DNA of 47,580 nt from Lachnospiraceae bacterium (GTDB taxonomy: Bacteria; Bacillota; Clostridia; Lachnospirales; Lachnospiraceae): the NCBI GenBank assembly GCA_017622875.1, contig JAGAQG010000038.1:1-47580 (forward strand). Direction: 5' to 3'. The translations under genes and the position numbers were made by a program. How positions within the stretch are numbered: the stretch's first letter is position 1; each line of letters begins with the position of its first letter. Below the pieces are notes generated by a model. That model did not search any database. It was not told the origin of the DNA and worked only from the letters and a program-made list of their open reading frames with translations. Below, in pieces: positions 1-47,580 of the stretch.

Positions 1-71
1 AACTTTCTACTTTCCAGTCTGCAATGCCTGTTAAAGTGCGCCTAAAAATGAAAAGTTGCTACTTCATCTGT

Positions 72-135
72 GAAATCCTGCCAAAGCAGGATTTCTACCG
101 CTTTCAGTTCAAGATTGCGGAACTTGTTTCGCAAT
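72..135. repeat. Two inverted repeats at the left edge
   Basis: GAAATCCTGC and GCAGGATTTC form a perfect 10-bp inverted repeat with a 4-nt loop (72-95). A second, 6-bp repeat (ATTGCG/CGCAAT) follows at 114-135. Neither has a T-tract, so they are not obvious terminators. I see no credible gene in positions 1-216. The structures may be an intergenic repeat or the end of something outside the window. Confidence 0.4.
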
Positions 136-216
136 TACCTATTTTTATTATTATACAATGTACTTGCTTCGTTCGACAATCATTTAACAATCATCTTTAA
201 TAAAATTAAGAATTCC

Positions 217-1161
217 TTAAAAATTCTGGCCACTCTGCCAGCTGTCTGTCGATGACATATTGAAACTGATTTCACTTCCATCCGAAACTGCTACAATCGT
301 TCCCTGCTCATCGGTACGATAAACCTCTGTCCCCAGCATTCTCAGTCTGTTTAATACCTCACTGTGCGGATGCCCATACTCATTATTTTCTCCACAGCTG
401 ATCACTGCATAAGTCGGTTTCACTGCCATTAAAAACAATTCTGAATTTGCACCAGAGCTTCCATGATGTGCTGCCTTATATACATCAGACGCCAATTCTC
501 TTCCCGACTTCAGCATGTCATCTTCCGCCTCCTCTTCCGCATCCCCTGTAAATAAAAAGCTGTTATCTCCATGCACCAAACGAAGTGCAATAGAATTATC
601 ATTGATATTATCATACGTATCATTTGGTGCCAGTATTGTAAATATAGCATTTCCAAGCTCATAGGTTTCCCCCGGTTTCGGCGAAATGCTTTTTACTCCC
701 TGCTCTTTCACGGCCCGAACAATGCCTTCATAACTGGCTGTATCACGTTCCAGTTCCGGCATCATCACAATATCACAGGAAATATTCTCAATGACCGTAT
801 CCAGACCTCCAATGTGATCCGAATCGGGATGTGTCCCGATCACATAATCCAAATGTTCAATCCCAAGATAATTTAAATAATCTACGATCTGCCAGCCTCT
901 ATTATTTTCGCCTCCATCAATGAGCATCGCATGGTCTCCCTGAAAGATCAATGTGGCGTCTCCCTGCCCCACATCAATAAAATGTACTTCCAGTTCTCCT
1001 GCATCTTCTGTCTCTGCATAAACCGGTTCTCCCTCTGGCACTTTTATGGACACTGTATTATTCAAAAAGAAATTGCCACTTAATGCTGCCAGTACCAGAA
1101 TCAACATTCCCAGAGATTTTTTCTTTCCTTTTCTACTTTTTCTGCCTCGTCTTCCAGTCAT
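217..1161 (-). CDS. ComEC/Rec2-like MBL-fold metallohydrolase, exported
   Basis: A 314-residue metallo-beta-lactamase-fold protein resembling the free-standing C-terminal domain of ComEC. A basic N-terminus followed by one hydrophobic segment (about residues 16-36) suggests export or membrane anchoring, with the catalytic domain outside. The metal-binding series is visible: HPDSDH near residue 111, TGDAE near 205, HHGSSG near 231 and GHPH near 262. The DNA-channel transmembrane part of a true ComEC is absent. The substrate is unknown; nucleic acid or phosphodiester hydrolysis is the family-based guess. An AGAGGAG ribosome site precedes the ATG. The gene is divergent from spmA and stands alone. 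Confidence 0.85.
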   Translation of the reverse strand: MTGRRGRKSRKGKKKSLGMLILVLAALSGNFFLNNTVSIKVPEGEPVYAETEDAGELEVHFIDVGQGDATLIFQGDHAMLIDGGENNRGWQIVDYLNYLGIEHLDYVIGTHPDSDHIGGLDTVIENISCDIVMMPELERDTASYEGIVRAVKEQGVKSISPKPGETYELGNAIFTILAPNDTYDNINDNSIALRLVHGDNSFLFTGDAEEEAEDDMLKSGRELASDVYKAAHHGSSGANSELFLMAVKPTYAVISCGENNEYGHPHSEVLNRLRMLGTEVYRTDEQGTIVAVSDGSEISFNMSSTDSWQSGQNF

Positions 1162-1192
1162 TTTTTCACTCCTCTAATTTATGTAGGTTTTT

Positions 1193-1220
1193 AGTATAAC
1201 ATATGTTCGATTTACATAAA
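1193..1220 (-). promoter_or_regulatory. Possible sigma-A promoter of the MBL hydrolase gene
   Basis: On the minus strand TTTATG and TATACT are separated by 16 nt, about 30 nt ahead of the start codon. The -35 match is weak. Confidence 0.35.
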
Positions 1221-1248
1221 ATAGAAAAAAAGGAACTTTGGAGACTCT

Positions 1249-1896
1249 ATGGACTACTTATGGGCAGGCATGCTCCTGATTGGAATCTTGTATGGTGCTC
1301 TGACAGGAAATATTACAAAAGTCAGTGATGCTGCACTATCCGCCGCAGGCGAAGCAATTTCTCTTTGCATTACCACCGCAGGAGTTCTCACTCTTTGGAC
1401 CGGACTTATGGAAATTGCAAAAACTTCCGGCATGATAACTTCTGCTACAAAAGCAATCCATCCGCTCATTACCTTTCTTTTTCCAAATCTTCCCAAGGAC
1501 CATCCTGCAGCGGAGCACATTTCTTTAAATTTTATTGCAAATTTTCTGGGACTGAACTGGGGTGCCACACCGGCCGGACTAAAGGCCATGGAAGAACTTG
1601 CAAATCTGGAACAGGAACGGGGGAATCCCTCCTACACAGAGAACGATCCAAAAATGCCCCGAATTGCTTCTGATGAAATGTGTACCTTCCTGATTATCAA
1701 CATATCCTCACTGCAGCTGATCCCAATCAATATCATTGCCTATCGCCAGCAATATGGCAGTGTCACTCCAACGGCTATCATCGGTCCTGCAATCATTGCA
1801 ACGCTGATCAACACAATCGTAGCTATTATTTTTTGTAAGATCATGCAGTCCCCCCGTTTTACTTTCATGAAAAAAAAGAACCGGAAATCTCAATGA
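1249..1896 (+). CDS. spmA: Spore maturation protein A (nucleoside-recognition domain)
   Basis: A 215-residue integral membrane protein of the SpmA/nucleoside-recognition (Gate) family. In Bacillus SpmA and SpmB contribute to core dehydration during sporulation. Hydrophobic segments at both ends and the LNFIANFLGLNWGATPAGLKAM block (about residues 93-114) are characteristic, as is the EMCTFLIINISSLQLIP stretch near 145. An SD-like GGAG precedes the ATG. No spmB follows; the next gene is convergent and overlaps the 3' end by 7 nt. The short basic tail (KKKNRKS) lies in that overlap. Confidence 0.85.
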   Translation: MDYLWAGMLLIGILYGALTGNITKVSDAALSAAGEAISLCITTAGVLTLWTGLMEIAKTSGMITSATKAIHPLITFLFPNLPKDHPAAEHISLNFIANFLGLNWGATPAGLKAMEELANLEQERGNPSYTENDPKMPRIASDEMCTFLIINISSLQLIPINIIAYRQQYGSVTPTAIIGPAIIATLINTIVAIIFCKIMQSPRFTFMKKKNRKSQ

Positions 1897-2384
1897 TTTC
1901 CGATTCTCTTTATCACTTCACTCGATACGATTCCAATGACAAGTCCCGTAACCACACCTGAAATTAAAAGTACAGGCCCGTAATACACCAAAGACATTGT
2001 CTCTAATACCAGCATCGCTACAAGAAGCTGCCCCACATTGTGGAACACACCACCTGCAACACTGACTCCGTAAACACTAAACTTCCCTGACTTTTTAAGC
2101 AGAAACATTGCACCAAAGCTTAAAACTCCGCCAGCCAGACTATATAACATGACCGATAAGTTTCCGAACATAAAACTTACCAGTGTAATTCTTACTATAT
2201 TAATTAAAAATGCCTCTGATGGCTTTAAATAATACAGCGCAAACAACACAACGATATTGGCAAGGCCAAGCTTCACTCCCGGAATCCCTACGGAAATCGG
2301 TAAGATTGCTTCCACATATCCAAAAATCATCGCAAGCGCTGTAAACAGCCCCATCATGGCCAGTTTTTTGGTATCAACTCTCAT
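1890..2384 (-). CDS. Gx transporter family / heptaprenyl diphosphate synthase component I-like protein
   Basis: A 164-residue membrane protein with about five hydrophobic segments. The start VDTKKLAMMGLFTALAMIFG and the LPISVGIPGVKLGLANI motif are typical of the Hpre_diP_synt_I (Gx transporter) family. Members sit in the membrane and resemble substrate-binding S-components; the older prenyl-synthase name is not well supported. The ATG lies two bases after the rsmI stop codon, so translation is probably coupled. The 3' end overlaps convergent spmA. Confidence 0.75.
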   Translation of the reverse strand: MRVDTKKLAMMGLFTALAMIFGYVEAILPISVGIPGVKLGLANIVVLFALYYLKPSEAFLINIVRITLVSFMFGNLSVMLYSLAGGVLSFGAMFLLKKSGKFSVYGVSVAGGVFHNVGQLLVAMLVLETMSLVYYGPVLLISGVVTGLVIGIVSSEVIKRIGNH

Positions 2385-2386
2385 AT

Positions 2387-3223
2387 TTATAACAATACCT
2401 GATAAATGTCGCGCTTTGACACGCCTCTGTCCTTCGCAACAGCTTTCATGGCTTCTTTTTTATCCATTCCCTTACTTAAATAGACCTCCATATGCTCTTC
2501 AACGGTCATTTCTTCCCATCTGGAACGCGCTTCCTTAACAATCTCCTGTCTGCTCTTTCCTTCAATAACAAGAACACATTCTCCCTTTGGCTCCTGTGTC
2601 TCGTAAAATTTTAAAATATCTTCAACGGTAGATGCAAAGGCAGTCTCATGTTTTTTAGTAAGCTCTCTGCAGAGTGTCATCCTGCGATTTCCGAGTGTCT
2701 CCAAAAGCTCGTTTAAAGTTTTGATCAGTCTGTGAGGCGCTTCATACAAAATAATTGTTCTTGTTTCATTCACCAGCTCTGAAAGCACTGCCTGACGTTC
2801 CTTTTTATCTGATGGCAAAAATGCTTCAAATGCAAATCTTCTGGTAGAAAGTCCCGACAAGGTAAGTGCTGTTATACATGCCGCAGGTCCCGGAAGAGAT
2901 GTCACCTCGATCCCTGCCTCATAGCACATTCTCACCAAATCTTCTCCCGGATCAGAAATCCCCGGAGTTCCCGCATCGGTAATGAGCGCAATATTGGTTC
3001 CTTCCTGCATCTTTCGGATCAAAACCTCTGCCTTTTCAATTTTGTTATATTCATGGTAGCTTGTCATCGGTGTATGGATATCAAAATGATTCAACAGCTT
3101 AATACTGTTTCTCGTATCTTCCGCCGCAATCAGATCCACTTCTTTCAATGTACGCAGAACTCTATAAGTAATGTCCTCCAGATTCCCAATCGGTGTGGCA
3201 CATAAATACAATTTTCCCTGCAT
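2387..3223 (-). CDS. rsmI: 16S rRNA (cytidine1402-2'-O)-methyltransferase
   Basis: A 278-residue tetrapyrrole-methylase-fold enzyme that 2'-O-methylates C1402 of 16S rRNA using SAM. The start LYLCATPIGNLEDITYR, AAEDTR, the glycine-rich ITDAGTPGISDPG and LPGPAACITAL are the family signatures. I chose the ATG at 3223 because AGGGAG lies 5 nt upstream and the protein then begins where family members do; an upstream in-frame start would add 13 unsupported residues. The gene sits in a leftward run with the TrmN6-like, ricT and holB genes, a common Firmicutes neighbourhood. Confidence 0.93.
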   Translation of the reverse strand: MQGKLYLCATPIGNLEDITYRVLRTLKEVDLIAAEDTRNSIKLLNHFDIHTPMTSYHEYNKIEKAEVLIRKMQEGTNIALITDAGTPGISDPGEDLVRMCYEAGIEVTSLPGPAACITALTLSGLSTRRFAFEAFLPSDKKERQAVLSELVNETRTIILYEAPHRLIKTLNELLETLGNRRMTLCRELTKKHETAFASTVEDILKFYETQEPKGECVLVIEGKSRQEIVKEARSRWEEMTVEEHMEVYLSKGMDKKEAMKAVAKDRGVSKRDIYQVLL

Positions 3224-3283
3224 GATTTCTCCCTTTTTCGGTTTCCTATGCCAAGTTAACACTTCTTAACCCGCGCATTGCCT

Positions 3284-4027
3284 CTATACTTCATAGTACA
3301 TTCTCTTCAATTCTTCCGTATAAACGCCCGGTTTCTCATAAACAATTAACGGTGGCTCCACAGTAATTCTGGAATTTCCGCCCTTTAATCCTTCTATAAG
3401 CACCATATTGGGTTCCTTATCCACGTAAGGATACACAAGACGCATACGTTTCGGCTCCAGATGATACTTTACCATCAGCGACATAATCTCCGCCAGTCTG
3501 AATGGCCGATGTACCATATAAAATCTGCCCTTTGATTTCAAGACCTTAGAAGCCTGCGAGATCATCTCCTCCAGAGAACAGGTAATCTCATGGCGTGCAA
3601 TGGCCTTGGCATCTTCCTGATTGACCAATCCGTGATTGCCAGTCATATAAGGCGGATTCATGGTAATAACGTGAAAAGAAGCAGCTCCGAAAATGTTTAC
3701 TGCCTCTTTCATATCGCCTGTCACAATCCCTATTTTTTCTTCTAATCCATTTAACGCGACACTTCTTCTCGCAAGATCAGCGCTTTCCTCCTGAATTTCC
3801 AGACCAAAGAATTTTTCTCCCTTTGTCTTTGCCTCCATAAGGATTGGGATGATACCGTTCCCGGTTCCCAGATCCAGCACTTTTTCTCCCGGCTTCGCCT
3901 TTGCAAAGGAGGATAAAAGCACCGCATCCATCCCGAAGCAGAAGCGCTCAGGATTTTGAATAATGCGATAGCCATTTCGCTGAAGGTCGTCGATCCGTTC
4001 CCCGGACTTTAAATTAATTGTCTTCAA
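3284..4027 (-). CDS. TrmN6-like tRNA (adenine37-N6)-methyltransferase (YabB family)
   Basis: A 247-residue class I SAM-dependent methyltransferase. SAM motif I is DLGTGNGIIP (about residues 52-61) and the catalytic NPPYM motif (about 124) marks an N6-adenine enzyme. It is the YabB/TrmN6 family member that usually lies beside rsmI in Firmicutes; the exact tRNA substrate here is inferred. The start is TTG, preceded by AAGGA, and overlaps the end of ricT by 14 nt. Confidence 0.85.
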   Translation of the reverse strand: MKTINLKSGERIDDLQRNGYRIIQNPERFCFGMDAVLLSSFAKAKPGEKVLDLGTGNGIIPILMEAKTKGEKFFGLEIQEESADLARRSVALNGLEEKIGIVTGDMKEAVNIFGAASFHVITMNPPYMTGNHGLVNQEDAKAIARHEITCSLEEMISQASKVLKSKGRFYMVHRPFRLAEIMSLMVKYHLEPKRMRLVYPYVDKEPNMVLIEGLKGGNSRITVEPPLIVYEKPGVYTEELKRMYYEV

Positions 4028-4925
4028 GCTTAGATTTTCCTTCTTTTCGTTCCAATGCTTCCAGTGCCTTTAACTCTTCATCAGCAACCGTTGCTTTTTC
4101 TTTTTTCTTACGAGGTTTAAAACGAAGCTCATTTGCCTTGTACTCACGGATTTCTTTTTCGTCATTATCCAGAGTTACAATAACCTTAACCAACTGACGA
4201 AGTACACTTAAGGAGTGAACTTCCCCTTTCAATCCATCTGGAGCTGTCACATAGTCGCCCACATTTGGAAGGCGGCTATTCAGTTCCTCGTAGGTTTCCT
4301 GTTCATTTTTCAGACAGCACATTAATCTTCCGCAGACACCGGAAATCTTTGTTGGATTCAAGGAAAGATTCTGTTCCTTCGCCATCTTAATAGAAACCGG
4401 AGCGAAGTCGGAAAGATAAGAGTGGCAGCAAAGCGGTCTTCCACAAATACCGATACCGCCTAAAATCTTTGTCTCATCACGCACACCGATCTGACGAAGC
4501 TCAATTCTTGTCTTAAATACCGCAGCCAGATCTTTTACCAGTTCACGGAAGTCAATTCTTCCATCTGCTGTAAAATAGAACAGCACCTTATTATTATCAA
4601 AGGTATATTCCGCATCAATCAGCTTCATTTCCAGCTCATGTTTATGAATCTTTTCCTGACAGATTTTGAAGGCTTCTTTTTCCTTCTCGCGGTTTTTCGC
4701 TGCTTTTTCATCATCCTCCGGTGTTGCTACGCGCATGACCGGTTTTAACGGCTGGACAATTTTATCGTCCTCCACCTCTTTCATACCAAGTACCACGTAA
4801 CCGTATTCCACGCCTCTGGCAGTTTCTACGACAACATGATCGCCCTGATAGATCTTTAATTTTCCAGGTGCAAAGTAGTATACCTTACCGGCATTACGAA
4901 AACGCACACCAATTACTTTTGCCAT
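4014..4925 (-). CDS. ricT: PSP1-domain regulator RicT (YaaT)
   Basis: A 303-residue PSP1-domain protein. In Bacillus RicT works with RicA and RicF as an iron-sulfur complex promoting RNase Y-dependent mRNA maturation. The two cysteine motifs CGRPLCC (about residue 156) and CGRLMCC (about 193) are intact. A lysine- and glutamate-rich coiled region (residues 76-95) and a charged tail frame the core. AAGGAG precedes the ATG. It lies between holB and the TrmN6-like gene, its usual place. Confidence 0.92.
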   Translation of the reverse strand: MAKVIGVRFRNAGKVYYFAPGKLKIYQGDHVVVETARGVEYGYVVLGMKEVEDDKIVQPLKPVMRVATPEDDEKAAKNREKEKEAFKICQEKIHKHELEMKLIDAEYTFDNNKVLFYFTADGRIDFRELVKDLAAVFKTRIELRQIGVRDETKILGGIGICGRPLCCHSYLSDFAPVSIKMAKEQNLSLNPTKISGVCGRLMCCLKNEQETYEELNSRLPNVGDYVTAPDGLKGEVHSLSVLRQLVKVIVTLDNDEKEIREYKANELRFKPRKKKEKATVADEELKALEALERKEGKSKLEDN

Positions 4926-4928
4926 ATA

Positions 4929-5918
4929 TTAATTCTCCTTCATGGTCAGCAGTAAAAGCTCCATGGTCAGATCAAAGTTTACATTGGCCGCCAAACGAAT
5001 CTTTGCCTTGTCCAATGCATTTAAGATTGTTTCAATCCCTTCATAGGAGCTTTGGGAAGCCATCTTTCTTAAGGTATGTATTTCATCAGAAAATACGATT
5101 GAAGATGGATTCCATGTTGCTTTATATAATAAGACATCCCGATACCAGACCATTAATAAATCCAGGTAATCAGAAATATCTGTCTTAAATTCCGTAATCT
5201 TATGCATGCTATTGATCAATTCAGAAATTTCCATATCCTGAATATATTTTACCAGATGAATTGCATGCTCCTTCATCTGACCGAATTCTTCTGACAATGC
5301 CAGTCTTCTCGCCTTACCGATATTCCCCTGTGCAAATGCTACACAGATATCTGCCTGATAATCAGGAATCTTTACCTGCTCCATCAAATATTTGCGCACC
5401 ATACTGTCCTTTACAGGTTTCAGATGCAAGGTCACACAACGGGATAAAATCGTCGGTAAAAAGCTTTCAGAATTTGTAGTGAGCAGTAAGATCACCGCAT
5501 ATGCAGGCGGCTCTTCGATTGTTTTTAAAAGAGCATTCTGTGCCTGTACATTCAGTTTTTCTGCTTCGTCTACAATGTAAATCTTATAAGGCCCTTTGTA
5601 TGGCTTGATCATAATATCACCGCAAAGCTGCTCTCTGATATCATCTACGCTGATAGTATTCGGCTTTTCATGAGTAATCCGAATGATGTCCGGATGATTC
5701 TTTCCTTCAGCCTGCTTACAGGAAGTACAATTTCCACAAGGTTCGGACCCCTTTTCCTCACACTGCAAAGTCGCCGCAAAAATATCTGCCAGAAAATTTT
5801 TCCCTGCTCCCTTTTCTCCATCAAAAATATATGCATGAGATACTTTTCCCATGGAAATGGCACTCTGTAAATGTTCAATGAGGTGTTCGTGTCCAATGAC
5901 ATCTTTAAATCCAAACAT
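4929..5918 (-). CDS. holB: DNA polymerase III delta' subunit
   Basis: A 329-residue AAA+ clamp-loader subunit. The Walker-A-like loop FDGEKGAGKNFLA (about 33-45), four zinc-type cysteines (CEEKG...CGNCTSC, 53-67) and VDEAEKL (about 115) with SRC (about 158) are visible. I chose the ATG at 5918, preceded by GGAGGGAGG, because MFGFKDVIGHE is the family start; the longer frame would add 11 residues. It loads the beta clamp with DnaX and HolA. Confidence 0.9.
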   Translation of the reverse strand: MFGFKDVIGHEHLIEHLQSAISMGKVSHAYIFDGEKGAGKNFLADIFAATLQCEEKGSEPCGNCTSCKQAEGKNHPDIIRITHEKPNTISVDDIREQLCGDIMIKPYKGPYKIYIVDEAEKLNVQAQNALLKTIEEPPAYAVILLLTTNSESFLPTILSRCVTLHLKPVKDSMVRKYLMEQVKIPDYQADICVAFAQGNIGKARRLALSEEFGQMKEHAIHLVKYIQDMEISELINSMHKITEFKTDISDYLDLLMVWYRDVLLYKATWNPSSIVFSDEIHTLRKMASQSSYEGIETILNALDKAKIRLAANVNFDLTMELLLLTMKEN

Positions 5919-5984
5919 GTGTCTGCCTCCCTCCGTCCTTAGACTTATCAATTTAGTATATCATAAAATCAAGTTCTGCCGCAA

Positions 5985-6572
5985 CTATTGAAACTGCGCG
6001 ATATGGCTTGTAATTTTCTCCAGACATTCCTTAAAATCATTATTTTCAAAACGTTTTGTAATCCCCGCTGCTGCAATGTTTTCTTCTGAGAAATCATCAC
6101 TGTCTGCAATATATCTGCGGCACATTTCCTTGTATTTCGGATTGTCCTGGGTTTTTTCCCGATCCAATGCTCTCTGCAGGCGCACGCCGTCATCTACTTC
6201 AATGTAAATTGGCTCTAACACGCCCTCTCCAAAATATTTTCTGCTGGCAACATAGGACTCCAGTGTCCCGATTACCACGTAATTGTTATTTTTCAGATCA
6301 ATCTGTTCATCACAAACAGTAAAATAATGCCACACACCATGAATGGTATTATAGGAACGTCTTTCGATTACCTTGCCCGCCGCTTCTAGTTCAGCCAGTT
6401 TTGCATCATCCACAAAATAATATTCCACTCCATCCGTTTCCCCCGCACGGATTGGACGTGTCGTATACATGACAATATTTTTTAACCCCAGTTTTTTATC
6501 ATTCATTAACTCTTTATAAAAGGAATCTTTGCCTGTAGAGCTTTTGCCCATTAAGTAAAAAATTCTACCCAT
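5985..6572 (-). CDS. Guanylate kinase-like protein
   Basis: A 195-residue P-loop protein of the guanylate kinase superfamily. The P-loop GKSSTGKDS is near the N-terminus, followed by TTRPIRAGETDGVEYYFVD, which matches the GMP-binding segment, and a later R-containing lid. It differs from canonical Gmk (the P-loop has KDS rather than KST), so its nucleotide substrate is uncertain. The ATG overlaps the end of the upstream decarboxylase gene by 22 nt, suggesting coupling. In related clostridia this pair precedes holB. Confidence 0.8.
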   Translation of the reverse strand: MGRIFYLMGKSSTGKDSFYKELMNDKKLGLKNIVMYTTRPIRAGETDGVEYYFVDDAKLAELEAAGKVIERRSYNTIHGVWHYFTVCDEQIDLKNNNYVVIGTLESYVASRKYFGEGVLEPIYIEVDDGVRLQRALDREKTQDNPKYKEMCRRYIADSDDFSEENIAAAGITKRFENNDFKECLEKITSHIAQFQ

Positions 6573-7957
6573 ACGATTTCAATCTCCCTCTCCTTCGTAA
6601 GTCCATACACTTCCAGCCCCTCTTCCAAATAGAACTGCAGCTGGCGCACACATCGCTCACTGATCTTTTCTCCCGGCGTAAGCAGCGGAATTCCTGGCGG
6701 ATAGATATATACATAAGACGCAGATGTTTCTCCCATGCTTTCTAAAAGCGGCAGAGATTTCTTTGGTTTCTCCACTGCCTCGCAGATACGCATCAGAGCC
6801 TTCGGCCGTCCCATCTCATCATCTTCGGCAAATTTCATTGGACTTTTCTGCAATGCTTCATCAATTTCCAGAAGTGCGTCCAGAAATCTGCGATAATATT
6901 CATCCGTATCAGCCACACTGGTCATGAACAATACGTAATGCGCCGAAACCATCTCCGACTGAATGTGATATTTTTGTACCAGCTGTTTATGAAGCTCTTC
7001 CCCAGAAATATTGCTGTTTTTGGTAGAAATCAGCACCTTGGAAATATCATAGTCAAATACATTTTCCGGCTCTAAGAGCTGTAAATTCTTTAACCCCGTC
7101 TTAAATGCTGCCCGAAGCTTTCCTAATCTGGCAAGATATTTCTTATAGGCCTCTCTTCCCTCTTCCACATACCAATGCATCGCAGAATCAATACTTGCCA
7201 TCAGCACATAGGAGGGGCTGGTGGTCTGAAACATCGTCAGATATTTTCGCACTTTTGCTTTATATTTATAATCTTTATTTATATGAATCAGCGCAGTCTG
7301 TGTCAGTGCAGGCAATGTTTTATGAGTACTTTGAATCACCACATCTGCTCCGCAGCGAATAGCACTTTTCGGGAAACCGCTTTCCTTTAAAAAGTGTGCC
7401 CCATGAGCCTCGTCAATAATGACCGTCACACCCTTTGCATGGGCCGCTTTTACGATCTCCCTTACATCCGATACAACACCGTCATAAGTTGGAGACGTTA
7501 AGATCAATGCGCTTGCTTCCGGATGTTTTTCTATGGAAGCTTCCACCATTTCCACGGTAATGCTGCCCAAAATTCCCTCCGGCAGCATTTCCGGATAAAG
7601 GTAATGCGTCTTTAATTCCCGAAGCTCTGCGGCGTGATAAACTGTTTTATGACAGTTTCTTGCCATGATAAGTTCACCGCCCTGCTTTGTGGCCGAAAAA
7701 ATCGCACTTAAAATACCGCAGCTGCTTCCATTTACCAGAAAATGCGTCTCATCTGACTGACATACGAGTGCCGCATGTTTTTCGGCCTCCTTAATAATTC
7801 CTTCTGCATGATGAAGATTATCAAACCCGTCAATTTCTGTAATATCAAAGCTGTAAGGATTTTCAAACTCCATAAGGGCACGCTTATGTCCCGGCATATG
7901 AAACGGTACATAATCTGATTTACCATATTCAATTAATGCATCATAGAGTTTTGTCAT
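6551..7957 (-). CDS. Orn/Lys/Arg decarboxylase family PLP enzyme
   Basis: A 468-residue fold-type I PLP enzyme of the short, wingless Orn/Lys/Arg decarboxylase family found in Firmicutes (speA/cad-like). PLP features are visible: PFHMPGHKR near residue 20, the IDEAHGAH aspartate motif near 183, and the Schiff-base lysine in STHKTLPALTQ near 213. The C-terminal domain ends with YPPGIPLLTPGE. The substrate (arginine, lysine or ornithine) cannot be read from sequence. AGGAGAAGCAGG precedes the ATG. It begins the leftward run with the kinase-like gene and holB. Confidence 0.85.
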   Translation of the reverse strand: MTKLYDALIEYGKSDYVPFHMPGHKRALMEFENPYSFDITEIDGFDNLHHAEGIIKEAEKHAALVCQSDETHFLVNGSSCGILSAIFSATKQGGELIMARNCHKTVYHAAELRELKTHYLYPEMLPEGILGSITVEMVEASIEKHPEASALILTSPTYDGVVSDVREIVKAAHAKGVTVIIDEAHGAHFLKESGFPKSAIRCGADVVIQSTHKTLPALTQTALIHINKDYKYKAKVRKYLTMFQTTSPSYVLMASIDSAMHWYVEEGREAYKKYLARLGKLRAAFKTGLKNLQLLEPENVFDYDISKVLISTKNSNISGEELHKQLVQKYHIQSEMVSAHYVLFMTSVADTDEYYRRFLDALLEIDEALQKSPMKFAEDDEMGRPKALMRICEAVEKPKKSLPLLESMGETSASYVYIYPPGIPLLTPGEKISERCVRQLQFYLEEGLEVYGLTKEREIEIVWVEFFT

Positions 7958-7994
7958 CCTGCTTCTCCTGCCTTTTAAAAACTTTTTCCACCTC

Positions 7995-8339
7995 TTAAAT
8001 ACTGCAGATTACAATTCCAACCAGGATCAGCCCCATACCAATAGCAGTCTTTTTATTAATTTTCTCTTTTAAGAAAATCCGTCCAAGAACTGCAACAAAT
8101 ACATAACCCATGGCTTCGATCATCGGCCCAATAGACAATGGAACATATTTATAAGAATACATAGTCAAAAAGGAGGACAGCAAAAATACGCTGTATGCTG
8201 CAATGACCAGTGGATTTAAATATTCTTCAATAATATTTTTATAAGTCTTATTCGCTGCTTTTTTCAGTAAGATCTGAGAGCAGGAAGAAATAAATACGCT
8301 GAAGATAAACAGCAGAATAAATGTATATTTAATGTTCAT
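7995..8339 (-). CDS. SMR/EamA-type four-helix membrane protein (ArnF-like)
   Basis: A 114-residue protein with four predicted transmembrane segments, ending in GRIFLKEKINKKTAIGMGLILVGIVIC, the classic closing motif of SMR/EamA proteins. It overlaps the preceding, similar-sized paralogue by 11 nt, so the two probably form a heterodimer, as ArnE/ArnF lipid-linked sugar flippases do. The adjacent polytopic glycosyltransferase supports a role in moving a lipid-linked sugar. Multidrug export is an alternative. Confidence 0.7.
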   Translation of the reverse strand: MNIKYTFILLFIFSVFISSCSQILLKKAANKTYKNIIEEYLNPLVIAAYSVFLLSSFLTMYSYKYVPLSIGPMIEAMGYVFVAVLGRIFLKEKINKKTAIGMGLILVGIVICSI

Positions 8340-8682
8340 TATTCGTCACCACCATATAAATTCCTATGAGAATGATCACAGCACCGATAATGGTCTTTAA
8401 TGTGATCGCTTCCTTAAACAACACTGCGCCCCAGAACATCCCCCAGATAATGGTGATTCCCTTGTTCGCATAAGCTACGGTCAATGGCATGTATTTTAAA
8501 ATTCTCTGCCATGCAAGGGCATAAAAGAATAATAAGAACAATACTAAGCCATAAAATAAGAAAAATTTGAAGGAAAACATTTCCTGAACTGCAGCTGTTT
8601 TAGAACATACACTCTCTAAAGAATATACGAACAGCAGCACATGCAGACACAGAATAACTTTCCAGTTTGTCTTCTTTTCCAA
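8329..8682 (-). CDS. SMR/EamA-type four-helix membrane protein (ArnE-like)
   Basis: A 117-residue, four-helix membrane protein with the family's LPLTVAYANKGITIIWGMFWGAVLFKE-type motif near residues 65-92. The start is TTG with a very strong AAAGGAGG 8 nt upstream. It lies between the glycosyltransferase-like gene and its paralogue, so the three form a small leftward operon. Function as half of a flippase dimer is inferred from the pairing. Confidence 0.7.
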   Translation of the reverse strand: MEKKTNWKVILCLHVLLFVYSLESVCSKTAAVQEMFSFKFFLFYGLVLFLLFFYALAWQRILKYMPLTVAYANKGITIIWGMFWGAVLFKEAITLKTIIGAVIILIGIYMVVTNNEH

Positions 8683-8702
8683 GATTGTTACCTCCTTTCA
8701 TT

Positions 8703-10409
8703 TTAATGGAACTGATAAACCGCATAAGCTGTTTCATTGGCTCCAAAGATTGTTTCTACCCATTCTTCCTCTACATTTAAGTATTCCTTCATACATTTCA
8801 ACTGGTAGTTGTGAAGCATAATTACATAAGTATTGTCATCAGTGATAGATTCCGCAACGTTCTCTACACCGTGATTTTTAAGCTTTTCCTCATAATGCGG
8901 GCAATAGGCTGTCCAGTCACCGAGAGAAATATAATTGATATAATCCGGCTCCGTATTTTTGATCGTACATTTTCCGTATAATTCCGTCATAGTCGCTATA
9001 TCCATATAATAGAGCCTGTCTGGATCATTTGCGCAATATTCTTTAATGGTCTGTACATCATTGTACCAGTATGTTTTCGCAATATTATCTGTACGAAAAT
9101 GTCCAAACTTACCTGCTGCAATTAATATAAGAGCCCCACATCCCAATGCAAGTGCAGCCATTCCATTCCCGCTGATCTTACCAGTCTCTTCCTCTCGATA
9201 AAGATGCATATCCCTCATCTCAAAAAGCACATGTAAAATTACCGCCAGGAAAATCAGACTCATGGTCATCTGGATTCGCTCGATGGCTCTTCCCCAGTAG
9301 GTAAAGTATAGCCAGAGAACACACATTGCCGCGCTCTGAACTGCCAGATAAATAGCCAGCGGATAATTCTTTTTCCAAATCAACAGAATCAAAAGAATTA
9401 CCGCAGCCACAAACAATAATGCATTTTCTATACCATAGGCATTACCGAGTACATCTTTGACAAAGGTTTTTACTGCATCCACTGATTTCGTAACAAATGT
9501 AATTCCCTGTTCTTTCTCTAGTTCTTTAACAGCTTCTAAATATTCCGGGAAAAATTCTTTCGGCAGATCACCAAGCACCGTGTAGTCATATACACGCATC
9601 ATATTGAATTCTTCTTCAGAAATTCCATATGGTTCATACAATTCCGGATATTCTTCATAAGGAAGCAAATCATAATAATCATACACATTGGTACGCACAT
9701 CAAAAAAGTCTCTGAATTCCTTCCAGCCTTCCTTTGAATAAGCCGCCGCATTGATTACAAACAACACTGCTGTGACTGCCAAAATCATAAACGGTGCACC
9801 GATGGTCAGTTTCTTCAAATCCTTCTTTCCGATCAGCTTCCAAAGATATACCAGACCCGTAGCCGGAATCAGCATATAAAAAATATTCGGACGGATGCAA
9901 AATGCAATGTTTGCCAAAATTCCCACCATCAAAATATTTTTCCAGTCAGTCTCTGAGGTGGCATACCAGAAAATGGCTGCCATACCCATAAAAGCTGCGG
10001 TAGTTGTATAAGTCAGCTGCACATAAACCTTTAACCAGATTCCCACAAAAGCTCCGATGGCCATTATCATCAGCACCAGCTTACCCGGCCATTTTTCTGA
10101 AAAGCTCTGTATACGATATAAAATTGCTCCAAAAGAAAACATCTGAACAGCAATCAGTACAATTCCATACCAGTTCAATGCTCTCGTAATCTCATACAGC
10201 TTACTTAAGAACCAGGTAAAGCAAAAGGTCATCTGAATTCCATAGCTTTCCGGTGTGCCTGTAAACTGTCCGGAAACCAGTTCTGCGATCATACGGTCAT
10301 CATTTGTGGAATATACGATCGGTATAAATTTGTAAATAATCAAAAACAAAACTGCTGACAAAAACATACTGCCGGCAAATTCCAACATTTTTCTATTCTT
10401 TTTCAACAT
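8703..10409 (-). CDS. Polytopic membrane glycosyltransferase-like protein (GT-C type)
   Basis: A 568-residue protein with about ten hydrophobic segments, a long first extracytoplasmic loop containing STNDDRMIAE (about residues 34-43), and a soluble C-terminal domain of about 150 residues after the last helix (about 430). This layout fits GT-C glycosyltransferases that use lipid-linked sugars; the acidic pair in the first loop is the expected catalytic site. The acceptor is unknown. The two SMR-like genes follow within 20 nt, consistent with a cell-surface glycan modification unit. AAAGGTAG precedes the ATG. Confidence 0.65.
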   Translation of the reverse strand: MLKKNRKMLEFAGSMFLSAVLFLIIYKFIPIVYSTNDDRMIAELVSGQFTGTPESYGIQMTFCFTWFLSKLYEITRALNWYGIVLIAVQMFSFGAILYRIQSFSEKWPGKLVLMIMAIGAFVGIWLKVYVQLTYTTTAAFMGMAAIFWYATSETDWKNILMVGILANIAFCIRPNIFYMLIPATGLVYLWKLIGKKDLKKLTIGAPFMILAVTAVLFVINAAAYSKEGWKEFRDFFDVRTNVYDYYDLLPYEEYPELYEPYGISEEEFNMMRVYDYTVLGDLPKEFFPEYLEAVKELEKEQGITFVTKSVDAVKTFVKDVLGNAYGIENALLFVAAVILLILLIWKKNYPLAIYLAVQSAAMCVLWLYFTYWGRAIERIQMTMSLIFLAVILHVLFEMRDMHLYREEETGKISGNGMAALALGCGALILIAAGKFGHFRTDNIAKTYWYNDVQTIKEYCANDPDRLYYMDIATMTELYGKCTIKNTEPDYINYISLGDWTAYCPHYEEKLKNHGVENVAESITDDNTYVIMLHNYQLKCMKEYLNVEEEWVETIFGANETAYAVYQFH

Positions 10410-10453
10410 CTTCTACCTTTTTTGACATTTTAGTAAACTAATTTTAGATATTT

Positions 10454-10471
10454 GTAAACTTTAAAGTTTAC
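10454..10471. promoter_or_regulatory. Perfect 18-bp palindrome upstream of the glycosyltransferase gene
   Basis: GTAAACTTTAAAGTTTAC is a perfect palindrome. Another GTAAACT half-site lies at about 10432. It sits just ahead of the membrane glycosyltransferase operon and touches the stop codon of the deacylase gene. It could be a repressor operator; no regulator gene is adjacent. Confidence 0.45.
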
Positions 10472-11013
10472 TATTCGCCTTTCAGCACAACAGTGATCGC
10501 TTTATGATGCACCGCGTCCAGAAACTTTGTAAACACTTCTTCTGTCTTCATTTTCAGACTGGAGGTATTCACACAAGGATGACATCCCAAATACGCACCC
10601 TTCAATACATCCTCATCTACAAGCAGCTGCACTGCATTGTCATGATCGTTCATCAGTCCCATAATGCTGACTGCTCCCGGATGAATATCCAGATACTTTT
10701 CCATATCCTCCGCAGAGGCAAAAGACAGCCTTGCACTGTTGATCTGAGAAGACAATTCCTTCGTCTTAAATGGTTTATCTCCCGGCATCATTAAAAGATA
10801 ATAGTTTGTCTTCTGGCGGTTGCACAGGAACAGATTTTTGCAAATAAGAACATCCAATACCGCATCGATCTCATTGCACGCCTCCATCGTATCTGCATGT
10901 CCATGATCGGTACGCACATACTCAATTCCTAGCTTATCAAGAAAATCATATACTCTGATTTCCCTTTCCTCACGCCCTGTCACATCCTCTGGACGCCCTT
11001 TGTATAGTTCCAT
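10471..11013 (-). CDS. Prolyl-tRNA trans-editing deacylase family protein (YbaK/ProXp, PrdX-like)
   Basis: A 180-residue YbaK/aminoacyl-tRNA deacylase-fold protein. Members hydrolyse mischarged tRNA-Pro. RPEDVTGREEREIRVYDFLDKLGIEY and a distal HPGAVSIMGLMND motif, with a CHPCVNTSSL segment near the end, are characteristic of the PrdX/ProXp group. I chose the ATG at 11013, preceded by AGAGGAG, because the family starts at MELYKGRPE; the longer open frame runs back through a terminator and a tRNA fragment and is not credible. It has its own leader between it and the molybdenum operon. Confidence 0.88.
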   Translation of the reverse strand: MELYKGRPEDVTGREEREIRVYDFLDKLGIEYVRTDHGHADTMEACNEIDAVLDVLICKNLFLCNRQKTNYYLLMMPGDKPFKTKELSSQINSARLSFASAEDMEKYLDIHPGAVSIMGLMNDHDNAVQLLVDEDVLKGAYLGCHPCVNTSSLKMKTEEVFTKFLDAVHHKAITVVLKGE

Positions 11014-11044
11014 TTTCACAAACTCCTCTATAAACCTTTGTAAA

Positions 11045-11069
11045 TTGTCCGGGGTTCGAATCCCCGATG
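11045..11069 (+). repeat. 25-nt copy of tRNA-Lys variable loop and T-arm
   Basis: These 25 nt are identical to the variable-loop, T-arm and first acceptor bases of the tRNA-Lys gene at 47443-47467. No acceptor, D or anticodon arm surrounds them, so this is not a tRNA gene. It overlaps the same tRNA segment that the 38.8-47.5 kb element uses as its attachment core, so it may be a secondary attachment site or a scar. In the leftward deacylase mRNA it would be antisense to tRNA-Lys. Confidence 0.75.
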
Positions 11070-11080
11070 GTAATTCTGAT

Positions 11081-11118
11081 AAAAAAGGGACTGCATATTT
11101 TGACAAATACCAGTCCCT
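11081..11118 (-). terminator. Intrinsic terminator after the molybdenum operon
   Basis: On the minus strand AGGGACTG pairs with CAGTCCCT around a partly paired loop and runs into six T residues. It lies 54 nt after the stop codon of the last molybdenum-operon gene and ahead of the deacylase gene, so it can end the former or attenuate the latter. Confidence 0.8.
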
Positions 11119-11139
11119 CATACTCACCATATGCAATTT

Positions 11140-11169
11140 ATTATACCGCTTTCTGCAAATTACTGTCAA
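11140..11169 (-). promoter_or_regulatory. Promoter for the YbaK/ProXp gene
   Basis: On the minus strand TTGACA and TATAAT are both perfect consensus hexamers, separated by 18 nt. The predicted start, near 11133, is only about 15 nt ahead of the intrinsic terminator, so part of the transcription would stop before the deacylase gene. Confidence 0.65.
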
Positions 11170-11171
11170 TA

Positions 11172-12194
11172 TCAAGCCTTTCCAAAACTGCATGCAGGAT
11201 AGTGACATTCCGGGCATCCGAGGCAAAGTCCGCCATGTCCAAGCACCGTGATGTCCTTTCTCTTTACAGGAACCTTTGCCGCGATTCTTGGAAGCATCAG
11301 ATCAAAAATGGTAGAGCTTGCATACATCACGCATCCCGGCAGTCCCATGATCGGTGTTCCATCTTCAAAATACGCCAGACAGAACATTGCTCCCGGCAGT
11401 ACCGGTGCCCCGTAGGAAATAACTTCTGCCCCGCTCTGCTTAATAGCTCCCGGTGTCTTATCATCAGGGTCCACACTCATTCCGCCAGTAGTAATAATGA
11501 TTTCACAGCCCTTTTCTTTCAGCTTTAAAATGGCATTTTTAATATTGTCCAGATCATCATTTACAATGATATGGTCTGTCACTTCAATATCATAGGCCTT
11601 CAATTTTTCCACAACGACCGGAGTAAAGGTATCCTGAATCCTTCCATAGAATACTTCATTTCCTGTCGTTACAATTCCTGCCCTTTTTAAAACATATGGA
11701 TGAAGCGCACAAAGAGGTTTGTCTCCTGCACATTTTTTCACAAGCTCCATCTTATCCTTTTTAATGACTAAAGGAATGACACGGGTTCCGATTAATTTAT
11801 CTCCTTTACGGACCGGTGTGTTGGTATGTCTGGAAGCAATCATGACCTGATCAATATCATTAATTTCATTTAATCGTTCCACATCAATAGTGAAAAGACC
11901 GTCACACGCTGCCTTTAACTCGATTTTCCCCTCTTTTACCTCTGAAGGAGTCATATGTTCATTGATACATACATCGCAGAGAATCTGGGCAGCCTCATTT
12001 TCATGATACATTGTTTCATCATTTTCCCATATGTAGAGGTTATCCTTTCCTAGGCTTAATAACACCGGGATATCCTCTTCTGTAATGATATGTCCCTTAA
12101 GAAAGCGGGCATCCTTTGTCACTCCTTTGATAATCTGTGTGATATCATGGCATAAAATCTGTCCTACCGCATCTTCTGTTCTAATCAGCTTCAT
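11172..12194 (-). CDS. Molybdopterin-binding protein (MoeA/MogA-like) with Cys-rich tail
   Basis: A 340-residue protein with a MoCF (molybdopterin-binding) domain at about residues 165-300, containing IIITTGGMSVDPDD and GLPGCVMY. The N-terminal 160 residues (IRTEDAVGQILCHDITQI start) resemble the MoeA-like leader of clostridial molybdopterin-binding proteins. The tail after about residue 318 holds four cysteines spaced C-x2-C-x2-C-x4-C, a possible metal site. It probably handles MPT or adenylyl-MPT in cofactor assembly or delivery. I chose the ATG at 12194 with GGAGAAGG upstream; it overlaps the moaE-like stop by 14 nt and closes the operon. Confidence 0.8.
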   Translation of the reverse strand: MKLIRTEDAVGQILCHDITQIIKGVTKDARFLKGHIITEEDIPVLLSLGKDNLYIWENDETMYHENEAAQILCDVCINEHMTPSEVKEGKIELKAACDGLFTIDVERLNEINDIDQVMIASRHTNTPVRKGDKLIGTRVIPLVIKKDKMELVKKCAGDKPLCALHPYVLKRAGIVTTGNEVFYGRIQDTFTPVVVEKLKAYDIEVTDHIIVNDDLDNIKNAILKLKEKGCEIIITTGGMSVDPDDKTPGAIKQSGAEVISYGAPVLPGAMFCLAYFEDGTPIMGLPGCVMYASSTIFDLMLPRIAAKVPVKRKDITVLGHGGLCLGCPECHYPACSFGKA

Positions 12195-12588
12195 AGATTT
12201 CCTTCTCCTCAACACATTCATTCTTTAGTTTTCCTACCAGAAACTGCAATGCATCCACCACATGAGGGCGAATGTCCCCACCGATGAGAACATACATAAT
12301 ATCATCTCCCACCGTCAGCATGCCTTCATTCAGCCACGCTTTTACATAATAAATGCCTTCCAGCTCATAGGTCTCTCCAATGGCAGCCTGTACCTTTTCC
12401 TCATCGTAAGAAAACAGCATTCCGACAACATCTTTCGTATTTTCCTCTCCAAAACGCACCTTGGCTTTGGCTGATTTTCTCACGATTCCATTGTGGGTCA
12501 GATACATTCCGATTTTATCTGCACTCTCATGGGATTTTGCTTCTTTCATCCATGCGTCCATGGATGGGCTTAATTTTTTCTCATTCAT
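12181..12588 (-). CDS. MoaE-like molybdopterin synthase catalytic subunit homologue
   Basis: A 135-residue protein that I assign to the clostridial MoaE-like group on the order of its segments: VRKSAKAKVRFGEE, a central EGIYYVKAWLNEGMLTVGDDIMYVLIGGDIRPHVVDAL and a closing KNECVEEKEIY. MoaE transfers sulfur from MoaD thiocarboxylate to precursor Z. The canonical WKKE catalytic ending is not obvious and no moaD is nearby, so the activity is uncertain. I chose the ATG at 12588, since an AGGAAA site lies just after the modC stop; the longer frame lies inside modC. Confidence 0.65.
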   Translation of the reverse strand: MNEKKLSPSMDAWMKEAKSHESADKIGMYLTHNGIVRKSAKAKVRFGEENTKDVVGMLFSYDEEKVQAAIGETYELEGIYYVKAWLNEGMLTVGDDIMYVLIGGDIRPHVVDALQFLVGKLKNECVEEKEIYEAD

Positions 12589-12602
12589 TTTCTGTTTCCT
12601 GT

Positions 12603-13649
12603 CTATTCCGGATATAAAAGCAATACATTGGTCGGGGCGATACCAAGCTGCTCCGGCATTGATTCCGGCCGCCTGTCTTTTGGCATCCTCCACCAGATAT
12701 CCGGGGTTCCATCCTTTTGTCCTGCATACCTGAATAAAAGACGCAGCTCAAAAGGATCCTCTCTTTCATTAGAATACACTACCGGATAAACATTCTCACG
12801 TGCCTTCGGATTAAAATAATGAGCACGAAGACCTACCGCACAGACAGTATCCCCTACCGGCACCTTTGTCTGCAGGTGGATTCCCCAATCCGGCACATAA
12901 ACTTCAAATTCCCCAGTTTTGTAAGCATCTGCAATGTTCTTGCACCCTGTCAGAATCGCTGCTGTCCTGCTCTTTGGATCTGCAAAAACCTCCTTGGTCT
13001 TTCCATGATTCAAAATTCTTCCCTGATGCATGACTGCGACCTGACTGCAAAGATAATAGACCTCATCCCTGCTGTGGCTTACCATCAGAACATCTTTGCC
13101 AAATCTCTCCAGAATTGTTCTGACCTGAGTCTGCAATTGCTCTCTAAGGTAGGAATCCAATGCACTGAAAGGCTCGTCCAAAAGCAGCAGTTCCGGCTCA
13201 CTGACCAGCATGCGCGCCAGTGCACATCTTTGCTGCTGGCCGCCGCTCAACTGATGAGGGAATAATTTTCTGCATGCGGAAAGCTCCATAACTTCCAGCA
13301 TTTCCTCCATTTTTGTCCTGCGGACAGATCTATCCTTTTCCTTTGATAACCCACAAAGAATGTTCTGCTCCACATTCATATTTGGGAACAATGCGTAATT
13401 CTGGAACAGATATCCTACATTTCGCTCCTGGGGCTTTAAATTTATTTTCTTTTCACTATCATATAGCACTCTGCCATTTAATACAATGCGTCCTTCATCA
13501 GGTCTTAGGATTCCCGCAATGCATTTTAAAGTCATGCTCTTTCCGCATCCGGAGGCCCCAAGGATACCGGTAACTCCATCCGGATGTTCTAAATCTATGG
13601 TCAACTGGAAGTCTCCAGCTGTTTTCTTAATATGTACAGAAAGACTCAT
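12603..13649 (-). CDS. modC: Molybdate ABC transporter ATP-binding protein
   Basis: A 348-residue ABC ATPase: Walker A GASGCGKS (31-38), signature LSGGQQQR (134-141), Walker B LLLLDEP (154-160) and the switch histidine in VSHSRDEVYYL (about 195). The C-terminal part (about 230-348) replaces a classical Mop/TOBE domain with a divergent one. It energises molybdate (or tungstate) import with ModB and ModA. The start overlaps modB by the ATGA tetranucleotide, so translation is coupled. Confidence 0.92.
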   Translation of the reverse strand: MSLSVHIKKTAGDFQLTIDLEHPDGVTGILGASGCGKSMTLKCIAGILRPDEGRIVLNGRVLYDSEKKINLKPQERNVGYLFQNYALFPNMNVEQNILCGLSKEKDRSVRRTKMEEMLEVMELSACRKLFPHQLSGGQQQRCALARMLVSEPELLLLDEPFSALDSYLREQLQTQVRTILERFGKDVLMVSHSRDEVYYLCSQVAVMHQGRILNHGKTKEVFADPKSRTAAILTGCKNIADAYKTGEFEVYVPDWGIHLQTKVPVGDTVCAVGLRAHYFNPKARENVYPVVYSNEREDPFELRLLFRYAGQKDGTPDIWWRMPKDRRPESMPEQLGIAPTNVLLLYPE

Positions 13650-14314
13650 TTTGCACCTGCCTTTCCATTTTTACGCTCCAGCATATTTACAACAAGAAGT
13701 ACCACCGTTGAAATCGCAAGGTTTACCATAACCCAGAAAAAAGCACCTGCTTCATCATTGGTTCTCCAGAGCTGATAAACTGTTGTGGAAATGGTGGCTG
13801 TTCTGCCCGGCACATAGCCAATGAGCATGCTTGTTGCACCATATTCTCCCAATGCTCTTGCAAATGCGAGGATCATTCCTGCCAGGATTCCCTGCTTGCA
13901 GGCCGGCATCTGAATACGCCAGAAAATATAGGTATTTGACAGGCCTAAGGTCTGGCCTGAATATTTCAAGTTCTTATCAAAGCTTTCGAAAGCACCACGG
14001 GCAGTTCGGTACATTAGCGGGAATGCAACAACTGCGGAGGCTACGATTCCGCCATACCAGGTCATGGCGAACTGAATTCCAAACTGGGATAAAAGGATTC
14101 CTAAGGGACGCTTCGGTCCTAAGAGGATCAGTAAAAAATATCCGCACACGGTTGGCGGCAACACCATCGGGAGGGTCAGGACTACATCGAGGACACCTTT
14201 GATGGCTCTTGGCAGCTTGGCAATATAATAAGCTGCAAAAATTCCTGTAAAAAAAACGATTACACTGCTGAACAGAGCAATTCTTAACGAGTTAATCAGT
14301 GGATACCAATCCAT
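13646..14314 (-). CDS. modB: Molybdate ABC transporter permease
   Basis: A 222-residue permease with five hydrophobic segments and the cytoplasmic loop EYGATSMLIGYVPGRTATI (about 157-175), the EAA-type coupling motif of ModB. I chose the ATG at 14314, since GGTGG lies 5 nt upstream; a GTG three codons earlier sits inside that ribosome site. It lies between modA and modC in the molybdenum operon. Confidence 0.92.
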   Translation of the reverse strand: MDWYPLINSLRIALFSSVIVFFTGIFAAYYIAKLPRAIKGVLDVVLTLPMVLPPTVCGYFLLILLGPKRPLGILLSQFGIQFAMTWYGGIVASAVVAFPLMYRTARGAFESFDKNLKYSGQTLGLSNTYIFWRIQMPACKQGILAGMILAFARALGEYGATSMLIGYVPGRTATISTTVYQLWRTNDEAGAFFWVMVNLAISTVVLLVVNMLERKNGKAGAK

Positions 14315-14421
14315 TATGTCCACCTTTCTATAAATTTCTCTCTTTTAATCATACATCTCTCAAGGGACGCCTCCATACCTGCTGTCCGCATCCCCTGAAA
14401 AATGTCTGTTTCAAAAGCCAA

Positions 14422-15240
14422 TTACTGTACGCGTGAGAATCCTACGCCTTCAAAGATTTCCATACAAGCATCAGTCTGAAGGAATGCTAAAAATTCTTTT
14501 GCAAGTTCCTGGTTTTCGCTTGTCTTTAATACTGCTGCAGGATAAATTACCTGTCCGCACATTTCAGCTGTTGCTGCATCTGTCACTGTAAGACCTGCTG
14601 AGAATGCATCTGTACAGTAGATGACACCACAGTCAACGCTTCCTTCGGAAACCTGTGTTGTTACTTCCTTAACGTTAGAACCGTAAGAGATTGTACCTGC
14701 ACCTGCAAGTTCTTCTTCACTCAGTCCATAGTAAGCAAGGATCTTCTGTGTATACTGTCCTACAGGAACATCACTGTTTCCCATAGCCATTAAAATTTCA
14801 CCATTTTTCAGAGCTTCTGCCCAGTCATCAAATGTTTCGATTCCCGCTTCGCTTGTGTCGCTCACACAAAGAGTTACCTTGTTTTCAAGAATATCGATTC
14901 TTGTATCTTCAAGAACATAATCCAGACCTTCTGTGTTTACTTCAGGATCAGCTGTAATATCAAGCTGGTTCATCTGTTTCTGACCTGCTGAGATGAACAA
15001 GTCGCAAACTGCACCTTCCTGAATCTGGGTCTTTAATGTTCCTGAGGAGTCAAAATTGAAAACCAATTCTACTGCAGGGTTTTCTGCTTTGTAAAGTTCA
15101 CTGATCTGTGTCAGTGTTTCTGTCATGGAAGCTGCTGCGAAAACATACAATTCTGTTGTTTCAGCCGTTTTTTCACTGCCGCATGCTGCGAGGCTTAAAA
15201 CCATCATCCCGGCAAGCAATAATGATACGATCTTTTTCAT
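14422..15240 (-). CDS. modA: Molybdate-binding lipoprotein
   Basis: A 272-residue periplasmic-binding-type lipoprotein. The signal peptide ends in LAAC (about residues 17-20), giving a lipidated cysteine. The mature part begins ELYVFAAASMTETL, the ModA start that binds the oxyanion with backbone and serine contacts, and contains VGQYTQKIL. I chose the ATG at 15240 with AAAGGAG 9 nt upstream; an ATG three codons earlier is too close to that site. About 100 nt separate it from modB, with no clear terminator. Confidence 0.93.
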   Translation of the reverse strand: MKKIVSLLLAGMMVLSLAACGSEKTAETTELYVFAAASMTETLTQISELYKAENPAVELVFNFDSSGTLKTQIQEGAVCDLFISAGQKQMNQLDITADPEVNTEGLDYVLEDTRIDILENKVTLCVSDTSEAGIETFDDWAEALKNGEILMAMGNSDVPVGQYTQKILAYYGLSEEELAGAGTISYGSNVKEVTTQVSEGSVDCGVIYCTDAFSAGLTVTDAATAEMCGQVIYPAAVLKTSENQELAKEFLAFLQTDACMEIFEGVGFSRVQ

Positions 15241-15325
15241 TGGTATCATTCTCCTTTCTTTTTCAAAAAGATTTATTCAAAACGTGGATTTACACGCTTT
15301 GTTCTGCCAAAATTTCCGAATCGTA

Positions 15326-15823
15326 TTATTTACGTGCGCAGTTTGTGGCTTCTCCTGTAAGAATTTCAATGCCATGTCCAAGTTCAGAAATTACATATTC
15401 TAAACATTCCCTGACCGCTTTCGGGCTTCCCGGCAGATTTAAGATCAGTGTCTGTTTTCTGATTCCTGCTGTAGCACGGCTAAGCATGGCACGCTTTGTA
15501 AACTGCATGCTGTATGCACGCATTGCTTCCGGGATCCCCGGAACGATTCGTTCTGTAACTGCTATGGTTGCTTCCGGCATACAGTCTCTCATAGAAAAAC
15601 CGGTTCCGCCGGTAGTTAAGATCAGCTCTGCCAGATTTTCATCCGCAATTTTTTTCATTTCATTTTCCAACATTTCCTGCTCATCCGGTAAAATTACAGT
15701 CGATACGACTTCGTAGCCATTTTCCTCTACGATTCTTCTAATCTCCGGACCGCTTTTATCTTCTCTTTCTCCTCTGTACCCTGCATCACTGGATACGATG
15801 ATCGCTGCTCTTTTTTTGCTCAT
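15326..15823 (-). CDS. mog: Molybdopterin adenylyltransferase (MogA/MoaB family)
   Basis: A 165-residue protein of the MogA/MoaB family that adenylylates molybdopterin before metal insertion. The MPT-binding signature TTGGTGFSMRD (about 89-99; family usually has SPRD) and the NLPGSPKAV motif (about 129) are clear. GGTTAGGAG precedes the ATG. It sits between moaA and modA, so cofactor synthesis and metal uptake are co-transcribed. Confidence 0.88.
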   Translation of the reverse strand: MSKKRAAIIVSSDAGYRGEREDKSGPEIRRIVEENGYEVVSTVILPDEQEMLENEMKKIADENLAELILTTGGTGFSMRDCMPEATIAVTERIVPGIPEAMRAYSMQFTKRAMLSRATAGIRKQTLILNLPGSPKAVRECLEYVISELGHGIEILTGEATNCARK

Positions 15824-15832
15824 ATTTTTCTC

Positions 15833-16807
15833 CTAACCACCGATCTGGGCCATCATATGTTCTTCCGCATGGCTTCCTATCTGACTGCCGAACTGATGGC
15901 CTATCGGTTTTCGTAAAATTGTCTCTTCGATTGCTTCTCGTAAATCTGCCTCACTGGCATTTTCACGCAGTAATTTTTTTAAATCTGTCCCAATGTCATA
16001 CTGCAGACAGGACTTTAAATATCCTTGAGAAGTCAGTCTCACACGGTTGCAGGATTCACAGAATTTATGGCTGATGGCACTGATAAAACCAATTTTTCCC
16101 TGAAATCCAGGGAAAGAGTAATAATGTCCCGGTCCGTTTCCAAGACTTTCTTCATATGGAATACCTTCACCATAGCGCTCCTTCAGTCCCTCTAAAATAC
16201 TCTCTTCGCTGCAGAATTCAAACTGCTTTCCAAGTCCGATTGGCATCATTTCTATGTAACGCACGTGCACCGGATATTTTCTCGCAAGTTCTGCCATTTC
16301 AAGCACGTTCTGACCTTCAATCCCCATGGGCACGCAATTTACCTTCAGCGGTATCTCTCTGTACTTCAGCGCCGCCTTAAATCCTTCCATTACCTTATCA
16401 AAAGAATCTCTTCGCGCAATCTTTTGGAACACTTCTGTATTCAATGTATCAAGGCTTAAATTAATTCCATCAATCCCTGCCTCCGCCAGCGCTTTCATAG
16501 TATCTGCCAGCAGGATTCCATTGGTAGTGATCGTTACCTGCTCTATTCCGTCAATCCTTTTGATCTCTTTTACCAAATGCGCCACATTTTTCCGCACCAG
16601 CGGTTCCCCGCCAGTCAGCTTGATCTTACGAAAACCAAGCCCTGCAAATACCCTTACCAGATGAATGATCTCCTCATAGCTTAAAATCTCCGTATGATCT
16701 ACCGCATCCACACCATCTTCCGGCATACAGTAAACACATCTTAAATTACATCTGTCTATGACGGAAATACGCAGATAATCGATAGTTCTTCCATGACCAT
16801 CATTCAT
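15833..16807 (-). CDS. moaA: GTP 3',8-cyclase
   Basis: A 324-residue radical-SAM enzyme that converts GTP to 3',8-cyclo-GTP, the first step of molybdenum cofactor synthesis. The N-terminal cluster is C20-x3-C24-x2-C27 and the C-terminal cluster is [18 protein letters not shown] near residue 255. I prefer the ATG at 16807 (IDYLRIS follows as in the family, GGAG upstream) over an in-frame GTG five codons earlier. The start overlaps moaC by 8 nt. Confidence 0.94.
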
Positions 16808-17279
16808 AATAAAAATCTCCACTCTTTCCTCCGTGCTTTTCCACCAGATGAATTTCCCGAATTACCATTCGTTTGTCAATCGCCTTACACATATCATAAA
16901 TCGTAAGAAGCGCCGCACTAACACCATGCAGTGCTTCCATTTCCACACCAGTTTTTCCTTCTACTTTCACTGTACAGATTGCTTTGATGGCACCTTTCGC
17001 CTGCTCCAATTCAAAATCAATTGCACATTTACTGATCATTAACGGATGGCACATTGGAATGATCGAGGAAGTCTGCTTCACTGCCATGATTCCTGCAACT
17101 CTGGCAACCCCGAGCACATCACCTTTTTTTACTTTGTTCCCGGTGACTGCTGCCATAATCTCTTCTGAAACCAAAATCCTGCCTTCTGCTGCTGCGGTAC
17201 GGGAAGTAGGTTCTTTCCCCGATACATCTACCATGACCGCATTTCCTTTTTCGTCAAAATGATTCATTTCCCCTGTCAT
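16800..17279 (-). CDS. moaC: Cyclic pyranopterin monophosphate synthase
   Basis: A 159-residue MoaC, which turns cyclo-GTP into cyclic pyranopterin monophosphate. [16 protein letters not shown], the IPMCHPL motif (about residues 75-81) and [26 protein letters not shown] are diagnostic, including catalytic His and Lys positions. Two in-frame ATGs are possible; the first (17279) has AAAGGG 10 nt upstream, while the second sits 2 nt after AGGGG. It is the first gene behind the structured leader. Confidence 0.94.
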
Positions 17280-17328
17280 TTATTTCAGACCCTTTCTCCA
17301 ACTATCCTGCACTTTTTGTAATAAACAT

Positions 17329-17354
17329 AAAAAAGAGAGGATTAAAATCCTCTC
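17329..17354 (-). terminator. Leader terminator ahead of moaC
   Basis: On the minus strand GAGAGGATT pairs with AATCCTCTC and is followed by six T residues. It lies 50 nt before the moaC start and after two structured leader elements, which is where an expression-platform terminator would be. Confidence 0.85.
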
Positions 17355-17452
17355 CACGATTCTGCAATATTCGACAAATATATTTCCTGCTTCCTGCGTA
17401 CAAAAATAAGCCTCGCTTCCTTGCAGAAACCAGGTCTATGAAATATATTGTC
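17355..17452 (-). ncRNA. Second structured leader element: long hairpin
   Basis: Minus strand: GACAATATATTTC pairs with GAAATATATTTGTC (13 bp, one bulged T). Inside it CTGGTTTCTGC pairs with GCAGGAAGCAG (10 of 11 positions), enclosing a 25-nt loop that has its own AAGC/GCTT hairpin. The 5' side has a 6-nt bulge. I do not recognise a known aptamer. It lies between the upstream element and the leader terminator and could be part of the same regulatory device. Confidence 0.55.
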
Positions 17453-17536
17453 AAATCCTTTCCAAAATACGCGGGAGGCATTGATTCATCGGACAATACC
17501 CATCGGTCTTTTCCCCTCCGGAAAGACTCGGATTTG
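17452..17536 (-). promoter_or_regulatory. Candidate Moco-type riboswitch in the moaC operon leader
   Basis: An 85-nt element closed by CAAATCC/GGATTTG. It contains a GTCTTTCC/GGGAAAAGAC stem-loop and a GTATTG/CAATGC stem flanked by CGATGGG and CCTCCCGCG. The compact multi-stem form, and its position upstream of eight molybdenum cofactor and molybdate transport genes with a downstream terminator, point to a Moco (or tungsten-cofactor) riboswitch. I could not match it to the published consensus base by base. Confidence 0.6.
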
Positions 17537-17550
17537 CTTTTACTTTGTTT

Positions 17551-17579
17551 ATTATATAACAATCTATTCATAAATACAA
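17551..17579 (-). promoter_or_regulatory. Promoter of the moaC-mod operon
   Basis: On the minus strand TTGTAT and TATAAT are separated by 17 nt. Transcription would start near 17544, just ahead of the riboswitch-like element. Its -35 box directly abuts the -35 box of the divergent selC promoter. Confidence 0.75.
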
Positions 17580-17608
17580 TTGAATAATCTTATGCTTTTT
17601 GATATAAT
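17580..17608 (+). promoter_or_regulatory. Promoter of selC
   Basis: TTGAAT and TATAAT are separated by 17 nt; the predicted start is about 7 nt ahead of the tRNA-Sec gene. The two divergent -35 hexamers touch with no base between. Confidence 0.8.
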
Positions 17609-17621
17609 TTCTATGTTATAT

Positions 17622-17719
17622 GGGCGTGGAAGGGTAACTGGTGTGCCCCCTGGTCTTCAAAACCTGTGTTGGGCGTTAAGAGCGTCCTGGGTGGGTTCGA
17701 TTCCCACACACGTCCGCCA
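17622..17719 (+). tRNA. selC: Selenocysteine tRNA (UCA anticodon)
   Basis: A 98-nt gene with encoded CCA, an extended acceptor region (GGGCGTGG with ACACGTCC, last pair imperfect), anticodon loop CTTCAAA with TCA at 17657-17659, a long variable arm (17667-17691) and the T-arm GTGGGTTCGATTCCCAC. The length and long variable arm are typical of bacterial tRNA-Sec. It inserts selenocysteine at UGA with SelA and SelB, both encoded 18-21 kb to the right; the client fdhF is also here. One mismatch is seen in the anticodon stem. Confidence 0.95.
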
Positions 17720-17795
17720 AAAAGAATCTTCTATGATCTTTATGGTTCCCAAAAAAGCATCTTGGTAATTTCTTATACACAAAGGGGGAATATTA

Positions 17796-18551
17796 ATGAA
17801 TTATGAAGATGTGCAGAAAGTGTCAAACGCTGCAAAAGCGAAGATCACACTTTTAAACAATCACTTTGGAAAATACTTCATGCGTGCAATTATGGCTGGC
17901 TTCTTTATTATCGCAGCAATGATCTTTTCCAATGTAGTCGGAAATATCTTTTCCGGCGAATCTCCAGCCTGGGGGAAATTTTTAAGCGCCTGTGTTTTCG
18001 CGCTGGCAGTGCTCTTGATTTCCATGATCGGCGGAGAACTCTTTACCGGCAATAACTTTGTTATGGCCTTTGGGGCCTTCGACAAAAAGGTAAGCTGGAA
18101 AGATGTATGCAAGGTATGGGGCGTAAGCTACGTGGGTAACTTTGTAGGATGTGCGATTCTTGGTCTCATCTTTGTCCTTGCAGGTGCAGCAGGAACTGCA
18201 GATTATTACGCAGCTTTTATTCCAAACAAGCTTGCACTTTCAGCCAGTACAATGTTCTTTAGAGCAATCCTCTGTAACTTCTTTGTGTGTCTTGGTGTAC
18301 TTTGCGGCATCAAATTAAAAGAAGAATCAGCGAAAGTTCCTATGATCATTCTCTGCATCGCAGCATTCGTTATCAGCGGATTTGAACACTGTGTTGCAAA
18401 TATGGGGAATTTCTTTGTAGCCTACCTGCTCGTACCAGGATTATCACTTGGCGCAATGCTTCGCAGTATGGTCATCGTGACCCTTGGAAACATTGTCGGT
18501 GGTGCACTGGCTCTGGCATGGCCGCTTAGAAAAATGAGTATGGATAACTAA
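17796..18551 (+). CDS. Formate/nitrite transporter family channel
   Basis: A 251-residue FNT-family pentameric channel with six hydrophobic segments. The omega-loop motif GELFTGNN (80-87) and the central pore histidine in FEHCVANM (H198) are present. Its context beside selC and the formate dehydrogenase cluster suggests formate movement across the membrane rather than nitrite. AAAGGGGG precedes the ATG. No terminator separates it from selC 76 nt upstream, so the tRNA and the channel may share a transcript. Confidence 0.9.
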   Translation: MNYEDVQKVSNAAKAKITLLNNHFGKYFMRAIMAGFFIIAAMIFSNVVGNIFSGESPAWGKFLSACVFALAVLLISMIGGELFTGNNFVMAFGAFDKKVSWKDVCKVWGVSYVGNFVGCAILGLIFVLAGAAGTADYYAAFIPNKLALSASTMFFRAILCNFFVCLGVLCGIKLKEESAKVPMIILCIAAFVISGFEHCVANMGNFFVAYLLVPGLSLGAMLRSMVIVTLGNIVGGALALAWPLRKMSMDN

Positions 18552-18576
18552 ATAAATTTATACATACACAAAGCTT

Positions 18577-18604
18577 GAGGGCATCACGAACATGTGATGC
18601 CCTC
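18577..18604. terminator. Convergent hairpin terminator
   Basis: GAGGGCATCAC and GTGATGCCCTC form an 11-bp perfect stem with a 6-nt loop between the rightward FNT gene and the leftward antiporter operon. U-tracts are short on both sides, but the position suits a bidirectional terminator. Confidence 0.7.
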
Positions 18605-18615
18605 TTATAATTGAA

Positions 18616-20472
18616 TTAATGCATTAACAAATATACAATTGTCAAAATTAGTCCGATGCATGCCAGCAAAAGTCCAAAGGACAAGCTGGAACCAACCAGA
18701 CGCATATTGTCAACTTTCTTATCATAATGCTCATGCAGGCTCTGTACAAAGCTGTTTACCGATTTTTCTGTAGTTTCTCTATAGACAGTTCCTTTCAGAT
18801 AAGCCACTGCCCTCTCTGACAGACCATCTGCCCCTCTTGATACTGCTTCCAGAGCTTTTAACATCCCTTCCACCGTACACCACTGAGTAAGAAAACCATC
18901 CACGACTCTTGAACCTGCTCCCAGCACTTTCAGGAATGCAAAAATAATCCTTGTAAAAGCAGCTTCAATATCCAGCCACTTCGGCCACAGATCCACATAT
19001 TTTCCGTTCCGAACAAATACTTTTCGAACCACAAACACATAGACAAGAATACCGATGCAGATTGAAATCAAACCACCCTTTAAATTTGTCCATGTAAAAT
19101 AATATACAGAATGCTCCATAGATCCGCTTCTCATAAATCCCATGACGGCATCTGCCATTTTATCCATGGTTCCTCCTGGGAAAAATCCCATGAGTGGAAG
19201 TACCACAGCTGCACATCCGATTACGATTCTGCTCAGTGGTGACATATAGCTTGTCATGGCATCATATTCTGCCTGCTTTGTCGGATGTTCTTCAATGAAC
19301 AGACAAATGAACAGTTTCAGCATATATGCAACTGTCAGTCCGCCGCTGATTAAGAAAATCCACTCGATGCTCTTAAACAGCCATACATTTCCACCAGTCT
19401 CTGCCAGCACTGCAATGTATTCCACAATAGATTCATGAAGCAGTGTCTTGCTCACATAACCATTCCACAACGGCATACCGCCAATTCCAAGAGCTCCCAT
19501 CAAAAAGCAGCCCATTAAAAATGGTTTCTTTCGTCCAAATCCTCTCACATCATTTAACTCCAATGCGTGAAGATTCATATAAACCACACCCGCGCAGTTA
19601 AATAACAATAATTTGATCAGCGAATGATTTACCATATGAAGGAACGTTCCTCTCACTGCTAATGCATTTTCTCCTCCTAAAAAGCACTGCATTCCCACAC
19701 CGATTAAAATAAACCCAATCTGTGATACCGAAGAACATGCCAATGTGCGCTTTAAGTTCACTGAAAATACCGCCAGCACTGCACCGGCGACCATTCCCAA
19801 AACGCCCAAAGCCAAAATCACACTTCCCCAGATAAAATTATGGACAAACACTTCTGCCGTCAACACCAGAATTCCAAACACACCACATTTGGTAAGAATT
19901 CCTGAAAGCAATGCACTTGCCGGTGCCGGTGCTACCGGATGAGCCTTTGGAAGCCAGAAATGTAACGGAAACATTCCCGCTTTTGCACCAAATCCAAACA
20001 GCATCAAAAATCCTGCCGCATAAATCTGCGCGGATTTTTCGTCCCATACAGACTGTACCGCAGTATAAAGCTCGTCCATTCGAAGCGTTCCAACTGCTGA
20101 CTGCATTAAGAACAATCCCATTAGCATTACCATACCGCCAATAACTGCAATCGCAAGATAAGTCACCCCTGCTTTTAATGCAGCCTCTGTCTCTTCCTGT
20201 GCTACCCATACATAGGAACTGAGCGACATGATCTCAAAGAAAATAAACATTGTCATAAAGTCTGCGGAGAGAAAAACTCCCAAAGTCGCAAACATGGTCA
20301 GAATCAAAAAACCATAATATCTTGCCTTATGACTGTAATGTGCAAAATACTCTTTGGAGAACAACAGGCTGACGCTCCACATAAACAAAGCGATGCAGCA
20401 ATAAATCAGGCGGAAACCGTCCAGCTTAAAATAAAAGCCCTGACCGCAGATATTTAAAATTTCATATGTCAT
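18616..20472 (-). CDS. NuoL/MrpA-like antiporter subunit
   Basis: A 618-residue polytopic protein of the proton_antipo_M family. The TM5 glutamate in FFEIMSLSSYV, the TM7-8 motif GAKAGMFPLHFWLPKAHPVAPAPASALLSG and a later lysine-bearing TM12 are all visible. The extra C-terminal 170 residues include an amphipathic stretch and a last helix, resembling NuoL/MrpA-type subunits. I chose the ATG at 20472, behind AAGGGGG; the longer frame overlaps the upstream gene. It is last of four such paralogues. Confidence 0.85.
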   Translation of the reverse strand: MTYEILNICGQGFYFKLDGFRLIYCCIALFMWSVSLLFSKEYFAHYSHKARYYGFLILTMFATLGVFLSADFMTMFIFFEIMSLSSYVWVAQEETEAALKAGVTYLAIAVIGGMVMLMGLFLMQSAVGTLRMDELYTAVQSVWDEKSAQIYAAGFLMLFGFGAKAGMFPLHFWLPKAHPVAPAPASALLSGILTKCGVFGILVLTAEVFVHNFIWGSVILALGVLGMVAGAVLAVFSVNLKRTLACSSVSQIGFILIGVGMQCFLGGENALAVRGTFLHMVNHSLIKLLLFNCAGVVYMNLHALELNDVRGFGRKKPFLMGCFLMGALGIGGMPLWNGYVSKTLLHESIVEYIAVLAETGGNVWLFKSIEWIFLISGGLTVAYMLKLFICLFIEEHPTKQAEYDAMTSYMSPLSRIVIGCAAVVLPLMGFFPGGTMDKMADAVMGFMRSGSMEHSVYYFTWTNLKGGLISICIGILVYVFVVRKVFVRNGKYVDLWPKWLDIEAAFTRIIFAFLKVLGAGSRVVDGFLTQWCTVEGMLKALEAVSRGADGLSERAVAYLKGTVYRETTEKSVNSFVQSLHEHYDKKVDNMRLVGSSLSFGLLLACIGLILTIVYLLMH

Positions 20473-20486
20473 AATGGTTCCCCCTT

Positions 20487-21965
20487 CTATAAGTTTCCAT
20501 AAGCAATGGCTTTGATAACATTCACCAATGGTCTGGAGAAAAGTCCCAGACAGATAAGCATACATGCAAATACAAGAATTGGAAGCTTCATTTTCCAGTT
20601 CGGATCTCTGTCTTTTTCAGAAAACGTATTTGTGCAGGTCTTTCGCGGGAACCATGCTTTTAAAATAATTACCCCCATATAGATCGCAGTCATAAAGGCT
20701 GAATATAAAAGCACGCCCATTGCCGCATAACCCAGAGGATTTTCACTCATCAGCGCCGCTGTTCCAATGTTCCATTTACTGATAAAACCTGCCATCGGCG
20801 GAATTCCTGCAAGAGAAATACCTGCAATTGTAAAGCATCCAAAGATCACGGGCATTTTTCGTCCCAGACCTTCAATTTCCGCCAGATAGTTTCTGTCCGT
20901 CTGATGCATGACCGCACCGACACAGAAAAATCCGCAGATCTTCATAAATGCATGCATAACAAGATGGGAAACCGCACCGATCATTCCAAGCGGTGTCATC
21001 ATCGTCGCGCCAAGCAAAATATAAGACAGGTTACTGATCGTTGAATAAGCAAGTCTTCTTTTCAGATGAATTTCCTTTACTGCCATAGTCGACGCATAAA
21101 GAATCGTAAGCATAGCCATTGCCATAACGACATATTGCGCCCAGGTACCGCGCAGGAAATCTGCACCATAGCTATAATAAATAATTCGGATAATTGCAAA
21201 CGCTCCGGATTTTACGACTGCTACCGCATGAAGCAGGGCAGTAACTGGTGTTGGCGCCACACTGGCCCTTGGAAGCCATCCATGGAATGGGAACAAAGCA
21301 GCCTTTACCCCAAATCCGCAAAATGCAAGTAAAAACATTGTCAGTACCCAGTTTGGATGTGCACTGACCTTCTCCATATCGAGCACGCCGCCAAGCACAA
21401 AATTTGTCGTATCTCCAAAGATCGTCAGGCAGATAATTGATAAAAATGCAAATGCGGCTCCGCCAAGTGAATAATACAGATACATTCTGCTGGCACGAAT
21501 TGCCTTTTTATGCATTGGATGCATGACAAGGTAAACTGTTACCAATGTCAAAAGTTCGTAAAAGAAATACAGGGTCAGGATATTTCCCGCAAAGGCAATT
21601 CCCAGGGTCACCCCATAAGTCATGATATAAAATCCGAAAAATACATGTCGTCTTTTTTCATCATGAGACATATATTCAAAAGCATACAGATTTGCAAGCG
21701 GCCACAGAAATGCCACCAGCCCTGCAAAAATGCATCCTAATCCGTCCAGTTTCAGGATAATACGCAAATTTCCTGTCAGTTGGAACAAAAGAATTTCCTC
21801 TTCCGGTCTATGAAATACCAACGTCCAAACAAGGATACTGGTTAAAACAGTCAAAATTTCACAGATGACCTGAAGCCTTTTGTATTCCAGATCTTTTGCC
21901 AAAAACAGTGCTGCTCCGCCAAGCAGGGGAATCAGAACCGCAATTATTAAAAAAACAGAATTCAT
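20487..21965 (-). CDS. NuoM/N-like (MrpD-type) antiporter subunit
   Basis: A 492-residue membrane protein with about 14 helices. FFYELLTLVTVYLV carries the TM5 glutamate; GVKAALFPFHGWLPRASVAPTPVTALLHAVAVVKSG carries the lysines of TM7-8 and the broken-helix motif. The substitution of AHPVAPAPASA by ASVAPTPVTA distinguishes it from its neighbours. AGGGGAG precedes the ATG. It would be one ion-translocating channel in the module. Confidence 0.85.
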   Translation of the reverse strand: MNSVFLIIAVLIPLLGGAALFLAKDLEYKRLQVICEILTVLTSILVWTLVFHRPEEEILLFQLTGNLRIILKLDGLGCIFAGLVAFLWPLANLYAFEYMSHDEKRRHVFFGFYIMTYGVTLGIAFAGNILTLYFFYELLTLVTVYLVMHPMHKKAIRASRMYLYYSLGGAAFAFLSIICLTIFGDTTNFVLGGVLDMEKVSAHPNWVLTMFLLAFCGFGVKAALFPFHGWLPRASVAPTPVTALLHAVAVVKSGAFAIIRIIYYSYGADFLRGTWAQYVVMAMAMLTILYASTMAVKEIHLKRRLAYSTISNLSYILLGATMMTPLGMIGAVSHLVMHAFMKICGFFCVGAVMHQTDRNYLAEIEGLGRKMPVIFGCFTIAGISLAGIPPMAGFISKWNIGTAALMSENPLGYAAMGVLLYSAFMTAIYMGVIILKAWFPRKTCTNTFSEKDRDPNWKMKLPILVFACMLICLGLFSRPLVNVIKAIAYGNL

Positions 21966-21976
21966 AATCTTCTCCC

Positions 21977-23284
21977 CTATACAAGACTGTTTGCAAGCTG
22001 TGTCAAAAATTCAATGATTCCTGATGACAAGATTCCAAGAAGCAGAGTCAGTACAGCCAAAACCACCATTGGAATTGTCATATTGAGTCCTGCTTCACAC
22101 TTTTCAGGAGCTTTTATGTCATATTCCTTACCCGGTAAAAATCCCTGTACTACTACCGGGAATAAATAGCCTGCAGTAAGCAGGGCGCTCAGTAAAAGCA
22201 CCACCGGACCTGCCCAGGAGAATCCGCCAATTTCTGAAGCCAATGCTCCATTCGCCAGATACCATTTACTAAAGAAACCGGAAAACGGTGGAATACCAAC
22301 TAAAGAAAGGGCTGCAAACCCAAAGCATCCTAAAGTAACCGGCATCTGTCGTCCGATTTCTCTAAGCTCCGTTACTCTGATCTTTCCGGTCTGGTGAATG
22401 ATAGATCCTGCACCTAAGAACAGCAGATTCTTAGCCACTGCATGAAAGATTACGTGTAACATTGCGCCCACAAATCCCAGTGGATGCAGGGTGGATAAAC
22501 CAAATAAAATATATGAAATCTGGCTGACTGTAGAATATGCCAGTCTTTTTTTCAAAACCTTTTCTTCATAAGCTCTGACAGACCCCATAACAACGGTCAA
22601 AAGAGTCAATACCATCCACGCAGTCTGTACCCAGCTTCCTCTAAGTACCTCCGGACCAACCACATAAAATACCACTCGGATAATGGCAAGCACACCGGAT
22701 TTTGCAATGATACCGGAAAGCACTGCGCTGGCTGGTGCAGGAGCCACCGGATGGGCAATCGGCAGCCACGCATGAAGCGGGAACATACCGGCTTTTGCAC
22801 CAAAGCCGATCAGCATCAGAAATACTCCTGCCAAAACCAGACCGCCATGGGACAGCTCTGCCGCCACAATACTTCCTCCTGCCACGAAATCTATCGTTGG
22901 TGCATACTGCGACAACACAAATATTCCAAACAGTGACATAAACGCGCCTGCAATGGAATAATATAAATATTTCATCGCAGCGGAAACGGATTCTTCTTTC
23001 ATTTCATGAAGGATTAACGGTACACTGGTTAAGGTCATTAATTCATAAAATAAATACATGGTAATTAAATTTGCGGAAAAATCTAATCCCATCAACACAA
23101 AATATACAAGAATGTAGAAAAATGCATATCTCTTTTTATGCTCATCATGTTCCATATATCCAAAGGAATAAATTCCTGTCAGAATCCACATGACTGTCGT
23201 AATCGCTGCAAAGATCAAAGAAAGCTCATCTGCCCGAAAGGCAATCTTTAAATTCTCCGTCAGCTGTAATAATGTAAACTCCAT
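21977..23284 (-). CDS. NuoM/N-like (MrpD-type) antiporter subunit, short N-terminus
   Basis: A 435-residue paralogue of the neighbouring antiporter subunits. LFYELMTLTSV and GAKAGMFPLHAWLPIAHPVAPAPASAVLSGIIAKSG hold the translocation residues. It starts about 50 residues into the usual fold (no long leading helices), so it may lack the first two helices. I chose the ATG at 23284 because AGGAGGAAGG lies just upstream; the ATG comes 10 nt after the preceding stop codon. Confidence 0.82.
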   Translation of the reverse strand: MEFTLLQLTENLKIAFRADELSLIFAAITTVMWILTGIYSFGYMEHDEHKKRYAFFYILVYFVLMGLDFSANLITMYLFYELMTLTSVPLILHEMKEESVSAAMKYLYYSIAGAFMSLFGIFVLSQYAPTIDFVAGGSIVAAELSHGGLVLAGVFLMLIGFGAKAGMFPLHAWLPIAHPVAPAPASAVLSGIIAKSGVLAIIRVVFYVVGPEVLRGSWVQTAWMVLTLLTVVMGSVRAYEEKVLKKRLAYSTVSQISYILFGLSTLHPLGFVGAMLHVIFHAVAKNLLFLGAGSIIHQTGKIRVTELREIGRQMPVTLGCFGFAALSLVGIPPFSGFFSKWYLANGALASEIGGFSWAGPVVLLLSALLTAGYLFPVVVQGFLPGKEYDIKAPEKCEAGLNMTIPMVVLAVLTLLLGILSSGIIEFLTQLANSLV

Positions 23285-23294
23285 AACCTTCCTC

Positions 23295-24797
23295 CTAACC
23301 AAACATCTGCAGTCCGCGGGTAATCAAATCCACGATTGGCTGTGAGAAAACTCCAAGGGCAAAATTCAATGCGATAAAGAGCAGCAGCGAAAATGCTACC
23401 CACGGTTTTTCTCTCCAATGATGCCGTTCAAATTCCGGCTTTTCTTCCTCTGCCGGCGTATAGATTGTTACCACTGTATGGATAAAATAAATTGCATTTA
23501 AGATGGTGCTGACCGCCAATACCACCAATGTTAAAAATACCTTTTTGGGACTGGCTGACATCGCGGCGGTCGCAAACAGATATTTGGAAATAAATCCTGA
23601 AAGTGTCGGCAGACCTACCATGGAAAAGCTTCCCACCGCAAAGGCTACCCCTGCACTTCGATGGCGATATCCCGCTCCCCTAAGATCAGGAAACAGCTTA
23701 CTGCCACCCGATACATTGGAAAGACCTACCACAGAGATAAACAGCAGTGCCTTCGTTGCCGCATGATGCAGAATGTGATAAACCGCTGCCACATATCCCT
23801 GTTCTACACCCAGCCCAATACCCATATAAATATAGCCAATTTGGGCTACAGAAGAATAGGCAATCATTCTTCGGATATCTTTTTCCAAAATCGCGTTTAA
23901 GGAACCCATGATCATTCCTACCAGTCCAAATACAAATAACACATTCATCATTTTGCTGGTAACAATAAAATCAATTCCTACCACACGGTAAATAATCTTA
24001 ATCAGTAAAATAATATATGCTTTTGATACAAGTCCTGAAAGGACCGCACTCGCAGAAGCTGTAGAGTAACTGTAAGCATCCGGCATCCAGGAGTGGAACG
24101 GATAAAGACCGCTTTTAATTGCCAGACCGATAGACATCAGTACCAGAACAATCAGCACTGGCATATGATAGCTGTCTGTTGCAATAATTTTTGCCATCGC
24201 CTCTTTCGCCGGGCTCATCAGCAGATGCCCTGTCAATGTATAGAGAAGTGACAGACCGATCAAAAACAGACCGGAACCAATCAGGCTCATGACCATGTAT
24301 CTAAGCGCAGCTCCAAAGGTACGTCCTTTCTGTCTGATCATAATGAGCCCACAAGCTGCGATCGTATTGATTTCGACAAATACATACGCTGTAAACAAGT
24401 CATTTGTATAAATGATTGCAAGCAGAGAGCTCAGCAGCAAATCAATTAAAAGATAAAAAAGGTTCAGTTTTGTCGCTTCAATGTCTTCCTCTGTTCTATG
24501 ATAAGCCGATACCAGCGATAACAATAAGATCAGAGAAAATACAGTCGCTAAAACACCCTCTAAAATCCCGGCACGAATCTCATTTCCCCAAGGTGCGGGA
24601 AAGTGTCCCATCATATAGATAAAAGAAACGTTTGTCTGCATTGTATAAAAAAGTACACATGCAGACAGTATTGTTACAATGCTAACTGCTCCGATGCAAA
24701 GATTTCTTGCCTTTTTACCGCTTAAAACAGAAGTGATAATGCCTGAAAACATACAGATGATGATACTGAAAAAAGGGAAATTGCGGATAAAGTCCAT
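23295..24797 (-). CDS. mrpD: MrpD/MnhD (NuoN-like) antiporter subunit
   Basis: A 500-residue subunit with the TM5 glutamate in YVFVEINTIAACGL and the TM7-8 motif AIKSGLYPFHSWMPDAYSYSTASASAVLSGLVSK, closest of the four to MrpD/MbhH. It follows mrpC directly, the standard Mrp order. GAAGGAGGG precedes the ATG. Confidence 0.87.
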   Translation of the reverse strand: MDFIRNFPFFSIIICMFSGIITSVLSGKKARNLCIGAVSIVTILSACVLFYTMQTNVSFIYMMGHFPAPWGNEIRAGILEGVLATVFSLILLLSLVSAYHRTEEDIEATKLNLFYLLIDLLLSSLLAIIYTNDLFTAYVFVEINTIAACGLIMIRQKGRTFGAALRYMVMSLIGSGLFLIGLSLLYTLTGHLLMSPAKEAMAKIIATDSYHMPVLIVLVLMSIGLAIKSGLYPFHSWMPDAYSYSTASASAVLSGLVSKAYIILLIKIIYRVVGIDFIVTSKMMNVLFVFGLVGMIMGSLNAILEKDIRRMIAYSSVAQIGYIYMGIGLGVEQGYVAAVYHILHHAATKALLFISVVGLSNVSGGSKLFPDLRGAGYRHRSAGVAFAVGSFSMVGLPTLSGFISKYLFATAAMSASPKKVFLTLVVLAVSTILNAIYFIHTVVTIYTPAEEEKPEFERHHWREKPWVAFSLLLFIALNFALGVFSQPIVDLITRGLQMFG

Positions 24798-24798
24798 C

Positions 24799-25173
24799 TT
24801 AATGTCCCTCCTTCTGAATATGTCTTAAGATCTCATCCAGATTCAGCGTATGATACCTTTTATATAATCGAATCGTAAGGGCCAGCATCAATGCACTGAC
24901 GCTGACAGATACTACGATACCTGTCAGTACAAGACCGCTTGGCACAGGATTAATATACAGCGACGGGTCCGTATTCCCATTCACGATGATTGGCGCCATA
25001 CGTCCCTCAATATACCCCTGGGTGGCAAGCAGTAAATAAACTGCAGTATCCATAATATTCAAGCCAATAATTTTTTTAATCAGATTTTTCTGCAGCAGCA
25101 GATTTGTAAATCCGATTCCAAAAAGGATCACTGCTGTCACTGACTCATAATTTACCAATAAATTGCTTCCCAT
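24799..25173 (-). CDS. mrpC: MrpC/MnhC (NuoK-like) antiporter subunit
   Basis: A 124-residue protein with three hydrophobic segments, the NuoK fold. The core LIKKIIGLNIMDTAVYLLLATQGY and the loop NPVPSGLVLTGIVVSVSVSALMLAL are typical of MnhC. I chose the ATG at 25173 with GGGAGG upstream; the longer frame would run into the upstream gene. It would help carry ions in the membrane arm. Confidence 0.88.
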   Translation of the reverse strand: MGSNLLVNYESVTAVILFGIGFTNLLLQKNLIKKIIGLNIMDTAVYLLLATQGYIEGRMAPIIVNGNTDPSLYINPVPSGLVLTGIVVSVSVSALMLALTIRLYKRYHTLNLDEILRHIQKEGH

Positions 25174-25174
25174 T

Positions 25175-26215
25175 TTACATTCCTCCCTTTTTAAAGAGTG
25201 TATAAAATGCATACATTGTACAGGCAACGACCAGACCTACACAGATATTCAGTGGAAGGATCAGACCGCTGCTGATAATATCTCCGGCATTTCCCAATGG
25301 AATATGGCTTTCTAAATGATTTGCCCCTGTAAAGAACGAATAGCTTTTCGCAATACAATAAAAACTGAGGGCACATACAGTAACTCTTTTATAAGTTTTT
25401 TCATTAAAAAATCTCTGGGTCTTTTTATATCCAAATGCATTGACATGAAGAATCAGACCAGCCCCCATGATGGCACCGCCGGAAAAGCCGCCGCCCGGTG
25501 ACAAATGACCATTTACCAAAATATAAATTCCAAACATCAGAATCGCAGGAAACAGGATTTTCGCTGATGTCTGCAAAATCGTATCGCTGACCGGCTCAAA
25601 TTTTTCATCCTGAATGGCCTTTGCGGTCGTATCTGTTTTATCATCACGAAGCAGGATCAGTACGCAGGCTGCCGCGATAAAAAGCACACAGGATTCACCG
25701 AACGTATCAAAAGCACGATAATCAAGAATCATCCCTGTTACTGCATTGACCGCACCGGTTTCTTCAATAGATTTTTCCAGATATCGTTCGGACACCTCAT
25801 TATTATAAGGGTTGTCCGCATCACCGAATGCCGGAAGATTAGACACCATCAAAAGCAGTGCAAAAATAATGGCTGCACCCAGAGTAACGGCTGCACCTTT
25901 GTAAAATTTTCCAAATTGTTTCACCGCCGGACGGGAATTGATCTCTTTTGTCGTCTCATCCTGTTCGTCCGGATGCTCCTTCCCAATGGCACCAATACGT
26001 TTTAATGTAATAAAGAACAGCACACTGGTAACTCCTGCACCAACTGCCGCTTCCGTAATCGCCAGATCCGGCGACTCCAAAAGAACCCAGATAATCGACA
26101 TGATCAGGCTGTAGGACATAAAAATGACCACCGATACCAGAAGATTCTTAGAAAAGCTTACGAACAACGCACACAACACAAGGAAAATCAGTAAAATCAG
26201 TCTAAAGTTCTCCAT
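25175..26215 (-). CDS. Fused MbhD-MbhE-MnhB antiporter subunit
   Basis: A 346-residue protein joining three parts. Residues 1-75 resemble MbhD (DUF4040, NuoJ-like), about 95-190 resemble MbhE with an outer loop, and about 205-340 are MnhB, with the signature VNGHLSPGGGFSGGAIMGAG. In typical Mrp the first two parts are the C-terminus of MrpA; here they are fused to MrpB instead. The start overlaps mrpG by 14 nt. Confidence 0.8.
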   Translation of the reverse strand: MENFRLILLIFLVLCALFVSFSKNLLVSVVIFMSYSLIMSIIWVLLESPDLAITEAAVGAGVTSVLFFITLKRIGAIGKEHPDEQDETTKEINSRPAVKQFGKFYKGAAVTLGAAIIFALLLMVSNLPAFGDADNPYNNEVSERYLEKSIEETGAVNAVTGMILDYRAFDTFGESCVLFIAAACVLILLRDDKTDTTAKAIQDEKFEPVSDTILQTSAKILFPAILMFGIYILVNGHLSPGGGFSGGAIMGAGLILHVNAFGYKKTQRFFNEKTYKRVTVCALSFYCIAKSYSFFTGANHLESHIPLGNAGDIISSGLILPLNICVGLVVACTMYAFYTLFKKGGM

Positions 26216-26531
26216 ACTTTTTTACCTCACATTCCTCTTCCAGCTTCTTATTGGTGGATACCTCCATGCGGGCAATCAGATGACTGGATACCGGACCAGA
26301 AACCCAGAAAAATCCAACGATGATGATCATTTTTAACGCTTCAAAACCAAAGCCTTTCCAAATAATCAGCCCAATCATTGTAAGCAGAAGTCCAAAAGTA
26401 TCCGCTGTGGCAGCAGTGTGCATTCTGTTTAACACATATCGGAAACGGAACATCCCGAATACTGCCGATGCCATACAGAACACTCCGCAGAACATAAAAA
26501 TTGCAGCAATCATAAATCGAAACATTTCCAT
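26202..26531 (-). CDS. mrpG: MrpG/MnhG antiporter subunit
   Basis: A 109-residue, three-helix protein with the MnhG signature RMHTAATADTFGLLL (about residues 36-50), near the family consensus RxHAAxxADTLG. It contributes to assembly and ion flow of Mrp complexes. AAGGAGG precedes the ATG, just after the mrpF stop. Confidence 0.87.
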   Translation of the reverse strand: MEMFRFMIAAIFMFCGVFCMASAVFGMFRFRYVLNRMHTAATADTFGLLLTMIGLIIWKGFGFEALKMIIIVGFFWVSGPVSSHLIARMEVSTNKKLEEECEVKKYGEL

Positions 26532-26532
26532 C

Positions 26533-26850
26533 TTACTTTTCCTCCTTCTGCGATTCTTCTTTTTCTTCTTCTCTGTAAACGCCTGTATAAATCTTTGTAA
26601 GCACGATAACTGCTACGAAGCTGATCATGGCATAGATCAGACAAACATCCAGAAGATAAGCTTCCTCTAAGAGCACGGAAAGGATCGCTATGATTACAAT
26701 TGTCATGGTCCCAATGGAGTTGACTGCAACAATGCGGTCCGTCACTCTTGGTCCAAGTACAGAACGAATGAGACAGGCTACGATCAATACTGCAATACAG
26801 CAGATCAACACTACTGCAAGCGTCTCATAAGCATTTGTCATATTTCCCAT
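26533..26850 (-). CDS. mrpF: MrpF/MnhF antiporter subunit
   Basis: A 105-residue, three-helix protein with the MnhF core LIRSVLGPRVTDRIVAVNSIG and ending in a charged lysine/glutamate tail. I chose the ATG at 26850 because GGGAGG is 9 nt upstream. It lies between mrpE and mrpG as in all Mrp and Mbh operons. Confidence 0.87.
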   Translation of the reverse strand: MGNMTNAYETLAVVLICCIAVLIVACLIRSVLGPRVTDRIVAVNSIGTMTIVIIAILSVLLEEAYLLDVCLIYAMISFVAVIVLTKIYTGVYREEEKEESQKEEK

Positions 26851-26851
26851 C

Positions 26852-27313
26852 TTACGCATCCTCCCATTTCTTTAACATTTTTACAAATACACCATCATTT
26901 AATCCCTGAGCCAGTGATTCGTCCAGACAATGTACCTCAAATTTTTCTTCATATAACCGCACAGTAATGGTTCCCGGAGTCAGGGTTATCGAATCCGCCA
27001 AGATGACCTGCAGAAAATGACTTTTCAGTGGTGCATCAAAGCTTACAATGACTGGATGCACATGCTCCTTCGGTGACCACACAATCTTAAGAACCGTAAT
27101 ATTGGCAACAATAATCTCTTTTAATAAAACTGCCAGATACTGAACTGCCCACCATAAATGCGTCCAGAATATCTTTTCTCTCTGCAGGGTAAGCCCCATA
27201 AATTTAAACGCAAATGCATAAATGACTGCCGCAAAGACCAGTCCCAGCACAAAAATCTCTATCGTCCATCTTCCATTTAAAATAATCCAAAATAAGACAA
27301 GCAGTATATACAT
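26852..27313 (-). CDS. mrpE: MrpE/MnhE antiporter subunit
   Basis: A 153-residue protein with two or three N-terminal helices and a cytoplasmic domain containing SITLTPGTITVRL, the MnhE signature. AGGAGG precedes the ATG. It is first in the antiporter operon, 131 nt downstream of the hydrogenase stop codon and its terminator. Confidence 0.88.
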   Translation of the reverse strand: MYILLVLFWIILNGRWTIEIFVLGLVFAAVIYAFAFKFMGLTLQREKIFWTHLWWAVQYLAVLLKEIIVANITVLKIVWSPKEHVHPVIVSFDAPLKSHFLQVILADSITLTPGTITVRLYEEKFEVHCLDESLAQGLNDGVFVKMLKKWEDA

Positions 27314-27406
27314 TCCCTTTGCCTCCTAATTCCAATTATCCCTTATTGTAATACATTTCTTTCAAAAAGTAAGCACTATCTTCGACTAAATTTTGACAAA
27401 GCATAA

Positions 27407-27434
27407 AAAATCTCCCGATTTCTCGGGAGATTTT
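27407..27434 (-). terminator. Terminator after the hydrogenase gene
   Basis: AAAATCTCCCGA and TCGGGAGATTTT form a 12-bp stem with a 4-nt loop; reading leftward it ends in a T-run. It closes the fdhF-hycB-hydA unit and separates it from the antiporter genes, which therefore need their own promoter or readthrough (a weak TTACTT-N16-TACAAT is seen at about 27345-27372). Confidence 0.88.
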
Positions 27435-27444
27435 AAAAAGTTTC

Positions 27445-28806
27445 TTATTTGATGCAATATTTTGTATGAAGCAGATGATGTGCGATCGGACCATTCGGCT
27501 CCTTTAAGAACTCATCATAAATCTTTTTAATTGCCGGATTCTCGTGAGATTTTCTGTATGGAAGCTCTTTATCATGATCGAAAGTTGCTTTTCTTCTTGC
27601 TGCATAAGCTTCCGCCCTGTCTGTATCCATCAAGAGTTTTGGCTGTCCGCCGCCGCTGACACATCCCTCCGGACAAGTCATGACTTCGATAAAGTGTAAA
27701 TCTAACTGACCTGCCTTCATCGCTTCGATAACAGGAACTACATTTTTAAGGCCTGTAACTACACCAACCTTTAATGTCAGATCCCCAACCTTTAAGTGAG
27801 ATACACGGAAGCCTTCTGTTCCACGAACAGCAGTTACCTCTACATCAGGAATCGGCTGGCCTGTGATCAGCTCATAGCCTGTACGGATCGCTGCTTCCAT
27901 AACACCGCCTGTAACACCGAAGATGGTACCTGCACCTGTGTAAAGACCAAGCGGCTGATCAAATTCTTCTTCTGCAAGGGCATCCCAGTCAATGTTTTTA
28001 GACTTGATCAGCCATGCTAAATCTCTTGTAGTCATAACAACGTCTACATCGCGGTATCCGCTGTCTTTCATTTCCGGACGTTCACATTCGAATTCCTTAC
28101 AGGTACATGGCATTACAGAAACGCTGAATACCTTGGAACCGTCTGTTCCTTCCAGTTCTGCACCATAGGTCTTAAAGATCGCGCCGCCCATCTGCTGTGG
28201 TGATTTGCAGGATGAGAGATGATCTTTGATTTCCGGATAAGTGTTTTCCATGAATTTTACCCATGCCGGACAGCAGGAGGTAAACATTGGAAGAACTCCG
28301 CCCTGTGTAACTCGTTTGATTAATTCTGTACCTTCTTCCATGATCGTTACATCCGCTGGGAAATTTGTATCATAGACACGGTCGAATCCAATCTTACGAA
28401 GTGCTGCTGCAAGTTTCCCAGGAGCCAGTGTTCCAAGATCTGCACCGAATTCTTCTGCGATTGCTACACGTACTGCCGGTGCACACTGAACCATGGTAAG
28501 TTTTTCCGGGTCAGCTAATGCTGCATTTACTTTGTCAATATTGCAAACTGCATGAGCCGCAAATAATGGTTCCTGTACGCAGTCTGGAATATTTCTTTCT
28601 TTTTTCACTTTTTCATAAGCATCTTTACCGTGTGTTAAGATAGAAACGTAAGATTTACATTTCTGAACACACTGACCACACATAACGCATCTGCTTGTAT
28701 CGATGGTCTGCGGTTTGCCCTGCTCACCAACAATGGCATAGGCAGGACATACTTCTGCACATTCACGACAGCCTGTGCAAAGATTCTGATCAATTGCTAC
28801 TATCAT
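27445..28806 (-). CDS. [FeFe]-hydrogenase subunit of an HDCR-type complex
   Basis: A 453-residue monomeric-type [FeFe]-hydrogenase. Two N-terminal [4Fe-4S] motifs use C10/13/16/20 and C40/43/46/50. H-cluster motifs are TSCCPAW (176-182), MPCTCKEFE (232-240) and CPEGCVSGGGQP near residue 380. Size and position after two HycB-like genes and fdhF match HydA2 of the hydrogen-dependent CO2 reductase of Acetobacterium. It would oxidise H2 and pass electrons to FdhF for CO2 reduction to formate, or run in reverse. GGGAGG precedes the ATG. Confidence 0.9.
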   Translation of the reverse strand: MIVAIDQNLCTGCRECAEVCPAYAIVGEQGKPQTIDTSRCVMCGQCVQKCKSYVSILTHGKDAYEKVKKERNIPDCVQEPLFAAHAVCNIDKVNAALADPEKLTMVQCAPAVRVAIAEEFGADLGTLAPGKLAAALRKIGFDRVYDTNFPADVTIMEEGTELIKRVTQGGVLPMFTSCCPAWVKFMENTYPEIKDHLSSCKSPQQMGGAIFKTYGAELEGTDGSKVFSVSVMPCTCKEFECERPEMKDSGYRDVDVVMTTRDLAWLIKSKNIDWDALAEEEFDQPLGLYTGAGTIFGVTGGVMEAAIRTGYELITGQPIPDVEVTAVRGTEGFRVSHLKVGDLTLKVGVVTGLKNVVPVIEAMKAGQLDLHFIEVMTCPEGCVSGGGQPKLLMDTDRAEAYAARRKATFDHDKELPYRKSHENPAIKKIYDEFLKEPNGPIAHHLLHTKYCIK

Positions 28807-28818
28807 TGTCGTCCTCCC

Positions 28819-29379
28819 TTATCTCCAGTTTTTGGTCATCAGCAGTGCTTCTGCTGCTTTGATCTTTTTTTCTTCTGCTTCCGCCTCAGGGTCTACAAGA
28901 CGAAGTGCCTGATGTGGACAGACACGTACACATGCAGGACCACCTTCTACGCCTGCGCAGAGGTCACACTTGGATGCAAACACTTTTGTTTCGCCCATTG
29001 CCTGTGCTGCTAACTTGCCATCTTTTGCATATGGAAGTAACGCGATCGCACCAAATGGACAAGCCTGCATACAGTCTTTACATCCGATACATTTTTCAGG
29101 GTCAACAATGACCTGATTATCGATGCGGCTGATGGCACCTTTTGTACATACATTTAAACAAGGAGCATCTTCGCAGTGCTTACACTGGATTGGCATACAT
29201 CCCTGTTCAAATCTTGTCAGATATAACTTTGGAGTTACAGGAACCGTCACGGTTCCTACCGTTTTTCCAACAGGATTGTTCTGACGGCTATGTACTGCAA
29301 AGCATGCAACTTCGCATGCTTTACAGCCGGTACATTTTGTGCTGTCACCAACAACAAATGATCCTAAATTTTTCTTCAT
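28819..29379 (-). CDS. HycB-like four-cluster ferredoxin subunit
   Basis: A 186-residue polyferredoxin with four [4Fe-4S] cysteine motifs (CTGCKACEVAC, CKHCEDAPCLNVC, CIGCKDCMQAC, CDLCAG...CVRVC). It is 12 nt from the hydrogenase start. In HDCR complexes such HycB subunits link FdhF to HydA and build the filament; the longer charged C-terminus (about 30 residues after the last cysteine) is where filament-forming helices lie in known HycB3. No membrane anchor is seen. Confidence 0.88.
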   Translation of the reverse strand: MKKNLGSFVVGDSTKCTGCKACEVACFAVHSRQNNPVGKTVGTVTVPVTPKLYLTRFEQGCMPIQCKHCEDAPCLNVCTKGAISRIDNQVIVDPEKCIGCKDCMQACPFGAIALLPYAKDGKLAAQAMGETKVFASKCDLCAGVEGGPACVRVCPHQALRLVDPEAEAEEKKIKAAEALLMTKNWR

Positions 29380-29393
29380 GATATCTACCCTTC

Positions 29394-29927
29394 TTATTCC
29401 TGATTGTCACGGAACAGGTTTCTGGCAGCTTCCATACGCTTTTTTTCCATTGCATCTGCCAACTCATCTTCTTTTACGAGAGTTAACGCTGCCGTTGGAC
29501 ATACACGTACACAAGCAGGACCGCCCGGAATACCGGAGCATAAGTCACATTTATTTGCCACTACTCGTTCTTTACCATCTGCCTGGAATTTTCCGGCTTC
29601 GGTAACCATATCAATCGCACCAAATGGACAGGCATCCATACAGGACTTACATCCCATACATTTGCTTGTGTCGATAATGACTGCGTGATCCTTCATCTGA
29701 ATTGCTCCTGCCGGGCAGGCTGCCATACATGCCGGATTTTCACAGTGCTTACACTGTACCGGAACACTGATTTTTGCAGTCTTTACCATATGGAGTCTCG
29801 GATTAAATGTATAAGAGTCCGGATCTACTTCAAAAATATGTTTTCCTTCGTGAGCTACCACACATCCAATCATACAGGTACGGCATCCGATACAAAGGTC
29901 AGGGTTTCCTTTAACAAAATAATTCAT
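29394..29927 (-). CDS. HycB-like four-cluster ferredoxin subunit next to FdhF
   Basis: A 177-residue paralogue of the next gene, with the same four [4Fe-4S] motifs starting CIGCRTCMIGC. The ATG directly follows the fdhF stop codon with no gap, and its ribosome site (GGGGGAT) lies inside fdhF, so expression is tightly coupled. Adjacency suggests that it docks on formate dehydrogenase. The C-terminus is amphipathic and charged. Confidence 0.88.
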   Translation of the reverse strand: MNYFVKGNPDLCIGCRTCMIGCVVAHEGKHIFEVDPDSYTFNPRLHMVKTAKISVPVQCKHCENPACMAACPAGAIQMKDHAVIIDTSKCMGCKSCMDACPFGAIDMVTEAGKFQADGKERVVANKCDLCSGIPGGPACVRVCPTAALTLVKEDELADAMEKKRMEAARNLFRDNQE

Positions 29928-32114
29928 TTAGTGATCCCCCTTTCCTGCTGTAATGCCCATCTGTGTACGAATTTCATCGTAGAGCTCTTTCACGTGGTTT
30001 TCGGCCCATTCCTGATCCTTGATCTTTTCTACACGACATGCACAATACTTGTACTCTGGTGTATTACTGATTGGATCCAGTTTTGCATTGGTCAGCTCGT
30101 TACAAGCACCGATCCACCACTGGTAGGTCATATAGGTTGCGCCTGGTTTTACACGGTCTGTCGGCAGACAGCGTGTGATACAGTAACCACGTTTGGAAAG
30201 GATCTTTACAAGTTCTCCCTTGACAAGTCCCATGCGTTCACAATCCTGTGTATTCATCTGTACCCAGCCTGGTTCATCTTCCAGATTTCGAAGGGTACGA
30301 CAGTTACCTGTCATAGTACGTACAGAATAGTGTCCTACTTCACGAACAGTTGATAATGACATTGGATATTCGTCATTTTCAAGTTCCATTGGCGGATGCC
30401 AGTCTGTTGCATAGAATACACCTCTGTTATCCTTTGTAGCGAATTTGCCGCCCTTATGAAGATATGGTGTCCCCTTATCTTCCATGGATTTATCGCGGCA
30501 TGGCCACTGAACGGAACCGTATTTTTCCATCTTTTCGTAAGTAGCGCCTTTGAAGCTTGGACAAAGGTCGATCATTTCATTCCAGATTTCTTCTGTGTTT
30601 TCATAATGCATTGGATATCCCATTGCTGTAGAGATTTCCTGAATGATCTGCCAGTCTGTCTTAAGACCCGGATCTGGCTCGATCACTTTACGGATTCTCT
30701 GGAAGCCACGGTCTGCACAGGTATATACACCGTCATGTTCGCCCCATGCGGTAGACGGGAGGATTACATCTGCGTGTAAACCGGTCTTATTCATATAAAT
30801 ATCCTGCATTACAACGAAATCACATTTGTCTAAGGTTTCTCTGATCTCTGCAAGGTCAGGGTCTGACTGCGCAGGGTCTTCACCGAAGATATAGTATGCG
30901 TGAATTCGTTTTGTCTCATCTTTTTCTTCCAGAACACGATGAGGTACATGAGTGATTGCGCATCCTACCTTATCAGATAATGGTACGCCCCATGCTTTCT
31001 CAAATTTTGCACGAATTTCAGGGTCTGTAACACTCTGATAACCTGGATAGCAGTTTGGAAGTGCGCCCATGTCGCAGGCACCCTGTACGTTGTTCTGTCC
31101 ACGAACAGGTCCGATACCCATGGATGGTCCACCAAAGTTTCCTGTCATCAATGCAAGGTTTGCAAGCCCTTTTACAACGTCTACAGCCTGTGTAAACTGG
31201 CAGACACCCATACCATAGAGAATCATCGCCGGTTTGGTTGTTGCGTATAAACGTGCAGCCTTACGGATTTCTTCAGCCGGAACATGAGAGATTGTTTCTG
31301 CGTATTCCGGTGTATATTTTTCAATTACTTTTAAAAATTCATCAAAGCCATTGGTATGTTCTTCGATAAATTTGATATCTGCTAATCCTTCGTTCCAGAT
31401 AACATTTGCCATTGCATTTACAAGAGCTAAGTTAGAACCACCCTTTAACTGTAAATGCATATCTGAAATACGTGCTGTTTCTGTCACACGTGGATCCACA
31501 CAGATAATCTTCATGCCTTTTTGTTTTCCACGAACGATGCGGCGTGCAACGATCGGGTGAGAATCTGCTCCATTATAACCGAAGCATAATAAGCATCCGG
31601 CGTCCTCAATTTCCGGAATGCCCATGGTCATTGCGCCTGAACCCAAAGAGTACTGTAGACCCGCTACAGATGGCGCATGTCATATTCGGGCGCAGTGATC
31701 GACATTGTTGGTACCGATACACGCGCGCATGAATTTCTGCATCAGATAGTTTGCTTCGTTTCCAGGTCCTCTTGCTGAGCCTGTACCCATGATTGCATCA
31801 GGGCCATATTTTGCTTTGATCTCGTTTAAGCGGTCAGCTACATACTGAATCGCTTCTTCCCACGAAACTTCTACAAGAGGAGATTTTTTACCGCCTTTAC
31901 GAATCATTGGTTTTCGTAAACGCTTGGTCAGAATCTGAGGGTCATTTAAATAGTCCCATCCGTAATGTCCCTTCAGACATAAAGTTCCTGCGTTAGTTCT
32001 TCCATTTGCAGGAACGGCTTCAACGATTTTATTCGCTGCTTCATCAACACGGAATAAAATCTGACAACCGGCACCACAGTAAGCACAGGTTGACTGGATT
32101 TCTTTTAAAGCCAT
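29928..32114 (-). CDS. fdhF: Selenocysteine formate dehydrogenase catalytic subunit (UGA at 31680-31682)
   Basis: A 728-residue molybdopterin formate dehydrogenase interrupted by one in-frame UGA read as selenocysteine (residue 145). The context HCARI-U-HAPSVAGL is the classic active site; E. coli FdhF has Sec140. The N-terminal [4Fe-4S] site is C10/C13/C17/C46. Translation treated as stop would split it into two frames. I chose the ATG at 32114 because AAAGGAG is 9 nt upstream; an ATG three codons earlier abuts it. There is no signal peptide or membrane helix, so it is cytoplasmic. It interconverts CO2 and formate. selC, selA, selB, fdhD and Mo-cofactor genes surround it. Confidence 0.95.
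31653..31682 (-). promoter_or_regulatory. Bacterial SECIS hairpin with UGA codon in fdhF
   Basis: On the minus strand, 10 nt after the UGA, CTGTAG pairs with CTACAG around the loop CGGGT. The loop G residues and the 17-nt distance from UGA to the loop fit the bSECIS rule for SelB binding. Confidence 0.85.
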
Positions 32115-32196
32115 GACATCCATCTCCTTTCTTTGAAATGGTATATGAAAATTTATATATCCTATATGTAAAAATATATATAGTATACTCGTCAAT

Positions 32197-32225
32197 ATTT
32201 TAACATTACTTGGCAAATACTTCAA
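32197..32225 (-). promoter_or_regulatory. Possible fdhF promoter
   Basis: TTGAAG and TAAAAT are 17 nt apart on the minus strand within the 168-nt AT-rich gap between mobB and fdhF. A partial inverted repeat (GCATT...AATGC) lies about 32228-32241. Confidence 0.45.
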
Positions 32226-32282
32226 TGCATTAGTCAATGCTAACCTTATTAATATTTAAGGAATTATCTATAAGCACATCTA

Positions 32283-32777
32283 TTACAACATTTTTTCCAG
32301 AATATCAGCAGCCTTTTTCCAATCATTCATTCCAAGTCCCGGCACTCCGGAAATTTTCAAATCTGTATCTGTGACCAGTGCGAGCAAAGTCTGTGGATTA
32401 CAGACAGATTTGGAGGAGTTTGATTTTCGAACAATCTCAAACTTTGGATACTCTGAATATTTAAAACCTTCCAGTAAGATATAGTCGGCTTCCGGAAAAC
32501 TTCTGGCAAGCTGTTTTTCGTCCATCTCCGGTTCTTCTTTTATGACCATCCAGCGGCCTTTAGAAAAAATTGCGGTACCATAGGCACCCGCTTTACGCAG
32601 CTTCCATGTATCAGTGCCCTCTACGTCTGGCTCGAATTCATGACCGTCATGTTTGATCACTGCTGTACGGTAGCCTCTTGCGCTTAGTTCCCTGACCAGA
32701 TGCTCTAAAAAGGTGGTCTTGCCGGAATTTTTTACTCCGCTGACTGCCGCAATTACTTGTTTTTTTACAGCATCCAT
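32283..32777 (-). CDS. mobB: MobB-type molybdopterin-guanine dinucleotide biosynthesis protein
   Basis: A 164-residue P-loop GTPase-like protein. SGVKNSGKTTFLEHLV (about 13-28) is the Walker A region; VIKHDGHEFEPD and LLEGFKYSEYPKFEIV are MobB signatures. It assists MobA in attaching GMP to Mo-molybdopterin. The start overlaps moeA by 13 nt. It is followed by 168 nt without a gene before fdhF. Confidence 0.9.
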   Translation of the reverse strand: MDAVKKQVIAAVSGVKNSGKTTFLEHLVRELSARGYRTAVIKHDGHEFEPDVEGTDTWKLRKAGAYGTAIFSKGRWMVIKEEPEMDEKQLARSFPEADYILLEGFKYSEYPKFEIVRKSNSSKSVCNPQTLLALVTDTDLKISGVPGLGMNDWKKAADILEKML

Positions 32778-33976
32778 ACGGTTACTTTTTCTCCTTTTTC
32801 CAGTGGCGGACTTCCTGCCGGAATATCCAGTAAACAGTTACATCCTCTGAGTGTAGCAATTGCACCAGAAGATAAAATACCTGACGGTAAGGTTACTTCC
32901 CCATTTTTAAAGATTGCGCGCACAAAACGGCGGCCTTTGCTTTTCTTTGGAAAGGCTTCCATCAGAACACCTTCCCGCTTTTCCATAACATAACGTTCAT
33001 CGCCAGTCATCTTATATAGAAGCGGACGTACCAAAAGCTCCAGATTGGCCATAGCACCAAATGGATTCCCTGATAAAGAAATGATCAATGTATTGTTATA
33101 TACTGAAAAAATGCTCGGTGTTCCCGGCTGAATCAATACACGCCAAAATATTTTCTCTGCACCTGCAATTTTCAGCGCCTCATGTAAAATATCTTTTTTT
33201 CCTACAGAAACGCCCCCAGTCGTAATAATAATATCAGCGTCCTCGCTGGCACATTTTATCTCTGCCGCCATAATCTCTTCGCTGTCAGAAACATGTTTTA
33301 CGCTTGCAGGATTGATTCCAAGCTCCCGAAGTCTTGAGGAAACCATCATTCCATTGGAATCATAAATTTTTCCCGGAAGCAGCGGCTGGCCCGGTGCACA
33401 CACTTCATCCCCTGTGGTAATCAGGCGAATCACTGGCTTTTTAAATACTTTTACAGAAGTTCTTCCTGTTGCAGATAAAATTCCCTGTTCTGCAAACGTA
33501 ATGTGATCTCCTTTTCTCAGTAAAAGCGCATCTTTTTTGTAATCTTCTCCCTGAAAGCAATAATTATCATATTCCTTCTGTTCTTTATAGATAAGAACAG
33601 TATCTTCTCCATAGTCTGTATCTTCCTGTCTGACCGCTGTATTACTTCCTTCCGGAAATGGCCCTCCGGTCATGATACGCATAGCTTCCCCTTTTCCGAT
33701 TTTTCTTGCCTGCCCATCCTGACCAGCATAAATGCAGCCTGTCACCTTTAAAGAAACCGGAGTTCTCTCACTTGCCCCCTGTAAATCCTCTGCTCTTACC
33801 GCATAACCATCCACCGGAGTTCTTGGAAATGGCGGATTATCAATTTCTGCATAAACATCTTCTGCCAGAAGATATCCCCCTGCTTTTTCCACCGCAAGAA
33901 CCTCTGTCTCATCACACACATATGCGTGATCACAAATTAATTTGATTGCTTCTTCCAATGTAATCTTTTCTACCAT
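32765..33976 (-). CDS. moeA: Molybdopterin molybdenumtransferase
   Basis: A 403-residue MoeA. NPPFPRTPVDGYAVRAED (about 47-64), the central IIITTGGVSVGKKD (about 247) and SLSGNPFGAM (about 297) are the family blocks. It inserts molybdate into adenylylated molybdopterin. AGAGGGTA precedes the ATG, directly after mobA. A second, tailed molybdopterin-binding protein is encoded in the mod operon, so the two may be specialised. Confidence 0.93.
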   Translation of the reverse strand: MVEKITLEEAIKLICDHAYVCDETEVLAVEKAGGYLLAEDVYAEIDNPPFPRTPVDGYAVRAEDLQGASERTPVSLKVTGCIYAGQDGQARKIGKGEAMRIMTGGPFPEGSNTAVRQEDTDYGEDTVLIYKEQKEYDNYCFQGEDYKKDALLLRKGDHITFAEQGILSATGRTSVKVFKKPVIRLITTGDEVCAPGQPLLPGKIYDSNGMMVSSRLRELGINPASVKHVSDSEEIMAAEIKCASEDADIIITTGGVSVGKKDILHEALKIAGAEKIFWRVLIQPGTPSIFSVYNNTLIISLSGNPFGAMANLELLVRPLLYKMTGDERYVMEKREGVLMEAFPKKSKGRRFVRAIFKNGEVTLPSGILSSGAIATLRGCNCLLDIPAGSPPLEKGEKVTVWML

Positions 33977-34576
33977 TTATTTACCCTCTTTACTCATTGC
34001 CAAAAGGTCTTCATATGCCTCTCTGGTATTTATATTCTCAACCTGCCACTGCGGGATATTAATCTCAAAACAAATATTTCCCCAATCATCCAGCATTCCA
34101 TGAACCGACAGTTTTCCTTTCTTTATTCTGTCTTCAATGTAATCTGCCATCTGTACCGGATAGATACCGATCAGATTTTCCCTGCGTTCTCCATGCTTTA
34201 TCAAAACAGGCAGCTCATGTTCAGCTGCCCTGCATTCATTCTTTTCATGAAACTCTATCAATTTTTCCAGTACTTTTGTAGGAATTTGCGGAACATCCAC
34301 CGGTATGACAATACAATACGGTGTTTTTACCTGTTTCATGCTCGCATGAATACCGCCAATGGGCCCTTGCTCTGGATAAATGTCCCATACTGTCGTAATT
34401 CCATCTTCTTTAAATCCTGAAATATATATCTGCTCTATTCCCAGTGCTTTTGCTTTTGAAAGCAATGTTTTCACAAACGTCTGCCCCTGGTAAATAAGCT
34501 CTGCTTTATTGGTTCCCATACGGGAGCTTTTTCCCCCTGCCAGCAGAAGCAGGGAATAGGTATCCTTTTTTTTCAT
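33977..34576 (-). CDS. mobA: Molybdenum cofactor guanylyltransferase
   Basis: A 199-residue nucleotidyltransferase-like protein with LLAGGKSSRMGTNKAEL (about 9-25), the MobA GTP-binding signature, and a VPVDVPQIP acidic motif near 98. It makes the bis-MGD form used by formate dehydrogenase. I chose the ATG at 34576, since the signature starts close behind it; an ATG at 34591 is the alternative, and both have weak ribosome sites. An open frame continues back into fdhD, which I do not accept. Confidence 0.85.
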   Translation of the reverse strand: MKKKDTYSLLLLAGGKSSRMGTNKAELIYQGQTFVKTLLSKAKALGIEQIYISGFKEDGITTVWDIYPEQGPIGGIHASMKQVKTPYCIVIPVDVPQIPTKVLEKLIEFHEKNECRAAEHELPVLIKHGERRENLIGIYPVQMADYIEDRIKKGKLSVHGMLDDWGNICFEINIPQWQVENINTREAYEDLLAMSKEGK

Positions 34577-34622
34577 GTTTTTCCAACTCATTGATTGCTT
34601 TTTGCAGAATATTTTTCCACAT

Positions 34623-35276
34623 TTAGATTTGGCAGATTTTAACTGCACCTTCATGGTAGATGTTTCCTGTGTTCTTTCTAATAAAACCAAGCATGGTAAC
34701 ATGGCGCTGTTTTGCCAGCTTTACAGCCCGGTCTGTCACTGCTGCTCTTGATACGACCATGGAAAATCCTGCATTGATCACCTTTTGAAGGTAATCTCCT
34801 GAAATTCTTCCGCTGGTAAATACATAACATTCACTCATTGGAATCTGATGTAAGATTGCGTATCCGATAATCTTATCCAATGCATTGTGCCTGCCAATGT
34901 CCTCAATACAACATACCGCTTTTCCCTGATAAATCAATGCACAACTATGAGCACATCCAGTCTCAACAAAAAGTGGTCCCGGATTTTCAAAAGAATCCCT
35001 TGCGATTTCAAAGATTTCCTGAAGACATACTTTTTTCAGTCTTTTTGCGTCCTGCATTGTCCGCTGATACTGGATTAATTCCTTTGTACAAAAATCTCCG
35101 GCAAGAAATTTTCTTGCCAATATCATCTCTTCTAAATTGGTCGGTGTACAAGTCACAGGAATTTCTGTTCCATCACTAAGCGGTATAGAAATCTGCTGTT
35201 CTACCGCTACTTCATCATTTTTTTCAAATGTTGTATTTCCATGAATTCTGTGAATTACTATTTTTTCTTTTTCCAC
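34623..35276 (-). CDS. fdhD: Formate dehydrogenase accessory sulfurtransferase
   Basis: A 217-residue FdhD, which passes sulfur from a cysteine desulfurase to the Mo cofactor of FdhF. FVETGCAHSCALIYQG (about 118-133) carries the reactive cysteine region, then EDIGRHNALDKIIGYA and TSGRISGDYLQKVINAG follow. I chose the GTG at 35276, preceded by AAGAGGAAA 10 nt upstream; the longer frame adds 16 residues without a ribosome site. It sits between selA and mobA. Confidence 0.9.
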   Translation of the reverse strand: MEKEKIVIHRIHGNTTFEKNDEVAVEQQISIPLSDGTEIPVTCTPTNLEEMILARKFLAGDFCTKELIQYQRTMQDAKRLKKVCLQEIFEIARDSFENPGPLFVETGCAHSCALIYQGKAVCCIEDIGRHNALDKIIGYAILHQIPMSECYVFTSGRISGDYLQKVINAGFSMVVSRAAVTDRAVKLAKQRHVTMLGFIRKNTGNIYHEGAVKICQI

Positions 35277-35346
35277 AGTTTGATTTCCTCTTATACCGTT
35301 CTTATTACAATATATGAAACACACTTTTTATCAAAATACAGAAAGA

Positions 35347-36753
35347 TTAAATACTGTTATTTGTAAAAAGTTCTCTTATATGATCTATTAAATCAACTAA
35401 ATCCTCCGGCATCACAGTTCTCATATCAAGCCACACTTTATCATTTTTGATATGTGCAATGACTGGTGTCGAAAAATGTCTCATTTTTTCCGCCAACTCT
35501 TCACAGGAACTATCTTTCAGTCTGATCGTCACTGCATAACTTGGCAATTTCTCTCCCGGCAGAGAACCTCCGCCTACCATGGAATTGCTCTCTTCCACCA
35601 GAATCTCCGCCATTCCGGCGCATTCTGACAGCCCTGCATGCAGTGCTTCCGCCTGCGCCTTTAATTCCTCCAAAGGTCTTGCAATCATATGCAGTACAGG
35701 AATATTCTTTACTGCCCGCTCCTCATCCAGATATTCCCTGAACGTCGCGGTCAATGCCGCAATCGCGCACTTATCCAATCGAATTGCCCTCATCAGCGGA
35801 TAATGCTCCAGTTTCTGAATAATCTCCTTTTTACCGACAATGATTCCAGCCTGAGGTCCGCCAAGCAGCTTATCTCCCGAAAAACATACCAGATTAGCAC
35901 CCTTTTTCACCTGTTCCTGCACCGTCGGTTCATGTGCCAGTCCGTATTTTTCCAGATTAATGAGCACACCACTTCCTAAGTCCATAATTACCGGAAGATT
36001 ATATTTTTTACCCAACTGCGCAATCTCTTCTAAAGACGCTTCCTCGGTAAAACCTACCACCCTATAGTTACTTGTATGTACCTTTAAAAGTGCCCCTGTA
36101 TTTTCATTAATTGCATTTTCATAGTCTGAAATGCGGGTTCTATTGGTGGTTCCAACTTCTTTCAGCTTCGCGCCGCTTTGCTCCACCACCTCAGGAATAC
36201 GAAATTTTCCGCCGATTTCAATAGATTCCCCACGAGATACAACGACTTCTTTTCCCTTTGCCAGTGCACCAAAGATCAAAGTCAGAGAAGCCGCATTATT
36301 ATTTACTGCAATCGCTCCCTCTGTCCCTACAATTTTAGAGATGACATCTGCATAATGAGTCCAACGTTTTCCACGCTTTCCAGTTTCCAGATCATACTCC
36401 AGATTTGAATAACTGCACATTGCCTGTGCTGCCGCATCTAAATGAATCTTTCCAAGAGGTGCACGTCCTAAATTGGTATGCAAAATAATTCCCGTCGCAT
36501 TGCACACCTTTTTCAGCGGATATTCAATTTCTTTCAGAATCTTTTTTTCTACAAGACCCGGGAAATTCTTCAGACATTCTTCAAGCTGAACCACATCCTC
36601 CGATGCAATGAGCCCACGCATTCTCTCTAACTCCTGTCTGATACAGTCCACCACAAAACCACGTCCATATTCTTCACACAGCTTCCGAATTTTTTCATCT
36701 CCCAGCAGCACATCTACCTTCGGTAATTTTCTAAAAAGTTCCTTTGTACTCAT
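35347..36753 (-). CDS. selA: L-seryl-tRNA(Sec) selenium transferase
   Basis: A 468-residue fold-type I PLP enzyme that converts Ser-tRNA(Sec) to Sec-tRNA(Sec). The PLP lysine is K295 in CFSGDKLLGGPQAG. N-terminal tRNA-binding helices are present and SRGESIEIGGKFRIPEV is the family block. The start follows the selB stop by one base, so the two are translationally coupled. The partner selenophosphate synthetase (selD) is not in the window. Confidence 0.95.
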   Translation of the reverse strand: MSTKELFRKLPKVDVLLGDEKIRKLCEEYGRGFVVDCIRQELERMRGLIASEDVVQLEECLKNFPGLVEKKILKEIEYPLKKVCNATGIILHTNLGRAPLGKIHLDAAAQAMCSYSNLEYDLETGKRGKRWTHYADVISKIVGTEGAIAVNNNAASLTLIFGALAKGKEVVVSRGESIEIGGKFRIPEVVEQSGAKLKEVGTTNRTRISDYENAINENTGALLKVHTSNYRVVGFTEEASLEEIAQLGKKYNLPVIMDLGSGVLINLEKYGLAHEPTVQEQVKKGANLVCFSGDKLLGGPQAGIIVGKKEIIQKLEHYPLMRAIRLDKCAIAALTATFREYLDEERAVKNIPVLHMIARPLEELKAQAEALHAGLSECAGMAEILVEESNSMVGGGSLPGEKLPSYAVTIRLKDSSCEELAEKMRHFSTPVIAHIKNDKVWLDMRTVMPEDLVDLIDHIRELFTNNSI

Positions 36754-36754
36754 T

Positions 36755-38650
36755 CTATTTCAGGACTCTTCCTTCCTCCGTTTTTCTTGTAAATCCATTC
36801 TTATCAAAATGCTCCAAAAGTGCCACTGCCACCTTACGGGAACATTCCAGGTAATCTCTATAATTTCCCAGTACAATTACCTCACTCTTTGCAGCCATCT
36901 CCTTAAAAGCTTCTTTTGCTTTTTCATAATATTCTCTATGAATACAATACTGCTCATCCAGGCGAATTAAAATCTTTTTATTTAAAAGAGAAGTAAACAC
37001 CGCTTTAAATTTTCTCTGTTTTTGATGCTCTTTCAAATAGAAATCTGTCGTCAGCGGTGCAAATCCAAAATTCAGATACTGTTCCGTAATCTCCCGAATC
37101 ATGGCATCCTCATCCTCTTTTACCACAACTTGAAAGCGGTATCTGCTAATCGTGCCATTTTCTTCTTTAATGACCCTGTTTTTCTTCAAAATGTCAAGAA
37201 TCGTATCTGTAATTTTTACATTTTCCTGAATCTCCAGTTTATTTCTGGCCTCTTCAAGACCCATTCCCTCTTTTAAAGGATATTCCTTATGGAATTGATC
37301 TAAAAACTGTACTACTCTCTTTTCGTACAGCTTCATTTCTTCTTCATGAATGTAAATCTCATCAGACAATGGAATCAGCTTCCCTGTTTCTGCCAGCTTT
37401 TTCACTATATTTCTTACCTGACTGCGGTCAAAGGCACTTTTATTCATCAGAACCTTTAAAGAATAAAATTTTCCCTGATGCTCCCTATATGCCAGCTCTA
37501 TCTTCTGCTCTTCTGTTCCATTTTCCTTAATTTCAAAGGCTTTATATGCCTTCCTATCATTTTTACGATGTTTTTTCGGGCAGGCATCCAAAACAACACC
37601 TCCGCCAATAGTCTCCACCGGAGAATAGAATCGAAGAACAAAATGATCTCCCTTTCGTACCACCGTCTTTTCTTCCAGACGAAGCTGCGCATAACCGCTG
37701 TCCCCTGCCTTCAATTCATCACAATTCATCAAAGAAACTTTTCCCAGCAGTTCCTTTGTTCCGTGATAAATATGTACCCTGCTTCCATGTTTAATGGTAC
37801 GCTCTGTATGCTTTAATACCTCCAGCTTTACATCCACCATCATGGTTGGATATAAACTATCTGCAGTTGCCAGCACATCTCCCCGAAGGATTTCTTCTTT
37901 TTTTCGATCAGGCACATTCACTGCCACTCTCTGACCTGCCCATGCAGCTTCAGCATCCTTAGAGTGTACCTGCAGGCTTCTGACCTTTACCGGCTCATTT
38001 TCCGGATAAAGTACAATGTTCTGGTCTTTTTTTAACTTTCCTTCCATCAAAGTCCCTGTAACAATGGTTCCAAAGCCCTTCAATGTAAATACACGGTCAA
38101 TCGGTAATCTAAAATACCCTGCCTCGCTTCGTTCCGGGAGGGAAACACACAGTTCTGTCAGTACCTGTTTTAACTGTTCTAAGCCCTCTTCTTTATAAAC
38201 TGATACTGGCACTATGGGCGCATTTTCCAAAAAGGTTCCTTCTACCAGCTCTGCCACATCCTCAGCAACCAAATCCACAAATTCTGGTTCCACAAGATCT
38301 GTTTTTGTAATTACAATCACACCCTTTTTTATGCCAAGAATCGACAGAATATCCAGATGCTCCACCGTCTGTGGCATGATGCCTTCGTCTGCTGCCACTA
38401 CCAGCATACATAAATCCATGCCGCCAGCTCCAGCCAGCATGTTTCGTACAAATTTTTCATGCCCCGGAACATCTACGATTCCCACACGCTGTCCATTTGC
38501 CAGATCCAGATAGGCAAAGCCCAGCTCAATGGTAATACCTCTCTTTTTCTCCTCTTTTAATCTGTCTGTATCAATTCCTGTAAGTGCTTTGATCAGGCAG
38601 GTCTTTCCATGATCTACATGTCCTGCAGTGCCGATAATTACGTGTTTCAT
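36755..38650 (-). CDS. selB: Selenocysteine-specific elongation factor
   Basis: A 631-residue EF-Tu-like GTPase with Walker A GHVDHGKT (10-17), G3 DVPGHE (60-65) and G4 TKTD (115-118), followed by domains II-III and C-terminal winged helices (about 370-631) that bind the SECIS hairpin. It brings Sec-tRNA(Sec) to the ribosome at UGA. It is first in this leftward operon, just downstream of the promoter at 38684-38712. Confidence 0.95.
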
Positions 38651-38683
38651 TTTACCAGTCTCTTTCGTTATTTCATTAACAAA

Positions 38684-38712
38684 AGTATACCCAAATTACA
38701 GACAGAAAACAA
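38684..38712 (-). promoter_or_regulatory. Promoter of the selB-selA-fdhD operon
   Basis: TTGTTT and TATACT are separated by 17 nt on the minus strand; transcription would start near 38677, about 27 nt before selB. It lies between the old tRNA-Lys terminator and selB and was not disrupted by the integrated element. Confidence 0.7.
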
Positions 38713-38770
38713 GAGTCCTGCAGAAGGGAATCCACCTTAAGGTTCTTGTCAATCAAGCTGCAATTAACAT

Positions 38771-38803
38771 AAAAAAAGAGAAGTCTCAATTTTAAGACTT
38801 CTC
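38771..38803 (-). terminator. Terminator left of the element (ancestral tRNA-Lys terminator)
   Basis: On the minus strand GAGAAGTCT pairs with AGACTTCTC around an 8-nt loop and ends in seven T residues. It lies 15 nt past the left 22-bp repeat, so before integration it would have ended the tRNA-Lys transcript. Confidence 0.85.
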
Positions 38804-38817
38804 ATGATTTCATATAA

Positions 38818-38839
38818 TGAAGCATCGGGGATTCGAACC
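38818..38839. repeat. Left attachment site (attL), tRNA-Lys fragment
   Basis: A 22-bp sequence identical to 47438-47459, equal to the last 22 bases of the tRNA-Lys gene (minus strand). Identity stops inside the T-arm, so this copy cannot make a tRNA. Confidence 0.88.
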
Positions 38840-38897
38840 GAGCAAACACTAAAAAAATGCAGTAAATTCAAGGATTTCACATCGTAAACATCCCAAA

Positions 38898-38918
38898 AGT
38901 AAACAAAAGTAAACAAAT
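38898..38918. repeat. Integrase arm-site candidate, left end
   Basis: A 21-nt sequence with two AGTAAACAAA-type units, identical to 47368-47388 at the right end; a further GTAAACA lies at about 38884. Paired short direct repeats near both ends fit arm-type sites of a tyrosine recombinase. Confidence 0.65.
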
Positions 38919-38937
38919 TTTATAAGGAGATTTTACG

Positions 38938-39144
38938 ATGAACGATATCATTACAAATGAATTTACAGACTATGAAATTAAAGAATTATTAAAGTATATA
39001 TGGATTTTTTCCATTTTAAAACTTCTATTCTTATTTATCATTGCAGTTACTCTAATAGTAATATGTATCATACTAAATGATATTTCTTTAGAAGTCAACC
39101 ATTTTATGTATCATGCATTTGATTGCTGTCACAACTTATTTTAG
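38938..39144 (+). CDS. Small membrane protein, unknown function
   Basis: A 68-residue protein with an acidic N-terminus, one long hydrophobic stretch at about residues 20-46, and a short tail with His and two Cys. AAGGAG lies upstream of the ATG. It is the first gene inside the left end of the element. Nothing identifies its role; a filamentous-phage coat is unlikely because there is no signal peptide or partner assembly gene. Confidence 0.6.
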   Translation: MNDIITNEFTDYEIKELLKYIWIFSILKLLFLFIIAVTLIVICIILNDISLEVNHFMYHAFDCCHNLF

Positions 39145-39156
39145 GAGGTCTGCCTG

Positions 39157-39423
39157 ATGAATAAAAATAATCTTACAATTATTGAAGAGAAAATTAATGC
39201 ACTGGACACCAATATAAAATGCCTTTTAGGGTTATTAGAAATCATTCATTTAGGTATGCTTTCCATGTACGATGCAAATGATGATACAGTAAATTTTGAA
39301 CTTGCATTTTTACATACTTTAAAGAACAGCCTCTATAGTATTTCTGAAAATGACATAAAAGATTTACTTGGTACAATAGAAAAATATAAACAATGTGTTG
39401 AACTTAAAAACTTTATGGAATAA
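39157..39423 (+). CDS. Small helical protein, unknown function
   Basis: An 88-residue, mostly helical acidic protein with a very good AGGAGG ribosome site, 12 nt after the small membrane protein gene, so the two are probably co-expressed. No domain is recognised. Confidence 0.6.
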   Translation: MNKNNLTIIEEKINALDTNIKCLLGLLEIIHLGMLSMYDANDDTVNFELAFLHTLKNSLYSISENDIKDLLGTIEKYKQCVELKNFME

Positions 39424-39444
39424 AATTAAAACAAATCAATTACA

Positions 39445-39466
39445 GGGGCATCACTTTAGATGCCTC
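39445..39466. repeat. Hairpin ahead of the element lipoprotein gene
   Basis: GGGGCATC pairs with GATGCCTC (8 bp, one G-T) around a 6-nt loop. There is no T-tract. It may end the preceding transcript weakly or protect the lipoprotein mRNA. Confidence 0.4.
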
Positions 39467-39486
39467 TGACAAAAGGAGAATACAAC

Positions 39487-40437
39487 ATGAAAACTACAAA
39501 ATACTTAACAACTATTTTATCATTGATTTTAGTTACTGCCCTATTATTTGCAGGCTGTGGCAAAAAAGAAGAAACTGTGACCGCAATTACAAGTGAACAG
39601 TTTACAACTTTATACGAAAACGCAAAAAACATCTATGCTGAAACACCTGAATTATTTATTGAAAATGCAGAAAAACCAAATATTGATTTAGACAGTGTAA
39701 CAGATTCAGAAATTCCAGTTTCAGAAGCAATTACTTTAAATGAAGTTTTGCAAACTCTTGGAGAAGAAAATTTATCCAATGAATCTTTTGACAAGGAACT
39801 TGATGAAGCAATAACAAAATCCGAAGCCATCGACCTCATCCTCAAAGCATACGAAGCAATCGCAAAAAGAGATGGTTATTCCACAGACCAACAGGATGGT
39901 TTAAACGAGGGTTCAGTAATCAACCGAGGCGATTCCACAACAGTAGATGATGCTCAAGGAACAATTGAAAAAGCAGACCTTGTAGATGGAACATCCTTAA
40001 CCCAGGAAGAGTTAGACAAATTAAATGCAGAAGCAACCACAGATGCTCAAAAAGAAGCCCTTGATGCATATGAAACCATCACCAAAGAAGGTAGTTGGAC
40101 AGATGCATATGGAGTAACCTATACAGAAGTAGTAGGCAAGCCAGATGGTAGTTGGAGAAGAATGACAGATGCAGAAGCAGAAAAAACCCTCGAAACAGCA
40201 AGTCCGGGTGAAGACAAATACTATTATGCACAGGCAGAGCTAAAAGGTAAAGATTACGTAAAATATGATACAGTAACTGGAATAGTTTACTATGATCCAT
40301 ATGAATACGCTGAGGCAACAGAAGCAGTCAGAGAGGAAAGTAGAAGAAAAAATGAAGCTGGAGGAGATATCGTATCCGAGGAAGAAATAAGGCAAATTCT
40401 TGGAGATGAAGCAGCCAAAGAGTTATTTGGTATTTAA
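39487..40437 (+). CDS. Element-encoded lipoprotein
   Basis: A 316-residue lipoprotein: a basic-hydrophobic signal peptide ending in LLFAGC (lipid cysteine at about 24), then an acidic mature chain rich in Glu, Thr and Asp. A weak internal similarity is seen around TKEGSWTDAYGVTYTEV and KPDGSWRRM. I chose the ATG at 39487 with AAAGGAG upstream; the longer frame starts within the hairpin. It is a surface cargo protein with no recognised enzyme motif; exclusion, adhesion or phage defence are all possible. Confidence 0.75.
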   Translation: MKTTKYLTTILSLILVTALLFAGCGKKEETVTAITSEQFTTLYENAKNIYAETPELFIENAEKPNIDLDSVTDSEIPVSEAITLNEVLQTLGEENLSNESFDKELDEAITKSEAIDLILKAYEAIAKRDGYSTDQQDGLNEGSVINRGDSTTVDDAQGTIEKADLVDGTSLTQEELDKLNAEATTDAQKEALDAYETITKEGSWTDAYGVTYTEVVGKPDGSWRRMTDAEAEKTLETASPGEDKYYYAQAELKGKDYVKYDTVTGIVYYDPYEYAEATEAVREESRRKNEAGGDIVSEEEIRQILGDEAAKELFGI

Positions 40438-40744
40438 TACAATCAGCTAGATCAACAATAGAAACAACTAAAGCGGAGGCAAAGGGGATATATCCCCTCC
40501 AACCTTTCAAATGTGCCAAACAGCACCAAAGCGGACAAGTGAACGAGGCTAAAGCAGAAGCGGAGGCGGAGGCTGTGCCACGGAGCGGAAGTCCGCAGTG
40601 CCTTATGGCACATTCCCCCGAAGGGGGTAGTACGAGCTAGCATTGCCTCGTACTTACGTATCTTGTATCTTACTATCTGAACCCCTTGATTTTCCTGACT
40701 TTCTATCCTTATCAATCAGATACACCTCTCCAATCTTATGTATC
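40438..40744. other. Hairpin-rich, GC-rich non-coding patch with TATCT repeats
   Basis: This gap contains no good gene. It holds consecutive stem-loops: GGAGG...CCTCC around GGGGATATATCCCC (40475-40500), GCGGA/TCCGC (40585-40596), GTGCC/GGCAC (40598-40611), CCCCC/GGGGG with a GAA loop (40615-40627) and GTACGAG/CTCGTAC (40630-40653). TATCT-type direct repeats follow at 40658-40679 and 40732-40755. The GC content stands out from the AT-rich element. A replication or transfer origin, or a structured RNA, is likely. Confidence 0.65.
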
Positions 40745-41473
40745 TTATGTATCTAACAAACTAAAATTCTTTTTATATTTATATTTCAGAATATATTCAG
40801 CCAAACTCCACCCTTTGATTAGTGGAATGTCTAAATTATCTATATAATATTTTAATTCATCATCATTTCTTAAATAAGGAGCAGGTATATTGTTTATTAT
40901 GTCTTGATATCCATTTAAAAAAATATATTGCTGTATACTATTTCTATTTAAACTCATTTCTTTTTGTAATTGTTCCACACCATCTTTTACTTTTTTAGGG
41001 ATTTTAATTTTGATATATAGATTTTCATAATCTTCCTCATCTGAAATATTCCATAGTGTTGCTATTTTTTCAATCTCTATATCTACTAATTTTTCAATCA
41101 TTCTTTTTCTTGATATTTTGCTTAATTCTTCTATTTTCTCCCGTTTTTTTTCTTCATTCTTAATTTTTTCATTCCTGATAGAAATTTTTCTATTTAGTTC
41201 AGCAATAGCAATATTTAATTCTATAATTTTCTCATTTAAATCAGCGTGAATTTTTTTGATTTTCTCATTCAGGGTACGACTTACTTCTACTTCAATTTTT
41301 TCTTCCCGATTCACATTTTTTTCTAAGCTTCTGAATTTTGGATAAAACTCGTTCTCTATCGCACAAATACCATTGTATATAGCAAAACTTACAATAGTTT
41401 TTTTATCTATACCTATATTTTTTTCGATTTGTTCTATCTGTGCATATCTGTATTTTGTTAAATGTATTTTCAT
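40745..41473 (-). CDS. Ribbon-helix-helix/coiled-coil protein
   Basis: A 242-residue protein on the minus strand, opposite to its element neighbours. The N-terminal MKIHLTKYRYAQIEQIEKNIG segment and a second one at about residues 150-185 (IKIPKKVKDGVEQLQKEMS) look like ribbon-helix-helix DNA-binding units, joined by a long lysine/glutamate coiled coil (about 55-125). AAGGGG precedes the ATG. A repressor, segregation or origin-binding protein is plausible; it is a candidate ligand for the element palindromes. No homologue could be named. Confidence 0.6.
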   Translation of the reverse strand: MKIHLTKYRYAQIEQIEKNIGIDKKTIVSFAIYNGICAIENEFYPKFRSLEKNVNREEKIEVEVSRTLNEKIKKIHADLNEKIIELNIAIAELNRKISIRNEKIKNEEKKREKIEELSKISRKRMIEKLVDIEIEKIATLWNISDEEDYENLYIKIKIPKKVKDGVEQLQKEMSLNRNSIQQYIFLNGYQDIINNIPAPYLRNDDELKYYIDNLDIPLIKGWSLAEYILKYKYKKNFSLLDT

Positions 41474-41563
41474 TCCGATTACCCCTTAATATTTTTATTT
41501 AATTCTTAAACATTGTACCATATTTTTCAAAATTCGTTCAAAAACTTATCAAAAAGCATCTTT

Positions 41564-41582
41564 TTGGGAGAATTTTCCCCAA
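41564..41582. repeat. G-run/C-run hairpin with TTTT loop
   Basis: TTGGG pairs with CCCAA around AGAATTTTC. It resembles the two better hairpins at 42777-42797 and 44893-44926 in having G-run and C-run arms and a T-rich loop. Confidence 0.35.
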
Positions 41583-41716
41583 TGAATCGATGCCTAAATT
41601 TAAACCCCCCTAAATATGCGACAATACAATCACAATAAGTGATGCGCAAACTTAAATAAATAAAAAGGAGAAAACGAGTCTAGCTAGGGCAAGTGTACAC
41701 ACTCCTGTAAAAAAAA

Positions 41717-42061
41717 TTGATTTATAGTAAATTGCAGTATGTAAAAAATTTAGAACAGGAACAGAAAACATGGAAAAAACTAAAAAAAGAAGCACAAAAA
41801 GGCGATGCCTTAACTAACGCAGGATTAAAAAAATTACAGTCCATTCCAAAAATCGATGAAAAAATCAAAGAAATCGAAACTGCTAGAAAAGCCCTCATTG
41901 TTGAACTAAAAGATTGGTTCGAATCTGTTGATATGGCTGATGAAGATAAGTGCATGATTTCAGATTATTATTTTAATGGAAAATCAAAAGCAGAAGTTCA
42001 GAAAAAATATCTTATCGATTGCTTTTATAGCAGAGTAAAAAAATACGCTTATAAAGTGTAA
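41717..42061 (+). CDS. Sigma-region-4-like small protein, unknown function
   Basis: A 114-residue protein with a charged coiled N-terminus and a C-terminal segment (about 75-114: CMISDYYFNGKSKAEVQKKY...YSRVKKYAYKV) that resembles the region-4-like helix-turn-helix of phage late-transcription and DUF1492 proteins. The start is TTG (41717, or 41732) and neither has a ribosome site, so its N-terminus is uncertain. A strong terminator follows directly. It could control element transcription. Confidence 0.5.
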   Translation: MIYSKLQYVKNLEQEQKTWKKLKKEAQKGDALTNAGLKKLQSIPKIDEKIKEIETARKALIVELKDWFESVDMADEDKCMISDYYFNGKSKAEVQKKYLIDCFYSRVKKYAYKV

Positions 42062-42084
42062 TAACAATTTAATCTCAATTCCAA

Positions 42085-42115
42085 CAGGGTGTCAAAAGCA
42101 CCCTGTTTTCTTTTT
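42085..42115 (+). terminator. Terminator after the sigma-like gene
   Basis: CAGGGTG and CACCCTG form a 7-bp stem with a 7-nt loop, followed by a T-rich run. It isolates the left genes of the element from the palindrome-driven replication genes. Confidence 0.85.
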
Positions 42116-42191
42116 AAAAAAACTTTGTTTATTTAGTCATTTGCTATCCTAAAACTGTAATAGGAAAACCATTCTTTTAAACTTTCTTATT

Positions 42192-42204
42192 TACACTAAG
42201 TTTA
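42192..42204. promoter_or_regulatory. Degenerate copy of the element palindrome
   Basis: TACACTAAGTTTA shares the left half-site and centre of the TACACTWAGTGTA palindrome but has one change in the right half. It lies 62 nt before a perfect copy, upstream of the SSB-like gene. Confidence 0.5.
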
Positions 42205-42265
42205 TGAAACCATTTGTTACGATGAATATGTGACAGAGAACTGCACTTTACAAATTTTCTATTTT

Positions 42266-42278
42266 TACACTAAGTGTA
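42266..42278. promoter_or_regulatory. Element palindrome, copy ahead of the first SSB-like gene
   Basis: TACACTAAGTGTA, a perfect 6-bp inverted repeat with a central A, 80 nt before the 42359 start codon. Confidence 0.7.
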
Positions 42279-42358
42279 TAAGATGAGCTGTTATTGTAAA
42301 AGTGTAACATGAAAATGAGCTTTTAAAGCTCCAAAAAATTTTTAAGGAGGACATTATT

Positions 42359-42751
42359 ATGAAATTAAGAAATGTCAGATTAACTCTTGCGAATGTTGCA
42401 AGAACAACTAATTCCAAAACAATGGAAGTAACCAACGTTGGAACTATCAAAACTCGCCAAGAAGATGGTACATATTCCAACGAAATCAGCAATTACACCG
42501 TTGATTGTGCTGCATACCGTGGTGATGTGCTTAAAGTAAAATTTCCACTTGATGTAGCTGAAAAAATCGCTAAACTCAAAAATCATCTCGAAAATGATGA
42601 ACTTGTAGAAATCAGTTTTAAAGGTTTAAAACTCACTCCATATGCTATGAAAGCAAACGATGGTTCCGTACTTTCAGGAGTATCTGCAAAAGCAGATGAT
42701 TTTGAAATCCATGTCAAAGAATGGGACATTGATGAAGATATTGAACTATAA
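42359..42751 (+). CDS. SSB-like small protein A of the element
   Basis: A 130-residue acidic protein with a predicted beta-rich core and a negatively charged tail (DIDEDIEL). The tail recalls single-stranded DNA-binding proteins. It shares an order of short motifs (KFPLDVAEKI..., ISFKGLKLTPYA, ADDFEI) with the protein from 42830, so they are divergent paralogues. AAGGAGG precedes the ATG. A role in rolling-circle replication is inferred from the neighbouring Rep. Confidence 0.55.
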   Translation: MKLRNVRLTLANVARTTNSKTMEVTNVGTIKTRQEDGTYSNEISNYTVDCAAYRGDVLKVKFPLDVAEKIAKLKNHLENDELVEISFKGLKLTPYAMKANDGSVLSGVSAKADDFEIHVKEWDIDEDIEL

Positions 42752-42776
42752 AAACAGTTCATCAACCTACTTTTTT

Positions 42777-42797
42777 GGGGGAGTTATTTTCTCCCCC
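42777..42797. repeat. Hairpin GGGGGAG/CTCCCCC with TTATTTT loop
   Basis: A perfect 7-bp GC-rich stem between the two SSB-like genes. It is preceded by a T-run but not followed by one, so it is not a normal rightward terminator. The loop resembles the one downstream of rep. Confidence 0.65.
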
Positions 42798-42829
42798 TGT
42801 TATCAAGCATATTCATCGAGGTTAAAATC

Positions 42830-43171
42830 ATGGAATTTTTAATGAAAGATTTATCCCCCACAGGAAATGACATAGGAATCTGCGTTTCATTCAGATTCTA
42901 CGCAAAATCCTATGACTGGAACGCAGTTCCAACATCATTTGGTCTAAAAATATCTATAAAAAATTCTGCTGACACTATGCTGATTAAAGTTCCTGTATCT
43001 ATAGGAAATTTAAAGGCAACAGATTTAAAAAATGAGCTATTAAAAAATGATGTTGCAGGAGTTCGTTTTAAAAATTTGAAAATATGGACGTATCAGCATA
43101 CCAACAAACGGACTAAAGAACAAAAAACAATCTACACCGGCACAGCCGATGATTTTGAAATCATTTATTAG
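42830..43171 (+). CDS. SSB-like small protein B of the element
   Basis: A 113-residue protein that aligns by eye with the 42359 product over its second half: VPVSIGNLKATDLKNELLKNDVAGVRFKNLKIWTY against KFPLDVAEKI...VEISFKGLKLTPY, and both end near ADDFEI. It lacks the acidic tail. Single-stranded DNA binding or Rep assistance is suggested by position. The ATG has only a weak GAGG-type site. Confidence 0.5.
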   Translation: MEFLMKDLSPTGNDIGICVSFRFYAKSYDWNAVPTSFGLKISIKNSADTMLIKVPVSIGNLKATDLKNELLKNDVAGVRFKNLKIWTYQHTNKRTKEQKTIYTGTADDFEIIY

Positions 43172-43182
43172 GAGTATTCTAT

Positions 43183-43746
43183 ATGGAAAACAAAAAAACT
43201 ATAATAAAAAAATTTTTCAGTGAAAGTCTTAGTTTTTCAAAAATCGCACTTGCAAATGCTGAAAAATACTTAAGTGATGCATACGAAAATTATAATAAAA
43301 AAGTATTAGAAAAACAAAAGCAACAACAACTTCAAATGCAGATGCAAATGAAACAAAATGAGATACAGACAGCACAACAAATCATGATAATTTTAGCAAA
43401 GCAGCTTGCTCCTGCTTTCTATTGTCATAAATATGATTTTTTAGAAAAAATCTATGAGCCTTCAAATCTAAGATTAGAAGATTACAAATATTACGATAAT
43501 ATATGGTTACTGCGTTATTCCATTGATAAAAACTGCGATATTCCTATTCCTCAATGGGATAAAAAACAGTTACATAAAAAACTATCACAAGACCTTGCAC
43601 GTTATGTACAGGATACTCTATATCATAATCCTTTAGAAGTATTACAACTTGATTATTTTTACATTCTGTGCAACCCAACCATCTATAATATTACAGATAA
43701 TAGTCCTGCAAAGAAAATTTTTGTAGATATAAAAATCACACTTTAA
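43183..43746 (+). CDS. Glutamine-rich helical protein, unknown function
   Basis: A 187-residue protein with a Gln/Met-rich helical stretch (about 44-65) and a C-terminal domain of mixed composition. TAGGAG precedes the ATG. It lies directly ahead of rep and ends three bases before the palindrome of the rep promoter. No domain is recognised. Confidence 0.6.
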   Translation: MENKKTIIKKFFSESLSFSKIALANAEKYLSDAYENYNKKVLEKQKQQQLQMQMQMKQNEIQTAQQIMIILAKQLAPAFYCHKYDFLEKIYEPSNLRLEDYKYYDNIWLLRYSIDKNCDIPIPQWDKKQLHKKLSQDLARYVQDTLYHNPLEVLQLDYFYILCNPTIYNITDNSPAKKIFVDIKITL

Positions 43747-43748
43747 TT

Positions 43749-43761
43749 TACACTAAGTGTA
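43749..43761. promoter_or_regulatory. Element palindrome, copy ahead of rep
   Basis: TACACTAAGTGTA, a perfect copy 50 nt upstream of the rep start codon and 3 nt after the previous stop codon. Confidence 0.7.
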
Positions 43762-43810
43762 CTGCTCCACCATGTATGATGATTCTATCATTAGAGGAGG
43801 AGCAGTTTTT

Positions 43811-44848
43811 ATGTCAGAAGAATTAAAGAAACAAAAAAAGGATACACAATCAAGAGCCTATTCCATCTGCCTGCACAACATTGAAGATACAGGATTTACG
43901 CATGAAAAAATCAAAAATATCCTTGCATCTTTTCCTACCTTAACCTATTTTTGCATCGCAGATGAAATAGGATGTGAAACAAAAAAACTTCATACGCATT
44001 TATATTTTCACTGTAGAAATCCAGTAAAATTTTCAACACTTAAAAACAAATTCGAGGGATCAGATTTACACATTGAAACTTCCATGGGGTCAGCACAGGC
44101 AAATCGTGATTATATCTTCAAACTTGGTAAATGGGCTGATGATATGAAAGCAGAACAGAAACTTCCCGAAACACAGGAAGAATGGGGCACACTTCCTTTC
44201 TCACAGCAAGGGCGCAGAACAGACCTTATCGCAATGTATGATTTAGTCAAAGAGGGAAAATCCAATGCAGAGATTTTAGAAATCTGTGGAGAAACCGCCA
44301 TAAAACATGTTGATAAAATCAACAAGCTAAGGCATGACTATCTCGTTGACAAATTCAAAGGCACAAGACGGTTAGATTTAAAAGTGCATTACATCACAGG
44401 TAAAACAGGCACTGGAAAATCAAGAGATATTCTTGATACACATGGAGATTCCAATGTTTACCGAGTGACAGACTATCAGCACCCCTTTGATTCTTACCAG
44501 TTAGAACCCGTCATTGTTTTTGAAGAATTTCGTTCCTCGCTCCGCCTGCAAGATATGCTTAATTTTTTAGACATCTATCCTGTAAACCTACCTGCACGTT
44601 ACTCTCCCAGAGTATGCTGTGCTTCTACAATATACATAGTCTCAAACTGGGATTTTGAACAGCAATATTCAGAAATCCAAAAAGACCCTGACCAGAAATC
44701 AACTTATCAGGCATGGATTCGTCGATTCAATGGATATGCAAAAGTCTACTATGATTTAGGTAAATACATAGAATATGATTCCATTCAATCTTATCTTAAA
44801 CGAAATGAAGATTTTCAGCCAGTAACTGACGATGTGCCATTTGATTGA
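43811..44848 (+). CDS. rep: CRESS-type rolling-circle Rep (HUH endonuclease plus superfamily 3 helicase)
   Basis: A 345-residue Rep with the layout of CRESS-DNA virus and pCRESS plasmid proteins. HUH domain: motif I YFCIADE (46-52), motif II HTH (61-63), motif III YIFK with catalytic Y101 and K104. Helicase domain: Walker A GKTGTGKS (197-204), Walker B VIVFEEF (234-240), motif C IVSN (276-279). It would nick one strand at an origin and unwind it. I chose the ATG at 43811, behind AGAGGAGG; an open frame adds 18 unsupported residues. The neighbouring SSB-like genes and palindromes fit a replication module. Confidence 0.9.
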   Translation: MSEELKKQKKDTQSRAYSICLHNIEDTGFTHEKIKNILASFPTLTYFCIADEIGCETKKLHTHLYFHCRNPVKFSTLKNKFEGSDLHIETSMGSAQANRDYIFKLGKWADDMKAEQKLPETQEEWGTLPFSQQGRRTDLIAMYDLVKEGKSNAEILEICGETAIKHVDKINKLRHDYLVDKFKGTRRLDLKVHYITGKTGTGKSRDILDTHGDSNVYRVTDYQHPFDSYQLEPVIVFEEFRSSLRLQDMLNFLDIYPVNLPARYSPRVCCASTIYIVSNWDFEQQYSEIQKDPDQKSTYQAWIRRFNGYAKVYYDLGKYIEYDSIQSYLKRNEDFQPVTDDVPFD

Positions 44849-44892
44849 TTTTTTCTTGTTTACCCAACGCTTAGCGTCTAAGCTGTCACAAA

Positions 44893-44926
44893 GCACTTAG
44901 GGGGTGTATTTTAACCCCTTACGTGC
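44893..44926. other. Candidate rolling-circle origin hairpin downstream of rep
   Basis: GCACTTAGGGGGT and ACCCCTTACGTGC pair over 13 positions (one mismatch, one G-T) around the 8-nt loop GTATTTTA. It lies 45 nt after rep, is flanked by GCTTA/TAAGC and ACGCT/AGCGT repeats (about 44867-44883) and by GACTGACT, and precedes a palindrome copy. A stem-loop beside rep with an AT-rich loop is typical of nicking sites, but the exact CRESS nonamer is not present. Confidence 0.55.
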
Positions 44927-44954
44927 GACTGACTGATACGGTTATACTACGATT

Positions 44955-44967
44955 TACACTTAGTGTA
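44955..44967. promoter_or_regulatory. Element palindrome, copy ahead of the 58-residue gene
   Basis: TACACTTAGTGTA, followed 10 nt later by TGAAATAAT, a spacing and sequence repeated at 45242. This suggests a shared promoter in which the palindrome overlaps the -35 region. Confidence 0.7.
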
Positions 44968-45018
44968 GAAAATTATGTGAAATAATACATATATAAAACA
45001 CAAAAGGAGAATAAAAAA

Positions 45019-45195
45019 ATGAATTTTAATTTTATTACTGGAAATCCAACAATTACAAAACAGGCAAACGGAAAATATCAGGTGTTATATGCACAGCCCC
45101 CTATTGGTAAAATCAAAAATTTCACAGATTTAACCCTTGAAGAAGTCAAAAAACTTCCCTTTGTCAATCCAACAGTTCTTGCACTTTTGAACTAA
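45019..45195 (+). CDS. 58-residue protein, unknown function
   Basis: A short gene with an excellent AAAAGGAG site and its own palindrome promoter. The product begins MNFNFITGNPTITKQANGKY and is predicted to be a small beta-rich domain with a KIKNFTDLTLEEVKKLPF segment. A hairpin follows at 45211-45228. The function is not known; it could be a regulator or a replication cofactor. Confidence 0.65.
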   Translation: MNFNFITGNPTITKQANGKYQVLYAQPPIGKIKNFTDLTLEEVKKLPFVNPTVLALLN

Positions 45196-45210
45196 CCTAT
45201 CAGGAGTTTT

Positions 45211-45228
45211 TGGGGCATCACAGCCCCA
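45211..45228. terminator. Hairpin after the 58-residue gene
   Basis: TGGGGC and GCCCCA form a 6-bp GC-rich stem with a 6-nt loop. GGAG and CTCC extend it more distantly. The U-tract is lacking, so termination may be partial. Confidence 0.5.
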
Positions 45229-45241
45229 TCTGCTCCAACTT

Positions 45242-45254
45242 TATACTTAGTGTA
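45242..45254. promoter_or_regulatory. Element palindrome, near-perfect copy
   Basis: TATACTTAGTGTA differs from the consensus at one base. TGAAATAAT follows at the same 10-nt spacing as at 44955. It drives the 45308 gene. Confidence 0.65.
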
Positions 45255-45307
45255 GCCAAATATATGAAATAATGAAAATAGAATTATTAACAAGGAGGTT
45301 CTTAATT

Positions 45308-45937
45308 ATGGAAGATTTATTTCTTTCAGGCTTAACAGTCAGTGCCATTGAAGGTAACCAAATATACGGCACTGTTGATATTTTATTTGGTAAAAAAAAT
45401 TATCGTGCCACATACACTTATGCTCTCGGAGCAGGAGTTTCTATAGAAGGATTCACTTGTTTAGATACAAACATGTTTTCCTTGGGCGGTGTGTTTATTT
45501 TGGGAAAAGATAACATTCCAGTTTCAAAAAAAATCATTGATTTTATTGAAGGAATTTTTATTCATAATACAACCAAATGCCATTCTTTAATACCTTCAGA
45601 TTATTATGGATATTTAGATGTTGATTCCCTTGACAGACTATGTCCGCCTATGTGGCAAGGACAACATCATAAGCAATCTTATGGTATTCATCCAGTATTA
45701 AAAGATAATGACCATCCATATTTATACTGGTATTCAGTTATCTATGAGGACACTTTATATAAAATGATTCGTGAATGTGAAGATTTCCCAAAGTGGCAAG
45801 ATGAAATAGTAAAATTTGATATCCGAGAACTATCGACTTATACACCTCCAAAATCATGGAGAGAAGAAGGAACAAAAGAATACGTTGTTCCTATTATCAG
45901 AAGTGCTGTTAGAAAAGGCGAAATAATACCTATATAA
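45308..45937 (+). CDS. Hypothetical element protein
   Basis: A 209-residue protein with an N-terminal beta-rich half (VSAIEGNQIYGTVDILFG) and a C-terminal half with LCPPMWQGQHHKQSYGIHP and a WREEGTKEY tail. No known domain is recognised. I chose the ATG at 45308 with CAAGGAGG upstream; a frame extension of 12 residues lies over that site. It is between the 58-residue gene and the integrase. Confidence 0.65.
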   Translation: MEDLFLSGLTVSAIEGNQIYGTVDILFGKKNYRATYTYALGAGVSIEGFTCLDTNMFSLGGVFILGKDNIPVSKKIIDFIEGIFIHNTTKCHSLIPSDYYGYLDVDSLDRLCPPMWQGQHHKQSYGIHPVLKDNDHPYLYWYSVIYEDTLYKMIRECEDFPKWQDEIVKFDIRELSTYTPPKSWREEGTKEYVVPIIRSAVRKGEIIPI

Positions 45938-45942
45938 AAATA

Positions 45943-45956
45943 AGGTCAGCTATGAC
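45943..45956. repeat. Hairpin between the hypothetical gene and the integrase
   Basis: GGTCA and TGACC form a 5-bp stem around GCTA. The AT-rich 100 nt that follow show GTAAC direct repeats but no clear gene or promoter. Confidence 0.35.
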
Positions 45957-46055
45957 CGCTTAAAAAATAAATAAATAAGGGGTAACGAAATCCCTATTAA
46001 AATAAAGTAACCCATATTGTAAAAGAAACCCTCTTAAGGATTTCCCGAAATTTTT

Positions 46056-47366
46056 TTGAATACAAAACCGAACAAATTTTCGAAAGAAACATTACAATTT
46101 TACCTGACCTGTGATATAATATCTTTAGACGATGTGATGTCCTTGTCACAGGAGGATATCATGCTAAAGATTTTAAAAGAAGTCCATCCTTATTCTGTGT
46201 TCTATTCAGAATCAGACAACAGATGGCACACAACAATCGCAGACAATACCAAAGTAAACGGAAGGAGACCTATAGCCCGAAAAAATAAATTAGACCTTGA
46301 AAAATTTCTATTGGAACATTATCACTTGGAATTAACCCATGAACAATTACAGGAGCAGGATGATGAAGCTAAAACATTTAAGGAAGTCTTTGAAATTGCA
46401 CAAAATAAAAAACTGCAATATATCAAAACTCCTGAAAAAATGATTAGTGCTAAAAATACAGCCCTGAAAACAGATTCAGAATACCGCAGATATTTTGCCG
46501 GCACAGATTTTGAAAATATGCCTATTAACAAAATCACAAAAAACGATGTTGAAAATATCTGCTTGGAAAATCTACGAAAATACGATTTAAAGAAAAAAGC
46601 ATTTCTTTCTATGCGTGGAATCTTAAAATCTGTTTTTGATTTGGCTTTTTCAGAATACTGGATTTCAGATAATGTGTATCAACGCATTATATTCAAAAAA
46701 TTCAATGATATGCTGATTCCTGATACTCCAACTCATAAAAGAGTTCATTCAGCAAAAGAATTTTCTGATATCCTGAAAGAACTTCATAAAAAGCAAAAAG
46801 CTCAACCAAAATTCAGCACTTACTGGGCTTTGGAACTGCAAATGATTATGGGGTTAAGACGTGGAGAAATCCCACCTTTATGTTGGAATGCAGATATAAA
46901 AGATACCTATGTCAGTATAACAAAAGAACAGCTTACCAGTGGAAATGGGTATGTGATAGTTGAACACACCAAAAATCACAAAGAACGATTTTTTCCTATC
47001 ACAAATGATTTACAGGAATTTTTGATAAGATTAAAAGCAATGCATGAAAAATATTATCCTGATAGTCAATTTTTATTTCCTGCTGACACACCAAACGGTT
47101 GTATCACAAATAATGCTGTGTATAAGGTCTATCAGGGCATTTGTAAGACATTAGGTATAGAAATCATCAAAGGCGAAATAAAAGGGCCTCATTCGTTCCG
47201 TAGGAATGCTATCACAGAGGTTGTAAATTCAACAAACGGAAATGTTGTTTTAGCATCTGCCCTTTTTGGCAACTCACCACAGGTAGCAAAGGAAAATTAT
47301 TACACGGGTGCTAATCTTGCGATTGCAAAAGAAATATTAGATAAAAGAATACTTGTACAAAATTAA
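46056..47366 (+). CDS. int: Tyrosine recombinase/integrase
   Basis: A 436-residue phage-type integrase. A SAM-like core-binding domain (about 105-215) precedes the catalytic domain with R268 (GLRRGE), K306, H379-x2-R382 (HSFRR) and Y416 (NYYTG); position 406 is Asn where many have His. The start is uncertain: TTG at 46056 keeps an N-terminal SLDDV segment seen in relatives, while ATG at 46161 has a perfect AGGAGG. It ends 72 nt from the intact tRNA-Lys, as expected for an enzyme recombining at that site. Confidence 0.92.
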   Translation: MNTKPNKFSKETLQFYLTCDIISLDDVMSLSQEDIMLKILKEVHPYSVFYSESDNRWHTTIADNTKVNGRRPIARKNKLDLEKFLLEHYHLELTHEQLQEQDDEAKTFKEVFEIAQNKKLQYIKTPEKMISAKNTALKTDSEYRRYFAGTDFENMPINKITKNDVENICLENLRKYDLKKKAFLSMRGILKSVFDLAFSEYWISDNVYQRIIFKKFNDMLIPDTPTHKRVHSAKEFSDILKELHKKQKAQPKFSTYWALELQMIMGLRRGEIPPLCWNADIKDTYVSITKEQLTSGNGYVIVEHTKNHKERFFPITNDLQEFLIRLKAMHEKYYPDSQFLFPADTPNGCITNNAVYKVYQGICKTLGIEIIKGEIKGPHSFRRNAITEVVNSTNGNVVLASALFGNSPQVAKENYYTGANLAIAKEILDKRILVQN

Positions 47367-47367
47367 G

Positions 47368-47388
47368 AGTAAACAAAAGTAAACAAAT
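47368..47388. repeat. Integrase arm-site candidate, right end
   Basis: A 21-nt sequence identical to 38898-38918, immediately after the integrase stop codon. Confidence 0.65.
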
Positions 47389-47405
47389 CTTTTGGGGTAA
47401 AAATG

Positions 47406-47428
47406 AAAAAACCCTTGAAAATCAAGGG
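47406..47428 (-). terminator. Element-borne terminator for tRNA-Lys
   Basis: On the minus strand CCCTTGA and TCAAGGG form a stem followed by six T residues, 10 nt beyond the tRNA 3' end. It replaces the ancestral terminator now at 38771-38803. Confidence 0.85.
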
Positions 47429-47437
47429 TCTTAACAG

Positions 47438-47459
47438 TGAAGCATCGGGGATTCGAACC
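47438..47459. repeat. Right attachment site (attR), 3' end of tRNA-Lys
   Basis: The 22 bp identical to 38818-38839; here it completes a functional tRNA. Confidence 0.88.
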
Positions 47460-47510
47460 CCGGACAACTTGATTAAAAGTCAAGTGCTCTACCGACTGAG
47501 CTAATGCTCC
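47438..47510 (-). tRNA. tRNA-Lys (UUU anticodon)
   Basis: A 73-nt gene with acceptor GGAGCAT/ATGCTTC (one G-T), discriminator A and no encoded CCA, D-arm GCTCAGTCGGTAGAGC, anticodon loop CTTTTAA and T-arm CCGGGGTTCGAATCCCCG. It is intact although the element occupies its 3' flank. Confidence 0.96.
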
Positions 47511-47533
47511 ATATTGTGCTCTTACAAAACACA

Positions 47534-47580
47534 TGCCCAGAGCCGGAATCGAACCAGCGACACGAGGATTTTCAGTCCTC
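47534..47580 (-). tRNA. tRNA-Phe (GAA anticodon), cut by the window edge
   Basis: The 3' two-thirds of a tRNA: anticodon loop CTGAAAA (GAA), T-arm GCTGG/CCGGC and acceptor strand TCTGGGC with discriminator A. The 5' part lies outside. It is upstream of tRNA-Lys in the same direction, 23 nt away, so they form a tRNA cluster. Confidence 0.92.

Follow-up and report, generated by a model that had tools for sequence, protein, structure and literature searches.

Site-specifically integrated elements with Rep proteins of the CRESS-DNA virus type have already been published as pCRESS1-9 (PMC6668415). Streptococcal IMEs, as presented in the text of PMC5357655, combine an integrase with 'relaxases' that are RCR initiators of the Viral_Rep and Rep_2+helicase types, and TcpA may be present or absent; 11 of the 15 IMEs in the Rep_2+helicase class (integrase plus RCR-type 'relaxase') have no coupling protein. 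The arrangement of an FtsK/TcpA-like protein with a Rep is interpreted in that text as a mobilization module, and tRNA-Lys is given as a frequent IME integration site in PMC7563491. pCRESS plasmids and Rep-type IMEs are therefore known; what is new is a CRESS-type origin hairpin in the Rep loci. Among the main texts of articles, including that of PMC8780604, no paper was found on the origin nonanucleotides of pCRESS or IME elements, and the word nonanucleotide does not occur in the main text of PMC6668415. The case for a bacterial-plasmid ancestry of eukaryotic CRESS-DNA viruses is built on Rep trees, to which a matching predicted nick site in bacterial elements adds an independent, testable link as well as a defined biochemical substrate.

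The element described here occupies positions 38818-47459 (8,620 bp) of the window, which is the entire 47,580-nucleotide stretch of Lachnospiraceae DNA that was analyzed. It is flanked by perfect 22-bp direct repeats at the 3' end of a tRNA-Lys gene. The left repeat, attL (38818-38839), is a copy of the tRNA 3' end, while attR (47438-47459) lies within the intact tRNA-Lys(TTT), which ARAGORN places at 47437-47510 on the minus strand. A tyrosine integrase (46056-47366, plus strand, start codon uncertain) matches phrog_216 (integrase) with an E value of 1.2e-17. Both the exact repeats and the integrase beside an intact tRNA-Lys agree with the original prediction, and an integrase of its own together with site-specific integration between att repeats is as expected of an IME. 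In five of six same-class elements, this one counted, exact repeats mark the 3' end of a tRNA, so the element is more than a chance arrangement. A second pair of repeats, AGTAAACAAAAGTAAACAAAT, identical over 21 bp, lies just internal to both ends (38898 and 47368), within segments that are 93% identical over 27 bp (38895-38921 and 47365-47391). This pair is what integrase arm sites would look like, and the segments are probable arm-type repeats of the left and right ends. The GC content is mostly 0.28-0.38 within the element, as compared to mostly 0.39-0.46 outside. A terminator supplied by the element to tRNA-Lys lies at 47408-47432 (minus strand); the presumed chromosomal terminator of this tRNA lies beyond attL at 38778-38803 (minus strand). 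Sister elements occupy other tRNAs in Lachnospiraceae. In the comparison for an empty tRNA-Lys site, SelB kin (39-43% identical), present in 14 of 120 genomes other than that of the element, have no tRNA within flanks of about 1.5 kb, and no genome of the same genus is among the matches.

The Rep protein (43811-44848, plus strand, 345 aa) was assigned as an HUH nickase with a superfamily-3 helicase from its motifs, Pfam and PDB matches, and tree placement. The motifs HTHLYFH, NRDYIFK, GKTGTGKS, VIVFEEF, and IYIVSNW are all present in this single protein, as had been claimed, and a match to the solved Rep 7lar (E 2.3e-8), which we take to be a circovirus Rep, agrees with them. Matches to the Pfam families Viral_Rep (PF02407; E 2.2e-4, 21.9 bits) and RNA_helicase (PF00910; E 0.012) fall under the curated cut-offs. 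The motifs, the 7lar match, the integrase profile, and the att repeats together uphold the central claim of a CRESS-type Rep and a tyrosine integrase in one tRNA-Lys element.

An addition to that claim, overlooked in the original prediction, is a predicted origin hairpin at 40629-40654 (plus strand), recovered by a hairpin scan. It consists of AGTACGAG, the loop C TAGCATT^GC, and CTCGTACT, which gives an 8-bp stem and a 10-nt loop (TAGCATTGC) with a predicted nick at 40644/40645. The DNA fold of 40600-40700 has a z score of -2.97. On the 3' side of the hairpin, GTATCTT recurs at 40658, 40665, and 40740 (spanning 40658-40746, plus strand), and these copies may be Rep-binding iterons. The scan used only Rep ORFs longer than 200 aa on the best-match strand, and its 59 loci are 64 Rep places minus the copies L071, L082, and L020 and the contig-start-adjacent L121 and L142. 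Each of these 59 loci has at least 600 bp upstream of Rep, and a hairpin with the CRESS-virus nonanucleotide is present on the Rep strand in 55 of them. The 59 are places and not separate lineages, since the Reps of L016, L018, and L021 are almost copies of one another. The opposite strand, used as a control, affords hairpins in 4 of 59. Thirty dinucleotide shuffles yield a mean of 2.03 and a maximum of 6 of the 59 loci, and mononucleotide shuffles of 561,714 bases yield 0.5 hairpins per round. Nine extra candidates occur in nine loci; one is the origin of a neighboring element, and most of the others, which misfit the virus pattern, are taken for chance matches. The loci lacking a scan hairpin are L012, L018, L022, and L138, although L012 does contain a hairpin with TAGTGTTAC that the scan pattern shuts out.

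The pair formed by positions -4 and +1 is T.A in 53 of the 55 hairpin loci, a count favored by the preference given to GTATTAC in loci with several candidates, and C.G in the remaining two, this element and L072. The element's nonanucleotide, TAGCATT^GC, differs from TAGTATTAC at two places. As written in the DNA, it is a paired -4C.+1G variant that would keep the Watson-Crick pair needed by circovirus Rep, for which PMC9973303 describes such a pair at -4/+1 as required and the identity of the bases as irrelevant. Among the virus origins counted there, -4C.+1G occurs 3 times in 13,537 gemini-like sequences and never in the 6,228 nano-like or 1,801 circo-like ones. The variants in the element and L072 are natural experiments on a base-pair rule worked out in vitro with circovirus Rep. 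The two departures from the usual nonanucleotide could also be signs of a decayed, immobile remnant that merely resembles an intact element, as could motif I of Rep, which has Cys (YSICLHN) where most rows have Thr. However, Rep, the integrase, and the att repeats are intact, both nonanucleotide changes retain the -4/+1 pair, an outcome that is not to be expected from decay, and L012 likewise has Cys in motif I. We consider decay very improbable.

The element's Rep family is also found in integrative elements that carry an FtsK/TcpA-like motor, as well as in filamentous phages bearing Zot. The Rep tree contains 60 rows (the 64 places less three copies and the 213-aa L143), labeled from profiles within 4.5 kb upstream; 17 rows are unlabeled, and L019, L124, L079, and L080 (Zot) and L014 (FtsK) were labeled by hand. 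The element's clade comprises five rows (support 100/96) and joins the FtsK-bearing L078 at 97/88. The enclosing 19-row clade (100/99) consists of 13 FtsK rows, 5 element-type rows, and 1 unlabeled row. The element therefore falls among integrative elements that bear FtsK/TcpA and is separated from the phages with Zot, and in its motor-bearing relatives the FtsK/TcpA-like protein is encoded immediately upstream of Rep. This placement suggests that the element probably belongs to a lineage of mobilizable elements in which the motor has been lost, rather than to a phage. The original prediction had set grouping with relaxases against grouping with CRESS Reps. This check does not discriminate, since the Rep is mobilizable-type by grouping and yet CRESS-type in kind.

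Gene content was examined across 12 ORFs with Pfam and PHROG. Capsid, Zot, coupling-protein, and mating-pore genes were not recognized among them, and Rep is the sole P-loop ORF, in line with the absence of transfer and capsid genes reported earlier. These absences, together with Rep and the att repeats, also fit an integrative plasmid without a capsid, like the pCRESS plasmids, which would excise and replicate by rolling circle, have no dedicated transfer, and spread by chance uptake or transduction; PMC6668415 classes such elements in this way in its main text. Consistent with that reading, a conjugative helper of the expected type was not found in the source assembly, which is 87.7% complete: there is no Rep_trans helper in it and AAA_10 is under the cut-off, alongside three matches to MobP-type relaxases and a VirD4-like fragment. 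The reading is opposed by the nesting of the Rep clade among elements in which the gene for an FtsK/TcpA-like protein immediately precedes Rep, the arrangement taken as a mobilization module in the text of PMC5357655. Relatives are also found in different genera and at different tRNAs, which implies effective spread. We regard a plasmid with no dedicated transfer as unlikely, though the strongest competitor to a mobilizable-type element. The earlier statement that the manner of spread is open can be narrowed by the grouping of Rep with FtsK/TcpA elements, apart from Zot phages.

Phage matches to Rep raised the reading of an inovirus or an inovirus satellite. Six GenBank inovirus records encode Reps 39-44% identical to that of the element, several with Zot upstream of Rep and 'RstB-like' genes, and the element matches inoviruses in size and encodes OB-fold proteins. 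A satellite would keep Rep and ssDNA-binding proteins and use the coat and Zot export of a helper; RS1 of CTX phage is comparable. However, the tree puts the element with FtsK elements, away from the Zot rows, and the Zot/gpI morphogenesis ATPase by which Inoviridae are recognized was not found in it, which together lower this reading. The sole Zot-profile match in the source assembly lies in an ORF that by eye resembles a PhoH-type host gene. Zot-profile matches in frames of 330-357 aa in G000, G012, G042, G098, and G099, the G000 frame being the one inspected, look like a host gene that these genomes share. IMG/VR afforded no confirmed relative with Rep as a single protein or as a five-sequence alignment, and no exact hairpin match; PLSDB afforded one record, Bifidobacterium NC_003527, at 29%. 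A phage satellite is thus improbable.

The remaining genes lie on both sides of the origin. To its left, on the plus strand, are a 68-aa membrane protein with a hydrophobic segment (38938-39144), an 88-aa ORF with no family above cut-off (39157-39423), and a 315-aa lipoprotein (39490-40437) with the lipobox FAGC, assigned by a simple rule. The 68-aa protein has a weak homologue at the same place in the sister element L010 (30%, E 4.6e-4), and exported or membrane-anchored ORFs are present left of the origin in the five O-class elements with a known left end (this element, L010, L011, L085, and L120). To its right, a 242-aa coiled-coil protein on the minus strand (40745-41473) is a candidate regulator, with ends that by eye are ribbon-helix-helix-like and a Pfam HTH_36 match under the cut-off (E 0.025). 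It is followed by a 114-aa plus-strand ORF with no family above cut-off (41717-42061). The palindrome TTTACACTWAGTGTA occurs twice (42190 and 42264; 42190-42278) upstream of the 130-aa gene, as TTTACACTAAGTGTA (43747-43761) upstream of Rep, and at 44953 and 45240 (44953-45254) upstream of a 58-aa ORF (45019-45195, plus strand) and a 208-aa ORF with no family above cut-off (45311-45937, plus strand). All seven matches to this palindrome (five sites) in the 2.74 Mb assembly are inside the element.

Three plus-strand genes precede Rep. The product of the first, o130 (42359-42751, 130 aa), is a predicted OB-fold, DUF961-like ssDNA-binding or processivity protein. Its alignment with the matching family of FtsK-type elements (hhalign probability 96.9, E 2e-10) indicates that it is homologous to the corresponding gene of those elements; its model has a pLDDT of 83 and matches 2k5d with a TM score of 0.53, with SSBs among the top structure matches. 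The second, o113 (42830-43171), is a paralogue of o130 (hhalign probability 76.5, E 2e-5). DUF961 is matched weakly: the o130/o113/c5 alignment has 14 members, of which 2 gave a match, the better one at E 0.067. The third, o187 (43183-43746), has a long helix and an alpha/beta domain. It lacks a P-loop and hence is not an FtsK-type ATPase. A first profile comparison with the TcpA N-terminal domain gave no support, and a second, with seven subgroups and seven control families, gave weak support; o187 is a possible motor-less remnant of that domain.

Integration at tRNA-Lys, intact Rep motifs, a Rep-strand origin hairpin, and a Rep clade nested among FtsK/TcpA elements are evident from the DNA itself. 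We favor, as the likeliest account, an integrative element of the mobilizable type whose CRESS-type Rep initiates both replication and transfer. The integrase would excise an 8.6 kb circle. Rep would open the hairpin, nick TAGCATT^GC at the predicted position, and unwind the DNA with its helicase for rolling-circle copying, with the OB-fold proteins o130 and o113 coating ssDNA or assisting the helicase. The hairpin nick would double as oriT. Because the element appears to have lost its own motor, the Rep-ssDNA complex would be passed to a coupling protein encoded by a conjugative element in the same cell, and o187 may be what is left of a docking domain. The TTTACACTWAGTGTA sites preceding o130, Rep, and two other genes would be the targets of a regulator, for which the 242-aa protein is a candidate. 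With no helper, the element would be inherited with the chromosome. A broader proposal is more tentative and rather less probable: one cassette, CRESS-type Rep plus nonanucleotide hairpin, would serve unchanged in kind in mobilizable elements, filamentous phages of Gram-positive bacteria, and eukaryotic CRESS-DNA viruses. The virus-type origin of the mobilizable elements would also be a conjugative oriT, and the element's clade would be a motor-less branch in which o187 docks a foreign coupling protein and the nick site has drifted to the paired -4C.+1G. With the Rep tree, one can ask how a single replication module is exchanged among mobilizable elements and filamentous phages, and whether a virus-type origin can act as an oriT.

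As compared to the Firmicutes IMEs of the Rel_PF02407 and Rel_PF01719-PF00910 classes in the text of PMC5357655, the element is alike in its compact pairing of an integrase with a relaxase of the Rep type, in its site at the 3' end of a tRNA, in belonging to a group where the coupling protein may be present or absent, and in having no mating pore. Those IMEs are streptococcal with Rep_2 or Viral_Rep, whereas this element is from Lachnospiraceae and its Viral_Rep match is under the cut-off. Its clade also differs from them in keeping the o187 gene at the former place of the motor and a recognizable CRESS-type origin. With pCRESS1-9 it shares an HUH and superfamily-3 Rep, site-specific integration, and no capsid genes; the main text of PMC6668415 treats neither mobilization modules nor origin hairpins. 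Compared by motif, motif III is YLxH in pCRESS4-8 and YIFK in the element. Inoviruses with a CRESS-type Rep (GenBank 'bajarodino virus' records and the prophages L017, L019, L074, and L080) have a homologous Rep and the same origin hairpin, but they carry Zot and genes of coat size, and most of them lack an integrase, whereas the element has an integrase and no Zot. The conjugation start module of the Tn916/ICEBs1 type runs DUF961/HelP, TcpA, MobT. In both, small OB-fold proteins come first, a motor or o187 second, and the nicking protein last; the element has a CRESS-type Rep in place of MobT, no motor, and DUF961 weakly matched. Like the origins of circo-, nano-, and geminiviruses, its predicted origin is a stem-loop that places the nonanucleotide within a 10-13 nt loop and allows a Watson-Crick pair at -4/+1, while its 8-bp stem falls short of the 9-11 bp reported for the viruses.

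The original prediction of an integrative element in tRNA-Lys with 22-bp direct repeats holds: the 3' end of tRNA-Lys(TTT) is duplicated as exact 22-bp copies at both ends of the element (38818-47459), the tRNA gene (47437-47510, minus strand) is intact, and the integrase lies within the element. The excised circle would measure 8,620 bp. A 21-bp identical pair, AGTAAACAAAAGTAAACAAAT, with one copy just within each end, is read as the integrase arm sites. A terminator-like hairpin from the element (47408-47432) lies directly behind the tRNA-Lys gene, 5 bp past it, replacing the presumed chromosomal one, which is displaced past attL (38778-38803) and adjoins selB. Also beside the element is a selenocysteine gene set, with tRNA-Sec at 17622-17719 and selA/selB-like ORFs, named by eye, at 35347-38650.

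From the left, the element carries genes for a membrane protein of 68 aa, an ORF of 88 aa and a lipoprotein; next come the origin hairpin, a minus-strand gene for a 242-aa protein, an ORF of 114 aa, the ORFs o130, o113 and o187, Rep, two small ORFs without an assigned family, and the integrase. The left-end lipoproteins of the window (39490-40437) and of two compared loci, L010 (6133-6879) and L011 (5686-6504), occupy the same position and are mutually unrelated. At up to one mismatch, the palindrome TTTACACTWAGTGTA has five sites (seven matches on both strands) in the 2.74-Mb assembly, all within the element (42190-45254). Four of these sites lie 64-95 bp ahead of the starts of o130, Rep, a 58-aa ORF and a 208-aa ORF, and the fifth is at 42190. 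At up to three mismatches, the window holds 11 matches versus a shuffle mean of 2.36, and none of 100 shuffles reaches 11.

The Rep matches Viral_Rep and RNA_helicase in Pfam, each under the curated cut-off, and a solved CRESS-type Rep structure (E 2.3e-8). Its motif I has Cys, whereas most relatives have Thr, which is missing in some further Reps too. With the own genome counted, 25 of 397 family genomes have a Rep match at E 1e-3; at E 1e-20 the counts are 25 of 392 for the order and 11 of 391 for the class. Scanning named genomes yielded 13 Rep loci, and six phage records and one plasmid record also match. Three gene settings are seen. An FtsK/SpoIIIE-type ATPase, often with a separate membrane partner, lies upstream of Rep in the first, and Zot in the second (inovirus records and prophages). 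In the third, comprising the window, L010, L011, L012, L085 and L120, o130 and/or o187 is present and Rep is the sole ATPase. Exact flanking repeats mark tRNA 3' ends in the window (tRNA-Lys), L010 and L011 (tRNA-Gly TCC), L120 (tRNA-Gly GCC) and L085 (tRNA-Thr); L012 adjoins tRNA-Thr, and no repeat was found there. Repeats at a tRNA also occur in the FtsK-type loci L013, L073, L075, L077, L078, L081 and L084. L077 (genome G147, contig 11) is a tandem pair of elements at one tRNA-Gly, with differing CRESS-type Reps and an own integrase and hairpin in each. The Rep of L018, from a MAG named Bacteroides, is near-identical to those of L016 and L021, from two Oscillospiraceae genomes, reflecting either recent transfer or a binning error.

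The likely origin of the element is a hairpin at 40629-40654. It forms in the single-stranded DNA fold of 40600-40700 (z -2.97 for the stretch) and is followed by GTATCTT repeats. The intergenic regions of L010 and L011 have hairpins carrying TAGTATTAC and AAGTATTAC in the loop. Across 561,714 bp (every locus above 5 kb plus the window), most loci have nonanucleotide-type hairpins on the Rep strand, versus 0.5 per shuffled set. Of the 59 Rep places that have 600 bp or more of upstream sequence, 55 show a NANNATTNC hairpin on the Rep strand and four on the opposite strand; 30 dinucleotide shuffles gave a mean of 2.03 loci and a maximum of 6. GTATTAC was preferred where a locus had several candidates, and a few additional weak hairpins are present. 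The 55 loops read TAGTATTAC (43), AAGTATTAC (5), GAGTATTAC (2), CAGTATTAC (2) and, once each, TAATATTAC, TAGCATTGC (window) and TATCATTGC (L072). The hairpin usually lies at most 350 bp upstream of Rep; in window-type elements the distance is 1.8-3.1 kb. That of L012, found separately about 2.35 kb upstream of Rep, is at 7569 and reads GATGCGGGGGG[TAGTGTTA]CCCCCCGCATC, with nonanucleotide TAGTGTTAC; among the six window-type elements, L012 alone shares the motif I Cys with the window. Integration of the element combined with Rep-based replication is likely.

The window nonanucleotide, TAGCATT^GC, has C at -4 and G at +1 relative to the predicted nick. Among the counted hairpins the only other such pair is in L072 (genome G438), an FtsK-bearing element on a separate tree branch; its TATCATTGC hairpin precedes Rep by 1187 bp. 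In the 55 counted hairpins the -4/+1 pair is T.A in 53 and C.G in two, and none is unpaired. A passage of PMC7826260 describes T-4 pairing with A+1 in virus Rep co-crystals. According to part of PMC9973303, circovirus Rep requires a Watson-Crick pair of any identity there, and -4C.+1G occurs in 3/13,537, 0/1,801 and 0/6,228 virus origins. The kept pairing is the best internal evidence for a working hairpin and for the nick that Rep is predicted, from sequence, to make between 40644 and 40645.

In the Rep tree (60 rows, midpoint-rooted for drawing only), the window, L012, L010, L011 and L120 form a clade (support 100/96), joined by the FtsK-bearing L078 at 97/88; L085, the sixth window-type row, is placed elsewhere. 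This clade is nested in a 19-row clade (100/99) that also holds 13 FtsK rows and a single row without a label. Read most simply, the window's clade would descend from FtsK-bearing integrative elements, the motor having been lost. A rival explanation makes the element an inovirus satellite; the Zot rows all fall outside the 19-row clade. The best-supported route of spread is mobilization, in which a foreign coupling protein would move the element and the origin hairpin would double as oriT. A search of the incomplete assembly for the expected TcpA/MobT helper found none, and other relaxases are present in it; an integrated plasmid without transfer and a decayed copy are the rivals here to mobilization by a foreign coupling protein.

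In the literature searched, we found no account of a virus-type nick site common to such bacterial elements with paired variants, nor of one Rep family linking mobilizable elements with Zot-bearing phages. A passage of PMC6668415 states that inovirus Reps are missing the helicase domain. GenBank inovirus records contradict that passage. Zot-bearing inoviruses L023-L027 (PQ006121, PQ006124, PQ006184, PQ006138, PQ006165), L017, L019, L074 and L080 have HUH and SF3 helicase motifs in Rep, and most have a TAGTATTAC hairpin. Both pCRESS plasmids and RCR-type IMEs are already in print. Part of PMC5357655 reads streptococcal elements with an integrase and an RCR initiator as IMEs, reports TcpA in 4/15 of the Rep_2+helicase class (none in 11/15) and in both Viral_Rep cases, and infers tcpA loss for several lineages.
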